This document shows positions 1 through 49,450 of a stretch of 49,450 nt of DNA, in pieces. Location: positions 1-49,450 of the IMG/VR virus record IMGVR_UViG_3300032311_000743. One strand, 5' to 3'. Below the pieces are notes generated by a model that made no database searches, had not been told where the DNA came from, and saw only the letters and a program-made list of their open reading frames with translations. The stretch's first letter is position 1. Each line of letters starts with the position of its first letter. The position numbers were made by a program, and so were the translations under genes. This DNA comes from a virus.

Positions 1-1
1 A

Positions 2-67
2 GCCAAGCGTTTAGCTAAAATGGAGGCTAGTAAAGGCGGTAAACGTGGTAGAAAAAAGCGTATATAA
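2..67 (+). CDS. C-terminal end of an unidentified protein (5' partial)
   Basis: An open frame enters from the left edge and ends at TAA 65-67. It encodes 21 residues with a very basic tail (KGGKRGRKKRI). No stop interrupts it back to base 2 and it is followed by a 55-base non-coding gap, so it is probably the end of a real gene. Too little is visible to name it; the basic tail would suit a nucleic-acid-binding protein, but that is only a guess. Confidence 0.5.
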   Translation, partial: AKRLAKMEASKGGKRGRKKRI

Positions 68-122
68 GTATTGATGTATTGGGGGTTTGGTAAGCATTTA
101 GTTAATTAAAATAATATATAAA

Positions 123-674
123 ATGGAGGATGAGCAAACAGTAGTTGAATGGATAAAAAGTGAAATGCTAAAACCTGATTTAAGTATGAAAGAGATACTT
201 GAACAAATTAAACAAATAGAAAAAGGAATTACAACGGAACTTTTAAAATTAAGTAAAATGGAAGATAGAATACAAGTAAATGGAGAGTGGTACGTTAAAG
301 AATTAATTACTACTCCACCTGTAAAATTAGATTTAACCCATTTTGAGGGTTGTGTATATGAAAATAGTAAATACTGTTTTGAAGTAACACGAATATATAG
401 GGACTATGACAAGGTTGAATTTTATTCTGATTGCATAAATATCAAATTTACAGATAAACGAACAGATAAACCTTGGAAAATAGACGATTGGGATAATACT
501 AGTTGGTTACGTGGAATTTATGACAATGATAGAACATCTATAAATGAGGCGTTAGAGGTGATGGATATGGATGGGGTTACAGAATTAAAAGCACTCGTTG
601 GAGAGTTGATAGAAAAAGGTTGGATAACTTATCATAATTATACTGATCATAGAATACCTGGTACAGGTTGTTAA
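123..674 (+). CDS. Hypothetical protein, 183 aa
   Basis: Not recognised. The N-terminal 50 residues are helical and charged, and the middle is rich in Tyr, Trp and Asp. No signal peptide or membrane segment is visible. The start ATG follows an A/T-rich leader (aatatataaa) without a Shine-Dalgarno sequence, as elsewhere in this phage. It lies 9 bases upstream of the thioesterase gene and is probably co-transcribed with it. A T-rich stretch with TTTGG about 35 bases upstream could be a host-type promoter, but it is weak. Confidence 0.75.
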   Translation: MEDEQTVVEWIKSEMLKPDLSMKEILEQIKQIEKGITTELLKLSKMEDRIQVNGEWYVKELITTPPVKLDLTHFEGCVYENSKYCFEVTRIYRDYDKVEFYSDCINIKFTDKRTDKPWKIDDWDNTSWLRGIYDNDRTSINEALEVMDMDGVTELKALVGELIEKGWITYHNYTDHRIPGTGC

Positions 675-683
675 AATAAATAA

Positions 684-1097
684 ATGATGGAATTACTAAA
701 TACACACCCAATCAAAAAATCTGACTTAGGATTTCATGGAAATTTATTTGGAGGAAAACTACTAGCATGGATTGATTCAGCAGCTGCTGGTTATTCAATG
801 CAATTATGTGATAGTCCAAGAATGGTAACTGTGTCTATTGATAAATGCTATTTTGAGAAACCAGCAAAAGAAGGCCAGTTATTAAAGATTTATGGATATC
901 CTAATAAATTAGGTAATACATCATTAACGTTGTATATGGAGGCTCGAGCACACAATGTGTATACAGGCAATCAAATTGTTGTATTAAAGACTAACATAAG
1001 ATTTGTTAGAATTGATGAAGAAGGAAATCCAATCCCTATTAATGAGAAAGGTAAAAATAGAATTGCAAAATTAATTGAAAATTTAAATAATGAATAA
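684..1097 (+). CDS. Acyl-CoA thioesterase, hotdog fold (YciA/ACOT type)
   Basis: Predicted to hydrolyse acyl-CoA thioesters in the cytoplasm. Residues 18-31 (HGNLFGGKLLAWID) match the signature of the hotdog acyl-CoA hydrolase family, in which the Asn (here N20) and Asp (here D31) belong to the active site. The single-domain length of 137 aa fits the family. Two consecutive ATG codons (684, 687) are possible starts. It overlaps the next small gene by 8 bases. Such a gene is unusual in a phage; it could alter host lipid or acyl-CoA pools during infection (inference). Family assignment is fairly sure, the substrate unknown. Confidence 0.85.
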   Translation: MMELLNTHPIKKSDLGFHGNLFGGKLLAWIDSAAAGYSMQLCDSPRMVTVSIDKCYFEKPAKEGQLLKIYGYPNKLGNTSLTLYMEARAHNVYTGNQIVVLKTNIRFVRIDEEGNPIPINEKGKNRIAKLIENLNNE

Positions 1098-1356
1098 AGT
1101 AAATAAAGACAACCCACCATACATCTCAGACGACTTTCAAATAGGCCCAGACGGTGCCTTCGAACGTCTTGAAATAGACAAAGATGAATTATATAAACTC
1201 TACATGCAATGGGTAGATGAAGTATCTGAAGAGTGTGATTGGAAGACTTCATTTAGTCCAAAAGAGATTGTACACGCTATTGTTAATATATTAGAAATAA
1301 ACCCTCAATTAATAAACAACAATAACATATATAGAATAAACAATAAAGAGTTATGA
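1090..1356 (+). CDS. Hypothetical protein, 88 aa
   Basis: A small acidic protein with no motif I can assign. Its start overlaps the end of the thioesterase gene by 8 bases, and its stop overlaps the thymidylate synthase start (ATGA), so the three genes are translationally linked. It has no signal peptide or membrane segment. The C-terminal third is Asn/Ile-rich. Confidence 0.7.
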   Translation: MNKVNKDNPPYISDDFQIGPDGAFERLEIDKDELYKLYMQWVDEVSEECDWKTSFSPKEIVHAIVNILEINPQLINNNNIYRINNKEL

Positions 1357-2483
1357 ATAATAAATTAGATAAACAATACACAGACCTACTTCAAGATATC
1401 TTGGATAACGGTATTACAAAACAAGACAGAACAGGTACAGGTACCACTTCAGTATTCGGTAGACAAATACGTCACAAAATGAGTGAAGGATTTCCATTAC
1501 TTACAACTAAGAAGATGGCATGGAAAACTATGGTAGTTGAATTATTATGGTTCTTACGTGGTGATACTAATATTAAATTCTTAGTTGATAATGGTTGTAA
1601 CATTTGGAATGGTGACGCTTTTAAGAATTACATCAGTAAGACAAATGAATATAAAGGTGATTGGCCTGATACGATGGATGAGTTCATCGAACGTATCAAA
1701 ACCGATGATGAGTTTGCTAAGAAGTTTGGGGATTTGGGAAAAATTTATGGGGCACAATGGAAAAATTGGGGTGAATGGGCTACGATTGATGTACCTAAAA
1801 AAGTTCTTAAACCAGGCATAGACCAAATCCAAAATCTAATAAACAACCTTAAAACAAACCCAGACTCAAGACGATTAATGGTTTCAGCTTGGAATGTTGG
1901 AGAATTAGATTCAATGGTACTACCACCTTGTCACTATGGATTTCAAGTTTATACAAGAGAGTTGAGTGAAAAAGAACGGTTACAAATATTATTACCAAAT
2001 GTTACAGAACAAGCAGATGGGTTAATGGCTTTTGGTTTAGAATTGTTAATGAAAAAAGCAGATGAACAAAATATCCCAACCAGAGTAATCTCTTTAATGT
2101 GGAATCAAAGGTCGGTAGATACATTCTTAGGTTTACCATTCAATATTGCATCTTATGGTTTATTATTAGAAATGATTGCTACTTCAGTTAATATGGTTCC
2201 AGATGAACTAATTGGTAATCTAGGTGATGTGCACTTGTATAATAACCATATTGAACAAGCAAAAGAGCAAATTGGTAGAGAACCATTTGAATTACCTAAA
2301 CTAAACATTAATACAGAGTTTTGGCCTTATGAAGGTGGTGAGTGTGGTGTAGGTCCTTTGGATGCTGTTAAAGTGTTTGAATCGTTTAAAAATGACAACT
2401 TCTGCAAATGTTTATTAGAAGAGGATATTCAGTTAAGTAATTATCAATCTCACCCAATAATTAAAGCACCATTATCAAATTGA
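1353..2483 (+). CDS. thyA: Thymidylate synthase (ThyA family)
   Basis: Converts dUMP to dTMP using methylene-tetrahydrofolate, supplying thymidine for phage DNA synthesis. Visible family motifs are DRTGTGT near residue 25, the WFLRGDTN block near 67, DSRRLMVSAWN near 171, PPCH with the catalytic cysteine at C193, LGLPFNIASYGLL, GDVHLYNNH and a C-terminal HPIIKAP. At 376 aa it is over 100 residues longer than E. coli ThyA (264 aa). The extra length lies in loops around residues 100-160 and just after the cysteine (about 200-245). The active-site residues are intact, so it is probably functional. Confidence 0.97.
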   Translation: MNNKLDKQYTDLLQDILDNGITKQDRTGTGTTSVFGRQIRHKMSEGFPLLTTKKMAWKTMVVELLWFLRGDTNIKFLVDNGCNIWNGDAFKNYISKTNEYKGDWPDTMDEFIERIKTDDEFAKKFGDLGKIYGAQWKNWGEWATIDVPKKVLKPGIDQIQNLINNLKTNPDSRRLMVSAWNVGELDSMVLPPCHYGFQVYTRELSEKERLQILLPNVTEQADGLMAFGLELLMKKADEQNIPTRVISLMWNQRSVDTFLGLPFNIASYGLLLEMIATSVNMVPDELIGNLGDVHLYNNHIEQAKEQIGREPFELPKLNINTEFWPYEGGECGVGPLDAVKVFESFKNDNFCKCLLEEDIQLSNYQSHPIIKAPLSN

Positions 2484-2487
2484 TCGA

Positions 2488-2495
2488 TATTTATT
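2488..2495 (+). promoter_or_regulatory. Late-promoter-like motif TATTTATT (variant)
   Basis: A one-base variant of the TATTTATA motif found before many genes here. It ends 3 bases before the ATG at 2499. The string TATTTATTAGTATG recurs at 3153. Confidence 0.5.
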
Positions 2496-2498
2496 AGT

Positions 2499-2882
2499 AT
2501 GATAAAATTAATTGATTTATTAAGAGAAGATATCACGGCGGCTGATATGAATCGTATATTAAAACGTACAGGTGATGAACAGGATTTATACGAACCAGAT
2601 TGGGAAGAGTTTACACCTGAAGTATGTAATACTGGGTTTTGTGATGTGTTTGCTGAAAAATTTAGAGAAGAATATCCGGGTGCTGAATTATGGGGAACTG
2701 ATTGGGGTACAGAAGAATCACCATTTGGACATGTGTGGATAAAATATAAAAATCTGTACTATGATGCTGAAACACCTAACGGAGTTAAAGATTGGAAAAA
2801 TATTCCGTTTATTCAACGAGTATTTAAAATATGGAATAAGTACCCAGATGATGTAATTCAATTAGGTATATCTAACAATTAA
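2499..2882 (+). CDS. Putative capsid-targeted protein with Cys-His-Asp arrangement, 127 aa
   Basis: Residues 1-10 (MIKLIDLLRE) match the leader found on several proteins of the 27-47 kb block and end in the LxE form that T4 gp21-type prohead proteases cut. The body has a Cys in GFCDVFAEKF, a His in GHVWIKY and an Asp in YYDAE. That order and spacing recall papain-like or transglutaminase-like cysteine hydrolases; the function is inferred and weak. It follows a late-promoter-like motif although its neighbours are metabolic genes, which fits late expression and packaging into the head. Confidence 0.7.
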   Translation: MIKLIDLLREDITAADMNRILKRTGDEQDLYEPDWEEFTPEVCNTGFCDVFAEKFREEYPGAELWGTDWGTEESPFGHVWIKYKNLYYDAETPNGVKDWKNIPFIQRVFKIWNKYPDDVIQLGISNN

Positions 2883-2896
2883 ATTAAAAATAGGTT

Positions 2897-3142
2897 ATGA
2901 AAACAAGAATACATGTAAATCAACATAATATACATTCTAATAAAACTAAAGGAACTAATTTACCTGTTATAACAGTTAAACAAGGTAAAACGAATACATA
3001 CTGTAATGAAGTTGAGATTCTAGGACCAAGTCGAATAATATATGGTGGGGATGGACATGATGCTAAACCACTGCTATCTTGTGGTGCTAGGGTTATAATA
3101 GAAACAGAATCGGATGTACGAATAATTAACCCAATAATCTAG
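2897..3142 (+). CDS. Conserved small phage protein, 81 aa
   Basis: Begins MKTRIHVNQHNI and contains PVITVKQGK, VEILGPSRIIY and a C-terminal LSCGARVIIETES segment. I recall this pattern from small conserved proteins of phages and bacteria, but no function is known to me. The predicted structure is mostly beta strands, with no membrane segment. It lies 14 bases after the Cys-His-Asp gene. Confidence 0.75.
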   Translation: MKTRIHVNQHNIHSNKTKGTNLPVITVKQGKTNTYCNEVEILGPSRIIYGGDGHDAKPLLSCGARVIIETESDVRIINPII

Positions 3143-3152
3143 AATTAGCCTA

Positions 3153-3160
3153 TATTTATT
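3153..3160 (+). promoter_or_regulatory. Late-promoter-like motif TATTTATT (variant)
   Basis: Same 14-base string as at 2488 (TATTTATTAGTATG). The ATG directly behind it opens only a two-codon frame, so the gene served is the ClpP-like protease at 3178. Confidence 0.5.
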
Positions 3161-3177
3161 AGTATGAATTAAATACT

Positions 3178-3729
3178 ATGAAAAAATCAGCGCATAATTC
3201 TTATAGATATCAAGACAACCGTATTATAACCTTAGGTGATATTGACGAAGAAAATGCTAACGATATCATACAATTCATACACGAAATCAACTATTTAGAC
3301 GCGGAAAAAACTGAGAGTAAACGAGAACCAATAACTATTATCGTTAACTCGTATGGCGGTGATATATACCGGGGTTTTGGTGTTGTAGACGCTATTAAAG
3401 ATAGTATTACTCCAATACACACAGTATGTTATGGTGCTGCTTTATCAATGGGGTTTATTATAATGGCTTCAGGACATAAACGTAGCGCTAGTAAACATAG
3501 TACCTTCATGTATCATGAAATATTATGGTCTTTAAATGATGAAAAGTTATCATCACATAAACGTGAAGTTGAAGAAGGTAAACGAATTATGGATATATAT
3601 GACTCTATCATATTAGAATGTACCAATTTAACTAAAAAACAGTTAGATATTGTTAAGAAAGAACATAGAGATTGGTATATGAGCGCTGAAGATGCGCTAG
3701 TTTACGGAATAATTGATGAAATTTGTTGA
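3178..3729 (+). CDS. ClpP-like serine protease
   Basis: A ClpP-family peptidase of 183 aa. Visible features are the NSYGGD oxyanion-strand motif near residue 57, the nucleophile region GAALSMG with S90, H113 in MYHE, and D165 in HRDWYMSAEDALVYGIIDEI, which gives a complete Ser-His-Asp triad. ClpP proteins form barrels that degrade unfolded proteins, usually with a ClpX/A partner; in some phages a ClpP-like enzyme is the prohead protease. No ATPase partner is adjacent. It could use the host ClpX or act alone; the T4-like context makes it less likely to be the head protease. Confidence 0.92.
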   Translation: MKKSAHNSYRYQDNRIITLGDIDEENANDIIQFIHEINYLDAEKTESKREPITIIVNSYGGDIYRGFGVVDAIKDSITPIHTVCYGAALSMGFIIMASGHKRSASKHSTFMYHEILWSLNDEKLSSHKREVEEGKRIMDIYDSIILECTNLTKKQLDIVKKEHRDWYMSAEDALVYGIIDEIC

Positions 3730-3767
3730 GAAAAATTTGGTTACCTGAAATTGGGGTCGTATCTTTA
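3730..3767 (+). promoter_or_regulatory. Host-type promoter candidate (copy 1 of a 38-base repeat)
   Basis: Contains TTTGG and, 20 bases after TTG, TATCTTTA. This resembles the Bacteroidetes primary-sigma promoter (-33 TTTG, -7 TAnnTTTG). By my count the 38-base segment is 35/38 identical to 5596-5633, and both copies lie just after a stop codon. It precedes the DUF932-like gene at 3791. Confidence 0.5.
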
Positions 3768-3790
3768 ATTAAACAAAAAATATAAAGGTT

Positions 3791-4591
3791 ATGTTAAACA
3801 TTAAAGGTAAAGAATTCTTAAGTCAAGAACAAATTAAAACAATTGCACCATCAGTATTTACAGCACAAGGTGCGGATTCAACATCAGAAAAATATTCACA
3901 CATCCCAACCAATCAAATTGTTGAGGATATGGCATTATTAGGATGGAATGTAATCGATGCTAAGGAAGTTAAAGCTCGTAAGCAAATTGGTTATCAAAAA
4001 CATTTAGTTGTATTCCGTAATAACGATATAGTCATCAATGGTGATGATGGTGATACAGTTTATCCACAAATTTTATTAACAAATAGCCATGACGGTAAAA
4101 ATGCATTTACATTTACTGCAGGGTTATTTAGAATGATTTGTGAAAACGGATTAGTAGTATCAACTCAAGAATTTGAAAATATGAAAATTCGCCATTATGG
4201 TTATGATTTTGAAACACTTCAAGATACTATTAAACAAATAGTTGAAAGATTGCCATTGACAGTTGAGTCAATGAACAAATTTAAATCTAAAAAATTAAAT
4301 CAAAAACAAGCAGAAGAATTAGCAACCAAAGCATTATCGGTTCGTTTCTCAGAAGATGAATTATCTAACATAAGTGTTGATATTAACGGTTTATTAACAC
4401 CAACTCGTAATGAAGATAAAGGAGATGATTTATGGAGTATTTTTAATGTACTTCAAGAGAAATTAGTACATGGTATGTTTAATTATTCATACGCTGGTAA
4501 GAATCGTAAAGCTCGTAAAATTAAAAATTTCAACCAAGATATGGTTTTAAACGAGAAATTATATGATTTAGCTTTAGAATACGCTAACTAA
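3791..4591 (+). CDS. DUF932-like phage/plasmid protein
   Basis: 266 aa. The central part (QILLTNSHDGKNAFTF, then FRMICENGLVV, then HYG) matches the pattern of the DUF932/phage-plasmid-like family. That family is common on mobile elements and its biochemical role is unknown. No signal or membrane segment. It is preceded by the host-type promoter candidate and followed 8 bases later by a tRNA, so it may be expressed early or in the middle phase. Confidence 0.8.
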   Translation: MLNIKGKEFLSQEQIKTIAPSVFTAQGADSTSEKYSHIPTNQIVEDMALLGWNVIDAKEVKARKQIGYQKHLVVFRNNDIVINGDDGDTVYPQILLTNSHDGKNAFTFTAGLFRMICENGLVVSTQEFENMKIRHYGYDFETLQDTIKQIVERLPLTVESMNKFKSKKLNQKQAEELATKALSVRFSEDELSNISVDINGLLTPTRNEDKGDDLWSIFNVLQEKLVHGMFNYSYAGKNRKARKIKNFNQDMVLNEKLYDLALEYAN

Positions 4592-4599
4592 TAAATACA

Positions 4600-4674
4600 G
4601 GACCTTTAGCTCAGTTGGTTAGTAGCAGCACACTCATAATGTGAAGGTCGTAGGTTCAAGTCCTACAAGGTCCA
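4600..4674 (+). tRNA. tRNA-Met (anticodon CAT)
   Basis: The cloverleaf is readable. Acceptor stem GGACCTT pairs with AAGGTCC (4667-4673), with A4674 as discriminator. The T arm is GTAGG-TTCAAGT-CCTAC. The anticodon loop CTCATAA is closed by CACA/TGTG. The D arm reads GCTC...GTAGC, so one base is extra compared with the usual GAGC, leaving three D-stem pairs. CCA is not encoded. A CAT anticodon could also be a lysidine-modified tRNA-Ile; the body lacks initiator features I could confirm. Confidence 0.9.
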
Positions 4675-4683
4675 CTTAATTTT

Positions 4684-4704
4684 GTTAGAGCCTATTTCTC
4701 TAAC
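4684..4704 (+). terminator. Hairpin after the tRNA
   Basis: A perfect 7-base inverted repeat, GTTAGAG / CTCTAAC, with loop CCTATTT. No run of T follows, so it is a weak terminator or a processing signal for the tRNA transcript. Confidence 0.4.
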
Positions 4705-4705
4705 A

Positions 4706-4713
4706 TATTTATT
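4706..4713 (+). promoter_or_regulatory. Late-promoter-like motif TATTTATT (variant)
   Basis: Lies 14 bases before the HNH endonuclease start at 4728, directly after the hairpin. Confidence 0.45.
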
Positions 4714-4727
4714 AGAAATAATAAAAT

Positions 4728-5105
4728 ATGAAAAAATGCTTTCAATGTAAAGAACAAAAAGAACTAGCTGAATTTTATAAAAATAAATCAAATAAAGATA
4801 AACATTCAGGTATATGTAAACAATGTCAATCAAAAAATGAAAAAGAAAATAATCTAAAAACAAAAGAATGGGTTTCAACATTGAAGAAAAAATGTTCAAT
4901 GTGTGATGAAAAAAGATCATGGGTGTTAGATTTTCACCATCTAGATCCTTCTAAAAAAACAATGAATATTTCAACATATTCTATATCAGGAACCGCTGCT
5001 TTTGAAACTAAACAAAATAAAATTCTTAAAGAATTGGAAAATTGTATTATAGTTTGTTCTAATTGTCATAGAGATATTCATTATAGAAATAATATTTGTA
5101 AATAA
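4728..5105 (+). CDS. HNH endonuclease with zinc-ribbon cysteines
   Basis: 125 aa. Cys pairs at 4/7, 30/33, 56/59 and 110/113 form zinc-binding knuckles. DFHHLDP (H70-H71) and the terminal CSNCHRDIHY form the HNH nuclease core. Small free-standing HNH proteins of this sort are commonly homing endonucleases in T4-like phages. Its place right behind a tRNA gene fits a mobile gene inserted at a conserved site. It is followed after 2 bases by a second nuclease-type gene. Confidence 0.85.
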   Translation: MKKCFQCKEQKELAEFYKNKSNKDKHSGICKQCQSKNEKENNLKTKEWVSTLKKKCSMCDEKRSWVLDFHHLDPSKKTMNISTYSISGTAAFETKQNKILKELENCIIVCSNCHRDIHYRNNICK

Positions 5106-5107
5106 AA

Positions 5108-5596
5108 ATGAAATACATTCAGAAGAAGCCGAAATATATAACACCAGAAGAAGCTAAAGAATATATCAATGTAGATGATGATGTTTTAGGATACCCCGCC
5201 GAATATTTTACACGTGTTCAGTGTCTTGAAGAAGGATGGGAGGAATGGGATGATGTGTTTTATTACACTAACCGTAAAAAACATCCATTGGTTAGAACAG
5301 GTGAGGGTAAATATTGGATATATGTTTTATCTAATACTTCAATGCCAGATATGGTTAAGATAGGTCATACTAAATTAACACCAGAAGAACGTGCTAGACA
5401 AATATCATCGACTACTGGAGTACCTACACCGTTTGTAATTGAATTTGCATTTAAGTGTCATGAAGGTGAATTTTTAGAAAATGAAATTCATAAATCTTTA
5501 GATATGTACCGGGTGAGCAATAATAGAGAATTTTTTAAATTACCCATCAATGAAGCGATAGATATTGTTAAACAAATAGGACAAAAATATATTTAG
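5108..5596 (+). CDS. T5orf172-domain (GIY-YIG-like) protein
   Basis: 162 aa. Residues about 69-146 (YWIYVLSN, VKIGHT, ERARQISSTTGVPTPF, then ENEIHKSL and NNREFF) match the T5orf172/MUG113 domain, a branch of the GIY-YIG nuclease superfamily. The N-terminal 65 residues, Tyr/Trp/Glu-rich, are an unknown extension. It is probably a DNA-acting nuclease or mobile gene paired with the HNH gene upstream. Confidence 0.8.
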   Translation: MKYIQKKPKYITPEEAKEYINVDDDVLGYPAEYFTRVQCLEEGWEEWDDVFYYTNRKKHPLVRTGEGKYWIYVLSNTSMPDMVKIGHTKLTPEERARQISSTTGVPTPFVIEFAFKCHEGEFLENEIHKSLDMYRVSNNREFFKLPINEAIDIVKQIGQKYI

Positions 5597-5633
5597 AAAA
5601 ATTTGGTTATCTGAAATTAGGGTCGTATATTTA
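5596..5633 (+). promoter_or_regulatory. Host-type promoter candidate (copy 2 of the 38-base repeat)
   Basis: 35/38 identical to 3730-3767 by my count. Here the downstream element reads TATATTTATAA, so a host-like TTTGG upstream box and the phage TATTTATA motif (5628-5635) fall in the same promoter. It precedes the possible structured RNA and the lipoprotein gene. Confidence 0.5.
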
Positions 5634-5635
5634 TA
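5628..5635 (+). promoter_or_regulatory. Late-promoter-like motif TATTTATA
   Basis: Exact motif at the end of the 38-base repeat copy 2. No sizeable gene begins within 150 bases; the first is the lipoprotein at 5799. Confidence 0.5.
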
Positions 5636-5674
5636 ATATAATAAATGAAATTAAAATTATTGAAAATATAAAGG

Positions 5675-5760
5675 GGTTGGAATTAAGGTACTTAACAGGT
5701 ACTCACGAATAGGTTAAATGGTAGAAAATGTACCACCTACTATAAGCCTTAATTGCCCAA
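5675..5760 (+). ncRNA. Possible structured RNA or 5' leader element
   Basis: Non-coding. AATTAAGG (5681-5688) and CCTTAATT (5747-5754) are perfect inverted repeats enclosing two smaller hairpins: GTAC..GTAC (5688-5691/5699-5702) and TGGTA..TACCA (5719-5723/5731-5735), the latter extended by AGG/CCT. This gives a three-way-junction shape of about 75 bases. It lies between a promoter candidate and the lipoprotein start. It could be a regulatory leader or a small RNA; I recognise no known family. Confidence 0.4.
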
Positions 5761-5798
5761 AGTTAGTAAATATTAATTAATAAATAAAAACAAACAAA

Positions 5799-5972
5799 AT
5801 GAAAAAAACAATTTTTACAGCGATTGCAATCGCTACCATGTTCGCAGTTTCTTGTAACTCTGAAGAGACAAACACTACAGTTTCTACAGAAACAGTAATT
5901 GATTCAACTTGTGTTGACAATACTGATACAACACATGTTGTTAAAGCTGACACTAGCTGTTGCGCTGATTAG
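5799..5972 (+). CDS. Small predicted lipoprotein, 57 aa
   Basis: Begins MKKTIFTAIAIATMFAVSCN, a short basic start, a hydrophobic stretch and a lipobox (AVSC) with the lipidated Cys at residue 19. The mature part is Thr/Ser/Asp-rich and ends in DTSCCAD. It should be exported and anchored to a membrane by signal peptidase II. A strong terminator directly follows, so this is a self-contained transcription unit with its own promoter region and long leader. Role unknown; a surface lipoprotein from a phage could act in superinfection exclusion (inference). Confidence 0.85.
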   Translation: MKKTIFTAIAIATMFAVSCNSEETNTTVSTETVIDSTCVDNTDTTHVVKADTSCCAD

Positions 5973-5995
5973 TAGATTTTTTTGAACAATTTAAG

Positions 5996-6024
5996 GCACC
6001 AACATAACCGTTGGTGCTTTTTTT
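5996..6024 (+). terminator. Rho-independent terminator
   Basis: Perfect 8-bp stem GCACCAAC / GTTGGTGC with loop ATAACC, followed by seven T. Ends the lipoprotein unit. Confidence 0.92.
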
Positions 6025-6030
6025 AATATA

Positions 6031-6038
6031 TATTTATA
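6031..6038 (+). promoter_or_regulatory. Late-promoter-like motif TATTTATA
   Basis: Exact motif ending 3 bases before the ATG at 6042 and 6 bases after the terminator T-run, a clean new transcription unit. Confidence 0.65.
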
Positions 6039-6041
6039 GAC

Positions 6042-6476
6042 ATGGATGTAGATAAATTATTCGCATTATTCGATCATAAAAACGGAGATAAGCCATTATC
6101 TGAAAATGACAACACTATTATTGAATTATATGAGACTCCGTTGTTTTGGATTAGTATGTTTGAAAAATTGATACAAAATAATAATGTATTTAACCACCAG
6201 CTTGAATTAATGTTTAAACATGATGAACATTATGACCCTGGATTGTTGATAGAGGCAGGTGATATTATTGTTTATAGTCGGGCATATTCATTTATAGAAA
6301 TGCTGGATTTAAATAATGATGATCATAGAAATGCTTTGCTGATTAAATTTAAGCAAAGTTACCTAGTCAATAACTTAACCTCAGCCATGAACTTTTTTAT
6401 CAAATATGAAGAATATGAAAAATGTGCGGTTATAAAAGAAATTTTAAAGCTCTCCCAGGAGAATTTGGAGGTATAA
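6042..6476 (+). CDS. Hypothetical protein, 144 aa
   Basis: An acidic, helical protein with no assigned domain. Its last 20 residues (EEYEKCAVIKEILKLS) resemble a UVR-type helical hairpin, as does the small protein at 42712. The start is 3 bases behind a TATTTATA motif, so the mRNA may be leaderless. Confidence 0.75.
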   Translation: MDVDKLFALFDHKNGDKPLSENDNTIIELYETPLFWISMFEKLIQNNNVFNHQLELMFKHDEHYDPGLLIEAGDIIVYSRAYSFIEMLDLNNDDHRNALLIKFKQSYLVNNLTSAMNFFIKYEEYEKCAVIKEILKLSQENLEV

Positions 6477-6503
6477 AAAAGAAATCGTATTTTCTAATTA
6501 CGG

Positions 6504-6580
6504 ATTTAAGGGAATTAGGATAATAAGAGAGAGGATAGGAAATGAGGTGAGATAAGAGGGGAGAGAATAGAACATTTAAT
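6504..6580 (+). other. Polypurine tract in the gap between genes
   Basis: The top strand is almost only A and G with scattered T (for example aagagagaggatagg, then agaggggagagaatag). It holds no gene. It could form an unusual DNA structure or act as an upstream element for the gene at 6602. No hairpin or clear promoter was seen. Confidence 0.5.
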
Positions 6581-6601
6581 ATAAAATTTAAAATACAATA
6601 T

Positions 6602-6802
6602 ATGGTAAATCGTGAAATAATTAGACGAAAATTAGAAAAAGTGGAATCGGGTTTAGGTAAACTAGATTTCTTAGTTAAAAGAGGAGGTGATGGTGAAATG
6701 TTTTTACAAACTACAGCCGAACTAAAAGAATTAGTTGATGAAATTAAGGCATTCATTGAATATGAACCTAGATCAGCAAATGAAATAAACTCATCTTATT
6801 AA
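6602..6802 (+). CDS. Small coiled-coil protein, 66 aa
   Basis: Predicted mostly helical (EIIRRKLEKVESGLGKL, then ELKELVDEIKAFIEYE), with heptad-like Leu/Ile/Val. No known family. It follows the polypurine tract and lies 18 bases before the HD phosphohydrolase gene. Confidence 0.65.
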   Translation: MVNREIIRRKLEKVESGLGKLDFLVKRGGDGEMFLQTTAELKELVDEIKAFIEYEPRSANEINSSY

Positions 6803-6820
6803 TAAATAAAAATAAAAGTT

Positions 6821-7606
6821 ATGAAATTAACAGCAGAACAAATCCAAGAGAACTGGAATAAATTTATAGGCTATATAGATACATACATCTCAGAACCTAG
6901 GGCATCTAAATTAAAAGCATTTTATGAACAATATTCGGAACGAATTATCATAATGCCAGCCGCCCATAAGAAAGAATACCATAACGCATTTCCAGGAGGA
7001 TATATTGAACATGTTAATCGTGTTATTGAAGCCGCACTTAAAATTAACTCAATATGGGTAGAATTTGGAGCAGAACAAAATTACACTGTTGAAGAATTAG
7101 TATTCTCAGCTATGAATCACGATTTAGGTAAAATGGGAGATGAAAATAATGAGTCATATATTCCTCAAACAGACCAATGGCGTAAAGATAAATTAGGTGA
7201 AGATTATACATTCAATAATAAACTTGAATTTATGTCCGTTCCAGATAGAGGTTTATTTTTATTAAATTCACATGGGATTAACTACACTAAAAATGAATGG
7301 TTAGCTATTAAATTACATGATGGGTTATATGATGAATCAAATAAACCATATCTTATGTCATGGGCTCCAGAAACTAAAGTTAGAACAGCATTAGTACATA
7401 TCGTACACCAGGCTGATTTATTGGCTGCTAAAATAGAATTTGAACGTGAATGGTTCCCTAAATTTAAAGGAGAAACAAAAGATGTAAAAACTAATTTCTC
7501 ATTAGGTTCAAATAATTCAAATAAACCAAATACTAAAGCCGCTAAAACTAAGGTTTTAGGAAATATGAAATCTGAAGGTCTTAAAAACTTATTAAATAAT
7601 ATATAA
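6821..7606 (+). CDS. HD-domain phosphohydrolase
   Basis: 261 aa. The metal-binding HD pattern is visible: H64 in GGYIEHV, H100-D101 in MNHDLGKMG, H166-D167 and a final D199 in HQAD. Such enzymes hydrolyse phosphodiesters or nucleotide phosphates; the GGxxxHV spacing resembles the YhaM-type 3'-5' exoribonuclease/HD branch. The C-terminal 50 residues are a low-complexity Asn/Lys-rich tail. It overlaps the next gene by one base (TAATG). Confidence 0.85.
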   Translation: MKLTAEQIQENWNKFIGYIDTYISEPRASKLKAFYEQYSERIIIMPAAHKKEYHNAFPGGYIEHVNRVIEAALKINSIWVEFGAEQNYTVEELVFSAMNHDLGKMGDENNESYIPQTDQWRKDKLGEDYTFNNKLEFMSVPDRGLFLLNSHGINYTKNEWLAIKLHDGLYDESNKPYLMSWAPETKVRTALVHIVHQADLLAAKIEFEREWFPKFKGETKDVKTNFSLGSNNSNKPNTKAAKTKVLGNMKSEGLKNLLNNI

Positions 7607-7899
7607 TGGTACTAACATACGTTTTAATCGCGTTAATTTTAATTTTAAGTTACACTACTTTTAATTTATTACGTAAGAATGAAAAATTAGAAGACATGAT
7701 TGAAAATCAATCTAAAATTTTAGGTGGATATATGTCTTATTTAAATAAAATAACAGATATTATAGAACATTCTGATAAAAGACTTAAAGAAGTAGATTCT
7801 AAAGGTTCATTTAAAAGTGATGATGAGGTAGGTTTCTTTTTTGAGCAATTATTATCAATACAAGAAGTATTGAATAAATTTAATATTAAAAATATATAA
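7606..7899 (+). CDS. Small membrane-anchored coiled-coil protein
   Basis: 97 aa with an N-terminal membrane segment (about residues 3-20, LTYVLIALILILSYTTF) followed by a helical region and the segment KGSFKSDDEVGFFF. I recall the GSFxSDDEVGF pattern from small proteins of marine T4-like phages, function unknown. It lies between the HD hydrolase and the sigma factor, sharing TAATG junctions with both. Confidence 0.8.
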   Translation: MVLTYVLIALILILSYTTFNLLRKNEKLEDMIENQSKILGGYMSYLNKITDIIEHSDKRLKEVDSKGSFKSDDEVGFFFEQLLSIQEVLNKFNIKNI

Positions 7900-8624
7900 T
7901 GGTAGAAGAAGTTGTAGTAAAGAAGAAAAAGAAAAAGTCTAATGTTTATTTTACACAAGACACAGAAAATGCTATTGTAGAATATGTGGCGAGTACTGAT
8001 GAAGAAGAGCGTAATAAAATATATAATGAACGAATTCATCCTGCTTTTTTCAAATTAACTGAAAATATAATACACACATTTAAATTCTACTATACTGAAG
8101 TAGATAATATTACTGACCTTCAACATGAAGTAATCATATTTCTACTCAGTAAAATTCATTTATATGATCAAAGTAAAGGTACTAAGGCGTTTTCTTACTT
8201 TGGAACTATAGCTAAACGTTACTTGATATTATCTAATCAAAATAACTATAAAAAACAAGTAGAAAAAGTACCTATAGCTTCTATTGAAGAAGATGAAAAA
8301 TTTTCATATCAATTAGATGATGTAAAATCATCTGTGATTAGTACTAATTTATCATTTTTTATAGATAAATATGTTGAGTATTGTACAAATAATATATTTG
8401 AATTGTTCCCTAAAGATATCGAGGCTCAAACAGCTGATGCCATTTTAGAGTTATTCCGCAAACGAAATAGTTTAGATATATTCAATAAAAAAGCACTTTA
8501 CATATATATTCGTGAGATTATTGATGTAAAAACATCAAAAATTACCAAAGTAGCAGATAAATTATATAGTATTTTTAAGAAAAAATATTTATTTTATTTA
8601 GAAGAGGGATATACAAATTTTTAA
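7899..8624 (+). CDS. Late-transcription sigma factor (T4 gp55-like)
   Basis: 241 aa, longer than T4 gp55 (185 aa). Residues about 88-112 (HLYDQSKGTKAFSYFGTIAKR) carry the conserved sigma region 2 signature of gp55-type factors. The N-terminus has a Lys run. In T4, gp55 replaces the host sigma factor and directs RNA polymerase to TATAAATA late promoters. Here it is the probable reader of the repeated TATTTATA motif (inference). It has a TAATG junction with the membrane protein upstream. Confidence 0.85.
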   Translation: MVEEVVVKKKKKKSNVYFTQDTENAIVEYVASTDEEERNKIYNERIHPAFFKLTENIIHTFKFYYTEVDNITDLQHEVIIFLLSKIHLYDQSKGTKAFSYFGTIAKRYLILSNQNNYKKQVEKVPIASIEEDEKFSYQLDDVKSSVISTNLSFFIDKYVEYCTNNIFELFPKDIEAQTADAILELFRKRNSLDIFNKKALYIYIREIIDVKTSKITKVADKLYSIFKKKYLFYLEEGYTNF

Positions 8625-8630
8625 GTTACA

Positions 8631-8638
8631 TATTTATA
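8631..8638 (+). promoter_or_regulatory. Late-promoter-like motif TATTTATA
   Basis: Exact motif 14 bases before the ATG at 8653, at the head of the baseplate gene block. Confidence 0.65.
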
Positions 8639-8652
8639 ATAAATTTATACAC

Positions 8653-8994
8653 ATGAGTGCATTAGATAATATAGTATTTAGTAAGAAAAAATTTAGCGAT
8701 ATTTTAGAAGAGATATACGATAACCAAAAGAAGAAAGAAAAACAAATATCTGCTTTAATATCTGAATTAAAACCATTGATTAATGATATAGGTGATGCTA
8801 CCTTAATAGTACCATTAATTAAAGAGTATATGGAGATAGGTGTAAAAAACGATGAACAACTTATCAAAATGTCTACTATTATTCAAAGAATATTAAACTC
8901 ATCATCAGTTGACGCTAGTGATTATGGTATATCTGAAGAAGAAAAAGCTCAATTATTAACAGAAATACAAAAAATCCACACAGAAAATAACTAA
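8653..8994 (+). CDS. Hypothetical virion-block protein, 113 aa
   Basis: A helical, charged protein without an assigned domain. It is the first gene of the baseplate block, behind a late motif, and shares a TAATG junction with the baseplate spike gene. This suggests a small structural or assembly role. Confidence 0.75.
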   Translation: MSALDNIVFSKKKFSDILEEIYDNQKKKEKQISALISELKPLINDIGDATLIVPLIKEYMEIGVKNDEQLIKMSTIIQRILNSSSVDASDYGISEEEKAQLLTEIQKIHTENN

Positions 8995-10214
8995 TGGGAC
9001 AATACGGATTAAATGCATTTGTTAATAATCAGACTAATCAACAGCCTGGGGTTATAGCTCCTCCTCAATTTATTCCGGTTCGTGTTAAAAGTATAATACT
9101 TAATGAGGCTCATCCAAAATTTATAGAATTAGGTGAATGGAATTCATTAGGAGCTATAGAATTTGAATATGTGTCTACACCTTCTGGCTTATCAAATAAA
9201 CTTTCAGTAGCTTATCCTTTACAACCTAATATTAAAAATTATCCTTTAGTAAATGAAATAGTATTTTTAATTACATTACCTAGTACAGGAATTGGATTAA
9301 CATGGAATGCTACTCGTTCTTATTATGTTAATGTTGTTTCATTATGGAATCACCCACACCATAATGCCTATCCTGAATACTCAAATGTCACTCCACCTTC
9401 ACAAATAAAAGATTATACTCAAACCACAGTAGGTAGTGTTAGACGTGTTACTGATCAAAGTACTGAAATATATTTAGGACAAACATTCATAGAACGCTCA
9501 AATATTCACCCATTACTTCCATTTGAGGGAGATATCATACAGGAAGGAAGATGGGGAAATAGTATAAGACTTGGTTCAACAGTTAATGGCATACAAAATA
9601 ATTGGTCAACTATTGGTATTAATGGTGATCCAATAATAATATTACGTAATGGGCAATCTCCATCATCTGGTGATGAGGGGTGGATACCTATTACTGAGGA
9701 TATAAATAAAGATTTATCTTCAATATATAGTACTAGCACACAAAAAATTCTATTAGAAGCATCAAGTACTAGTTATGTAAGTTATAAAACAGATCCACCT
9801 ACCAACCCTAAAGAATATAAAGATAACCCACAAATTATCCTAAATTCAGGACGACTAATATTCAATACTACCCAGGATCATATATTATTAAGTTCTAAAA
9901 AATCTATTAATTTAAATGCAGTCTCATCAGTTAATATCGATGCTCCGGATACTATAATACAATCAACTAATGTTTATTTAGGTTCTAAAAATGCTACAGA
10001 ATCAGTACTATTAGGGGACACAACAGTCTCATTATTGAAAACATTAGTACAAAATTTACAATCTTTTACGCAAATATGTAGTACATTAGTAGGTGTACCT
10101 GCTGGTACTCCTTTAGCTCCATTAAATGCTGTTGCGTCCCAATTAACTACAACATTATCTCAATTAAGTACTAATTTAGATAATATTAAATCAAAATATG
10201 TAAAAACAGTATAA
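8994..10214 (+). CDS. Baseplate spike/hub protein (gpV/gp5-like)
   Basis: 406 aa. Residues about 165-210 (PFEGDIIQEGRWGNSIRLGS) resemble the OB-fold domain of phage spike proteins. The following beta-repetitive part (ILLSSKKSINLNAVSSVNID, then VYLGS and VLLGDTTVSLL) looks like the triple-stranded beta-helix of gp5/VgrG-type spikes. The C-terminus is helical. It is predicted to form the tip of the tail. No lysozyme domain is visible, unlike T4 gp5. Confidence 0.75.
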   Translation: MGQYGLNAFVNNQTNQQPGVIAPPQFIPVRVKSIILNEAHPKFIELGEWNSLGAIEFEYVSTPSGLSNKLSVAYPLQPNIKNYPLVNEIVFLITLPSTGIGLTWNATRSYYVNVVSLWNHPHHNAYPEYSNVTPPSQIKDYTQTTVGSVRRVTDQSTEIYLGQTFIERSNIHPLLPFEGDIIQEGRWGNSIRLGSTVNGIQNNWSTIGINGDPIIILRNGQSPSSGDEGWIPITEDINKDLSSIYSTSTQKILLEASSTSYVSYKTDPPTNPKEYKDNPQIILNSGRLIFNTTQDHILLSSKKSINLNAVSSVNIDAPDTIIQSTNVYLGSKNATESVLLGDTTVSLLKTLVQNLQSFTQICSTLVGVPAGTPLAPLNAVASQLTTTLSQLSTNLDNIKSKYVKTV

Positions 10215-12100
10215 TGGCATCTTTTTCAAATTCCACAAGTATTATTGATTTACTTAAATCTAAAGGAATAGATTCTTCTTTTACAAATAGGAAAAAACTA
10301 GCTGAAGAAAGAGGTATACAAAATTATACGGGTACAGCTAGTCAAAATATAAGTCTTATTAAGAAACTTAATAACACAACCCCAGAATTAAATACTCCTA
10401 CTCAAAACCGTATAACTTCTACACCTATTTACATAATTGGTATATCAAATCCAATATCTACAAATGAAAGAAATTATAGACAGGAAATTACTTTCACCAT
10501 AGAAGGATCTATAATAAAAGTAACCACGACTTTTCCCAATTCTCCTCCTGAAAGAAACGACAGTATCAACTCAACAGAAGGTGTTGATGCTTTTTTACAA
10601 AGCGTGGATACATATGAATATGCTAATTTAGCAGGTACAACTCTTACCAATGAATTTGACGATACATCTCCAAATGAACCTATATCTAATGAAGATTATG
10701 AAAAACTAGCAAATGGTATGCTAGAGAAGATCATAGAGGCTTTTTCAAAAGAAAAAATAGATAAAACATTTACTATCATTGAAGTTATTCCTCCCCTCCC
10801 TTCTACCCCACCCCTAGATAGTATTGGTGAAAAAGTACCAACCCCATTAGATATAGAAAATACAAGAAAAAAAGAAGCGGAGCAAATTAAAAGTGATAAT
10901 ACTAAAATTGTAGATGTTGATTTACCTGCTATTGAAAATTCAACCCCAGAATCATTAAAAGCTAAAGGTAATGCTAAGTTGAGTAAAGCTATAACAGCTT
11001 TAGGTAAAAAAATAGTAATACAATTAATACCTATTGCTATTGATATTGTTAGAAAATTTATTACCCAAATAGTAGAAAATGAGATTAAAAAATTAAAACA
11101 AAAAATACCAAAAGAGCAACAAAAAATTCAAGATCAAATTGATGCTTTAAATGAAAAAATAAAAAATGGTGTTAAAGGATCAGAAATAGAAATATTAATA
11201 AAAACATTAACTGCTAAAAAAGAAGCAATACCTGTAACTTTACAAATTGTTGAAGATAACTTACGTGCCCAATTATCAAATTTTGGATCATTTAGATTTA
11301 GTGAACTTCCTAAACAAATAGTTACAATATTGGAAACAGTATTTGCTGATGGTTGTCCAAATCCAAATGATTCTACTATTAAAGAACTTATTGCCACTCG
11401 AAATAGTTTAGTAACATCTTTAAATATTGTTGGTAAACAATTAAATACACTTACATTAGCATTAACTGGGTTAAATACATTTCTTAGTTTAAGTCAAACA
11501 GTTATAGATACTTTAAAAACTACAAAAACAGCGGCATCATTAGCTGTTAAAACTGTACCTAGTCCTCCTGGTGTTCCTGGTATTGTTACTTCAACGTTAA
11601 GTGATTTAGAAACTATAATAAATAAATCAACATTTGAAAAAGATGGCACACCACGTTTACCTAAAATTGCTAATTCAATAGCATCTGCATCACTCGCAAT
11701 ATCATTAGTGAACCTATATATACAACAGATAGTAGGAATATTATCAGCTTTAGATATTAAATTAAAACAATGTGCTCCTGATTTAGCAGGTAATGTATCT
11801 AATACCCCACCAAACGCTCCAGTATTCCCCGGTTTAACACCAATTTCAAATGATTTAATATCTATAGCAGCTCAACAAACTCAAGCAGATAATACAATTA
11901 ATCAAGTTACATATGCTGGATTCTTAATAGAAATTGAAGAAGTACCATACACTCCAACAGTAAATCGTAGAAGAGCTGTGGGGAAAAATCAAAGTGGTAT
12001 TATATTAGTACAAACCGAACTATCATTCACAACACAAGATTTAATATTAATTAATGAACTTAAGTTAATAATTGATAGAGATAATTTAAAAGCTTATTAA
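10214..12100 (+). CDS. Large tail/baseplate protein with coiled coil, 628 aa
   Basis: Residues 8-53 (IIDLLKSKGIDSSF, then NYTGTASQN) form a small domain I associate with cell-wall or tail proteins, though I cannot name it firmly. The middle (about 290-345) is a Lys/Glu-rich coiled coil. Residues about 400-520 are long hydrophobic-patterned helices. The C-terminus (YTPTVNRRRAVG, VQTELSF) is beta. Its position between the spike and the gp25/gp6 genes argues for a baseplate hub or tail-tip component. Confidence 0.7.
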   Translation: MASFSNSTSIIDLLKSKGIDSSFTNRKKLAEERGIQNYTGTASQNISLIKKLNNTTPELNTPTQNRITSTPIYIIGISNPISTNERNYRQEITFTIEGSIIKVTTTFPNSPPERNDSINSTEGVDAFLQSVDTYEYANLAGTTLTNEFDDTSPNEPISNEDYEKLANGMLEKIIEAFSKEKIDKTFTIIEVIPPLPSTPPLDSIGEKVPTPLDIENTRKKEAEQIKSDNTKIVDVDLPAIENSTPESLKAKGNAKLSKAITALGKKIVIQLIPIAIDIVRKFITQIVENEIKKLKQKIPKEQQKIQDQIDALNEKIKNGVKGSEIEILIKTLTAKKEAIPVTLQIVEDNLRAQLSNFGSFRFSELPKQIVTILETVFADGCPNPNDSTIKELIATRNSLVTSLNIVGKQLNTLTLALTGLNTFLSLSQTVIDTLKTTKTAASLAVKTVPSPPGVPGIVTSTLSDLETIINKSTFEKDGTPRLPKIANSIASASLAISLVNLYIQQIVGILSALDIKLKQCAPDLAGNVSNTPPNAPVFPGLTPISNDLISIAAQQTQADNTINQVTYAGFLIEIEEVPYTPTVNRRRAVGKNQSGIILVQTELSFTTQDLILINELKLIIDRDNLKAY

Positions 12101-12106
12101 ACCCAA

Positions 12107-12114
12107 TATTTATA
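12107..12114 (+). promoter_or_regulatory. Late-promoter-like motif TATTTATA
   Basis: Exact motif ending 4 bases before the ATG at 12119. Confidence 0.65.
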
Positions 12115-12118
12115 ACAT

Positions 12119-12463
12119 ATGGATATTACCAAATTTAAAAAAATCATTAAAGAATCAGTAAAAGAAGTAATTCAAGAAGAATTACGTGATATCTTACTTG
12201 AAGCTGTTAAAGCTCCAAAAAATGTAGTTACAGAAAATGTACAACCTTTTAATACACAATCAAATACCCAACCATCTAAACAATTAACTCCATCTGAACG
12301 TAGAGCAATGTTTGGTAATATACTTGAAGACATGCAAAACGGAGGGATGGCATCAACTGAAAATATACCATTTAGATCAGCTGGACCTGTTGATCCTGTA
12401 AATGGAAAATTACCTGAAGGTGAATTAGGATTAGATCAAATAATGGGTTTAATGAATAGATAA
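12119..12463 (+). CDS. Virion-block protein with amphipathic N-terminus, 114 aa
   Basis: The first 29 residues (KKIIKESVKEVIQEELRDI, then LLEA) form an amphipathic Lys/Glu helix ending in an LxE-like site, like the capsid-targeting leaders of the 27-47 kb block. The rest is Gln/Pro/Gly-rich, with SERRAMFGNILEDM and a C-terminal LDQIMGLMNR. It could be a baseplate assembly protein or a packaged protein. TAATG junction with the gp25-like gene. Confidence 0.7.
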   Translation: MDITKFKKIIKESVKEVIQEELRDILLEAVKAPKNVVTENVQPFNTQSNTQPSKQLTPSERRAMFGNILEDMQNGGMASTENIPFRSAGPVDPVNGKLPEGELGLDQIMGLMNR

Positions 12464-12870
12464 TGGCATTCGGACCTAAAAAAATATTTCCTATTGATAC
12501 ACAGCCGGGAACGGCTGTTGGAGTGAGTATTCCATTTAATGCCCCTGCGGTATTTTTTTCTACATATACTACTAAAGATGCTGTTAGAAATAATTTACTT
12601 AATTATTTTTTAACTAATACTAGTGAAATATATTTAAATCCAACATTTGGAGCTAATTTAAGAGCATTTATTTTTGAACAAATTTCTAGTGGTAATTTAG
12701 ACGAACTTAAGCAAGATATACAATCAAAAATAGCTTTGTATTTTCCTAATGTTTTTGTAGCATCTCTAAATATAGAATCAGATACTGATAATAATGAAGT
12801 TACAATAGTTTTAAAATATAATATCATAGACACAGGAATTTCAGACCAAGTACAAATAACCTTCCAATAA
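12463..12870 (+). CDS. Baseplate wedge protein, gp25-like
   Basis: 135 aa, nearly the size of T4 gp25 (132 aa). The GPW/gp25 domain is seen in VRNNLLNYFLTNTSEIYLNP and FGANLRAFIFEQI, followed by the alternating strand-helix C-terminus. In T4, gp25 sits in the baseplate wedge where the sheath starts polymerising. It lies directly before the gp6-like gene (TAATG), and such pairing is usual in contractile tails. Confidence 0.9.
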   Translation: MAFGPKKIFPIDTQPGTAVGVSIPFNAPAVFFSTYTTKDAVRNNLLNYFLTNTSEIYLNPTFGANLRAFIFEQISSGNLDELKQDIQSKIALYFPNVFVASLNIESDTDNNEVTIVLKYNIIDTGISDQVQITFQ

Positions 12871-14744
12871 TGGCTACAAATAACAATACTAAAAAAGATA
12901 TAAAATACATAAATAAGAATTTTACTGAATTAAGAGCCAGTTTAATAAATTATGCTCAAACGTATTTTCCAACAACATATAATGACTTTAGTCCTACATC
13001 TCCTGGTATGATGTTTATGGAGATGGCAGCTTATGTTGGTGATGTTTTATCTTTTTACCTTGATAATCAATTCCAAGAAAATTTCTTACAATATGCTCGT
13101 CAAACAAATAATTTATTTGAGTTAGCTTATATGTTTGGATACAAACCAAATGTAACACAAGTAGCAGTAACAGAAATTGATTTTTATCAACAAGTTCCAT
13201 CAATAAATTCAGGAGGTCAATATGTACCTGATTATAATTATGCTTTAGTTGTACCAACTAATTCCACAGTATCATCAACATCAACAAATATAACAACAAC
13301 ATTTCTGGTTGAAGATCCAGTAGACTTTACTGTATCATCATCTCAAGATCCAACAGAAGTAACTATATATTCTATAGCTGGAAATGTTCCGACTTATTTC
13401 TTACTTAAAAAAACAAGAAAAGCAATATCATCAACTATCAATACAACAACATTTAGTTTTGGTAACCCACAAAAATTCGCGACTGTTGATTTAAATGATA
13501 GTAATATTGTAGGTATATTAGATGTATTTGATAGTAATGGCAATCAATGGTATGAAGTAGACCATTTAGGGCAAGAGATGGTTTATAACTCTGTTAAAAA
13601 TACTAATCCTAATGACCCTAATTTTTACATTGATCAAGGTAACGCGCCTTATCTTCTTAAATTAGAAAAACAACAACGTCGATTTGTAACACGTTTCATA
13701 AACTCAACAACACTACAATTTCAGTTTGGTGCAGGTACTGTAAATGATTCTGATGAAGAAATAACTCCAAACCCAAATAACGTTGGTATAGGTTTACCAT
13801 TTGAAAAAACAAAACTTACAACTGCTTATTCTCCATCTAATTTCTTATTTACAAAAACATATGGTATTGCACCGTCTAATACAACATTAACTGTAAGATA
13901 TTTAACAGGTGGTGGTGTTACGTCAAATGTTAATGCTAATGTTTTAAATAAATTAAATTCAACCCCTACATTTTTAAATTCTAATTTATATGCTCCAACA
14001 GCTACAACTATATTTAATTCATTAGCTGTTACAAATCCATTTGCTGCTGACGGAGGAGGTGATGGGGATACAATTGAAGAAATTAGACAAAATTCTATGG
14101 CGAATTTTGCATCACAATTACGTAATGTGACTCAAGATGATTATTTAGTAAGAGCATTATCTATGCCTGCTAAATATGGTGTTATAGCTAAAGCATATAT
14201 TGAACCAACTAAACGTGATGCCTTAATATCCTCTGGAGAATCTAATTCAGTATTAGATTTGTACACTTTAAGTTACAATACTGATAAAACATTACGTACA
14301 TGTTCAGATGCTTTAAAGCAAAATTTAACAACATATTTATCTCAATATAGAATGATTGGTGATGCTGTTAATATTAAAGATGGATTTATAATTAATATAG
14401 GTATAAATTTTGAAATAATAATATTACCTGATTATAATAATAATGAAGTATTGATTAAATGTATTGACGCTTTAAAAGTATATTTTGCTATAGATAATTG
14501 GCAAATTAATCAACCTATAATATTAAGAGAATTATATATCTTATTAGATAAAATACCAGGTGTTCAAACTGTTAAGAATATTGAAATAACAAATTTAGTT
14601 GGAGAATATTTAGGATATAGCCCTTATGCTTATGATATTAAAGGAGCTACGTCAGCAAATGTAGTATATCCTTCACTTGATCCATCTATATTCGAAGTTA
14701 AATATTTAAATCAAGACATACAAGGTAAAGTAGTACCACTATAA
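12870..14744 (+). CDS. Baseplate wedge protein, gp6-like (baseplate J family)
   Basis: 624 aa against 660 for T4 gp6. The N-terminus (SPTSPGMMFMEMAAYVGDVL, LDNQFQENFL, then LFELAYMFGYKP) is the typical start of gp6/gpJ wedge proteins in T4-like marine phages. Later segments (GDTIEEIRQNSMANFASQLR and VTQDDYLVRAL) match the baseplate-J core. It should form the ring of the baseplate wedges with gp25. Confidence 0.9.
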   Translation: MATNNNTKKDIKYINKNFTELRASLINYAQTYFPTTYNDFSPTSPGMMFMEMAAYVGDVLSFYLDNQFQENFLQYARQTNNLFELAYMFGYKPNVTQVAVTEIDFYQQVPSINSGGQYVPDYNYALVVPTNSTVSSTSTNITTTFLVEDPVDFTVSSSQDPTEVTIYSIAGNVPTYFLLKKTRKAISSTINTTTFSFGNPQKFATVDLNDSNIVGILDVFDSNGNQWYEVDHLGQEMVYNSVKNTNPNDPNFYIDQGNAPYLLKLEKQQRRFVTRFINSTTLQFQFGAGTVNDSDEEITPNPNNVGIGLPFEKTKLTTAYSPSNFLFTKTYGIAPSNTTLTVRYLTGGGVTSNVNANVLNKLNSTPTFLNSNLYAPTATTIFNSLAVTNPFAADGGGDGDTIEEIRQNSMANFASQLRNVTQDDYLVRALSMPAKYGVIAKAYIEPTKRDALISSGESNSVLDLYTLSYNTDKTLRTCSDALKQNLTTYLSQYRMIGDAVNIKDGFIINIGINFEIIILPDYNNNEVLIKCIDALKVYFAIDNWQINQPIILRELYILLDKIPGVQTVKNIEITNLVGEYLGYSPYAYDIKGATSANVVYPSLDPSIFEVKYLNQDIQGKVVPL

Positions 14745-14752
14745 TATTTATA
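14745..14752 (+). promoter_or_regulatory. Late-promoter-like motif TATTTATA
   Basis: Exact motif 10 bases before the ATG at 14763. Confidence 0.65.
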
Positions 14753-14762
14753 ATCAAAAATA

Positions 14763-15944
14763 ATGGCCGTATATAAAATATTTCCTAGCAAAGATGCTAC
14801 TCTGTATTCTATGTTTCCCCAAATGAATACTGGGTTGGATGAAATTATTGAATCTACTCAAACTCAAATAGCAACTGAAAATAACAGTAACCCACAAGTA
14901 AGTAGATTTCTTATCCAATTTTCACAAGATGAAATTGATGATATCATAGAAAATAAGATGGGCATCAGTAGCTCAGCTCAATTGATGAATACATCATCTT
15001 GGACTGCTACTTTAAATTGTTTTATTTCTACTGAAACGGGACTAGCATTAGATACCCAAATTGATTGTTTTCCTGTATATGGAAATTGGGGTATGGGTAC
15101 AGGTAAATATTTAGATGAACCTGAAGTGACTAATGGAACTAGCTGGATATGGCGAAGCTATTCAGGTTCTAACGCATGGTTAACATCAAATTATCCTGCT
15201 AATACTACAGGATCATTTAATCTTAATTATGCTCAAGCTGGTGGAGGAAACTGGTGGACAGGATCTAATGTTGCTTGGTTTAATTCTAATCTATATCCTA
15301 TAACAGCATCACAAATATTTAGTTATTCTAGTGATAAAGATGTCAATTTAAATGTTTCTAATATTATAAGAGCACAATATACAGGAGCAATTTCAGATGA
15401 TGGATTTATAATAAAATTATCCCCTGCAACTGAATTTGTAAATAATATCAATGTTCAACCTGAACTTAAATTCTTTTCAGTTGATACTAATACAATATAT
15501 CCTCCACAATTAGAATTTAAATGGAGAGATTATACATGGAATACTGGATCTTCAACATTAACAATACTCAACACACTCCCAGCTGTAGTAACATTAGCCC
15601 AAAACCCAGGTTATTTCTACTCAGGTAGTGTTAATAGATTTAGAATAAATTCTAGACCAGAATATCCACCACAATTATGGCAAACATCATCCGTTTATAC
15701 TCAAAATTATTATTTACCTACAGCATCATATTGGGCTATTAAAGATTTAGATACAAATGAATTTGTTATAAATTTTGATAATCAATTTACTCAACTTAAT
15801 GCTGACGCTAGTGGTAGTTATTTTGATTTAAATATGAATGGGTTACAAACTGAAAGATATTATACTGTTTTAATTAAAACCACAATCAATAATTCAACAA
15901 TAGTATATAATGATAATTATAGTTTTAAAATAATTAATGGATAA
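14763..15944 (+). CDS. Tail/baseplate structural protein, DNRLRE-like N-terminus
   Basis: 393 aa, Trp/Ser/Asn-rich and mostly beta. The start (KIFPSKDATLYSMFPQMNTG) and the later VNLNVSNIIRAQYTGAISDD pattern resemble DNRLRE-type beta domains found in surface proteins. Position after gp6 suggests a wedge or fibre-attachment protein (T4 gp7/gp8 location), but there is no clear T4 match. Confidence 0.75.
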   Translation: MAVYKIFPSKDATLYSMFPQMNTGLDEIIESTQTQIATENNSNPQVSRFLIQFSQDEIDDIIENKMGISSSAQLMNTSSWTATLNCFISTETGLALDTQIDCFPVYGNWGMGTGKYLDEPEVTNGTSWIWRSYSGSNAWLTSNYPANTTGSFNLNYAQAGGGNWWTGSNVAWFNSNLYPITASQIFSYSSDKDVNLNVSNIIRAQYTGAISDDGFIIKLSPATEFVNNINVQPELKFFSVDTNTIYPPQLEFKWRDYTWNTGSSTLTILNTLPAVVTLAQNPGYFYSGSVNRFRINSRPEYPPQLWQTSSVYTQNYYLPTASYWAIKDLDTNEFVINFDNQFTQLNADASGSYFDLNMNGLQTERYYTVLIKTTINNSTIVYNDNYSFKIING

Positions 15945-16291
15945 TGGCAGATCAAATAATAATATCAAAACCATCATTTAATAAGAGTTCTTATGAAAAA
16001 GTAATTGACACATCTTTTAGCCAACTTACCCAACCTACTATAAATACAGCAGCAGATCAACCTATATCTGTACAACAATTCTTTACATACTATCAACAAT
16101 TATTCTTTACTATACCTAAATTTGGAGAAGTCAATTCCCATGAGTATCTTGTAAAGACAAGTACTGAATATATTGGAGAAACATCAAATGAAAATGATGA
16201 ATTAATACAATCACTCCTTGAAGAAATAAACCAATTAAGACAAGAAAATTTTGATTTACAACAAAACGTCTTAGACTTAACAAATATATAA
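15944..16291 (+). CDS. Small tail protein with C-terminal coiled coil, 115 aa
   Basis: The last 35 residues (LIQSLLEEINQLRQENFDLQ and on) form a clear heptad coiled coil, typical of trimerising fibre or baseplate parts. The N-terminal part is extended and Ser/Thr/Gln-rich. It has a TAATG junction with the gene before and is 3 bases from the next. Confidence 0.75.
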   Translation: MADQIIISKPSFNKSSYEKVIDTSFSQLTQPTINTAADQPISVQQFFTYYQQLFFTIPKFGEVNSHEYLVKTSTEYIGETSNENDELIQSLLEEINQLRQENFDLQQNVLDLTNI

Positions 16292-16294
16292 AAT

Positions 16295-19200
16295 ATGGCC
16301 GAAATTGTTAACATACAGAGTTTAGACGCAGTAACATTTGAACTCCAAACTTACACTCCAGATGATATTAATCTCATCTCTACAACAGATACGTTTGAGA
16401 ATTTTGATTCAACTACGGATCATATAGAATATTTCATATATGATTTAAATAATAATATATTATTTTCAAATACTATTGGATATCTACAATTTACTTTATT
16501 AAATAATAATCTTTTTATAGATCCTGAAAATGATTTAAAAACTCAAGGTTATACTGAAGGAAATTATAATACATTATATAATTTTTTAAGAAATAGAGCA
16601 GGTTCAAGTCCTCTTAATCGTTACTATATAGATCAAATCAGTTCAGATAGAACTGAACTTAGACTTAATACAACTGCTATTCCTAATGGTGAAGTAATAA
16701 CAAGTGTAGGTGATTTTATAAATTATAGAAATTCTAGTGGTACATTTATAGATTTTTATCTTGATTTTGATAATAATAATCTTATTATTGCTAATAATAT
16801 TTTATTAGATGTTACTACTAACCCAAATGATCCAACAGTATTAATTAAACTATATGAACCTTTACCTAATAATTTTAACATTCAATCACAATGTTGGATA
16901 GTAGAATCTATAGCTGAACCGGTTGCTTACAATATTAATATTATTCAAACATTTGATGAATTAGATCAAAATATTTATCTTAGAGGTCCTAACACTAACA
17001 TAGCTATTAAAGATCAAATCAATAATTCTACCCCATATGTTACGTATAATAGTTTAACTTCAAATACATCTATTGCAGGAACAGGTAGTTTACAATACCA
17101 AATTAATAGTATATTAGCAGAAAAAGGTTTAGAAATAAACATAGATTATTCAGATTATTCTGAATTCGTCTTTTTTTCTTCAGCTAAAACACGGTTAGAA
17201 AATTTTTATTATAAATTATCTTTAATTGACCAATATCAATCAAATGCTAACTTAATCACAAGTACAACGAACTCTTATATAATAAATAGTAGTAATATTT
17301 GGTCAAATAAAATAGATGAAATTATAACAGGATTTGATGGATATGAATACTACCTATACTACGAATCAGGAAGCACAGCATGGCCTAAAACTAACTCTAC
17401 ATATCCTTATATAAATTCTTCCCCTAACTCAGTTAATGGTTTAGCATTTTTAGCATCACAATCAATAGTTGCTGAAGATTATGATTCACAAAATAATAAT
17501 CGTTTAATAAACGCTATACCATCATATTTAACGGATGATTCAAATAATGATCAATATATGTTATTTGTTGATATGATTGGTCAAAACTTTGATAGTGTTT
17601 GGGTATATGTAAAAGATGTAACAAATAAATATAATGCTGATAATCGTGTTGATTATGGTGTATCTAAAGATTTAGTAGCAGATGTTTTAAGAGATTTAGG
17701 AATCAAAATATACCAAAACAACTTTTCAACAGACGATCTATACTCAGCATTATTAGGTATAACACCTTCAGGTAGTTTATATAATTTACCTTTCACAACA
17801 GGATCATTACCTGTTCCAACAGGTTCTTTTTTAGATTATATTAACACTTACGTTACAGCCTCAAGTACAGGTTCATTGGATCCTACATTTGATATTAATG
17901 CTGAGACTTACAAACGAATATATCACAATTTACCATATCTTTTAAAGAAAAAAGGTACACCTGAAGGTTTACGTACTTTAATAACATCATATGGTATACC
18001 TGATACCATTTTACGTATAAATGAATTTGGGGGTAAAGATAAAGATTCTAACACTTGGGATTACTGGCAAGATGAATATAATTATGCTTATAATTACACA
18101 TCCTCATCTCCTACCGCTCCTGCTGTAAGAACAAATTTTCAACTTAACTCAAACTGGAATTCTATTGTTAATAATAATAGACCAACTGTAGTACAATTTA
18201 GATTTAAAGTAGCAAATACTGAAGATATTTTTACTAACACTAAAACAACATTATGGTGTTTAGATAATGGGATTGATAAACCATGTGTAGTATTAAATTA
18301 TACTGGATCTGGCTTAACTAGTGGTTCATGGGCTGGTTCAATACCTGACCCTTACAATCAATATGCAGAGTTAAAATTTTTTGGACCAAGTCTTCCTGCA
18401 CTTACCCCAACATTATATTTACCTTTTTTAAATGAAGATTGGTGGTCAGTAACGTTAACAGTTACAAGTACAACTGCTACAATATATGCTGGTAATATTC
18501 AATATGATGGATACGACGGAAATAAATTAGGATATTATGCGTCCGCATCATATACTTATTCTTTAGGTGGTTTTTCTGGATGGACAAATGCTGTAACATC
18601 ATCATTTTTACCATCTTCCTCAACATATAATTCAATTAATTATAAACCATTATCTGGTTCATTACAAGAAGTACGTTATTATGGAAATTTAGCATTAAAC
18701 GAATCTAGTATTAAAGATTATATCATGAACCCATACTCTATTGAAGGGAATGGAGTTGGAAATGGATATGATTATTTAGCTTTTAGATTACCATTAGGTG
18801 GAGAACTATATACAGGTAGTACATCTGTTCATCCTAAAATTACTGGTTCTTGGACAACAACATCATCTTTTGTATTTACTAGTACTGCTAGTATAAATTT
18901 AACAGATGGACAATTTGTCTCTAATACAGAAACATTCTTTTATGACCAAGTACCTGCAGGTATACAAAATGCTGTATCAGAAAAAATACAAAATAAAAAT
19001 ACAGTATTACCATATACTGGAAGTGATAGTAACATACCTGATAATAAAGTTTTATCACCATTCATATCAGTCCAACAACAACCATCAATAAGTAGTTCTT
19101 ATACTAATAATGTTGATTATGTTGAAGTAGCATTCTCACCTCAAAACGAAATAAACGATGATATTAACGATACATTTGGATATTTTAATATGGGTGATTA

Positions 19201-20083
19201 TATTGGTGATCCACGTTATATACCGTCTAGAAACACTAGTTACACGGATTTAAATATATTACGTGACAAATATTTTGAAAAATATACATCAAATTATAAT
19301 ATTTGGGATTATGTAAGACTTATCAAGTTCTTTGATAACTCTTTATTTAAGATGCTTCAAGATTTTGTTCCTGCACATACTGCTTTAGCATCAGGTGTTG
19401 TAATCAAACAACATTTATTAGAACGTAATCGTTACCCAACCCCACAAATGGATTTATATACAACTCAATCTGTTTATGGTAGTGGTAGTACCCCGGCGTG
19501 GAATAGTCCTAATGTATTTGAAGATATAACAATAACAGGTTCAATACGAGGTATACCTGGAATGTTAGATGGTCAAAGAATTTACACATCATCTACAGAT
19601 TACGAATCATTTCCTATTGAACAAGTAACCGGTAGCTCTGGTGGAGTAATGCCTGAATTTAATGGAACTGCATCTACTAACTTATATGTTAATATTACTC
19701 AAAGTTGGAGTGGTACTACACCTAGTTTAGTTGGTAATGTAGTATTTACTCAATCAAACCAAGATGAATTTTTCAATGGTGAACTTAGTGGTTCGGTAAT
19801 TACAGTTTCAAATGGTAATCTAACCGACCCAGATTGTGAGATATATTTGAGAGCTAATACAATAGAAACTCTATACAAACCTATTTTCTATAAATCAACT
19901 CAACTTTCAGGTTCAAATAATTCTCTTAACGTATTTCTTAACCCAAATACAGCACCTAATCCAGGTGAGATATATTTATATTGGGATTCAGGAAGTTTTA
20001 ATTCACCAACTTATACTTCACCAACTTATACCAATGGTGGTAATATAAATTATAATGGTGGTAATAACAATAATGCTCAATAA
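16295..20083 (+). CDS. Giant tail/baseplate protein with lectin-like domain, 1262 aa
   Basis: The longest gene here. The central section (YGVSKDLVADVLRDLGIKIY, LPYLLKKKGTPEGLRTLI, GIPDTILRINEFGGKD) is a pattern I recall from large tail proteins of marine T4-like phages. Residues about 620-800 (VVQFRFKVA, then WWSVTLTVTSTTATIY) look like a concanavalin/LamG-type beta sandwich. The C-terminus is Ser/Gly/Asn-rich. It is probably a baseplate arm or fibre base that may bind glycans. T4 gp7 is a positional analogue only. Confidence 0.75.
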   Translation: MAEIVNIQSLDAVTFELQTYTPDDINLISTTDTFENFDSTTDHIEYFIYDLNNNILFSNTIGYLQFTLLNNNLFIDPENDLKTQGYTEGNYNTLYNFLRNRAGSSPLNRYYIDQISSDRTELRLNTTAIPNGEVITSVGDFINYRNSSGTFIDFYLDFDNNNLIIANNILLDVTTNPNDPTVLIKLYEPLPNNFNIQSQCWIVESIAEPVAYNINIIQTFDELDQNIYLRGPNTNIAIKDQINNSTPYVTYNSLTSNTSIAGTGSLQYQINSILAEKGLEINIDYSDYSEFVFFSSAKTRLENFYYKLSLIDQYQSNANLITSTTNSYIINSSNIWSNKIDEIITGFDGYEYYLYYESGSTAWPKTNSTYPYINSSPNSVNGLAFLASQSIVAEDYDSQNNNRLINAIPSYLTDDSNNDQYMLFVDMIGQNFDSVWVYVKDVTNKYNADNRVDYGVSKDLVADVLRDLGIKIYQNNFSTDDLYSALLGITPSGSLYNLPFTTGSLPVPTGSFLDYINTYVTASSTGSLDPTFDINAETYKRIYHNLPYLLKKKGTPEGLRTLITSYGIPDTILRINEFGGKDKDSNTWDYWQDEYNYAYNYTSSSPTAPAVRTNFQLNSNWNSIVNNNRPTVVQFRFKVANTEDIFTNTKTTLWCLDNGIDKPCVVLNYTGSGLTSGSWAGSIPDPYNQYAELKFFGPSLPALTPTLYLPFLNEDWWSVTLTVTSTTATIYAGNIQYDGYDGNKLGYYASASYTYSLGGFSGWTNAVTSSFLPSSSTYNSINYKPLSGSLQEVRYYGNLALNESSIKDYIMNPYSIEGNGVGNGYDYLAFRLPLGGELYTGSTSVHPKITGSWTTTSSFVFTSTASINLTDGQFVSNTETFFYDQVPAGIQNAVSEKIQNKNTVLPYTGSDSNIPDNKVLSPFISVQQQPSISSSYTNNVDYVEVAFSPQNEINDDINDTFGYFNMGDYIGDPRYIPSRNTSYTDLNILRDKYFEKYTSNYNIWDYVRLIKFFDNSLFKMLQDFVPAHTALASGVVIKQHLLERNRYPTPQMDLYTTQSVYGSGSTPAWNSPNVFEDITITGSIRGIPGMLDGQRIYTSSTDYESFPIEQVTGSSGGVMPEFNGTASTNLYVNITQSWSGTTPSLVGNVVFTQSNQDEFFNGELSGSVITVSNGNLTDPDCEIYLRANTIETLYKPIFYKSTQLSGSNNSLNVFLNPNTAPNPGEIYLYWDSGSFNSPTYTSPTYTNGGNINYNGGNNNNAQ

Positions 20084-20095
20084 TAAATAACAAAT

Positions 20096-22141
20096 ATGCC
20101 TAATACACCAGTATATACAGAAGGAGTAAAATATATTAAAATCGCTAAACAAGATAGTGGTAGCGTAGATAATTCAATTGAATTACAAGATCTAACTGAT
20201 ATTAGAATTAAGTTTTCTGATATACCCAATCCAGTACAATATAATGTAGCTTCTATAGCAGAATATTCAACATATTATCTTTATACTATATTTCCACTAA
20301 ATATAACTTCATCTGCTGATCAAGAAATATTAGATTATAGAGTATCCGCTAGTTCAAATACCTTTTTCCCTACAATATCCAACCCATTAGATAATTTTAT
20401 ATACAATTATCAAGTATCTTCTAGTACAAATTCTTTAAACTATTTAGACGCATTTCCTGGTACATACACATTAGGAAATGTCCCAAATATTGCACTTAGT
20501 ATCACAAATTCAGTAATTATGACTTCTAGTTACTCAGTAGGATTATTATTTGCAACAGTAAATTACGATAATGAACCATTATCTACAATATCATACCAAC
20601 TATTCAATCCAAATGGTAGTGGGGTTATTAGTGGTACTATGAGCATTCCATTTAATCCTATAATAGGAGAAACATATGGATTTTTTCTGCAAAAAACAGC
20701 CGCTGTACCAATAACACGATTTACCTCTAGTTTAATCATTGCCCAACCAGTCGCTCCTGAATCCTCAAACTACGACATAGTTGTACTTGAACCATACACT
20801 AGTTACAATTTTTATAATAGTGATTGTAATGTTATTCAAAATAATGTTGATGTGAATAATATTAATTCATTGTATATGGACGTTGATTTTAATGATGGTC
20901 AAATAGTAGCCCAAAATCAAGCAGCTATATTAAGTGGTAACGCATCTCGTGCTCAAGTGCAACCATGGAACTATTCATATTATTCTCAAATAAGTGGAAG
21001 ATATGTTGGTAAACAACAAAATGCTATAAATATAAACACATATACAAGTCCAACTAGCTACGTTAGCGGCTCATCTTCAATATATGGTTATACAGGATCT
21101 TGGCCTGGAGACTCAATATCTCCTACTTCTAATAATCTAAATTCTAGAAGAATACTTGAAAGATCTTCTCCAGGTAATGTAGTAATACAATGGTTAGATA
21201 GCTGTATATATGAAATGAATTGGGGTGGCCCTGGATATCCTGAAAACGTTAACGGTGGTGGATTAAGTATGGGTAATATTTACTTAGTAGGTGATACTAG
21301 AGATGATGTTGCTATTATCAAACCAGGAACTGATATATATTATGATATTTTAGAAAAAACATTCCCATCTGGTTCACCAGCATTCCAATATCAATATACC
21401 AACTCTCCAACATTACCTACTCAACTTAATATAACATACCCGTCATTATTATTACCTAGTGCGACTTATTACTTTGGTTCTAACTCTATACCTAAAGTTT
21501 TTGGCGCTGTTTCTGCAGGAACATTAATAGGAAATTTCCATCGAAATTGGGCACTTGAGGGCTCTCCATTAATTCTCTTTAATAACATTGATGATATTGG
21601 AATGTGGCCATCATATATAACTCAGAATGGATATTTATCCCAATCAAATCAAAGTACTGAAACAACATCAGCATCTTTAAATATTATTTCATCTAGCTTA
21701 TCTCAAGGAGAAAAATGGTTTCTTAGTTTATATAGTGGTAGCGGAACTTCTACCTCCCCAGATACTGGACTGCTAAATATAGTTAGTGGAAGCATAAATA
21801 TAGCACAATATGGTTATCCATTTGAAATTGAAAGTGTGATTTTTGGTAATCCTCAACTTGGATTTCTAATTTTAAAAACAGGTTCAGGAATATATGATGT
21901 GGATTCTTTTTTCTCTGGAAGTAACTCTAGTATACCTATAGGGCGATCATCTAGCCTAGCTACTACTGGTTTTTTAATCACTAAAGCTCAATACCCAACA
22001 AATGGCTTAACTATATTTGGTCCTCCTAGTACAAATTTTGCAGGTGCTGGAAAGGGTTATATATTATCACAATACCCTAAACAGGTGATAACTCAAAATA
22101 TAGACTATATTCTTAAAACATATGGTAATAAACCAACATAA
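20096..22141 (+). CDS. Tail fibre-like structural protein, 681 aa
   Basis: Beta-rich and Ser/Tyr/Asn/Gly-rich throughout, without signal peptide or catalytic motif. The start (VYTEGVKYIKIAKQDSGSVD) resembles baseplate-attached fibre proteins that follow the giant tail protein in related phages. No domain can be named. The last 30 bases are imperfectly repeated just behind the stop codon. Confidence 0.7.
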   Translation: MPNTPVYTEGVKYIKIAKQDSGSVDNSIELQDLTDIRIKFSDIPNPVQYNVASIAEYSTYYLYTIFPLNITSSADQEILDYRVSASSNTFFPTISNPLDNFIYNYQVSSSTNSLNYLDAFPGTYTLGNVPNIALSITNSVIMTSSYSVGLLFATVNYDNEPLSTISYQLFNPNGSGVISGTMSIPFNPIIGETYGFFLQKTAAVPITRFTSSLIIAQPVAPESSNYDIVVLEPYTSYNFYNSDCNVIQNNVDVNNINSLYMDVDFNDGQIVAQNQAAILSGNASRAQVQPWNYSYYSQISGRYVGKQQNAININTYTSPTSYVSGSSSIYGYTGSWPGDSISPTSNNLNSRRILERSSPGNVVIQWLDSCIYEMNWGGPGYPENVNGGGLSMGNIYLVGDTRDDVAIIKPGTDIYYDILEKTFPSGSPAFQYQYTNSPTLPTQLNITYPSLLLPSATYYFGSNSIPKVFGAVSAGTLIGNFHRNWALEGSPLILFNNIDDIGMWPSYITQNGYLSQSNQSTETTSASLNIISSSLSQGEKWFLSLYSGSGTSTSPDTGLLNIVSGSINIAQYGYPFEIESVIFGNPQLGFLILKTGSGIYDVDSFFSGSNSSIPIGRSSSLATTGFLITKAQYPTNGLTIFGPPSTNFAGAGKGYILSQYPKQVITQNIDYILKTYGNKPT

Positions 22142-22174
22142 ATTATATTCTTAAAAAAAATACGGTAATAAACC
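22106..22174 (+). repeat. Imperfect tandem duplication of a gene 3' end
   Basis: Segment 22106-22134 (tatattcttaaaacatatgg and on, to aaacc) recurs at 22144-22174 with a longer A run and a T-to-C change. The second copy lies after the stop codon, so it is a non-coding remnant of a small duplication or slippage event. Confidence 0.6.
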
Positions 22175-22185
22175 TTAACTTAATA

Positions 22186-22193
22186 TATTTATA
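22186..22193 (+). promoter_or_regulatory. Late-promoter-like motif TATTTATA
   Basis: Exact motif 17 bases before the ATG at 22211. Confidence 0.65.
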
Positions 22194-22210
22194 ATAAACA
22201 AACAATTAAA

Positions 22211-22861
22211 ATGGGATATTTAAATAACACTATTGTAACAGTAGATGCTATCTTAACAACTACGGGTCGTCAACTTATGGCTCAAAATAACGGAACGTTT
22301 CGTATAACACAATTCGCATTAGCAGACGATGAAATCGATTATACATTATACAATCCAAACCATCCTTCAGGTTCTGCATACTATGGAGAAGCTATAGATA
22401 ACATGCCTTTACTTGAGGCTTTTCCTCAAGAAACTCAAACAATGAAATATAAATTAGTTACATTGCCTCGTGGTACAGCTAAATTACCTATATTAGCGAT
22501 ACCACCTGTAGTTAGTTTAAAACAAGGAGAATCATTAGCTATTACTCCTCAAACATTAAATTACTTAGGTGGAAATACATTTGAAACAAGTGGATACACT
22601 GCTATGATAGGTGATGTTAGAACAATGCAAACATTTGAAGGTGTTGGTATTAATACTCCGGCAGCTACAGCTTTAAATACAACTACAACATTGGGTACAA
22701 GTGTATCTAAAACAGTAGTTGGTGCTACTATAAACTTACGTGCAACTACAGTAAACACGTTGTTTGGTTCCAATACTGCATTATATACTACATTAACTAT
22801 AATTGGTAGAGATAGTGGTGCTAGAGCAACAATCCCTGTAACTGTAACAAAAGTATCTTAA
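22211..22861 (+). CDS. Conserved T4-like virion structural protein, 216 aa
   Basis: The N-terminal half (VDAILTTTGRQLMAQNNGTF, ITQFALADDEIDYTLYNPNH, GEAIDNMPLLEAFPQETQ) is a strongly conserved pattern I recall from marine T4-like phage virion proteins of unassigned position. The C-terminal half is a Thr/Ala-rich beta region, perhaps Ig-like. It has its own late motif, which suggests high expression. Confidence 0.8.
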   Translation: MGYLNNTIVTVDAILTTTGRQLMAQNNGTFRITQFALADDEIDYTLYNPNHPSGSAYYGEAIDNMPLLEAFPQETQTMKYKLVTLPRGTAKLPILAIPPVVSLKQGESLAITPQTLNYLGGNTFETSGYTAMIGDVRTMQTFEGVGINTPAATALNTTTTLGTSVSKTVVGATINLRATTVNTLFGSNTALYTTLTIIGRDSGARATIPVTVTKVS

Positions 22862-22889
22862 AATATTATAAAAATAAAAATATATAAAC

Positions 22890-23930
22890 ATGGCATTTAG
22901 TCCTTTAGCCCCTGAAGATTTTGTAGTAAGTTCTGACGCTATATCAGCAACATTATGGTCAAATGGGAGCCCAACATTAACTAGATTTTTTACATCATCA
23001 ACTCAAGAAGCTGGTTCGTCAGGTGATTTTTACTTAAACGTATATCAAACTGCATCTACAGATGCTGCTGCGTCTATTCAATTTGCCATAGCTTATGGTA
23101 ATGAAAATGGTAGTGGTAGTGCTAACTATAACAACGCAGTTAACGGTAAATCTCCTACAGGTACTATTTTTGGACAGTGGCAAGATTTAGTTATTGGTAA
23201 TGAAAATGTAAATTTTACATTTGGAACAATAACATCATCTCAATTTTATGCTTTAACATTTGATAGAACACGATATAAAGAATCTTTATTTTTAGGTTCA
23301 TTAGCCCTAACCTTATCAGGTAGTTCTGGTTCAATAACTTTAACAGATAATAGCAATTACGTTACAGCCGTTCAATACACTGAAGCTGGTAGAGTATTTC
23401 AACTTATAACTGGTTCTCAAGGTGTTAAAGCAACTATTGGTACTCGTAATACAGCAGATGGATATTCAGCAAATTCTGGTTCATATGGTTGGTTATTACC
23501 TGATATTGGCTCTATTATCTTAAATCCTTTAGCATTAGCTGATTTTGCAGTAAGTGGAGGTATAGGATTTAGATATAGTGGGTCATCAACTGGTTCATCA
23601 GCTCCTATAACTCCACCTAATGTGAGTATGTATCAAGCTATAAGTGGTGCAGCAAATTTCTCAATCAATAGTCAAGAAACTATAACATCAGATTATATCT
23701 TTGTAAGACCTAGAAGCTCAGAATACAATTATTCAGAAAATCCATCTTATATTTCGGGTTCAACTGGTGAAGTATTATATCCTTATTTTATCAATAATCC
23801 ACAAACATATATTACTACAATTGGATTATATAATGATACAAATGAATTACTAGCTGTAGCTAAATTATCTAGACCATTACTTAAAAATTTCACAAAAGAA
23901 GCACTTGTAAGGATTAAGCTTGATTTTTAG
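22890..23930 (+). CDS. Tail structural protein, paralogue of the next gene, 346 aa
   Basis: Ser/Gly-rich beta protein. Its C-terminal 70 residues (YITTIGLYNDTNELLAVAKL and on) align with the end of the 302-aa protein encoded next (VSTVGLYDEAQNLLAVGKL), so the two share a C-terminal domain. No TATTTATA motif is found in the 28-base gap before it, only an A/T-rich leader, so it is probably transcribed with the gene upstream. Likely a fibre or virion surface protein. Confidence 0.75.
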   Translation: MAFSPLAPEDFVVSSDAISATLWSNGSPTLTRFFTSSTQEAGSSGDFYLNVYQTASTDAAASIQFAIAYGNENGSGSANYNNAVNGKSPTGTIFGQWQDLVIGNENVNFTFGTITSSQFYALTFDRTRYKESLFLGSLALTLSGSSGSITLTDNSNYVTAVQYTEAGRVFQLITGSQGVKATIGTRNTADGYSANSGSYGWLLPDIGSIILNPLALADFAVSGGIGFRYSGSSTGSSAPITPPNVSMYQAISGAANFSINSQETITSDYIFVRPRSSEYNYSENPSYISGSTGEVLYPYFINNPQTYITTIGLYNDTNELLAVAKLSRPLLKNFTKEALVRIKLDF

Positions 23931-23933
23931 AGA

Positions 23934-24842
23934 ATGATAGCATTTAAACAACTCTTAGCATCTGATGTCATAGTGACACCATTCGAAGTAAACAAATCGT
24001 TTACTTTTAGTGGTTCTGGTATGATTGCTCCTACTGTTGGTATAGACAGATTTTTGGGTAAGAATATAAATTCAAGACCCTTTATATCTGGTTCAAACCC
24101 AACAACAGGATATATATCAACTCAAGATCAAGAGTTAGTGTATGATTCAATAAAACAATTATATTATGGTAATTATTTAAGTTCTAGTTATGGTGATACT
24201 TTAAATACATCTAGTATAATCCCTGGAGTAAATACAGGTAGTGATGTAATAACAGGCACATCTCCATCCCCAGGATTATATTACACTTACAATCAAACTA
24301 CATTAACGTTTGCTAAATCATTTCCAACCGGATCTAATCAATTTGTTGGAGTAATATCAGTTCCATCTCGATTATTTGGAGATTATATATTACCAAATTC
24401 ATTTAAATATTCTTTTACTTCGGGTAGTATTTATACACTTACAGACGACGGTGAAGGTAATTTAAAATCAGGTAGTGCTATAGTGGGAAATGTATTTTAT
24501 CCACATGGTATGATTACTATAACAGATCAAGGTTTAGCATCTGGTTCAATTGTTTCATCAAATGTAACATGTTCATTTTCTTCTTCTTACATGATATATG
24601 AAACGCAATATAAATGTACATTTAGGGAAAATGAATTTAACTACACATTAAATCCAACACTTCAATACGACACAAGTGGTTCAGTATATTCTTATACAAC
24701 AAGTTCACAATGGGCTCCTTATGTATCAACTGTTGGTTTATATGATGAGGCTCAAAATCTATTAGCTGTAGGTAAATTATCTCAACCATTACCAACCAGC
24801 GCTACAACAGATACAACAATATTAATAAATTTAGACATGTAA
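23934..24842 (+). CDS. Tail structural protein sharing the C-terminal domain, 302 aa
   Basis: Begins 3 bases after the previous stop. Ser/Gly/Tyr-rich beta protein. The shared C-terminal pattern (NPTLQYDTSG, then STVGLYDEAQNLLAVGKL, then a final INLDM) marks it as a paralogue of the gene upstream. It ends the structural block; the next gene is a nuclease. Confidence 0.75.
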   Translation: MIAFKQLLASDVIVTPFEVNKSFTFSGSGMIAPTVGIDRFLGKNINSRPFISGSNPTTGYISTQDQELVYDSIKQLYYGNYLSSSYGDTLNTSSIIPGVNTGSDVITGTSPSPGLYYTYNQTTLTFAKSFPTGSNQFVGVISVPSRLFGDYILPNSFKYSFTSGSIYTLTDDGEGNLKSGSAIVGNVFYPHGMITITDQGLASGSIVSSNVTCSFSSSYMIYETQYKCTFRENEFNYTLNPTLQYDTSGSVYSYTTSSQWAPYVSTVGLYDEAQNLLAVGKLSQPLPTSATTDTTILINLDM

Positions 24843-24843
24843 T

Positions 24844-25311
24844 ATGGTTCAAATAGAAAAATGTACCTATGTTGAAGATCTAATAAACAATCCAGATTTC
24901 AACACAGACGAGTACTACGGTTATGTTTACCTAACAACCAATTTAGAAACAAATCGCCAATATATAGGTAAAAAAATATTTAAACACACCCAAAACAAAA
25001 AATTAGGTAAAAAAGAATTAGCTGCCCTGCCTACTCAACGTGGTCGTGTTCCCTCTAAAAAGAAAATAGTTAAAGAATCTGACTGGAAAACATATTACGG
25101 CTCAGCAGATGAAGTTAAACAATGGGTCAAAACAACCCCCACAGATAAACTAACTCGTATTGTGTTACGTTTATGTAAATCATCTAAGGAACTAACATAT
25201 TATGAAACTAAATACCTATTTGATAATAACGTATTATCTGATAGTGAACGTTGGGTAAATAATAATATATTAGGAAAGTTTTTCCCGAAAGACTTGGCTC
25301 CCCAAATATAG
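24844..25311 (+). CDS. GIY-YIG-type nuclease, 155 aa
   Basis: The GIY-YIG core is seen as YGYVYLTT (residues 25-32) and QYIGKK (39-44), followed by SDWKTYYGS and LTYYETKYLFD with the likely metal-binding Glu. I recall this type from T4-like phages, where its role is unsettled: homing or DNA-processing nuclease. It starts 1 base after the structural gene and is probably co-transcribed with it. Confidence 0.8.
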   Translation: MVQIEKCTYVEDLINNPDFNTDEYYGYVYLTTNLETNRQYIGKKIFKHTQNKKLGKKELAALPTQRGRVPSKKKIVKESDWKTYYGSADEVKQWVKTTPTDKLTRIVLRLCKSSKELTYYETKYLFDNNVLSDSERWVNNNILGKFFPKDLAPQI

Positions 25312-25329
25312 GGTATTATATTGTAGAGT

Positions 25330-25953
25330 ATGGTAAATCAAGCTACTTATATTTATTATTTACATGAAGGGGATAACATTCCTTTTTATGTGGGTAAAAC
25401 TATACGAGAAGATAATAGTAGATTAAATACTCATAAAAATATTTTAAAAACAAAAGTATATTTAGAAGTAATAGATGAAATACCTACTAAAGAGTGGATA
25501 TTTTGGGAAAAGTATTACATATGTTTGTTTAAAAGTTGGGGTTTTAAACTAGAAAATAAAAATAACGGAGGTGGAGGTTGCATAACCCATGAGGTAACTA
25601 AATCCACAAGAGAAAAAATTAGTAAAGCACATAAAGGAATAAAAAAACCATTTAGTGATGAACATAAAATTAATTTAAAAAAATCTTTACAAAATAAAAT
25701 TGTACCACATGATTTTGGTGAAAAAATATCTAAAAAATTAAAAGGAAGAAAAATAACATGGGATCAAGGAAATGTAGGGAAACCATCATCTTCTATTATA
25801 CAATATACTTTAAACAATATTCTTATTAGAGAATGGAATAGTATTAAAGAAGCGGAATTTTATTATAATAGTTTTGCTAAAAGTAATAATATAGGAGCCT
25901 GTTGTAGAGAAAAACAAAAAACAGCTTATGGATATAAATGGAAATATAAATAA
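25330..25953 (+). CDS. GIY-YIG homing endonuclease with NUMOD domains
   Basis: 207 aa. The GIY-YIG core is degenerate but readable: YIYYLHEG at residue 7 and FYVGKT at 19, then an Arg and a Glu in WIFWEKYYI. Residues about 92-120 (TREKISKAHKGIKKPFSDEH) are NUMOD3-like, and the last 55 (IIQYTLN, IREWNSIKEA, then GYKWKYK) are NUMOD1-like DNA-binding modules. This is a selfish homing gene. Its 3' end overlaps the primase start by 26 bases, so it has probably supplied the primase start region. Confidence 0.9.
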   Translation: MVNQATYIYYLHEGDNIPFYVGKTIREDNSRLNTHKNILKTKVYLEVIDEIPTKEWIFWEKYYICLFKSWGFKLENKNNGGGGCITHEVTKSTREKISKAHKGIKKPFSDEHKINLKKSLQNKIVPHDFGEKISKKLKGRKITWDQGNVGKPSSSIIQYTLNNILIREWNSIKEAEFYYNSFAKSNNIGACCREKQKTAYGYKWKYK

Positions 25954-26875
25954 AGAGTTCATATTGAATGTTTTAATTCAAATTTTAGGACCAGGTAGAA
26001 AAACGTCAGGAAATAATCATGCCTTTAGATGTCCTAATGGTTGTCAACCATTAAAAAATAAACTTGAAGTAAATATAAATACATCTAAATATCAATGTTG
26101 GGTGTGTGGTAATGAAAAGAACGGAATAAAAGGAAGAAATCTTATATCACTCCTTAAAAGATGTGATGCACCAAAGGAAAAAATAGCAGAGCTAAAATCA
26201 TACCTTAAAGTTGATGTACATGATATTACACCCACTGTAACTGACAAAGTACATTTACCTAAAGAATTTAAATCATTATTAAACTCAAATACTTCAGTTA
26301 TAGCTAAACACGCTATGGTTTACCTTAAAAAACGAGGTATTAGTGAGGATGATATTATAAAATATAATTTAGGATACTGTGAGTCTGGAACTTATGCTAA
26401 CCGAATAATAGTACCATCATATGATGAGAATGGTGTGTTAAATTATTTTACAGCACGTAGTTTTGAAAAAGACAATCCAATAAAATATAAAAATCCAAAT
26501 TCATCTCGTAATATTATTCCGTTTGAATTTTTTATAAATTGGGATTTACCATTAGTATTATGTGAAGGACCATTTGATGCTATAGCTATAAAACGTAATG
26601 CCATTCCATTACTTGGTAAAAATATTCAATCTAATCTTATGAAACGTATTGTTATGTCATCTGTTGAAAAGATTTACATAGCATTAGATAAAGACGCTCA
26701 AAAGAAAGCATTAGAATTTTGCCAACAACTCATGAACGAAAACAAAGAAGTATATCTAATTGATATGCAAGATAAGGATCCATCAGATATGGGATTCAAA
26801 CATTTTACACACATTATACAAGATACTGAACCATTAAAATTCTCAGACTTGTTATATAAAAAACTTATGTTATGA
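25928..26875 (+). CDS. DNA primase with zinc-binding and TOPRIM domains
   Basis: 315 aa. The zinc site is H31, C35, C39, C57 and C60 (FRCPNGC, then CWVCG). The TOPRIM domain has E213 and D217 in LCEGPFDA and D254/D256 in ALDKDAQ. It should make RNA primers for lagging-strand synthesis. Its size matches a primase without a fused helicase. The only nearby in-frame ATG lies inside the homing gene upstream. It ends with an ATGA overlap with the next nuclease gene. Confidence 0.92.
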   Translation: MDINGNINKEFILNVLIQILGPGRKTSGNNHAFRCPNGCQPLKNKLEVNINTSKYQCWVCGNEKNGIKGRNLISLLKRCDAPKEKIAELKSYLKVDVHDITPTVTDKVHLPKEFKSLLNSNTSVIAKHAMVYLKKRGISEDDIIKYNLGYCESGTYANRIIVPSYDENGVLNYFTARSFEKDNPIKYKNPNSSRNIIPFEFFINWDLPLVLCEGPFDAIAIKRNAIPLLGKNIQSNLMKRIVMSSVEKIYIALDKDAQKKALEFCQQLMNENKEVYLIDMQDKDPSDMGFKHFTHIIQDTEPLKFSDLLYKKLML

Positions 26876-27660
26876 TAGAAAAAAATGTAAACGTTAATAA
26901 AAAACACGTTAAACGACTATTAGAAATTGATGACTCTTCTAAAAGAGTAACAATAATGGATAATAGATATTACACCAGACATGATAAATACTACCCATCC
27001 GTTACTAGTATTTTGCAATATATGCCTAAAAATAAATTCTTTGAAACCTGGTTAAAAGATGTAGGACATAATTCAGATATTATAATGAGAAAAGCAGCGG
27101 ATGAAGGTACACAAGTACACGATGCTGTTGAACGGTATCTTTTAGGCGAAAAAATATCATTAATTGATGATAGAGGATTTTCACAGTACTCGATGTTTGT
27201 ATGGCAGATGATTTTAAAATTCCATGAATTTTGGTCTACATATAAACCAACATTAATAGAAAGCGAAGCCCATCTATTCTCAGACAAATATATGTTTGCG
27301 GGAACATGTGATTTAGTAGTTGAAATAAACGGTGAAAAATGGTTATTAGATATTAAAACATCAAACTCATTACATACAAGTCATGATTTACAACTATCAG
27401 CGTATGCTCAAGCATGGAACGAATTGTATGAAGAAAAAATTGAACGTGTAGGTATTATTTGGTTGAAATCTCCAAAACATAAAGCCGATAAAAAAGGAGA
27501 AAAAATGCAAGGTAAAGGATGGGAAATATACGAACCAACCCGCACTATTAAGGAAAATTTTAAACTGTTTGGATATATACACGAATTATACAAACTAGAA
27601 AATCCAGACCCTAAACCAACATCAAATGATTTTCCAACTGAAATTCAAATAGGAATGTAA
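26872..27660 (+). CDS. PD-(D/E)XK exonuclease (RecB/Cas4-like)
   Basis: 262 aa. Nuclease motifs are H83 in GTQVHDAV, D147 in AGTCDLVV, D160-x-K162 in LLDIKTS, and Q174-x3-Y178 in LQLSAYAQ, which give the RecB-type active site. It probably trims DNA during recombination or replication. It overlaps the primase stop by 4 bases, so the two form a small replication operon between tail genes and the cargo block. Confidence 0.9.
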   Translation: MIEKNVNVNKKHVKRLLEIDDSSKRVTIMDNRYYTRHDKYYPSVTSILQYMPKNKFFETWLKDVGHNSDIIMRKAADEGTQVHDAVERYLLGEKISLIDDRGFSQYSMFVWQMILKFHEFWSTYKPTLIESEAHLFSDKYMFAGTCDLVVEINGEKWLLDIKTSNSLHTSHDLQLSAYAQAWNELYEEKIERVGIIWLKSPKHKADKKGEKMQGKGWEIYEPTRTIKENFKLFGYIHELYKLENPDPKPTSNDFPTEIQIGM

Positions 27661-27667
27661 CTAGCAA

Positions 27668-27675
27668 TATTTATA
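27668..27675 (+). promoter_or_regulatory. Late-promoter-like motif TATTTATA
   Basis: Exact motif 13 bases before the ATG at 27689; start of the cargo block. Confidence 0.65.
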
Positions 27676-27688
27676 TTAAACCACTAGA

Positions 27689-28651
27689 ATGATTTCTTTA
27701 ATTAAAATTTTAAAAACTGTAATAACAGAAGGGGGTAATGTATTCGGCACTACATCTAGTATTAAGAAAGAATATATTAAACCAACTTTATTAAAATTTA
27801 CATCTGAATTAAAAAAAATATATCCAAAAGTAGATTTCAAATTTAACACATTAGGTTCTGTTGGTAAAAAAGACGAATCAGGGGACATTGATTTGGGTAT
27901 GGATGTTGATCAGTTTATGACCAAAGATGGTACACCATTGTTAGACAATTGGAATATAGATGAAGCAGAATTTGAAGCTTTATATGAAAAAATAAGAAAA
28001 CGTTCAAGATCAGCGACTGAAGCTCAAAGTAAATTAAGAGCTATGTTAGAATTAATCGCCATTAATATTGAAGAAAAATCACAATTTATAGACACAGACT
28101 TAAAAGCAGCGGGTGGTGGATCTATATTTTGCACTTTCCCCCAATATGACGAGAATGGAAAAGCATTAGATGACAAATCGGTACAAATAGACATTAATGT
28201 AGGTAATTTAGATTGGCTAAACTTTAGTTACTATTCAAACACATATAAAGATAATGTTAAAGGTTTACATAGAACACAACTAATGTTGTCTATGTTCCAA
28301 GCATTAGGTTTAACTTTTAATCATGGTACTGGTGTTAAAGATAAAGCAACAGGAGATGTAGTTGCTACTACCCCTAAAGAAGCACTAGATGTATTAAATA
28401 AAGGATATAACCTTAATTTATCTCAAGATGTACTAAATGACTATTTTGAATTAATGAATTCTTTAAAAAAGAATTTATCTGAAGGTGAATTAAACCAAAT
28501 ATTAGACACATATCTTAAAATATTAGACTCAACAAGAGCTGATATTCCAAATGACATTCAAGACTATTGGATCGCTAATCAATCTCGTCTAGGACTTAAG
28601 GGTAAATTTTTACCAGACAATTCTAATTTAACAAAATATAAAACAGCATAA
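27689..28651 (+). CDS. Putative capsid-targeted nucleotidyltransferase, 320 aa
   Basis: The leader MISLIKILKTVITE (residues 1-14) resembles the MIKL-class leaders and ends with an IxE cleavage-type site. Residues 56-68 (GSVGKKDESGDIDLG) show the GS...DxD signature of the DNA-polymerase-beta-like nucleotidyltransferase fold (G56-S57, D66, D68). The rest is helical. It may transfer a nucleotide to RNA, protein or a small molecule; the target is unknown. It has a TAATG junction with a second nucleotidyltransferase fusion. Confidence 0.8.
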   Translation: MISLIKILKTVITEGGNVFGTTSSIKKEYIKPTLLKFTSELKKIYPKVDFKFNTLGSVGKKDESGDIDLGMDVDQFMTKDGTPLLDNWNIDEAEFEALYEKIRKRSRSATEAQSKLRAMLELIAINIEEKSQFIDTDLKAAGGGSIFCTFPQYDENGKALDDKSVQIDINVGNLDWLNFSYYSNTYKDNVKGLHRTQLMLSMFQALGLTFNHGTGVKDKATGDVVATTPKEALDVLNKGYNLNLSQDVLNDYFELMNSLKKNLSEGELNQILDTYLKILDSTRADIPNDIQDYWIANQSRLGLKGKFLPDNSNLTKYKTA

Positions 28652-30573
28652 TGTCAGGATCAGCAGGAGGAAATAGAATACCAAGATCAGCTGTTGAAAA
28701 AACAGTTAAAGAATATATTGATAAAGTTTTAAGTAAAGTCCCTGGCTTCAAATCAGCTAAAGTATCAGGTTCATATAATACTTCGGACAAACAAGATTTT
28801 GGCGACATAGATTTAATTGCTTCTTTTGAAGGAAAAGATAAAAAAATATTTAAAAAAGAACTTGCCAAATATTTAGAATCACTCCCAGATGATGTGATAG
28901 TTCCTTTTAAAAGTGAAAAGTACGCGGGTAAGAAAACCATGAACACTGGTGAGATTGTTACAATACTATACCCAATAAGCGGAATGCCTGGTGAATTTGT
29001 ACAGATTGACAACATCATTGCTCTATCAGAAGAAGAAGGTGATTTTAAAAAAACATTCCTAGATTATCCAGCAGAAATCCAAGGTTTAATTTTAGGATTA
29101 GTTAAAGTAGTTACTTTAGAAGAAGATCCAAATAAAGTAATTGCTAGAATGGGTATAAAAAATATACCTGCTTTAGAACCAAATCAAGAATATGAATTTA
29201 ATTTATCATCTGCTGGTTTAACTTTAAGAATAGTTACTTTAGGAGAAGACTATAAACAACTTGAAAGAACAGATGTTTGGAAATCAAGTAATTGGGGAGA
29301 TGTAAAAAAATTACTCGCTGATTATAACATTGATCAATCATTTAAAGATTTAGTTTCTGACTTAAAAAAATTAAAAAACCCAAGATCTAAAAATAGAATT
29401 AAAGGTATATTTAAATCCATGGTGTCTATTAAGTCTGGAGAAGTTAACACCCCAAAAGGAGACAACAAACAGATGGCATTAGATACTGTTGCTACGTTGG
29501 AAGGAAAACACAATAGTTTAGTCCAAAGTTTAATATCTGGTATTATAAACGAAGAAATCACAAAAGAATCAATTGCATTATATCCAGGTAAATTCAAACC
29601 ACCACATAAAGGTCATTTTGAAGTGGCTAAACAATTACTTAATAAAGCAGATAAAGTAGAAATACTAATATCTGGTAAAGAAGTTGAAGGTATTACTGCT
29701 GAACAAAGTAAAGCAATTTGGGAATTATATAATGAATTATTAGGTGGAGGATTAGATATCAAAATTATCCAAGGATCACCAGTAAAATATGTTTTAGATA
29801 CTATTGAATCAAATCCAAACAACCACTATATAGCAGTATATGGTAAGGGTGATGAAGAAAGATACAGAAATATAGGTAAAGATCCTCGTTACATGAATGC
29901 TGAAGTATTTAACGGTGGTGCAATTTCATTAGGTGATGAAAATATCAGTGCTACTAATTTAAGAAAAGCAATGGTAGATAAAGATATTCAAGCAATAAAA
30001 TCTATGTTACCTGATGGTATTAACGCTAAAGAATATATCCAAACATTAGCCGGTCAAAAAAAATTACAAGAAGTAGTAACTGATACTGAAGTAATTTGTG
30101 ATAACTGTGGTTGGCATTGGTCCATTAAAGATGGTGGTGATGATTTATATATTTGCCATAAATGCGGACATGATAATACACCTAAATCAAATAAAGCTTG
30201 GAATCTCCAAAATGGGATCGTATCTTTAACTAAATACATGTTGGATAATGAAATGAATATATCACCATTACCTAAATTAAAATTTATAGATAATGATAAA
30301 GAAAATGCAGGTGAATTATTAGGAAAAACGGCATATTATAACCCGTTAGAAAAATCAATCACATTGTATACTTTAAATCGTCATCCTAAAGATATATTAC
30401 GTTCATATGCTCATGAGATGGTTCATCATGTTCAAAATTTAGAAAATAGATTAAATAATATTAATACTACTAATACAAATGAAGATGGAGCATTGCCTGA
30501 AATTGAAGAGGAAGCATATAAATTAGGAAACATGATGTTAAGAAATTGGGAAGATAATATTAAAAACAAATAA
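28651..30573 (+). CDS. Fusion: nucleotidyltransferase + cytidylyltransferase-like + zinc ribbon + metalloprotease
   Basis: 640 aa in four parts. Residues about 30-130 are a pol-beta-type nucleotidyltransferase (G40-S41, D52, D54). Residues about 306-465 are a nucleotidylyltransferase of the CoaD/NadM type, with H319-x2-H322 in KPPHKGH and ISATNLRKAM at 432-441. Residues 483-505 are a zinc ribbon (C483, C486, C502, C505). Residues about 580-625 contain H588-E-x2-H592-H593 plus a Glu-rich helix (619-621), a zinc metalloprotease. SGIINE near residue 300 looks like a prohead-protease site between parts 1 and 2. Substrates are unknown. Confidence 0.85.
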   Translation: MSGSAGGNRIPRSAVEKTVKEYIDKVLSKVPGFKSAKVSGSYNTSDKQDFGDIDLIASFEGKDKKIFKKELAKYLESLPDDVIVPFKSEKYAGKKTMNTGEIVTILYPISGMPGEFVQIDNIIALSEEEGDFKKTFLDYPAEIQGLILGLVKVVTLEEDPNKVIARMGIKNIPALEPNQEYEFNLSSAGLTLRIVTLGEDYKQLERTDVWKSSNWGDVKKLLADYNIDQSFKDLVSDLKKLKNPRSKNRIKGIFKSMVSIKSGEVNTPKGDNKQMALDTVATLEGKHNSLVQSLISGIINEEITKESIALYPGKFKPPHKGHFEVAKQLLNKADKVEILISGKEVEGITAEQSKAIWELYNELLGGGLDIKIIQGSPVKYVLDTIESNPNNHYIAVYGKGDEERYRNIGKDPRYMNAEVFNGGAISLGDENISATNLRKAMVDKDIQAIKSMLPDGINAKEYIQTLAGQKKLQEVVTDTEVICDNCGWHWSIKDGGDDLYICHKCGHDNTPKSNKAWNLQNGIVSLTKYMLDNEMNISPLPKLKFIDNDKENAGELLGKTAYYNPLEKSITLYTLNRHPKDILRSYAHEMVHHVQNLENRLNNINTTNTNEDGALPEIEEEAYKLGNMMLRNWEDNIKNK

Positions 30574-30577
30574 AAAT

Positions 30578-31000
30578 ATGGGATTTAAAAGAATTGTAGC
30601 AAAATCTGAAGACGATTTAGTAGAAATTATAGAAAATATAAAAGATTGGTTTAAAAACAATAAGTTCTATAAAACAGAAACAACATCAGAGAAACGTAAA
30701 TTTATGGATCCTGAAACTAAAAAAATCATTGAAAAAAACATTGATGGTTTGAAGGTAATAGATCAAAATAATAAAAAAGAAACAACTATAAAATTCATTC
30801 CATTACTTAAACCAAACGAAATAAAACTTGAACTTGGGGGTGAAAATGAAACTACTATGGCTGGTAAAATCAAAAACCAAATGATGGGTCGAGGTATATT
30901 AAAATCATATAATAAAGATACTAAAGTACCACTTAAAGAAACTATCGCTAAGTCTGAACTTAGAAAAATTATTCGCGAAGAAATATATAAAATTATTTAA
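30578..31000 (+). CDS. Hypothetical protein with C-terminal leader-like helix, 140 aa
   Basis: Lys/Glu-rich with no named domain. The last 16 residues (KSELRKIIREEIYKII) look like the LRxxIRExL class of leader, but at the C-terminus. It lies 4 bases after the four-part fusion. It may be packaged by way of its C-terminal tail, or may bind a capsid-core partner (inference). Confidence 0.7.
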   Translation: MGFKRIVAKSEDDLVEIIENIKDWFKNNKFYKTETTSEKRKFMDPETKKIIEKNIDGLKVIDQNNKKETTIKFIPLLKPNEIKLELGGENETTMAGKIKNQMMGRGILKSYNKDTKVPLKETIAKSELRKIIREEIYKII

Positions 31001-31001
31001 T

Positions 31002-31343
31002 ATGAAAATAAATTATGGTAAAACAATAGTTGTAGCAGTTATTATAGTTGGGTTATGGTTAATTAATATGGTAGTTCGAGATGAACGAGACCACACTAAT
31101 GGTTACAAAAAAACAATAGACAGTCTAAACATTGAATTAGTTAAGATTGATTCTATTCATAAAAAACAAGATGATACTATTATGGTATATAAAGACAGTA
31201 TCGTTTACTTAGATAAAATAATTGAAGTTAATAAAGCAAATATAAATAAATTAAAAGAAAAACATGACAAAATATATTATATCGTTACTCAGTATTCTAA
31301 CGCTCAGCTTGACAGCTTTTTCACAAACCGTTACGGACACTAA
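31002..31343 (+). CDS. Membrane-anchored coiled-coil protein, i-spanin candidate
   Basis: 113 aa. A short cytoplasmic start, a membrane segment (about residues 9-25, VVAVIIVGLWLINMV) and then a long heptad-rich helix in the periplasm. The end overlaps the next gene by 80 bases in another frame. That overlap with a second exported protein recalls Rz/Rz1 spanin pairs, which fuse inner and outer membranes at lysis. No endolysin or holin is next to it. Confidence 0.7.
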   Translation: MKINYGKTIVVAVIIVGLWLINMVVRDERDHTNGYKKTIDSLNIELVKIDSIHKKQDDTIMVYKDSIVYLDKIIEVNKANINKLKEKHDKIYYIVTQYSNAQLDSFFTNRYGH

Positions 31344-31680
31344 TTACATTAAACTTCCAATCCCTATCGCTAGACAAATAACATTAGATTTAGTTGATGG
31401 AGATAGAGCGAAAGTAGAATTAATATCTACTAAAGACTTACTTAATTTAACAGAACAATCCTCAAGTATGAAGGATAATGTTATTAGAAGTTATGAAACT
31501 AAGGTAGGATTATATGAAAAACAAATTTTATTATACGGCGAGAAAGAAAAGACATATGTTTTAAATATCAAAGAGATAGAGTCTAAAAATAAACGACTTA
31601 AGATTGAAAATAAAATAATTAAAAGAACAGGATTAACAGCTTTATTAGCTATTAGTGCGTTGTTTATTATATTAAAATAA
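31264..31680 (+). CDS. Exported coiled-coil protein with C-terminal membrane segment
   Basis: 138 aa. Signal peptide about residues 1-20 (MTKYIISLLSILTLSLTAFS), a helical periplasmic part, then a membrane segment at about 117-137 ending LLAISALFIILK. The signal peptide has no lipobox Cys, so it is not a classic Rz1. The topology is closer to a unimolecular spanin but lacks the lipid anchor. It starts inside the preceding gene. Confidence 0.7.
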   Translation: MTKYIISLLSILTLSLTAFSQTVTDTNYIKLPIPIARQITLDLVDGDRAKVELISTKDLLNLTEQSSSMKDNVIRSYETKVGLYEKQILLYGEKEKTYVLNIKEIESKNKRLKIENKIIKRTGLTALLAISALFIILK

Positions 31681-31681
31681 T

Positions 31682-32248
31682 ATGGCAGATACAGTTTTAA
31701 AAAAAGAATTCCAACAACGTGACGTACAACGTCTACGTAACTTAATGACCGGAAAACAAGGTGACAAAACAGTTATTGGAGTTGGTTATACAAAAAAAGA
31801 AGAATCTCACAGTGAAGGAGACGTGTGGGAAGATAATGGTCGTAAATGGACTATACAAAATGGTATTAAACAAAACATAACTAAATTAGATAAAGCTAAA
31901 AAAGAACTTCATCTCCCATTATTTTGTTCAGAATGTAACAATTTAATGAAACCACATTTAGATAAACGTTTCTGGATTATGTACAAACGTTGTTTTAATT
32001 GTCAAGTTGACTTTGAATCTGAAATAAGAAAACAAGGGTTGTGGGAAGAATACGAAAAAAATATTATTAACTCGGATATAGATTCTTTAACGCAAGAATT
32101 TATGATTTGGAGTGACGAAACATTAGAGGAAAACGATAAATTCATTACAGAGTCAGGTGAAGTTGAAAGTTGGGTTGGTAATGGTAAAAAAATGTTGTTG
32201 CAAAATCGAGAAGATACAATTAAATATTTACAAAGTTTGAAAAAATAA
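31682..32248 (+). CDS. Conserved T4-like phage zinc-ribbon protein, 188 aa
   Basis: Contains HSEGDVWEDNGRKWTIQNGI, KLDKAKKELHLPLFC and two Cys pairs (CSEC near residue 82 and CFNC near 107) that make a zinc ribbon. The pattern is familiar from marine T4-like phages, where it has no assigned role. It starts 1 base after the exported protein and has a TAATG junction with the following gene. Confidence 0.8.
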   Translation: MADTVLKKEFQQRDVQRLRNLMTGKQGDKTVIGVGYTKKEESHSEGDVWEDNGRKWTIQNGIKQNITKLDKAKKELHLPLFCSECNNLMKPHLDKRFWIMYKRCFNCQVDFESEIRKQGLWEEYEKNIINSDIDSLTQEFMIWSDETLEENDKFITESGEVESWVGNGKKMLLQNREDTIKYLQSLKK

Positions 32249-32877
32249 TGGAATTTACAAAATTAGAAGTCATTGCCCCAATCATAATAGCATTTATAAC
32301 AGCTGTGCTAGGACCAGTATTAGTTGAGTGGGTAAGAAATAAATTTAAAGCAAAATCTACTAAAACACCAATACAAGACGCTATTGAGTTAAACGAATTA
32401 GTAGACACTCAATTAGATACAATGATGGATGAATTGAATTGCAATCGAATATGGATTGCTCAATTTCATAATGGTGGTCATTTTTATCCAACAGGTAAAT
32501 CTATTCAAAAATTTTCATTCTTCTATGAGAAAGTAACTCCAAACACAATATCAACTCAACATACATTCCAGAACATTCCAGTATCTTTATTTCCTAAAGC
32601 GTTAGGTAAAATATACAAAGATAGTGAATTATCTATTTTAAGTTTTAATGACGGTAATGAAAAATATGACTTAGAAACATTTTCAACAGAATATGATACT
32701 AAATCATTTTACATGGTTGGCTTATATAGTTTAGATAACCATTTGATAGGAATTATGGGCATATCATTTACTGAAAATGAATATAAAATGAACAAAGAAA
32801 ATTGGATATTTTTACGTCAAAAAGTAGGTGTTATAGGTACATTATTAACTGACTATTTAAATAATAAGAAAAAATGA
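32248..32877 (+). CDS. Membrane-anchored GAF-like domain protein, 209 aa
   Basis: An N-terminal membrane segment (about residues 7-26, EVIAPIIIAFITAVLGPVLV), a linker, then a domain with NRIWIAQFHNGGHFYPTG and, near the end, LIGIMGISF. This looks GAF-like and might bind a small ligand. Probably an inner-membrane protein facing the cytoplasm. Function unknown. ATGA overlap with the next gene. Confidence 0.75.
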   Translation: MEFTKLEVIAPIIIAFITAVLGPVLVEWVRNKFKAKSTKTPIQDAIELNELVDTQLDTMMDELNCNRIWIAQFHNGGHFYPTGKSIQKFSFFYEKVTPNTISTQHTFQNIPVSLFPKALGKIYKDSELSILSFNDGNEKYDLETFSTEYDTKSFYMVGLYSLDNHLIGIMGISFTENEYKMNKENWIFLRQKVGVIGTLLTDYLNNKKK

Positions 32878-33134
32878 AATCACCGGTTCCATTCTTAAAA
32901 CCTAAATCATACTATTCATCACCTATTAAATCACCAGTTACAAGGGATGAAATAATAGTACAACGTAATCCGATTCAACCTGTTGTTGAGGATGTAGTTG
33001 TTCCTGAAGAACCAGTAATTGTTGATGAACCGTTAGTTGAAATTGAATTTGAACAACCATTAGAAGAACCAGTTATCGATCAACCTAAATCAAAAAAATT
33101 AAAACATAACAAATCGCCGAAACCGGAACTTTAA
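32874..33134 (+). CDS. Pro/Glu/Val-rich protein, 86 aa
   Basis: Low complexity. Residues 30-70 repeat PVVEDVVVPEEPVIVDEP-like units, and the C-terminus is Lys-rich (KSKKLKHNKSPK). It is probably disordered and could act as a linker or spacer, perhaps in a periplasm-spanning partner of the membrane protein upstream. No known family. Confidence 0.65.
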   Translation: MKSPVPFLKPKSYYSSPIKSPVTRDEIIVQRNPIQPVVEDVVVPEEPVIVDEPLVEIEFEQPLEEPVIDQPKSKKLKHNKSPKPEL

Positions 33135-33136
33135 CA

Positions 33137-33144
33137 TATTTATA
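33137..33144 (+). promoter_or_regulatory. Late-promoter-like motif TATTTATA
   Basis: Exact motif 19 bases before the ATG at 33164. Confidence 0.65.
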
Positions 33145-33163
33145 ATAAATAAAACCATAAAAA

Positions 33164-34237
33164 ATGAACAAAGAATTCAGTAGAATGCAAAAACTTGCAG
33201 GACTTTTAACAGAAAACATGGGGGGTACAGATTTAGACTCTACCGCTAGTGATGTATATGATTACTTTAGTAAGAAATCATCATCAACAAGTACAGATAG
33301 AAGAAAATATATAAAATCATTGGGTTTATCTGATGATGATACAGAAACAGTAATGATGAAAGTTACAGATATGATGAGTGATAACATGAACGAAAACATG
33401 GGTGGTACAGATTTAGAATCTGTAGCTAATGATGTATATAATCACTTTAGTAAAATGTCATCATCAACAAGTACAGATAGAAGAGATTATATAAAAGACA
33501 TATATAGTTTATCTGATGAAGAAACAGAAGATATAATGATGAAGGTTACAGATATGATGAGTGATGAGGGTGATATGAGAGAAGGTGTAGCATCATATGA
33601 ATATGAAATGGGTAAAAAAGCTGGTGATAAAAATAATTTCCGTGATCCAATTGAATTAGCAAAAGCTGTTGTTGGTAAACATGGACAAGAATTAAAATCA
33701 TCTAAAGATTTAAGTCCTAGAGAATTTGAAAGTAAAGCTTTAATGTATGCTTCTAAAATGATGAAAGAAGCAGGAATGGAAAAAGTTGTTATGACAAATT
33801 TATTTATTGACGAAGATTGGCCATCAGATTATATATCTAAAGTGTCAGAACTTTTGCGTGGAATGAGTGAAAAAGAAATGGGTATGGAAGAAGGTTTAAA
33901 AAGAACAATACGTGAAAGTCAAAAGCAAAAATCACTAAGAGAAAAAATACGTGAAATGATTTTAGCGGAAATGAACGATGTTGATTTATATGATCCATTA
34001 GATGAAGCTAAAAAAGACGAAGAAGAAGTAGAAGATATTGAAGTAGAAGATGTTGATGTAACAGATGAAAAAATGGTTGGAAATGACGATCCAAAGGTAA
34101 CTGAAATCCAAGATTTACTTAACCAACTACAAGACGCTGCTGAAGAATTAGGCGATGAAAAATTATTAACACAAGTTGGCAATACTATTACATTCTTTAC
34201 TCGCGAACATGTTGCTAATGCAGATAACATGGGCTAA
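33164..34237 (+). CDS. Putative capsid-targeted protein with tandem 60-aa repeat, 357 aa
   Basis: The leader MNKEFSRMQKLAGLLTE (residues 1-17) belongs to the EFxxMQKLAGIxxE class and ends in an LxE site. Residues about 17-136 are two copies of a 60-aa unit (GGTDLDSTASDVYDYFSKKS, then DDDTETVMMKVTDMMSD). Near residue 250-267 a second leader-like helix (LREKIREMILAE) appears. The C-terminus is very acidic and then helical. Probably an internal head or core protein; no enzyme motif. Confidence 0.8.
   Translation: MNKEFSRMQKLAGLLTENMGGTDLDSTASDVYDYFSKKSSSTSTDRRKYIKSLGLSDDDTETVMMKVTDMMSDNMNENMGGTDLESVANDVYNHFSKMSSSTSTDRRDYIKDIYSLSDEETEDIMMKVTDMMSDEGDMREGVASYEYEMGKKAGDKNNFRDPIELAKAVVGKHGQELKSSKDLSPREFESKALMYASKMMKEAGMEKVVMTNLFIDEDWPSDYISKVSELLRGMSEKEMGMEEGLKRTIRESQKQKSLREKIREMILAEMNDVDLYDPLDEAKKDEEEVEDIEVEDVDVTDEKMVGNDDPKVTEIQDLLNQLQDAAEELGDEKLLTQVGNTITFFTREHVANADNMG
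33212..33570 (+). repeat. Tandem 180-bp in-frame duplication
   Basis: gaaaacatggg...ggtacagattta occurs at 33212 and again at 33392, with matching sequence to about 33570. The two copies encode homologous 60-residue units of the protein at 33164. Conserved blocks include tcatcatcaacaagtacaga and ttacagatatgatgagtgat. Confidence 0.9.
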
Positions 34238-34255
34238 TTAAATAATACATACAAC

Positions 34256-35299
34256 ATGGATAAGAATAAAATTAAAGAAATGATTCAATTAGCTCTTTCA
34301 AAACCTGTACCTGAAAGAATTAATTCAAAAGAATATATCTCAAAACGTAAATCAGAAAATCCTATAGATACAATTACGATGGACGTTCCATTATTCATTC
34401 GTATGATGGAATTTGCTCGTGAAGACGCTCAATCAGATATGGACTTACATGACGTTGCTGAAAAAGCAATATCATTAAGTAATAATGGTAAAACATTAAC
34501 AATGTCTGATTATGAGACTATGTTTGGTGGTGAATTAAATGAAGCTCAATTATCTAGTAATGAATCTTTAGCTAAAAAAGTAGAAGAAGTAGTAAAATCA
34601 CTTACTACATTACATAAAAACACATCAAACAACTCAAATATACCAGAAACTGATAAAAAAGGTTTATTACGTGCTTTTGATATGTTAAAAGGAGATTTAG
34701 AAACTGTAGTTACAAATCTTAAAGGTGGTTTATCTGAAAGTATGTTAGATGAAGCTTATGTTCCTGACAATATTAAAAAATTCGCTAAAGAGAGAGGTGT
34801 ATCTTCTTTAGTTAACAAAGTAGCAGGTTGGGCTGAAAAGGTAAGAGCTAGAATTACTGGTGGAACTGCTATTGGTAAAAACTATAGTACACTTATTTTA
34901 GACATGGGTTACCAAACAGGTGACATTCGTATTAATACAGAAGATGAAACAATTGAATTATATGGTGAAGAAGTTAACAGCTTTCCTGAATTTAAAGAAG
35001 TCTACATGGACAAAATGACTCAAGATCAAATAGAACATGATGAATATACTTTAAGAAAAGAACGTGGTTTAGAAGAAGGTTTACCTAAAGGCTACTGGTC
35101 TAAAAAAATACCTGGAGGTAAAATGGAAGAATCATATAAAACCTTAGTTAATAAAATTAAAAAACAAGGTAAATCTGAAAAAGCATCTAAAGCAATAGCA
35201 GGTGCTGTAGCATCATACAAATCAAAAGGTGGAGGTTCTGGACCAACCGCAAAACAAAAATCAATGGCCGAAACCATCATGTCTAAATTAAAAGGGTAA
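34256..35299 (+). CDS. Conserved internal-head-like protein, 347 aa
   Basis: The N-terminal helix MDKNKIKEMIQLAL is leader-like but has no clear LxE site. Residues about 42-90 (MDVPLFIRMMEFAREDAQSD, then DLHDVAEKAI) follow a pattern I recall in proteins encoded near the terminase of marine phages. The C-terminus (LPKGYWSKKIPGGKMEESYK, then a Lys/Ala/Gly-rich tail) is basic, perhaps DNA-binding. Function unknown; location suggests a core or packaged protein. Confidence 0.75.
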   Translation: MDKNKIKEMIQLALSKPVPERINSKEYISKRKSENPIDTITMDVPLFIRMMEFAREDAQSDMDLHDVAEKAISLSNNGKTLTMSDYETMFGGELNEAQLSSNESLAKKVEEVVKSLTTLHKNTSNNSNIPETDKKGLLRAFDMLKGDLETVVTNLKGGLSESMLDEAYVPDNIKKFAKERGVSSLVNKVAGWAEKVRARITGGTAIGKNYSTLILDMGYQTGDIRINTEDETIELYGEEVNSFPEFKEVYMDKMTQDQIEHDEYTLRKERGLEEGLPKGYWSKKIPGGKMEESYKTLVNKIKKQGKSEKASKAIAGAVASYKSKGGGSGPTAKQKSMAETIMSKLKG

Positions 35300-35304
35300 T
35301 TAAA

Positions 35305-35847
35305 ATGACCAAAGACGAACTTAAAGAAAAAATAAAAATACTAGTTAAGCAGGCGTACAAACCTGCTTCTAGTAATTCTATAGACGATATTGATGTTGAC
35401 ACTGATGTTGACACTGACACTGATGTCGACGTTAATGTGCCTCCAAAAATAGAGAAGTTCCCTATTTTTCAAAACTTTCCTCCTTTAAAAGAAGCTATAG
35501 AAACATTACTTTCACCAGATTATGAACCATTCATATCTGATATACAGTGGGTAGCACCTAAACCTTTAACATTCCGAGTTATATTAACTAATGATGAGAT
35601 GTTTTATTTAATATACTCACCAAAAAGTTGGATAGCTCAAATTGAAGGTAAAAAATATTACTTACTTAATATAGGTGAAGAAGAAGCAGCTTGTGATTCT
35701 TTATCAAGAATGTTGTATTATGGTGGTAAAGAAGTAGAACCAGAAGAAGGTGAGCCTATAAAAACACCAGAAGAGGAAGGAATACCAGGAGAAGAAGGAG
35801 CACCAGCAACTGAAGAGAAACCAGAAGAAATACCAGCAGAAGCATAA
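35305..35847 (+). CDS. Conserved protein with Asp/Thr/Val and Pro/Glu low-complexity tracts, 180 aa
   Basis: The N-terminal helix MTKDELKEKIKILVKQAY is followed by a VDTDVDTDTDVDV tract, a compact middle (PLKEAIETLLSPDYEPFISD and on to LNIGEEEAACDSLSRMLYYG) and a Pro/Glu/Gly-rich disordered tail. The middle appears to be a small folded domain; its function is unknown. Short gaps of 5-6 bases on both sides show operon membership. Confidence 0.75.
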   Translation: MTKDELKEKIKILVKQAYKPASSNSIDDIDVDTDVDTDTDVDVNVPPKIEKFPIFQNFPPLKEAIETLLSPDYEPFISDIQWVAPKPLTFRVILTNDEMFYLIYSPKSWIAQIEGKKYYLLNIGEEEAACDSLSRMLYYGGKEVEPEEGEPIKTPEEEGIPGEEGAPATEEKPEEIPAEA

Positions 35848-35853
35848 TAAAAT

Positions 35854-36603
35854 ATGGCAACAAATTTAGAAACATACGGCGATTTAAAGAAACTTATAAA
35901 TAATATTAAACTTAAGCAACGTGGGGAAAAGATTATATCCAAAGGTAAAGAATTTGCTTTAGACCAAGTGTTAGGACTTATACCTGGAGCTTCAAACGCT
36001 AAAACAGCATTTGATTTTCTTAAAACAGCTGTATCAAAACCTGATACTAAAAAAACAAATACATGGTTAGATAAATTAGATATAGATGATGATATGTCTA
36101 GAATAATTGATGATGCTGTAGAAAATGGGTTTATGGAAGCTATGTCACAATCTATAGAATCTGAATCTAATTCTAAACCATTAGAAGACGACTTTAACAT
36201 GAATCAAAAATTAGTTGATTATCTTAAAGGAAAATATCAAGGTAGAACAATAACTGGTATAAAAGAAAATAAAATGAAAACACAACAATTAAAAGATATT
36301 ATCAGAGAAGAATTACAAAAAATTATCAAAGAAGAACCAGTCTTTAAAGGAAATACTACCACAAAAACAAATATCCCTTCAGATGTAAAAAATTTAGATA
36401 AAGCTCAATCCTCTTCATCTATTGTTAAATCTAAAGCTAAAGTAATAAACACAACAGCTGAGTTATCTGGAGCTTTTGAAAATTGGTTTAAAACATTAGG
36501 ATTCCAACCATCAGATGGAGAGGAAGATGGTAAATATAAAATAAGTAAATCCACTATTATGCAAAAAATTAAACAATCTTTAGATAATTTAGGATATAAA
36601 TAA
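35854..36603 (+). CDS. Two-part conserved protein with internal capsid-leader-like segment, 249 aa
   Basis: Residues 1-95 (FALDQVLGLIPGASNAKTAF, then WLDKLDIDDDMSRIIDDAVE) form a conserved unit I recall from marine phages. At about residue 141 an internal Met starts MKTQQLKDIIREELQKIIKE, a typical leader of the LRxxIRExL class ending in IxE. The last 90 residues would be the cargo part. Either one polyprotein is cut here, or the internal ATG gives a second product. Confidence 0.75.
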   Translation: MATNLETYGDLKKLINNIKLKQRGEKIISKGKEFALDQVLGLIPGASNAKTAFDFLKTAVSKPDTKKTNTWLDKLDIDDDMSRIIDDAVENGFMEAMSQSIESESNSKPLEDDFNMNQKLVDYLKGKYQGRTITGIKENKMKTQQLKDIIREELQKIIKEEPVFKGNTTTKTNIPSDVKNLDKAQSSSSIVKSKAKVINTTAELSGAFENWFKTLGFQPSDGEEDGKYKISKSTIMQKIKQSLDNLGYK

Positions 36604-36610
36604 TAATATT

Positions 36611-37735
36611 ATGAACCCATTCGATACATTTTTTAAAAAATACTCATATAAATTTCCTAAAGGATATCCTGACATGAACAATGAACAGGATATTTTATTG
36701 TTAGAAAATATATTAGAAGATTTAATAGGAGAAAAAGTCATAACTAGTAAATCCTCAGAAGTAGAGGCTAAAAAAGCGATAGAAATTCTTAAAGAGAAAC
36801 TAAATTTAACTGATTCTGATTTTACTAAAGAATCATCGACGCGTTATAAAATATTAGTGCCTGGTTCTGAACGTTACAATTACTTGGAAAAAATTATAAA
36901 AATTCCTGATTTTAGATATAATCCTAATGCTAAGGGTTCATCTATAGGAGCTATTGAGTACAATGGTATTTTATTTTTATTAAAACCTTCAAATTTACAA
37001 GGTAGAGCATCTGCTGGTACTGAAAATGAAGATATTTTATTTAATGAAATTAATAATTATATAGATGAAGGTGCTAAAAATATAGTATTTAAATCTCCAA
37101 ATAAAACATTAAAAATTAATAATGTTAAAGAAGTAGTAGGGGTAGGATATGATGTGTCTGGAGGTAAAAAAGCTGATATTATTATTAAAGCTAATAAAAA
37201 TTATCCTATATCAGTTAAAAAAGATAATGCATCTTTTTGGGAAAGTGCTGATACACGATATAAAGATATAGTAACAACTTTATCTAAAAAAATTAAAGCA
37301 GGTGATTTTTCTCCTGAATTAGTATTTATACCATTTGTAGATAAATTAGGTAATAAGAAAGAAGACATTAATACAATGTATAATAACAATACAAAATCTA
37401 AAGTTACAGGTATTATAGTCACAGATTTACCTTCAACATCTGCTGAATCTATTATATTTGGTTCAGATAAAGCTACTGTAATTTATAGAAGTTTTACTCC
37501 TGGTGATTTTGAATTAGATGGAGATACATTATATATTACTGTTTCTAAAATAATAAATAATTTAAAAGATGTCTATGAATATGATCTTGAACCTGTCTTA
37601 AACATCAGACATGACTCTACTAGACAAGCAACTGGTGGTTTAAGAGCCACAGTTCAACCTAAAGATAAAGTTTATTCTGATGGAGAAATAACAGGAAATA
37701 AAATTGAATTATCTTACAATGACATAATGTCTTAA
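36611..37735 (+). CDS. PD-(D/E)XK-like protein, 374 aa
   Basis: Residues about 140-204 contain ENEDILFNEI, then KKADIIIKANKNYPISVKK. The Asp at 189 followed by ISVK (S201-V-K203) fits a restriction-endonuclease-like fold in which the middle acidic residue is replaced. Thus it may be a diverged nuclease or an inactive DNA-binding form. The C-terminus (RHDSTRQATGGLRA) is conserved-looking and basic. No leader ending in LxE is at its N-terminus. Assignment is tentative. Confidence 0.65.
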   Translation: MNPFDTFFKKYSYKFPKGYPDMNNEQDILLLENILEDLIGEKVITSKSSEVEAKKAIEILKEKLNLTDSDFTKESSTRYKILVPGSERYNYLEKIIKIPDFRYNPNAKGSSIGAIEYNGILFLLKPSNLQGRASAGTENEDILFNEINNYIDEGAKNIVFKSPNKTLKINNVKEVVGVGYDVSGGKKADIIIKANKNYPISVKKDNASFWESADTRYKDIVTTLSKKIKAGDFSPELVFIPFVDKLGNKKEDINTMYNNNTKSKVTGIIVTDLPSTSAESIIFGSDKATVIYRSFTPGDFELDGDTLYITVSKIINNLKDVYEYDLEPVLNIRHDSTRQATGGLRATVQPKDKVYSDGEITGNKIELSYNDIMS

Positions 37736-37743
37736 TATTTATA
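37736..37743 (+). promoter_or_regulatory. Late-promoter-like motif TATTTATA
   Basis: Exact motif; it overlaps the previous stop region and ends 3 bases before the ATG at 37747. Confidence 0.65.
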
Positions 37744-37746
37744 ATT

Positions 37747-38418
37747 ATGAATAACTTACGTGAACTTATTAGAAAAGTACTAAAAGAACGCACCCACGAT
37801 TGTGGATGTGGATGTCATGGTAAATGCGCTAAAGCACCCATGCTAAACGAAAATTTAAGCGCTAAAATAACGATGACTGAAAATATGTCATATCATATTA
37901 ATAATAAAAAACCATTAACAGAAAACACGTTTAGATACGGTTCAGATGCATTTTTAGATTTATGGGCTGAAGCACGTTACTTATATTCTCGTAATGCTAT
38001 TCATTTGTTAGGTGAAGATAAAAAAATAGTTACTGAAACTAATTTAGGCGAATATGGTATGTACAATGGAGAACAAGTACCATTAGACATACCTATGGTA
38101 GAGGACGATGTAGAAGAAATTACAGAATCAGAATATCAAGGTAAAAAAGTTCAACTAAACAAACCTAAACGAGGTGGATCTAAAAAATTCTACGTTTACG
38201 TACGTAATCCTAAAACTAAAAAAGTTAAAAAAGTATCATTCGGAGATACAACTGGACTATCTACTAAGGTAAATAATCCAAAAGCACGTAAAGCTTTTGC
38301 TAAACGCCAACAATGTGATAAGAAAAAAGACCGTACAAAACCTGGTTATTGGAGTTGTAACATTGGAAGATATTGGAAATCATTAGGTGGAAGCTCAAAC
38401 TTTAGTGGCTACTGGTAA
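37747..38418 (+). CDS. Putative capsid-targeted protein with conserved basic C-terminal domain, 223 aa
   Basis: The leader MNNLRELIRKVLKE (1-14) ends in LxE and is followed by a Cys/His-rich knot (HDCGCGCHGKCAK). Three further xxE-N sites (MLNEN, MTEN, LTEN) stand within residues 33-60. The last 85 residues (KKFYVYVRNPKTKKVKKVSF, then KARKAFAKRQQCDKKKDRTK and SCNIGRYW) form a basic Cys/Trp domain that I recall at the ends of T4-like head proteins. Probably a packaged, DNA-contacting protein. Confidence 0.8.
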   Translation: MNNLRELIRKVLKERTHDCGCGCHGKCAKAPMLNENLSAKITMTENMSYHINNKKPLTENTFRYGSDAFLDLWAEARYLYSRNAIHLLGEDKKIVTETNLGEYGMYNGEQVPLDIPMVEDDVEEITESEYQGKKVQLNKPKRGGSKKFYVYVRNPKTKKVKKVSFGDTTGLSTKVNNPKARKAFAKRQQCDKKKDRTKPGYWSCNIGRYWKSLGGSSNFSGYW

Positions 38419-38426
38419 TATTTATA
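38419..38426 (+). promoter_or_regulatory. Late-promoter-like motif TATTTATA
   Basis: Exact motif ending 3 bases before the ATG at 38430 and beginning right at the previous stop codon. Confidence 0.65.
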
Positions 38427-38429
38427 ACC

Positions 38430-39575
38430 ATGATCAAACTTACAGACATATTAAACGAATCATATAACCCAAATGTATATCAAATTGAATGCAGGGTAGT
38501 AATGGGTGCTGGAAATCGCCCAATCCAAGATATTATATCAGATATCAGAGCAATTCCTGGCGTTACCGTGGTAGATACAATTGAATCAGATTATAATACT
38601 GAAGAAGGAAGACACGTTACTGACCTTAGTATTAAAATAGACCCATCACCATTTAATCCATTTGACCGTAGTTCTTATATTAAAATATTAAATGATATAA
38701 AGAAATTACCTGACGTTAGAGGAGCTAAATACATTTCAGCCCCAGTTGTAGCTGAAAATAAATTACAAAGATTAATCAAAGAAGTACTACAAGAAGATAG
38801 ATGTAAGAAAATAGCAGACCGCAAATACGATAAACCATCAGCTTACAAATCGGGAGCTATAGTAAGATGTCGTAAAGGTGATATTTGGAAAGACTTAAAA
38901 GAAACAGACAATCCACAATCAGGGAAAGAAAAAAAAAACCTAAACATACAAGATTTAGCATATAAACAAATCCCCGGATTGTTAGAAAAGGGTATAAAAA
39001 ATGAATTAAAGTTTTTATCAAATAAAATAAATATGTCTTTTGAAGACATAAAAAATACTACAAAACCTCAAATAAAACGAGTTCCATTATCTTCAATAGA
39101 ACCCTCTCAATATGGTGAAGACTATGAAAACCCATCATCTGAATATGAAGCAGAAGAATTTGAAAAAATATTGAATGGTGAAAAAGATGTAAAAAACCAC
39201 AGAGAGGAAGATTTCAATCCAATATTAGTTGATAAAAATACAAACAAAATAATTGATGGAAATCACAGACATTATGCCCTTTCAACTATAGGCTCACCAT
39301 ACGCTGTAGTATTATTTGTTGATATTCCAAAAGAATATTTAAATGAAGCTAAAAAAGAAACACTCCGCACTTGGTTTAAACGTAAAGGCGCCCCAGGTAA
39401 AGAAGGTGGATGGGTTGATTGTAATGCTCCAATTCGTAAAGATGGTAAAATAACAGGATATAAAGCATGTGGTAGAAAAGAAGGTGAAAAACGAGCTAAA
39501 TACCCATCATGTCGTCCTACAGCAGCACAATGTAAAACACCTGGTAAAGGTAAAAAATGGGGTAAAACAAAATGA
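38430..39575 (+). CDS. Putative capsid-targeted ParB-like protein with DUF5872-like tail, 381 aa
   Basis: The leader MIKLTDILNE (1-10) is the MIKL class. Residues 15-105 look like a small alpha/beta domain. Residues about 110-122 (NKLQRLIKEVLQE) are a second leader-like helix with an LxE site. Residues about 214-305 form a ParB/Srx-like domain (RVPLSSIEPSQY, PILVDKNTNKIIDGNHRHYA). The last 70 (ETLRTWFKRKG, GGWVDC, GYKACGRKEGEKRAKYPSCR) match the DUF5872-like pattern. ParB-like folds can act as nucleases or NTPases. ATGA overlap with the next gene. Confidence 0.8.
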   Translation: MIKLTDILNESYNPNVYQIECRVVMGAGNRPIQDIISDIRAIPGVTVVDTIESDYNTEEGRHVTDLSIKIDPSPFNPFDRSSYIKILNDIKKLPDVRGAKYISAPVVAENKLQRLIKEVLQEDRCKKIADRKYDKPSAYKSGAIVRCRKGDIWKDLKETDNPQSGKEKKNLNIQDLAYKQIPGLLEKGIKNELKFLSNKINMSFEDIKNTTKPQIKRVPLSSIEPSQYGEDYENPSSEYEAEEFEKILNGEKDVKNHREEDFNPILVDKNTNKIIDGNHRHYALSTIGSPYAVVLFVDIPKEYLNEAKKETLRTWFKRKGAPGKEGGWVDCNAPIRKDGKITGYKACGRKEGEKRAKYPSCRPTAAQCKTPGKGKKWGKTK

Positions 39576-40366
39576 TAAAACTCACAAACATATTAAAAGA
39601 AATCATTGAGGGAACTTGTGGCTATAATACAGATGCTAAAACAGGTAAAAAATTAAATACACCTGGTGGTTTAGAGGAAGCAGATCCTAAAACAGGCACA
39701 GGTAAAAAACCTAAAGGATCAGGTCGTCGCTTATACACAGATGAAAATCCAAAAGATACTGTATCTATTAAGTTTAAAACTAAAGAAGATATAGTTGATA
39801 CATTAAATAAAGATTCATTTAAATCTAAATCACACGCTCGTCAATCACAAATCATTAACTTAATCCATCAACGAGTTAGAGCAGCATACGGCAAAGCTAA
39901 AGATCCTGAAGTAAAATCTAGATTAAAACGTGCTTTAGATTATATTGAAAAACGTAAAGAAGCATCTAAAGCAAAAACACAACGTTTAAATGAAGGAAAA
40001 CAAATTGGATTATTATATCATTATACTGATATAAAAAATATAAAAAATATTTTAGATAAAGGATTAAAATTTAGTAAACCTCAAGAAAAAATTTCAAGTA
40101 AATATTATATATCTACTACTAGAAAAAAACAAAATTGGAAACATTTAGCAGAAATTGTTTTAGATGGTAATAAAATATCACAAAATTACAAAATAATCCC
40201 TATAAATGCTTCTACTTTTATCGACAAACCAAGTGATGAGTGGTTTAAACAAGTAGGAGTTAAAATAGATAGCCTCGGAAGTTCTGAATTAGCTGAAGAA
40301 AGAATAATATCTCTACACCCAGGATACTTAGATCCCAAATATATCTTAAAAATAACATATTTATAA
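39572..40366 (+). CDS. Putative capsid-targeted ADP-ribosyltransferase-like protein, 264 aa
   Basis: The leader MIKLTNILKE (1-10) ends in LxE. Residues 15-140 (CGYNTDAKTGKK, SGRRLYTDENPKD, KSHARQSQIINLIHQRVRAA) form a basic helical domain that recurs in head proteins of related phages. Residues about 145-264 resemble an ART fold: LLYHYTDIKNIKNILDKGL with H150, YYISTTR at 178-184, and SSELAEERI with E239/E243. In T4, Alt is a packaged ADP-ribosyltransferase that modifies host RNA polymerase, so the analogy is attractive but unproven. Confidence 0.75.
   Translation: MIKLTNILKEIIEGTCGYNTDAKTGKKLNTPGGLEEADPKTGTGKKPKGSGRRLYTDENPKDTVSIKFKTKEDIVDTLNKDSFKSKSHARQSQIINLIHQRVRAAYGKAKDPEVKSRLKRALDYIEKRKEASKAKTQRLNEGKQIGLLYHYTDIKNIKNILDKGLKFSKPQEKISSKYYISTTRKKQNWKHLAEIVLDGNKISQNYKIIPINASTFIDKPSDEWFKQVGVKIDSLGSSELAEERIISLHPGYLDPKYILKITYL
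40358..40365 (+). promoter_or_regulatory. Late-promoter-like motif TATTTATA
   Basis: Exact motif embedded in the last codons of the preceding gene, 8 bases before the ATG at 40374. Confidence 0.6.
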
Positions 40367-40373
40367 TCAAACA

Positions 40374-40691
40374 ATGATAAAACTACTCCAACTACTAACT
40401 GAAGCTAAAGAAAGCTTTGAACAATTTGCTAAAAATCGTTTAGCAGGTGCTGAAAAAATTATAGCTAACGCTAAGGAAAAAGGTGGAGATGCTTTATTAA
40501 CATACACCCACTTTAAAATAAAACCATCTTACTATAAAAAAGCTATAGATGGTAAATTTGATAAAGAAGCAGCTAAAAAAGAATTTGATAAAACATATAA
40601 AAAAATTTCATTAGATATGACTCAAACTGAATTCCAGCGTGAAGTTGGACGTTTAGAGGTGTTAGGTGAATTATTAATAAGAGAAAAATAA
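40374..40691 (+). CDS. Putative capsid-targeted small protein, 105 aa
   Basis: The leader MIKLLQLLTE (1-10) is followed by an all-helical body (FAKNRLAGAEKIIANAKEKG, GDALLTYTHFKIKPSYYKKA). The DALLTxxHFKxK pattern is one I recall in small marine phage proteins of unknown role. No catalytic motif is visible. It lies 5 bases upstream of the Cys-rich gene. Confidence 0.8.
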   Translation: MIKLLQLLTEAKESFEQFAKNRLAGAEKIIANAKEKGGDALLTYTHFKIKPSYYKKAIDGKFDKEAAKKEFDKTYKKISLDMTQTEFQREVGRLEVLGELLIREK

Positions 40692-40696
40692 ACAAT

Positions 40697-40960
40697 ATGA
40701 AACAATTCGACATAACTGATTATTTATTAAATCAACAACTTAAAGAAGAATATGGTGGCCCAGGCCCTATGGTATTACCTGACAATCACAGTGCAGGATT
40801 AAAAGTACCTAAAGGAGGTTCTTGCTGTGCTAACTGTAAATGGTGGAGTAAAGAAGAACAAGTATGTAACAGCAAATACTATCAAGAATGGGCAGGTACA
40901 AATACTATACCTTACGCGGCAGACGAATATTGTACAAACTGGTGGGAACCAATAAAATAA
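40697..40960 (+). CDS. Cys-rich small protein, possible metal or Fe-S binder, 87 aa
   Basis: Contains GGSCCANCKWW (residues 41-51), C57 and a C-terminal EYCTNWWEP. This spacing recalls high-potential iron-sulfur-type small proteins or a zinc knot. The N-terminus (FDITDYLLNQQLKE) is leader-like with LxE at residues 15-17, so it may be packaged too. The stop overlaps the next ATG (TAATG). Confidence 0.75.
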   Translation: MKQFDITDYLLNQQLKEEYGGPGPMVLPDNHSAGLKVPKGGSCCANCKWWSKEEQVCNSKYYQEWAGTNTIPYAADEYCTNWWEPIK

Positions 40961-41223
40961 TGACCCCATACACCGACATAGAAATTACAGACAAATATAT
41001 TATTCGTGAATTTAACGAAAATATAGATCCCATTGAACTGCTTTGGCATCGTGATGATGAGGATCGTGTAATAGAAATATTGGGAGAAACAGATTGGCAA
41101 ATACAACTTGACAATCAATTACCTACATCCATGAACGTTCCTATATCTATTCCTAAACATATGTGGCACAGAGCTATTAAGGGGACAGGTTGTTTGAAAT
41201 TAAAAATACATAAAACGTGTTAA
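40960..41223 (+). CDS. Small cupin-like conserved phage protein, 87 aa
   Basis: I chose the ATG at 40960, which overlaps the previous stop (TAATG) as at many junctions here, and not the in-frame ATG at 40888 inside the upstream gene. Contains LLWHRDDEDRVIEILGETDW, IPKHMWHRAIKGTGCLKLKI. The His residues and beta pattern suggest a cupin fold. I recall related small proteins in other phages without assigned function. Confidence 0.75.
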   Translation: MTPYTDIEITDKYIIREFNENIDPIELLWHRDDEDRVIEILGETDWQIQLDNQLPTSMNVPISIPKHMWHRAIKGTGCLKLKIHKTC

Positions 41224-41234
41224 AAATATCATAT

Positions 41235-41480
41235 ATGAAACTATCTAAACCTCAATTAAACGAGTATATTGAGCTTTATCTCAATGATCTTAACGATTAT
41301 GGGTGTGATCAAGACAATTACTTGTTGGCTGAGCAAACTTTATCTAAATTTAGTAACTTATTAACTGAATCTAAACAAGACGTTAGAAAAATGCTTAACG
41401 AAGCTATAACTAAATCTGATAAAAATACTAGAGAAGTATATGAGGAATTCTTAATGTATATTCAGGAATTACAAGACTGA
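41235..41480 (+). CDS. Small helical protein, 81 aa
   Basis: Start chosen at ATG 41235; the frame could be extended to a GTG at 41217, which would overlap the previous gene. The protein is acidic and helical (QLNEYIELYLNDLNDYGCDQ), with LLTES and MLNEA segments that resemble prohead-protease sites, but lacks the basic leader. Function unknown. Confidence 0.65.
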   Translation: MKLSKPQLNEYIELYLNDLNDYGCDQDNYLLAEQTLSKFSNLLTESKQDVRKMLNEAITKSDKNTREVYEEFLMYIQELQD

Positions 41481-41482
41481 TA

Positions 41483-41490
41483 TATTTATA
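41483..41490 (+). promoter_or_regulatory. Late-promoter-like motif TATTTATA
   Basis: Exact motif 13 bases before the ATG at 41504. Confidence 0.65.
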
Positions 41491-41503
41491 TCAAAACATA
41501 ATC

Positions 41504-42691
41504 ATGATAAAATTAGTTAACATATTAAATGAGATAATAAATGAAGCTTTACCTATATCTAAAGCTAAAGAATTATATTCTATACAAAAATCAGATAAAG
41601 TAGTTCAATATCAAAATAAAATTTTTAATGAATTAAAGAACACACCTGAATATATAAAATCTAACAAAACTGGAGATAGATTATATTTTAAATTTATTAA
41701 AGAAAAAGATGAAGAAGAAGTTAATGTGTTTAAGTCAAATCCTGAAATAATTAAAGCATTACAAGATAATAATTTTAAAGTAAAAGATTATATTAAAGGA
41801 ACAGCAACAGATAAATACGACAGAGAAGTTAAAATAGGAAAAATATTACAAAAAACAAATCCAGAATTACTACAAAAATTTAATAATGATATTGACAGAA
41901 AAGCTTCTAAAGATAAAAATCAATTAATTGTAATATCTAAAAATCCATATGATATAGGAGGTGCGTCTACAGATAGAGGATGGGATTCATGTATGAATTT
42001 ATACACTGGTAAGAATGCACAATATATTAATTGTGATATTGAACAAGGTACTATAATAGCATATTTAATAGATGTAAATGATTTAAATATAAATAATCCT
42101 CAAGCTAGAATATTTGTTAAACCTTTTATAAATATAAAAGATAAAAATGATATAATATATTATCCTGAACGTGTTGTTTATGGGACTGCGCCTAAATCAT
42201 TTGAAGTTTTTATAAATAAAATATTTAAAAAATATTATCCTAAATCTGGAACATACTCACTAACCCCAGGTTTATATGCTGATGATGCTGATGAAGATGA
42301 AGAAAGACTAATTGATTTTAAATCAATAGAATCTAGTAATAGAGATAAACAAATAGAAAAAAAAATAATTAAAAATATTCCTTTATCTAAAGATGAACTA
42401 AATATCAACAATTTAATTTTAGTAAATAAAAATATTGAATCACTACCTGATAGTCTTAATATTAAAAATTTACTTTCATTAGCAGATAACCCAAATCTCA
42501 AATATCTTCCAGATAATATAAAAATAGGAGGAAATTTATGGTTATCAGATACAGGTATAGAAGATCTTCCTAAAAATTTAAAAATAATGAATATCTCTTT
42601 AAATAACACCCCTTTAGCTAAAAAATATAATAATAATTCTGATGAAATAAGAAAAGCTTACCCTAATATTAACGGAAGAATTTATATTTAA
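41504..42691 (+). CDS. Putative capsid-targeted protein with LRR tail, 395 aa
   Basis: The leader MIKLVNILNEIINEA offers two cut sites (after E10 and E14). Residues about 140-245 (LIVISKNPYDIGGASTDRGW, DSCMNL, GTIIAYLID, then ARIFVKPF and YPERVVYGTAP) form a domain I recall from marine phage proteins of unknown function. The last 100 residues are short leucine-rich repeats (IESLPDSLNIKNL, YLPDNIKIGGNLWLSDTGIE). LRRs bind partners, so it may act on a host protein after entry (inference). Confidence 0.8.
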   Translation: MIKLVNILNEIINEALPISKAKELYSIQKSDKVVQYQNKIFNELKNTPEYIKSNKTGDRLYFKFIKEKDEEEVNVFKSNPEIIKALQDNNFKVKDYIKGTATDKYDREVKIGKILQKTNPELLQKFNNDIDRKASKDKNQLIVISKNPYDIGGASTDRGWDSCMNLYTGKNAQYINCDIEQGTIIAYLIDVNDLNINNPQARIFVKPFINIKDKNDIIYYPERVVYGTAPKSFEVFINKIFKKYYPKSGTYSLTPGLYADDADEDEERLIDFKSIESSNRDKQIEKKIIKNIPLSKDELNINNLILVNKNIESLPDSLNIKNLLSLADNPNLKYLPDNIKIGGNLWLSDTGIEDLPKNLKIMNISLNNTPLAKKYNNNSDEIRKAYPNINGRIYI

Positions 42692-42711
42692 TAATATAAA
42701 AAACATAAGTT

Positions 42712-42933
42712 ATGAAACAAAATGATTTAATAAAAATAATGCAAGATCGTTTAAACGATTGTGTTGTAAGAGAACGTTATGAGATGGCCGCTAAACTAAG
42801 AGATCTAATTAAATACGAAACAACAGATGATAAGGAATATAAACACCAATATTATTTAGAGTTACTTAAAAAGTATGCTCCTGAAACACCAGAATTTTAT
42901 AAACGAATGAAAGAAAAATATTCACTTTCTTAG
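42712..42933 (+). CDS. UVR-motif small protein, 73 aa
   Basis: Residues about 23-38 (VRERYEMAAKLRDLIK) match the UVR helical hairpin seen in UvrB/UvrC and ClpC-type regulators, where it mediates protein-protein contact. No other domain. It is 20 bases after the LRR gene and may be an adaptor to host Uvr or protease proteins (inference). Confidence 0.75.
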   Translation: MKQNDLIKIMQDRLNDCVVRERYEMAAKLRDLIKYETTDDKEYKHQYYLELLKKYAPETPEFYKRMKEKYSLS

Positions 42934-42953
42934 ACTTTTTCTTAAATCCATAA

Positions 42954-42961
42954 TATTTATA
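42954..42961 (+). promoter_or_regulatory. Late-promoter-like motif TATTTATA
   Basis: Exact motif 23 bases before the ATG at 42985. Confidence 0.65.
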
Positions 42962-42984
42962 ATAAAATAAAACAATAAAATAAA

Positions 42985-43104
42985 ATGAAAAAACAAATAT
43001 TAAGCGAAGAATTCAGCAAAATGAAAAAATTAGCTGGCATAACTACTGAAAACGTATCAGGTAATGTTGAAATGGACGATGAAACATATGAAAAAAATAG
43101 ATGA
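42985..43104 (+). CDS. Capsid-leader fragment, 39 aa, frameshifted from the next frame
   Basis: Encodes MKKQILSEEFSKMKKLAGIT followed by TEN, a leader of the EFxxMxKLAGIxxE class, then runs to a TGA at 43102. The body of the gene continues in the +1 frame (43064-43261). Removing one A from the A7 run at 43091-43097 fuses both into a 91-aa protein of the usual leader-plus-body type. It is a sequencing or assembly error, a recent mutation, or a programmed shift. Confidence 0.7.
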   Translation: MKKQILSEEFSKMKKLAGITTENVSGNVEMDDETYEKNR

Positions 43105-43261
43105 ACTAATCAATCCAGGAGGTAAATTATCAGCAGATTGGGAAAACTTTATTAATTCTGCAACGAATATGATGGATACTGCATACAATGATGGTGAAAA
43201 TGGTGTTGAAGTAAAAGAAGTATACGATTACTTATTTACTATATTAGAAAATGAACTTTAA
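43064..43261 (+). CDS. Body of the frameshifted capsid-targeted small protein
   Basis: The open frame begins at ATG 43064, but the first natural part is probably MKKIDELINPGGKLSADW from ATG 43088. It is short, acidic and helical (FINSATNMMDTAYNDG, VKEVYDYLFTILENEL). Without the leader at 42985 it would not be packaged. See that entry for the A7 run. No known family. Confidence 0.65.
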   Translation: MLKWTMKHMKKIDELINPGGKLSADWENFINSATNMMDTAYNDGENGVEVKEVYDYLFTILENEL

Positions 43262-43267
43262 AATACA

Positions 43268-43286
43268 GACCGATTCATAGCCGGTC
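43268..43286 (+). other. Small hairpin after the frameshifted gene
   Basis: GACCG / CGGTC with a 9-base loop. Weak; it may help termination together with the stronger hairpin at 43313. Confidence 0.3.
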
Positions 43287-43312
43287 GCTTTAACAAATAA
43301 AACATGACAGTT

Positions 43313-43349
43313 GTGGCGTCACCTATAAAAGGAGACGCCACCTTTCTTT
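43313..43349 (+). terminator. Rho-independent terminator
   Basis: Perfect 8-bp stem GTGGCGTC / GACGCCAC, with an inner CC/GG pair, followed by CTTTCTTT. The stem is GC-rich against a very AT-rich background. Ends the cargo unit before the FAD enzyme gene. Confidence 0.8.
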
Positions 43350-43372
43350 GGCTGTTTAAATAAAAGATATTA

Positions 43373-43380
43373 AATTTATA
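43373..43380 (+). promoter_or_regulatory. Late-promoter-like motif, variant AATTTATA
   Basis: One-base variant of TATTTATA ending 4 bases before the ATG at 43385, behind a terminator. Confidence 0.4.
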
Positions 43381-43384
43381 TTAT

Positions 43385-44680
43385 ATGAAATATACAGATA
43401 AAATTGTAATAATCGGAGCAGGTGTATCAACTCAATATGGAGTACTTCACCTTTTAAAAAATGGATATGATCCTAAATTGATAACCATCATAGATAAAGG
43501 TAATAGTATCTATGATAGACAACCTGAAGAAGTAATGACAGGAGCAGGTGGTGCTGGAACGTGGAGTGATTTTAAAGTAATCCCTTCATTTAAACAAGGC
43601 GGACTATTTCACCCACACTATTGTAAGGATGAAGAATACGCAACAGAATTATCTAAACAGTTATATGATTATATAGTTGAATACCACCCAGATCCATCTA
43701 AAATCATGTACACTGAACCAGTTGAAGAACCTCAATTCATTAAAGATTCACCATTTGAATTAAGACAATCACCTTGCTATCACTTAGGTACAGATTATGG
43801 TCAACAACAGGTGAAAAATATATTTGAATACTTCGATAAAGTTGGAGTAAGACAAATATATAATGTTGAAATAACAAATATTAATTTTAAACGTAATGAA
43901 ATCGGTATAGGACACGATTACATTAAATATGATAAATTAATCATTGGGACTGGTAAATCTGGTATGGATCTACTTACTAAACTGATAAATGATTATAGTC
44001 TAGAAACAGTACCTAAACCAGCACAGTTTGGAGTACGTTATGAAACTGATGGAAAATATTTTGAAGAATTAAACAAAATAGCATATGACTTCAAATTATA
44101 CAAGAAATTTGGAGAAGATAGTGCTCGTTCATTCTGTACAAACAATTTCGCAGCGTTTGTAGCTGAAGAAGAAACATATGGTATGAAATCATATAACGGA
44201 CATGCTCATAAGGATAAAGACAAATACAATGGTTTAACTAACTTTGGTATATTATTAGAAGCACGTGGTATTGAAGACCCATTCCAATTCAGTACACAAC
44301 TAGTGAATTTTTTCCAAGACAATGGTGAAGCAGTATATTATTCTCCATCTGACCGTGAACCATCATTAACCGATCAAGGTAATAAAGTACCTGGGTATAA
44401 AATATCGTTAGATAAATTTAAAGAAGGTTTTGGCAAGTATGCTGATTATATATTAGAATTCATAGATGATTTGAACACAACATTTGGTATAAACGACGAT
44501 TATATATTCTATTGTCCTGAAGTTAAATTCTTAACTAATGAAATAGCATTAGATAAAAACAATTTATCTTTACCACAATATCCTAATGTTCATTTACAAG
44601 GAGACGCTGCTGGAGCTAGAGGAATTTATATATCAGCTTTGCATGGATTATATATAGCATCATATTTATTAAGAAAATAA
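43385..44680 (+). CDS. FAD-dependent dehydrogenase-like protein
   Basis: 431 aa. The N-terminal dinucleotide-binding motif is IVIIGAGVSTQYGVLHLL, with an acidic residue at the end of strand 2 (IIDKG). The C-terminal GDAAGARGIYISALHGLYIA is typical of FAD-utilising dehydrogenases (COG2509-like). It should bind FAD and oxidise or reduce an unknown substrate. Such a complete enzyme is unusual in a phage and stands alone between a terminator and the small gene at 44784. The substrate cannot be told from sequence. Confidence 0.8.
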   Translation: MKYTDKIVIIGAGVSTQYGVLHLLKNGYDPKLITIIDKGNSIYDRQPEEVMTGAGGAGTWSDFKVIPSFKQGGLFHPHYCKDEEYATELSKQLYDYIVEYHPDPSKIMYTEPVEEPQFIKDSPFELRQSPCYHLGTDYGQQQVKNIFEYFDKVGVRQIYNVEITNINFKRNEIGIGHDYIKYDKLIIGTGKSGMDLLTKLINDYSLETVPKPAQFGVRYETDGKYFEELNKIAYDFKLYKKFGEDSARSFCTNNFAAFVAEEETYGMKSYNGHAHKDKDKYNGLTNFGILLEARGIEDPFQFSTQLVNFFQDNGEAVYYSPSDREPSLTDQGNKVPGYKISLDKFKEGFGKYADYILEFIDDLNTTFGINDDYIFYCPEVKFLTNEIALDKNNLSLPQYPNVHLQGDAAGARGIYISALHGLYIASYLLRK

Positions 44681-44762
44681 TTATGTACAAAGACCCAGAA
44701 GAATTCCCAGACTTTATAGAAAACTATTAGCATAAATTTGGCTTATTTAAAAAATAATATTA

Positions 44763-44770
44763 TATTTATA
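44763..44770 (+). promoter_or_regulatory. Late-promoter-like motif TATTTATA
   Basis: Exact motif 13 bases before the ATG at 44784. An AATTTGG box lies about 25 bases upstream. Confidence 0.6.
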
Positions 44771-44783
44771 TAAATAAAAACGT

Positions 44784-45029
44784 ATGATTTCAAAACAATT
44801 AAAACAAAGTGATGGTACTATTGTGCATTATGTTATAATTAATGGTAAAACATTAACACATAACTATGATGGGCCTGCTTTAATACCACAAGGTAATAAA
44901 CGATTAGCTGAGTATTATGTATTTGGTATTAAGAAAACTAAAGAACAGTGGGAAAATATTAAAAAAGATGGTGAAGGTGTTCCATTCCATAAAACAGCAG
45001 CTGGTAAACAATCAGGAACAAGAGCATAA
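44784..45029 (+). CDS. Conserved small phage protein, 81 aa
   Basis: Contains NYDGPALIPQGNKRLAEYYV, FGIKKTKEQW and PFHKTAAGKQSG, a pattern I recall from small proteins of T4-like phages with unknown function. Mixed alpha/beta and basic at the C-terminus. It lies 11 bases before the kinase gene. Confidence 0.75.
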   Translation: MISKQLKQSDGTIVHYVIINGKTLTHNYDGPALIPQGNKRLAEYYVFGIKKTKEQWENIKKDGEGVPFHKTAAGKQSGTRA

Positions 45030-45040
45030 AATAAAACAAT

Positions 45041-45565
45041 ATGAGAATAGGATTAGCAGGAACAGTATCAGTAGGTAAATCTACATTAGCAAAAGCATTA
45101 GGAGAAATTGATATATTTAAAGATTATTTAGTTCAGACTGAACGTAGTAAATATTTACGAGATCAAGGTATAGCATTAAATACAGATTCAACATTAAAAG
45201 GACAAATTGTATTTGCAGCTGAACGTTCTATTGAATTGTTAAATGAAAATATAATTACAGATCGTACAATATATGATGTTTGTTCATTTACATTAAGCGC
45301 TAATTCAATTGACTGGAATGTTAAAGAAAAATTTGTTGACTTGATGATGCGTATACGTGATGATTATGATGTAATCGTTTATGTTTCTCCTGAAGGTGTT
45401 GAAATTGAAGATAATGGAGTACGTACTATAGATAGTGAATATCGTGATAAAATTGATTTTACTATTAAAGAAATGTTAAAAGAGTATCCACCTAAACATT
45501 TAATTGAGGTTAGTGGAACTACTGAAGAACGAATCAATAAGATTAAAGAAGCATTATCTGTATAA
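45041..45565 (+). CDS. P-loop kinase (NadR/nucleoside-kinase-like AAA_28 type)
   Basis: 174 aa. The Walker A motif is GTVSVGKST (residues 7-15). An Asp-Arg segment (IITDRTIYDV) and DDYDVIVYVSPEGVE follow, as in the nucleoside/nucleotide kinase fold of NadR-type ribosylnicotinamide kinases and thymidylate kinases. It probably phosphorylates a nucleoside or nicotinamide riboside. With the CoaD/NadM-like domain in the gene at 28651 it might serve NAD metabolism (inference). Confidence 0.8.
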   Translation: MRIGLAGTVSVGKSTLAKALGEIDIFKDYLVQTERSKYLRDQGIALNTDSTLKGQIVFAAERSIELLNENIITDRTIYDVCSFTLSANSIDWNVKEKFVDLMMRIRDDYDVIVYVSPEGVEIEDNGVRTIDSEYRDKIDFTIKEMLKEYPPKHLIEVSGTTEERINKIKEALSV

Positions 45566-45573
45566 TATTTATA
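45566..45573 (+). promoter_or_regulatory. Late-promoter-like motif TATTTATA
   Basis: Exact motif right behind the kinase stop, 21 bases before the ATG at 45595. Confidence 0.65.
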
Positions 45574-45594
45574 TTAAACCGCAAAATGAAAATA

Positions 45595-45933
45595 ATGAAT
45601 AAAAAACAAGCATTAAACGAAGAATTCAAAAGAATGCAAAAACTAGCAGGTATTCAATTAAATGAAAATTTCACCCCCAATGAAATTGAATCTATAGCAT
45701 CTAATTTAGATACTGAATTAAAATTCTCCTCTGAGACTTTAAAAGGTAGATTCATTGATTTAGGTATTAATTTTACTCTATCTCCTGATAGACACCAACT
45801 TATATTAAATATATCTCCAAGTACGGGGTATGATGATCCGCAAGAATTCATAGATGATGTAGAAAGTGAAGTGGGGTTTCCTGAGTATAATTTTAGTGTA
45901 AATGGCAATAAAGTTTATATTGTTAAAAAATAA
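45595..45933 (+). CDS. Putative capsid-targeted protein, 112 aa
   Basis: Start chosen at ATG 45595 (MNKKQALNEEFKRMQKLAGI). The in-frame ATG at 45586 lies in a leader (aaaccgcaaaat) repeated before 46435, where that ATG is ATA, so it is not required. The leader ends in QLNE at residue 24, an LxE site. The body is a small alpha/beta domain (SIASNLDTELKFSSETLKGR) with no known family. Confidence 0.78.
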   Translation: MNKKQALNEEFKRMQKLAGIQLNENFTPNEIESIASNLDTELKFSSETLKGRFIDLGINFTLSPDRHQLILNISPSTGYDDPQEFIDDVESEVGFPEYNFSVNGNKVYIVKK

Positions 45934-45949
45934 ATAAAAAATAAAAATA

Positions 45950-46399
45950 ATGAATAAAAAACAAGCATTAAATAAAGAATTTCTTCACATGCAAAAACTA
46001 GCAGGTATTATTACTGAAGGCGAGTATAAACAAAAATTAAATGAAGCTTCATTTTCAAGTACTGATGTTAATGCTATTTTAAAAGCTGCTAGAGCTGCTG
46101 TTGAAGCAGGTAAAGAGGTAACTGTTGATGGTATTAAAATAGGAAAGGTAGTACCTGGATTAGGAAGATTTATCCCTGCTGATGGTAGCCAATCTTTAAA
46201 AATTATGGATTACGTTGGTGAACCAGAAAAAATTGTAATTGATGGAGTTCCTGCTGTATTGAAACCAATGGAACCTTCTAAACCACAACCTGATACAAGA
46301 ACACCAGAAGAAAAAGCAAAAGCACAAGCTGCGTTTGATGATAGATACGGCCCAGGTGGTGGATATGATACAGCATTCGGAAGATACACAGGCGATTAA
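45950..46399 (+). CDS. Putative capsid-targeted protein, 149 aa
   Basis: The leader MNKKQALNKEFLHMQKLAGI plus ITE (1-23) is nearly identical in DNA to that of the previous gene: by my count 51 of the first 60 bases match, with the differences confined to the middle. A second LNEA site follows at about residue 32. The body has VNAILKAARAAVEAGKEVTV and a Pro/Gly-rich tail ending GGGYDTAFGRYTGD. Function unknown. Confidence 0.8.
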   Translation: MNKKQALNKEFLHMQKLAGIITEGEYKQKLNEASFSSTDVNAILKAARAAVEAGKEVTVDGIKIGKVVPGLGRFIPADGSQSLKIMDYVGEPEKIVIDGVPAVLKPMEPSKPQPDTRTPEEKAKAQAAFDDRYGPGGGYDTAFGRYTGD

Positions 46400-46434
46400 A
46401 AATTTAAATAAAACTAAACCGCAAAATAAAAATA

Positions 46435-47274
46435 ATGAATAGAAAACAATTCACACAATACATTAAAGAAAATATCAAAGAAATCTTATCTGAAGCTATA
46501 GCTGTAGAATTTACAGGTAAAACTGGAAAGAAATCGCTTCAATCTGTTCCAAACATCGGTGCTGCTAATTCGCTTAAAGCACAAAACCCTAATATAGCTA
46601 GTGTAACTCAACTTGAAGGAAAAAATGAAATATCATTAAATGAAATGGCTAAAATAGCTGGTGATCTTGATGCTGCTATCAGAAAAGTAATTGAAGATAA
46701 CCCAGATTTAGAAGGTCTTCCGCTTAAAAAAGCAATTAAAGGAAGTGAAAAAGTAAAAGATGCACTTGATACTGATGAATTGTATGATAATCAATTGAAT
46801 AAATTTATTGCTCTTGTAAGAGGACAAAGAGAATTAGGAAAAAAAGGTCGTAAACCTTCAGAAAAAGCTGATGAACCTAAGAAAGAAGAACCTAAAGCTA
46901 AAAAAGAAGCACCAAAGAAAGAAACACCAAAGAAAGAAGCACCTAAGAAAGAAAAAAAGGCTAAAGACGAAGACGAGGAAGAAGTAGAAGACAATTGGAA
47001 CAAATCAGGTGAAGACGATGGTATGGAAGATGAAAAAAGCATTGACAAAAAAGCTCAAGCTGCTGCTAAAAAAGGTGGAAGTAATCTTACTAAACTTAAT
47101 CGTGCAATTTCTCAAGTTAAGGAATTAGAAAAAGAAATGAAAGAAATAGCTAATGATTATAAAAAAGCTGAAGGTAAAGAAAAAGAAAATTTGCTAAATA
47201 AACTTAAAGAAAAAACTAAGGAAAAAAAAGAATTAGAAAAACTACAAGATGAATTAGCAGCAGACGTTGTATAA
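46435..47274 (+). CDS. Putative capsid-targeted Lys/Glu-rich protein, 279 aa
   Basis: The leader MNRKQFTQYIKENIKEILSE (1-20) ends in an LxE site. Residues about 145-185 are a KKEEPKAKKEAPKKE-type low-complexity basic tract, like histone H1 tails, followed by an acidic patch and a long Lys/Glu coiled coil to the end. Probably an internal DNA-binding or core protein of the head. A rho-independent terminator follows about 30 bases after its stop. Confidence 0.8.
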   Translation: MNRKQFTQYIKENIKEILSEAIAVEFTGKTGKKSLQSVPNIGAANSLKAQNPNIASVTQLEGKNEISLNEMAKIAGDLDAAIRKVIEDNPDLEGLPLKKAIKGSEKVKDALDTDELYDNQLNKFIALVRGQRELGKKGRKPSEKADEPKKEEPKAKKEAPKKETPKKEAPKKEKKAKDEDEEEVEDNWNKSGEDDGMEDEKSIDKKAQAAAKKGGSNLTKLNRAISQVKELEKEMKEIANDYKKAEGKEKENLLNKLKEKTKEKKELEKLQDELAADVV

Positions 47275-47302
47275 TATTATTCTAACCAAATAACCTTATT
47301 TT

Positions 47303-47326
47303 AAACCCGACTTAGGTCGGGTTTTT
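47303..47326 (+). terminator. Rho-independent terminator
   Basis: Perfect 9-bp stem AAACCCGAC / GTCGGGTTT with loop TTAG and trailing T. Ends the cargo block before terminase. Confidence 0.93.
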
Positions 47327-47340
47327 ATATCCTTATATAA

Positions 47341-47348
47341 TATTTATA
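47341..47348 (+). promoter_or_regulatory. Late-promoter-like motif TATTTATA
   Basis: Exact motif 14 bases before the terminase ATG at 47363, behind the terminator. Confidence 0.7.
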
Positions 47349-47362
47349 AACATATTAGTTAT

Positions 47363-48937
47363 ATGAGTCAAGATATTAAACAAATAATAAAGGAAGAATA
47401 CATAAAATGCGCTAGTGACCCTGCACATTTCATGCGCAAGTACTGCCATATTCAACACCCACAAAGAGGCCGCGTAATATTTAATCTATACCCATTCCAG
47501 GGTAAAGTATTGACACTATGGAAAGATAATCCATATTCAATAGTATTAAAATCTAGACAATTAGGTATATCAACATTAGCCGCTGGATATTCATTGTGGT
47601 TAATGATATTTCATAAAGATAAAAACATTTTATGTTTATCTAAGACTCAAGAAACAGCCAGAAACATGGTTACTAAAGTTAAGTTTATGTACGATAACTT
47701 ACCATCTTGGTTAAAAGTACCTACCGAAGAAAATAATAAACTATCAATACGTTTAAATAATGGTTCTCAAGTTAAAGCTAAATCATCAAATAGTGACTCA
47801 GCACGTTCGGAAGCCGTATCATTACTTGTGATAGATGAGGCCGCGTTTATTGACAACATTGAAGAAACTTGGGCATCCGCTCAACAAACCCTAGCAACCG
47901 GTGGTGGTGCTATAGTATTATCTACACCTTACGGTACCGGAAACTGGTTCCACCAAACATGGGTTAGTGCTGAAAATGCTGAAAACGATTTTTTACCTAT
48001 AAAATTACCATGGTATGTTCATCCTGAACGAGATGAAACTTGGAGAAAAAGACAAGATGAATTATTAGGTGACCCTAGATTAGCAGCACAAGAGTGTGAC
48101 TGTGATTTTAGCACTTCAGGTGATATAGTATTTTATAACGAGTGGTTAGAATTTATATCTACAACTACTGTACAAGAACCTACAGAACGAAGAGGTGTAG
48201 ATCAAAATTACTGGGTATGGGAACAACCTGATTACTCAAGAGATTATATGGTTGTAGCTGACGTGGCTAGAGGAGATGGAAAAGACCATTCGGCATTTCA
48301 TGTTATAGACATAGCAACTAACATACAAGTAGCGGAATATAAAGGACAATTACCACCTAAAGAATTTGGATATTTTTTAGTTGGAGTAGCGTCAGAATAT
48401 AATCAAGCATTGCTTGTAGTTGAAAATGCAAACATAGGTTGGGCAACAATAGATGCTGTAATCGAGCGTGATTACAAAAATTTATATTATTCTCCTAAAA
48501 CAGAAGCTTTAACCGTAGATTCATATTTTAACAAATATGAAAATAGTGATACTGTAACTCCTGGCTTTACAATGTCTTTAAGAACAAGACCATTAGTAGT
48601 AAACAAATTAAGAGAATTTGTAGGAGACCGTTCAGTAACAATACGTTCTAAAAGATTAGTAGATGAAATGAAAGTATTTGTCTGGAAAAATGGTAGAGCC
48701 GAAGCTCAAAGCGGATACAATGATGACCTAGTAATGTCATTCGGTATAGGAATGTACTTAAGAGACACATCACTAAAATTCAGACAACAAAGTCAAGATT
48801 TAACTCGTGCCGCTTTAAATAATGTAGGTCGATCAAAACCTACTCAAGGAGCATATTTCGCTACAGGCCGTGATAATCCTTATTTTATGGACAATGGTAA
48901 AGGAGGTAAAGAAGATTTTAGTTGGATTTTAGGTTAA
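47363..48937 (+). CDS. terL: Terminase large subunit (T4 gp17-like)
   Basis: 524 aa against 610 for T4 gp17. The ATPase has a deviant Walker A, LKSRQLGIST (residues 62-71), in which the usual Lys before the Thr is Ile and K63 stands at the front. Walker B is LLVIDEAAF (D158-E159), followed by the coupling motif STPYGTGN (about 188). The RNase-H-like nuclease has D300 (VVADVARGDG), E354 (LVVENAN) and D454/D455 (GYNDDLVMS). It pumps DNA into the prohead and cuts it. No small subunit is visible in the window. Confidence 0.96.
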   Translation: MSQDIKQIIKEEYIKCASDPAHFMRKYCHIQHPQRGRVIFNLYPFQGKVLTLWKDNPYSIVLKSRQLGISTLAAGYSLWLMIFHKDKNILCLSKTQETARNMVTKVKFMYDNLPSWLKVPTEENNKLSIRLNNGSQVKAKSSNSDSARSEAVSLLVIDEAAFIDNIEETWASAQQTLATGGGAIVLSTPYGTGNWFHQTWVSAENAENDFLPIKLPWYVHPERDETWRKRQDELLGDPRLAAQECDCDFSTSGDIVFYNEWLEFISTTTVQEPTERRGVDQNYWVWEQPDYSRDYMVVADVARGDGKDHSAFHVIDIATNIQVAEYKGQLPPKEFGYFLVGVASEYNQALLVVENANIGWATIDAVIERDYKNLYYSPKTEALTVDSYFNKYENSDTVTPGFTMSLRTRPLVVNKLREFVGDRSVTIRSKRLVDEMKVFVWKNGRAEAQSGYNDDLVMSFGIGMYLRDTSLKFRQQSQDLTRAALNNVGRSKPTQGAYFATGRDNPYFMDNGKGGKEDFSWILG

Positions 48938-48956
48938 ATCTATTTGGTTCCCTCAA

Positions 48957-48964
48957 TATTTATA
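48957..48964 (+). promoter_or_regulatory. Late-promoter-like motif TATTTATA
   Basis: Exact motif 16 bases before the portal ATG at 48981; TTTGG lies about 10 bases upstream. Confidence 0.65.
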
Positions 48965-48980
48965 CGTATATTATAAAAAC

Positions 48981-49450
48981 ATGGCTGATACAAACATATT
49001 TAGAAGATTACAACGTCTGTTTTCAACAGATGTTATCATAAGAAACAATGGCGGAGACCAGGTTAAAGTTATGGATACAAATTCCATTCAACAATCTGGA
49101 GAATTCGCTACAAACTCATTAGTAGACAGATACAATAGAATTTATTCTCCTGGAACTACATCATTATTTGGAGCACAATTTAACTTAACATATCGTTATT
49201 TAAGAACCCAAATATACTCAGATTACGATATAATGGATACTGATGCTATAGTTGCATCAGCATTAGATATAGTAGCTGAAGAAAGTACATTGAAAAATGA
49301 CATGGGTGAAGTATTACAAATTAGAAGTAGTAATGAAGACATCCAAAAAACATTATACAATTTATTTTATGATGTATTAAACATTGAATTTAATTTATGG
49401 GCATGGATTCGCCAAATGTGTAAATATGGTGATTTCTTCCTTAAACTAGA
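48981..49450 (+). CDS. Portal protein, T4 gp20-like (3' partial)
   Basis: The first 156 residues run off the right edge. The start MADTNIFRRLQRLFSTDVII, then YRYLRTQIYSDYDIMDTDAI, ALDIVAEESTLKN and WAWIRQMCKYGDFFLKL, match the N-terminal part of T4-type portal proteins. The portal forms the dodecameric DNA gate on which terminase docks. It follows the terminase gene, as in many T4-like genomes, and a late motif. Confidence 0.92.
   Translation, partial: MADTNIFRRLQRLFSTDVIIRNNGGDQVKVMDTNSIQQSGEFATNSLVDRYNRIYSPGTTSLFGAQFNLTYRYLRTQIYSDYDIMDTDAIVASALDIVAEESTLKNDMGEVLQIRSSNEDIQKTLYNLFYDVLNIEFNLWAWIRQMCKYGDFFLKL

What the first reader, a model, noticed from the sequence alone, without database searches (positions are those of the whole stretch)
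39572..40366. ADP-ribosyltransferase-like cargo, a possible analogue of T4 Alt
The C-terminal 120 residues show an ART-like arrangement (YHYTD with H150, YYISTTR, ELAEERI) behind a head-targeting leader. T4 Alt is a packaged ADP-ribosyltransferase that enters with the DNA. An independently built equivalent on another leader type would show that the strategy recurs.
Basis: partly seen in the sequence, partly recalled or inferred. Interest (0 to 1): 0.65.

Follow-up and report, generated by a model that had tools for sequence, protein, structure and literature searches.

The report
Modular phage-head ADP-ribosyltransferase with cleavable leader
A T4-like phage encodes a small enzyme-like domain with the fold of NAD-using ADP-ribosyltransferases behind cleavable head-targeting sequences, so it is probably carried in the virus head and injected with the DNA to modify the host, like T4 Alt but from a different branch of the enzyme family.

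Summary
In detail: 39572-40366 is a 264-aa ORF with YHYTD (H150), YYISTTR and ELAEERI. Residues 142-264 belong to a well-defined family; 33 aligned relatives keep H150, T183-R184 and E242-E243 without exception. The AlphaFold2 model (pLDDT 81, pTM 0.75) has the ADP-ribosyltransferase (ART) fold: Tpt1 C-lobe Z 11, DarT 8.3, Rhs ART toxin 8.0. It is not a T4 Alt homologue: strand 1 carries His, not Arg. Head delivery is well supported but inferred. In all 34 viral-contig relatives the domain starts right after a hydrophobic-x-E site of the T4 gp21 type, behind at least three unrelated leaders or inside large mosaic proteins. Mosaic breakpoints coincide with [LI]xE 2.8-fold more often than expected. 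Phage genomes carrying the family have the leader when they encode a gp21-type protease (7 genomes) and lack it when they do not (4). Head-packaged ARTs beyond Alt were already proposed (PMC5512222, PMC9503650); what is new is this ART family and its delivery on protease-cut, shuffled modules. Activity, target and presence in virions are untested.

The parts
39572..39610 (+). leader MIKLTNILKE|IIE| (residues 1-13), predicted capsid-targeting propeptide with two [LI]xE sites
   Evidence: sequence; similar MIKLxxxLxE leaders on 38430, 40374, 41504, 2499; such a leader is fused directly to the ART in relatives L086, L088, L105, L112, L114
39611..39679 (+). short module GTCGYNTDAKTGKKLNTPGGLEE (residues 14-36), ends in LEE
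   Evidence: recurs separately in mosaic proteins, e.g. L048 515-541, L046, L047, L078
39680..39994 (+). second cargo module (residues 37-141), basic, helical, function unknown, ends in LNE
   Evidence: at least 70 loci by blastp, 42 distinct sequences; AF2 pLDDT 74, helices after a low-confidence basic tail; no clear fold match
39986..39994 (+). predicted prohead-protease site LNE (139-141) between the second module and the ART
   Evidence: hydrophobic-x-E precedes the ART in 34 of 34 relatives
39995..40363 (+). ADP-ribosyltransferase domain, predicted mature product (residues 142-264)
   Evidence: alignment A2/A3, AF2 pLDDT 81 pTM 0.75, PDB matches Tpt1/DarT/TreX/Scabin
40016..40027 (+). strand 1 motif YHYT (149-152), H150 = predicted NAD-binding histidine
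   Evidence: Y149 and H150 invariant 33/33, T152 32/33
40112..40123 (+). STTR motif (181-184)
   Evidence: T183, R184 invariant 33/33, S181 31/33
40295..40300 (+). E242-E243, predicted catalytic glutamate region
   Evidence: both invariant 33/33; the residue two before E242 is E in 29/33 but L240 here
38419..38426 (+). TATTTATA, putative late promoter element upstream of the two-gene unit 38430-40366
   Evidence: 14 of 20 + strand copies lie within 30 nt upstream of a gene start

Best explanation
The gene makes a head-targeted precursor. An N-terminal leader (residues 1-13) carries it into the prohead core. A T4 gp21-type prohead protease cuts after [LI]xE sites (LKE10/IIE13, LEE36, LNE141) and releases at least two separate products, a basic helical module (37-141) and a 123-residue ADP-ribosyltransferase (142-264). 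The ART stays in the head, enters the cell with the DNA, and transfers ADP-ribose from NAD+ to a host macromolecule at once, as Alt does in T4. Shown here: the predicted ART fold and conserved H/STTR/EE residues, the family, the position of the sites, and their co-occurrence with the protease. Inferred: catalysis, cleavage, packaging, injection. The target is unknown; a host protein is most likely, with nucleic acid (DarT-like) as an alternative.
For: Fold: AF2 pLDDT 81, pTM 0.75; VIA Z 11.0 to Tpt1 (81 aa, 1.8 A), 8.3 to DarT (110 aa, 4.2 A), 8.0 to Rhs toxin TreX, 7.4 Scabin, then CARDS, pertussis and cholera-type ARTs; Foldseek top 21 all Tpt1/KptA or DarT. Independent sequence signal: 20 of 33 members hit Pfam Tox-ART-HYD1, best 2.6e-5, one just above its cut-off; two of three PDB profile hits are DarT, weak. 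H150, T183, R184, E242, E243 in 33/33. Delivery: hydrophobic-x-E before the ART in 34/34, including six that do not match the search pattern. At least three unrelated leaders carry the same domain. Mosaic breakpoints carry [LI]xE 275/777 against 99.6 expected. Gp21-type protease in 10 of 12 records, with LxE sites in the protease and scaffold N-termini. In phage genomes the leader is present with the protease (14 of 15 genes strict, the 15th has VTE) and absent without it (0 of 8 genes); Fisher p 0.015 per genome. The upstream gene has a putative late promoter shared with the terminase.
Against: No virion proteomics or enzyme assay exists. The window itself lacks the protease gene (it is a fragment ending just after the terminase gene). 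The first residue of the ExE motif is Leu here, and E242 itself lies in an LAE tripeptide that an unrestrained protease could cut (also LAE at 192-194). Most relatives were fetched with patterns that included the LNE junction. The genomes in the leader/protease comparison are partly related (Slickus/Slicko, D484/K566), so the p value overstates independence. Pfam hits of the window protein itself are below cut-off.
Confidence: 0.68

Rival explanations
1. The domain is an active ART but it is made in the infected cell and not packaged; the N-terminal helices do something else (assembly partner, membrane or tail binding).
For: Relatives in Dickeya JA13, Salmonella Sen-NF, HRDY3 and Lu11 phages have no LxE leader and lack a gp21-type protease match, so the family can work without this kind of packaging. 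No proteomics.
Against: The LxE junction at 34/34, breakpoint enrichment, leader present only with the protease, putative late promoter shared with the terminase and with a head-operon gene.
Confidence: 0.2
2. The fold is ART-like but the protein is not an ADP-ribosyltransferase: a degenerate NAD-binder, an NADase, or an RNA 2'-phosphotransferase (Tpt1) relative.
For: The best structural match is Tpt1, which transfers a phosphate; L240 replaces the usual Glu of ExE.
Against: Only the Tpt1 C-lobe is matched (residues 88-177) and no Tpt1 N-lobe precedes it; the invariant H, R and Glu pair fit ADP-ribosyl transfer, as in DarT and HYD1 ARTs. An NADase cannot be excluded by sequence.
Confidence: 0.12
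3. It is a DarT-like DNA or RNA modifier that attacks competing phage or host nucleic acid rather than host protein (compatible with packaging; differs in target).
For: DarT is the closest glutamate-bearing ART in the profile search and the second fold group.
Against: No macro-domain antidote (DarG type) in the window or eight relatives; DarT similarity is limited to the shared fold and the first motif.
Confidence: 0.2

Closest known systems
Phage T4 Alt
   Same: ART predicted to be brought into the head by an N-terminal leader, trimmed by a gp21-type prohead protease and injected with DNA (Alt facts from PMC9958956, PMC5512222)
   Different: Alt is an R-S-E ART of the Alt/VIP2 clade; this family has His in strand 1, the domain is much smaller (123 aa), and it is one module of a multi-part precursor
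ARTs of polyvalent proteins (Tox-ART-HYD2; PMC5512222)
   Same: ART among shuffled domains of disparate function in phage proteins thought to be injected; some mosaics here also carry a weak zincin-like (Peptidase_M91) match
   Different: HYD2 has Asp in strand 5, this family has Glu-Glu; here the junctions are gp21-type LxE sites, not only an embedded metallopeptidase
DarT and Tox-ART-HYD1
   Same: His in strand 1 (YHxT), ART fold, Glu in the last conserved motif
   Different: no DarG partner; sequence similarity is weak and confined to the N-terminal part of the domain
Tpt1/KptA RNA 2'-phosphotransferase
   Same: C-lobe superposes at 1.8 A over 81 residues
   Different: no Tpt1 N-lobe; conserved Glu pair that Tpt1 is not known to use (own knowledge)

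Membership tests
ART superfamily | ART fold (split beta-sheet) | tested here: met
   AF2 model and PDB comparison
ART superfamily | conserved NAD-binding strand-1 residue and Glu in the last core strand region | tested here: met
   H150 and E242/E243 invariant in 33/33
ART superfamily | NAD+ binding and ADP-ribose transfer | not testable with these tools
   needs purified protein
T4 Alt/VIP2 clade (R-S-E) | Arg in strand 1 | tested here: not met
   His in 33/33; definition from PMC5512222
T4 Alt-like head cargo | N-terminal leader ending in a gp21-type [LI]xE site | tested here: met
T4 Alt-like head cargo | phage encodes a gp21-type (S77) prohead protease | tested here: inconclusive
   absent from the 49-kb fragment; present in 10 of the 11 related records
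T4 Alt-like head cargo | presence in the virion and injection | not testable with these tools
   no proteomics held
DarT (DarTG) | macro-domain antitoxin DarG encoded nearby | tested here: not met
   no macro domain in the window or eight relatives
DarT (DarTG) | sequence match to the DarT profile above cut-off | tested here: not met
   13.6 bits against 22.5
Tpt1/KptA | N-lobe preceding the ART-like C-lobe | tested here: not met
   alignment covers Tpt1 88-177 only; residues 37-141 are a helical module with no such match
Polyvalent protein ARTs (HYD2) | H-Y-D active site | tested here: not met
   Glu-Glu, not Asp; definition
Polyvalent proteins | domains of disparate function in one polypeptide | tested here: met
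   mosaics carrying the ART with nucleotidyltransferase and weak zincin-like parts; the window protein itself has two modules

The most novel reading that the evidence does not exclude
A mix-and-match head-cargo system: recombination joins modules at prohead-protease sites, so any acquired effector (ART among them) is cut free inside the head whichever leader or neighbour it rides with, making long polyproteins a way to load many different injected effectors.
Probability: 0.45. Interest if true: 0.75.

Novelty: new variant of a known kind. Interest (0 to 1): 0.55.

Why it matters
It adds an ART family without a curated model to the enzymes phages probably inject, with a testable rule (the module starts after hydrophobic-x-E) that also predicts many other unannotated cargo modules. 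It shows the Alt strategy on a different ART class and different leaders, and cultured phages (Alishewanella Slickus01/Slicko01, Microcystis Mel-JY01) make it directly testable.

Tried and rejected
Genome-contig scan with the family profile: no relative. NCBIfam and PADLOC: nothing convincing. Phages collection with the window protein alone: only weak C-terminal hits; other members reached cultured phages. Second module: no Pfam, PDB-sequence or clear fold match, Z at most 8.7 among helical proteins, treated as uninformative. Alt homology rejected (His in strand 1, no Alt-type Pfam match). The T4 late promoter TATAAATA in + orientation is not clearly placed upstream of genes (3 of 12 copies); its reverse complement is (14 of 20). 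TATTTATA was not found within 35 nt of the protease or scaffold genes themselves. Naming a target (RNA polymerase or other) was not attempted: nothing in the sequence decides it.

Full report
Observation. The ORF at 39572-40366 encodes 264 aa and overlaps the stop codon of the gene before it. Alone, the protein gives only sub-threshold hits to PARP, RNA 2'-phosphotransferase and DarT.

Two cargo modules, not one. BLAST of the halves against fetched viral contigs shows that residues 1-144 and 139-264 have separate histories. The first half is nearly identical in L001 (97%) but is followed there by other sequence. The last 126 residues are 95% identical in L010/L011 behind a wholly different N-terminal part, and the swap falls at LNE|GKQIG. 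Residues 37-141 are a basic, helical module seen in at least 70 loci. In L048 the ART lies before this module, in the window after it.

The family. A profile search gave 35 loci, from which 33 sequences were aligned. Invariant positions include Y149, H150, I160, T183, R184, G199, S203, P210, E242 and E243 (the script prints residue numbers one too high). The AlphaFold2 model of 140-264 has pLDDT 81 and pTM 0.75. Foldseek ranks Tpt1 and DarT first, and the second aligner gives Z 11.0 to Tpt1, 8.3 to DarT, 8.0 to TreX and 7.4 to Scabin, with other bacterial ART toxins below. Viral models that match include a phage DarT. Pfam Tox-ART-HYD1 is hit by 20 of 33 members. The ART assignment is therefore firm at the level of predicted fold. 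Activity is inferred from the conserved His and Glu.

Delivery. In all 34 ART modules fetched from viral contigs a hydrophobic-x-E tripeptide lies just before the conserved K(Q/N)(V/I)G. Part of this is selection by the search pattern, but six members that do not match that pattern carry it too (LSE twice, INE, ITE, IDE, LNE). The leaders fall into at least three kinds: MIKLxxxLxE, M..ELKxLIKEE...LNE, and MNKE..MQ.LAG..TE...LNE. In mosaics of up to 1325 aa the ART usually has another such site just after it. Breakpoints of homology across the fetched ORFs carry [LI]xE in 275 of 777 cases against 99.6 expected, and [VFM]xE in 143 against 64; the other motifs tested lie between 0.7 and 1.3. The breakpoints are not all independent. 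A gp21-type protease is present in 10 of 12 records tested, not in the window fragment, and the protease and scaffold of these phages have LxE sites near their own N-termini. T4 gp21 trims IP and Alt precursors in the prohead (PMC9958956); its (L/I)xE specificity is from my own knowledge.

Independent test. Core-profile hits in named and uncultured phage genomes were examined for leader and protease. Slickus01, Slicko01, Mel-JY01, Vibrio D484 and K566, SCTP-2 and LR756508 have the protease, and their ART genes begin with a short leader holding [LI]xE (14 of 15 genes; the 15th has VTE). Dickeya JA13, Salmonella Sen-NF, HRDY3 and Lu11 lack a match to the protease family, and their 8 ART genes have no such site. 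Per genome, Fisher p is 0.015; relatedness lowers its weight. LR756504 has a sub-threshold protease match and an IFE.

Expression. TATTTATA lies within 30 nt upstream of 14 of 57 genes in the window, 14 of its 20 + strand copies. Among these are the gene just before the ART (38430), four other LxE-leader genes at 37747, 40374, 41504 and 45586, and the T4-type terminase at 47363. A head-operon gene before the protease also has it in L127 and L129. This fits late expression with head genes; that the element is a promoter is inference.

Literature. Head-packaged ARTs beyond T4 have been proposed on other evidence (PMC5512222, PMC9503650). I found no description of this family or of LxE-joined cargo modules in the papers searched, but the library does not hold most subscription journals.

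Verdict. A real ART-fold cargo domain; probable packaged, protease-released effector; analogue but not homologue of Alt. Target unknown.

Noticed in passing
window 6042-47363, 14 gene starts: TATTTATA sits 3-20 nt upstream of 14 gene starts, including terminase and several cargo genes; it is the reverse complement of the T4 late promoter TATAAATA.
   Followed up: partly
window 28651-30573: 640-aa protein with a cytidylyltransferase-like match and a weak hit to phage nicotinamide-nucleotide adenylyltransferase; the same kind of domain occurs in several ART mosaics.
   Followed up: no
window 36611-37735, 37747-38418, 38430-39575, 40374-40691, 41504-42691, 45586-46399: Cluster of probable cargo genes, most with LxE leaders, just upstream of the terminase; 38430 has ParB-like and DUF5872-like parts, 36611 (no clear leader) matches phrog_12709 at 3e-25.
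   Followed up: no
L143, L144 (Alishewanella phages Slickus01, Slicko01): Four to five tandem diverged copies of the ART gene, each with an LLEE-type leader.
   Followed up: partly
L169, L146 (Pseudomonas phages Lu11, HRDY3): ART genes share another short N-terminus (MKIQLAVAGSS / MEMMLALAGSS), perhaps a different targeting signal.
   Followed up: no
window 24844-25311: Best PHROG is labelled 'NAD synthetase' but homing endonuclease profiles also match; the label is probably wrong.
   Followed up: no
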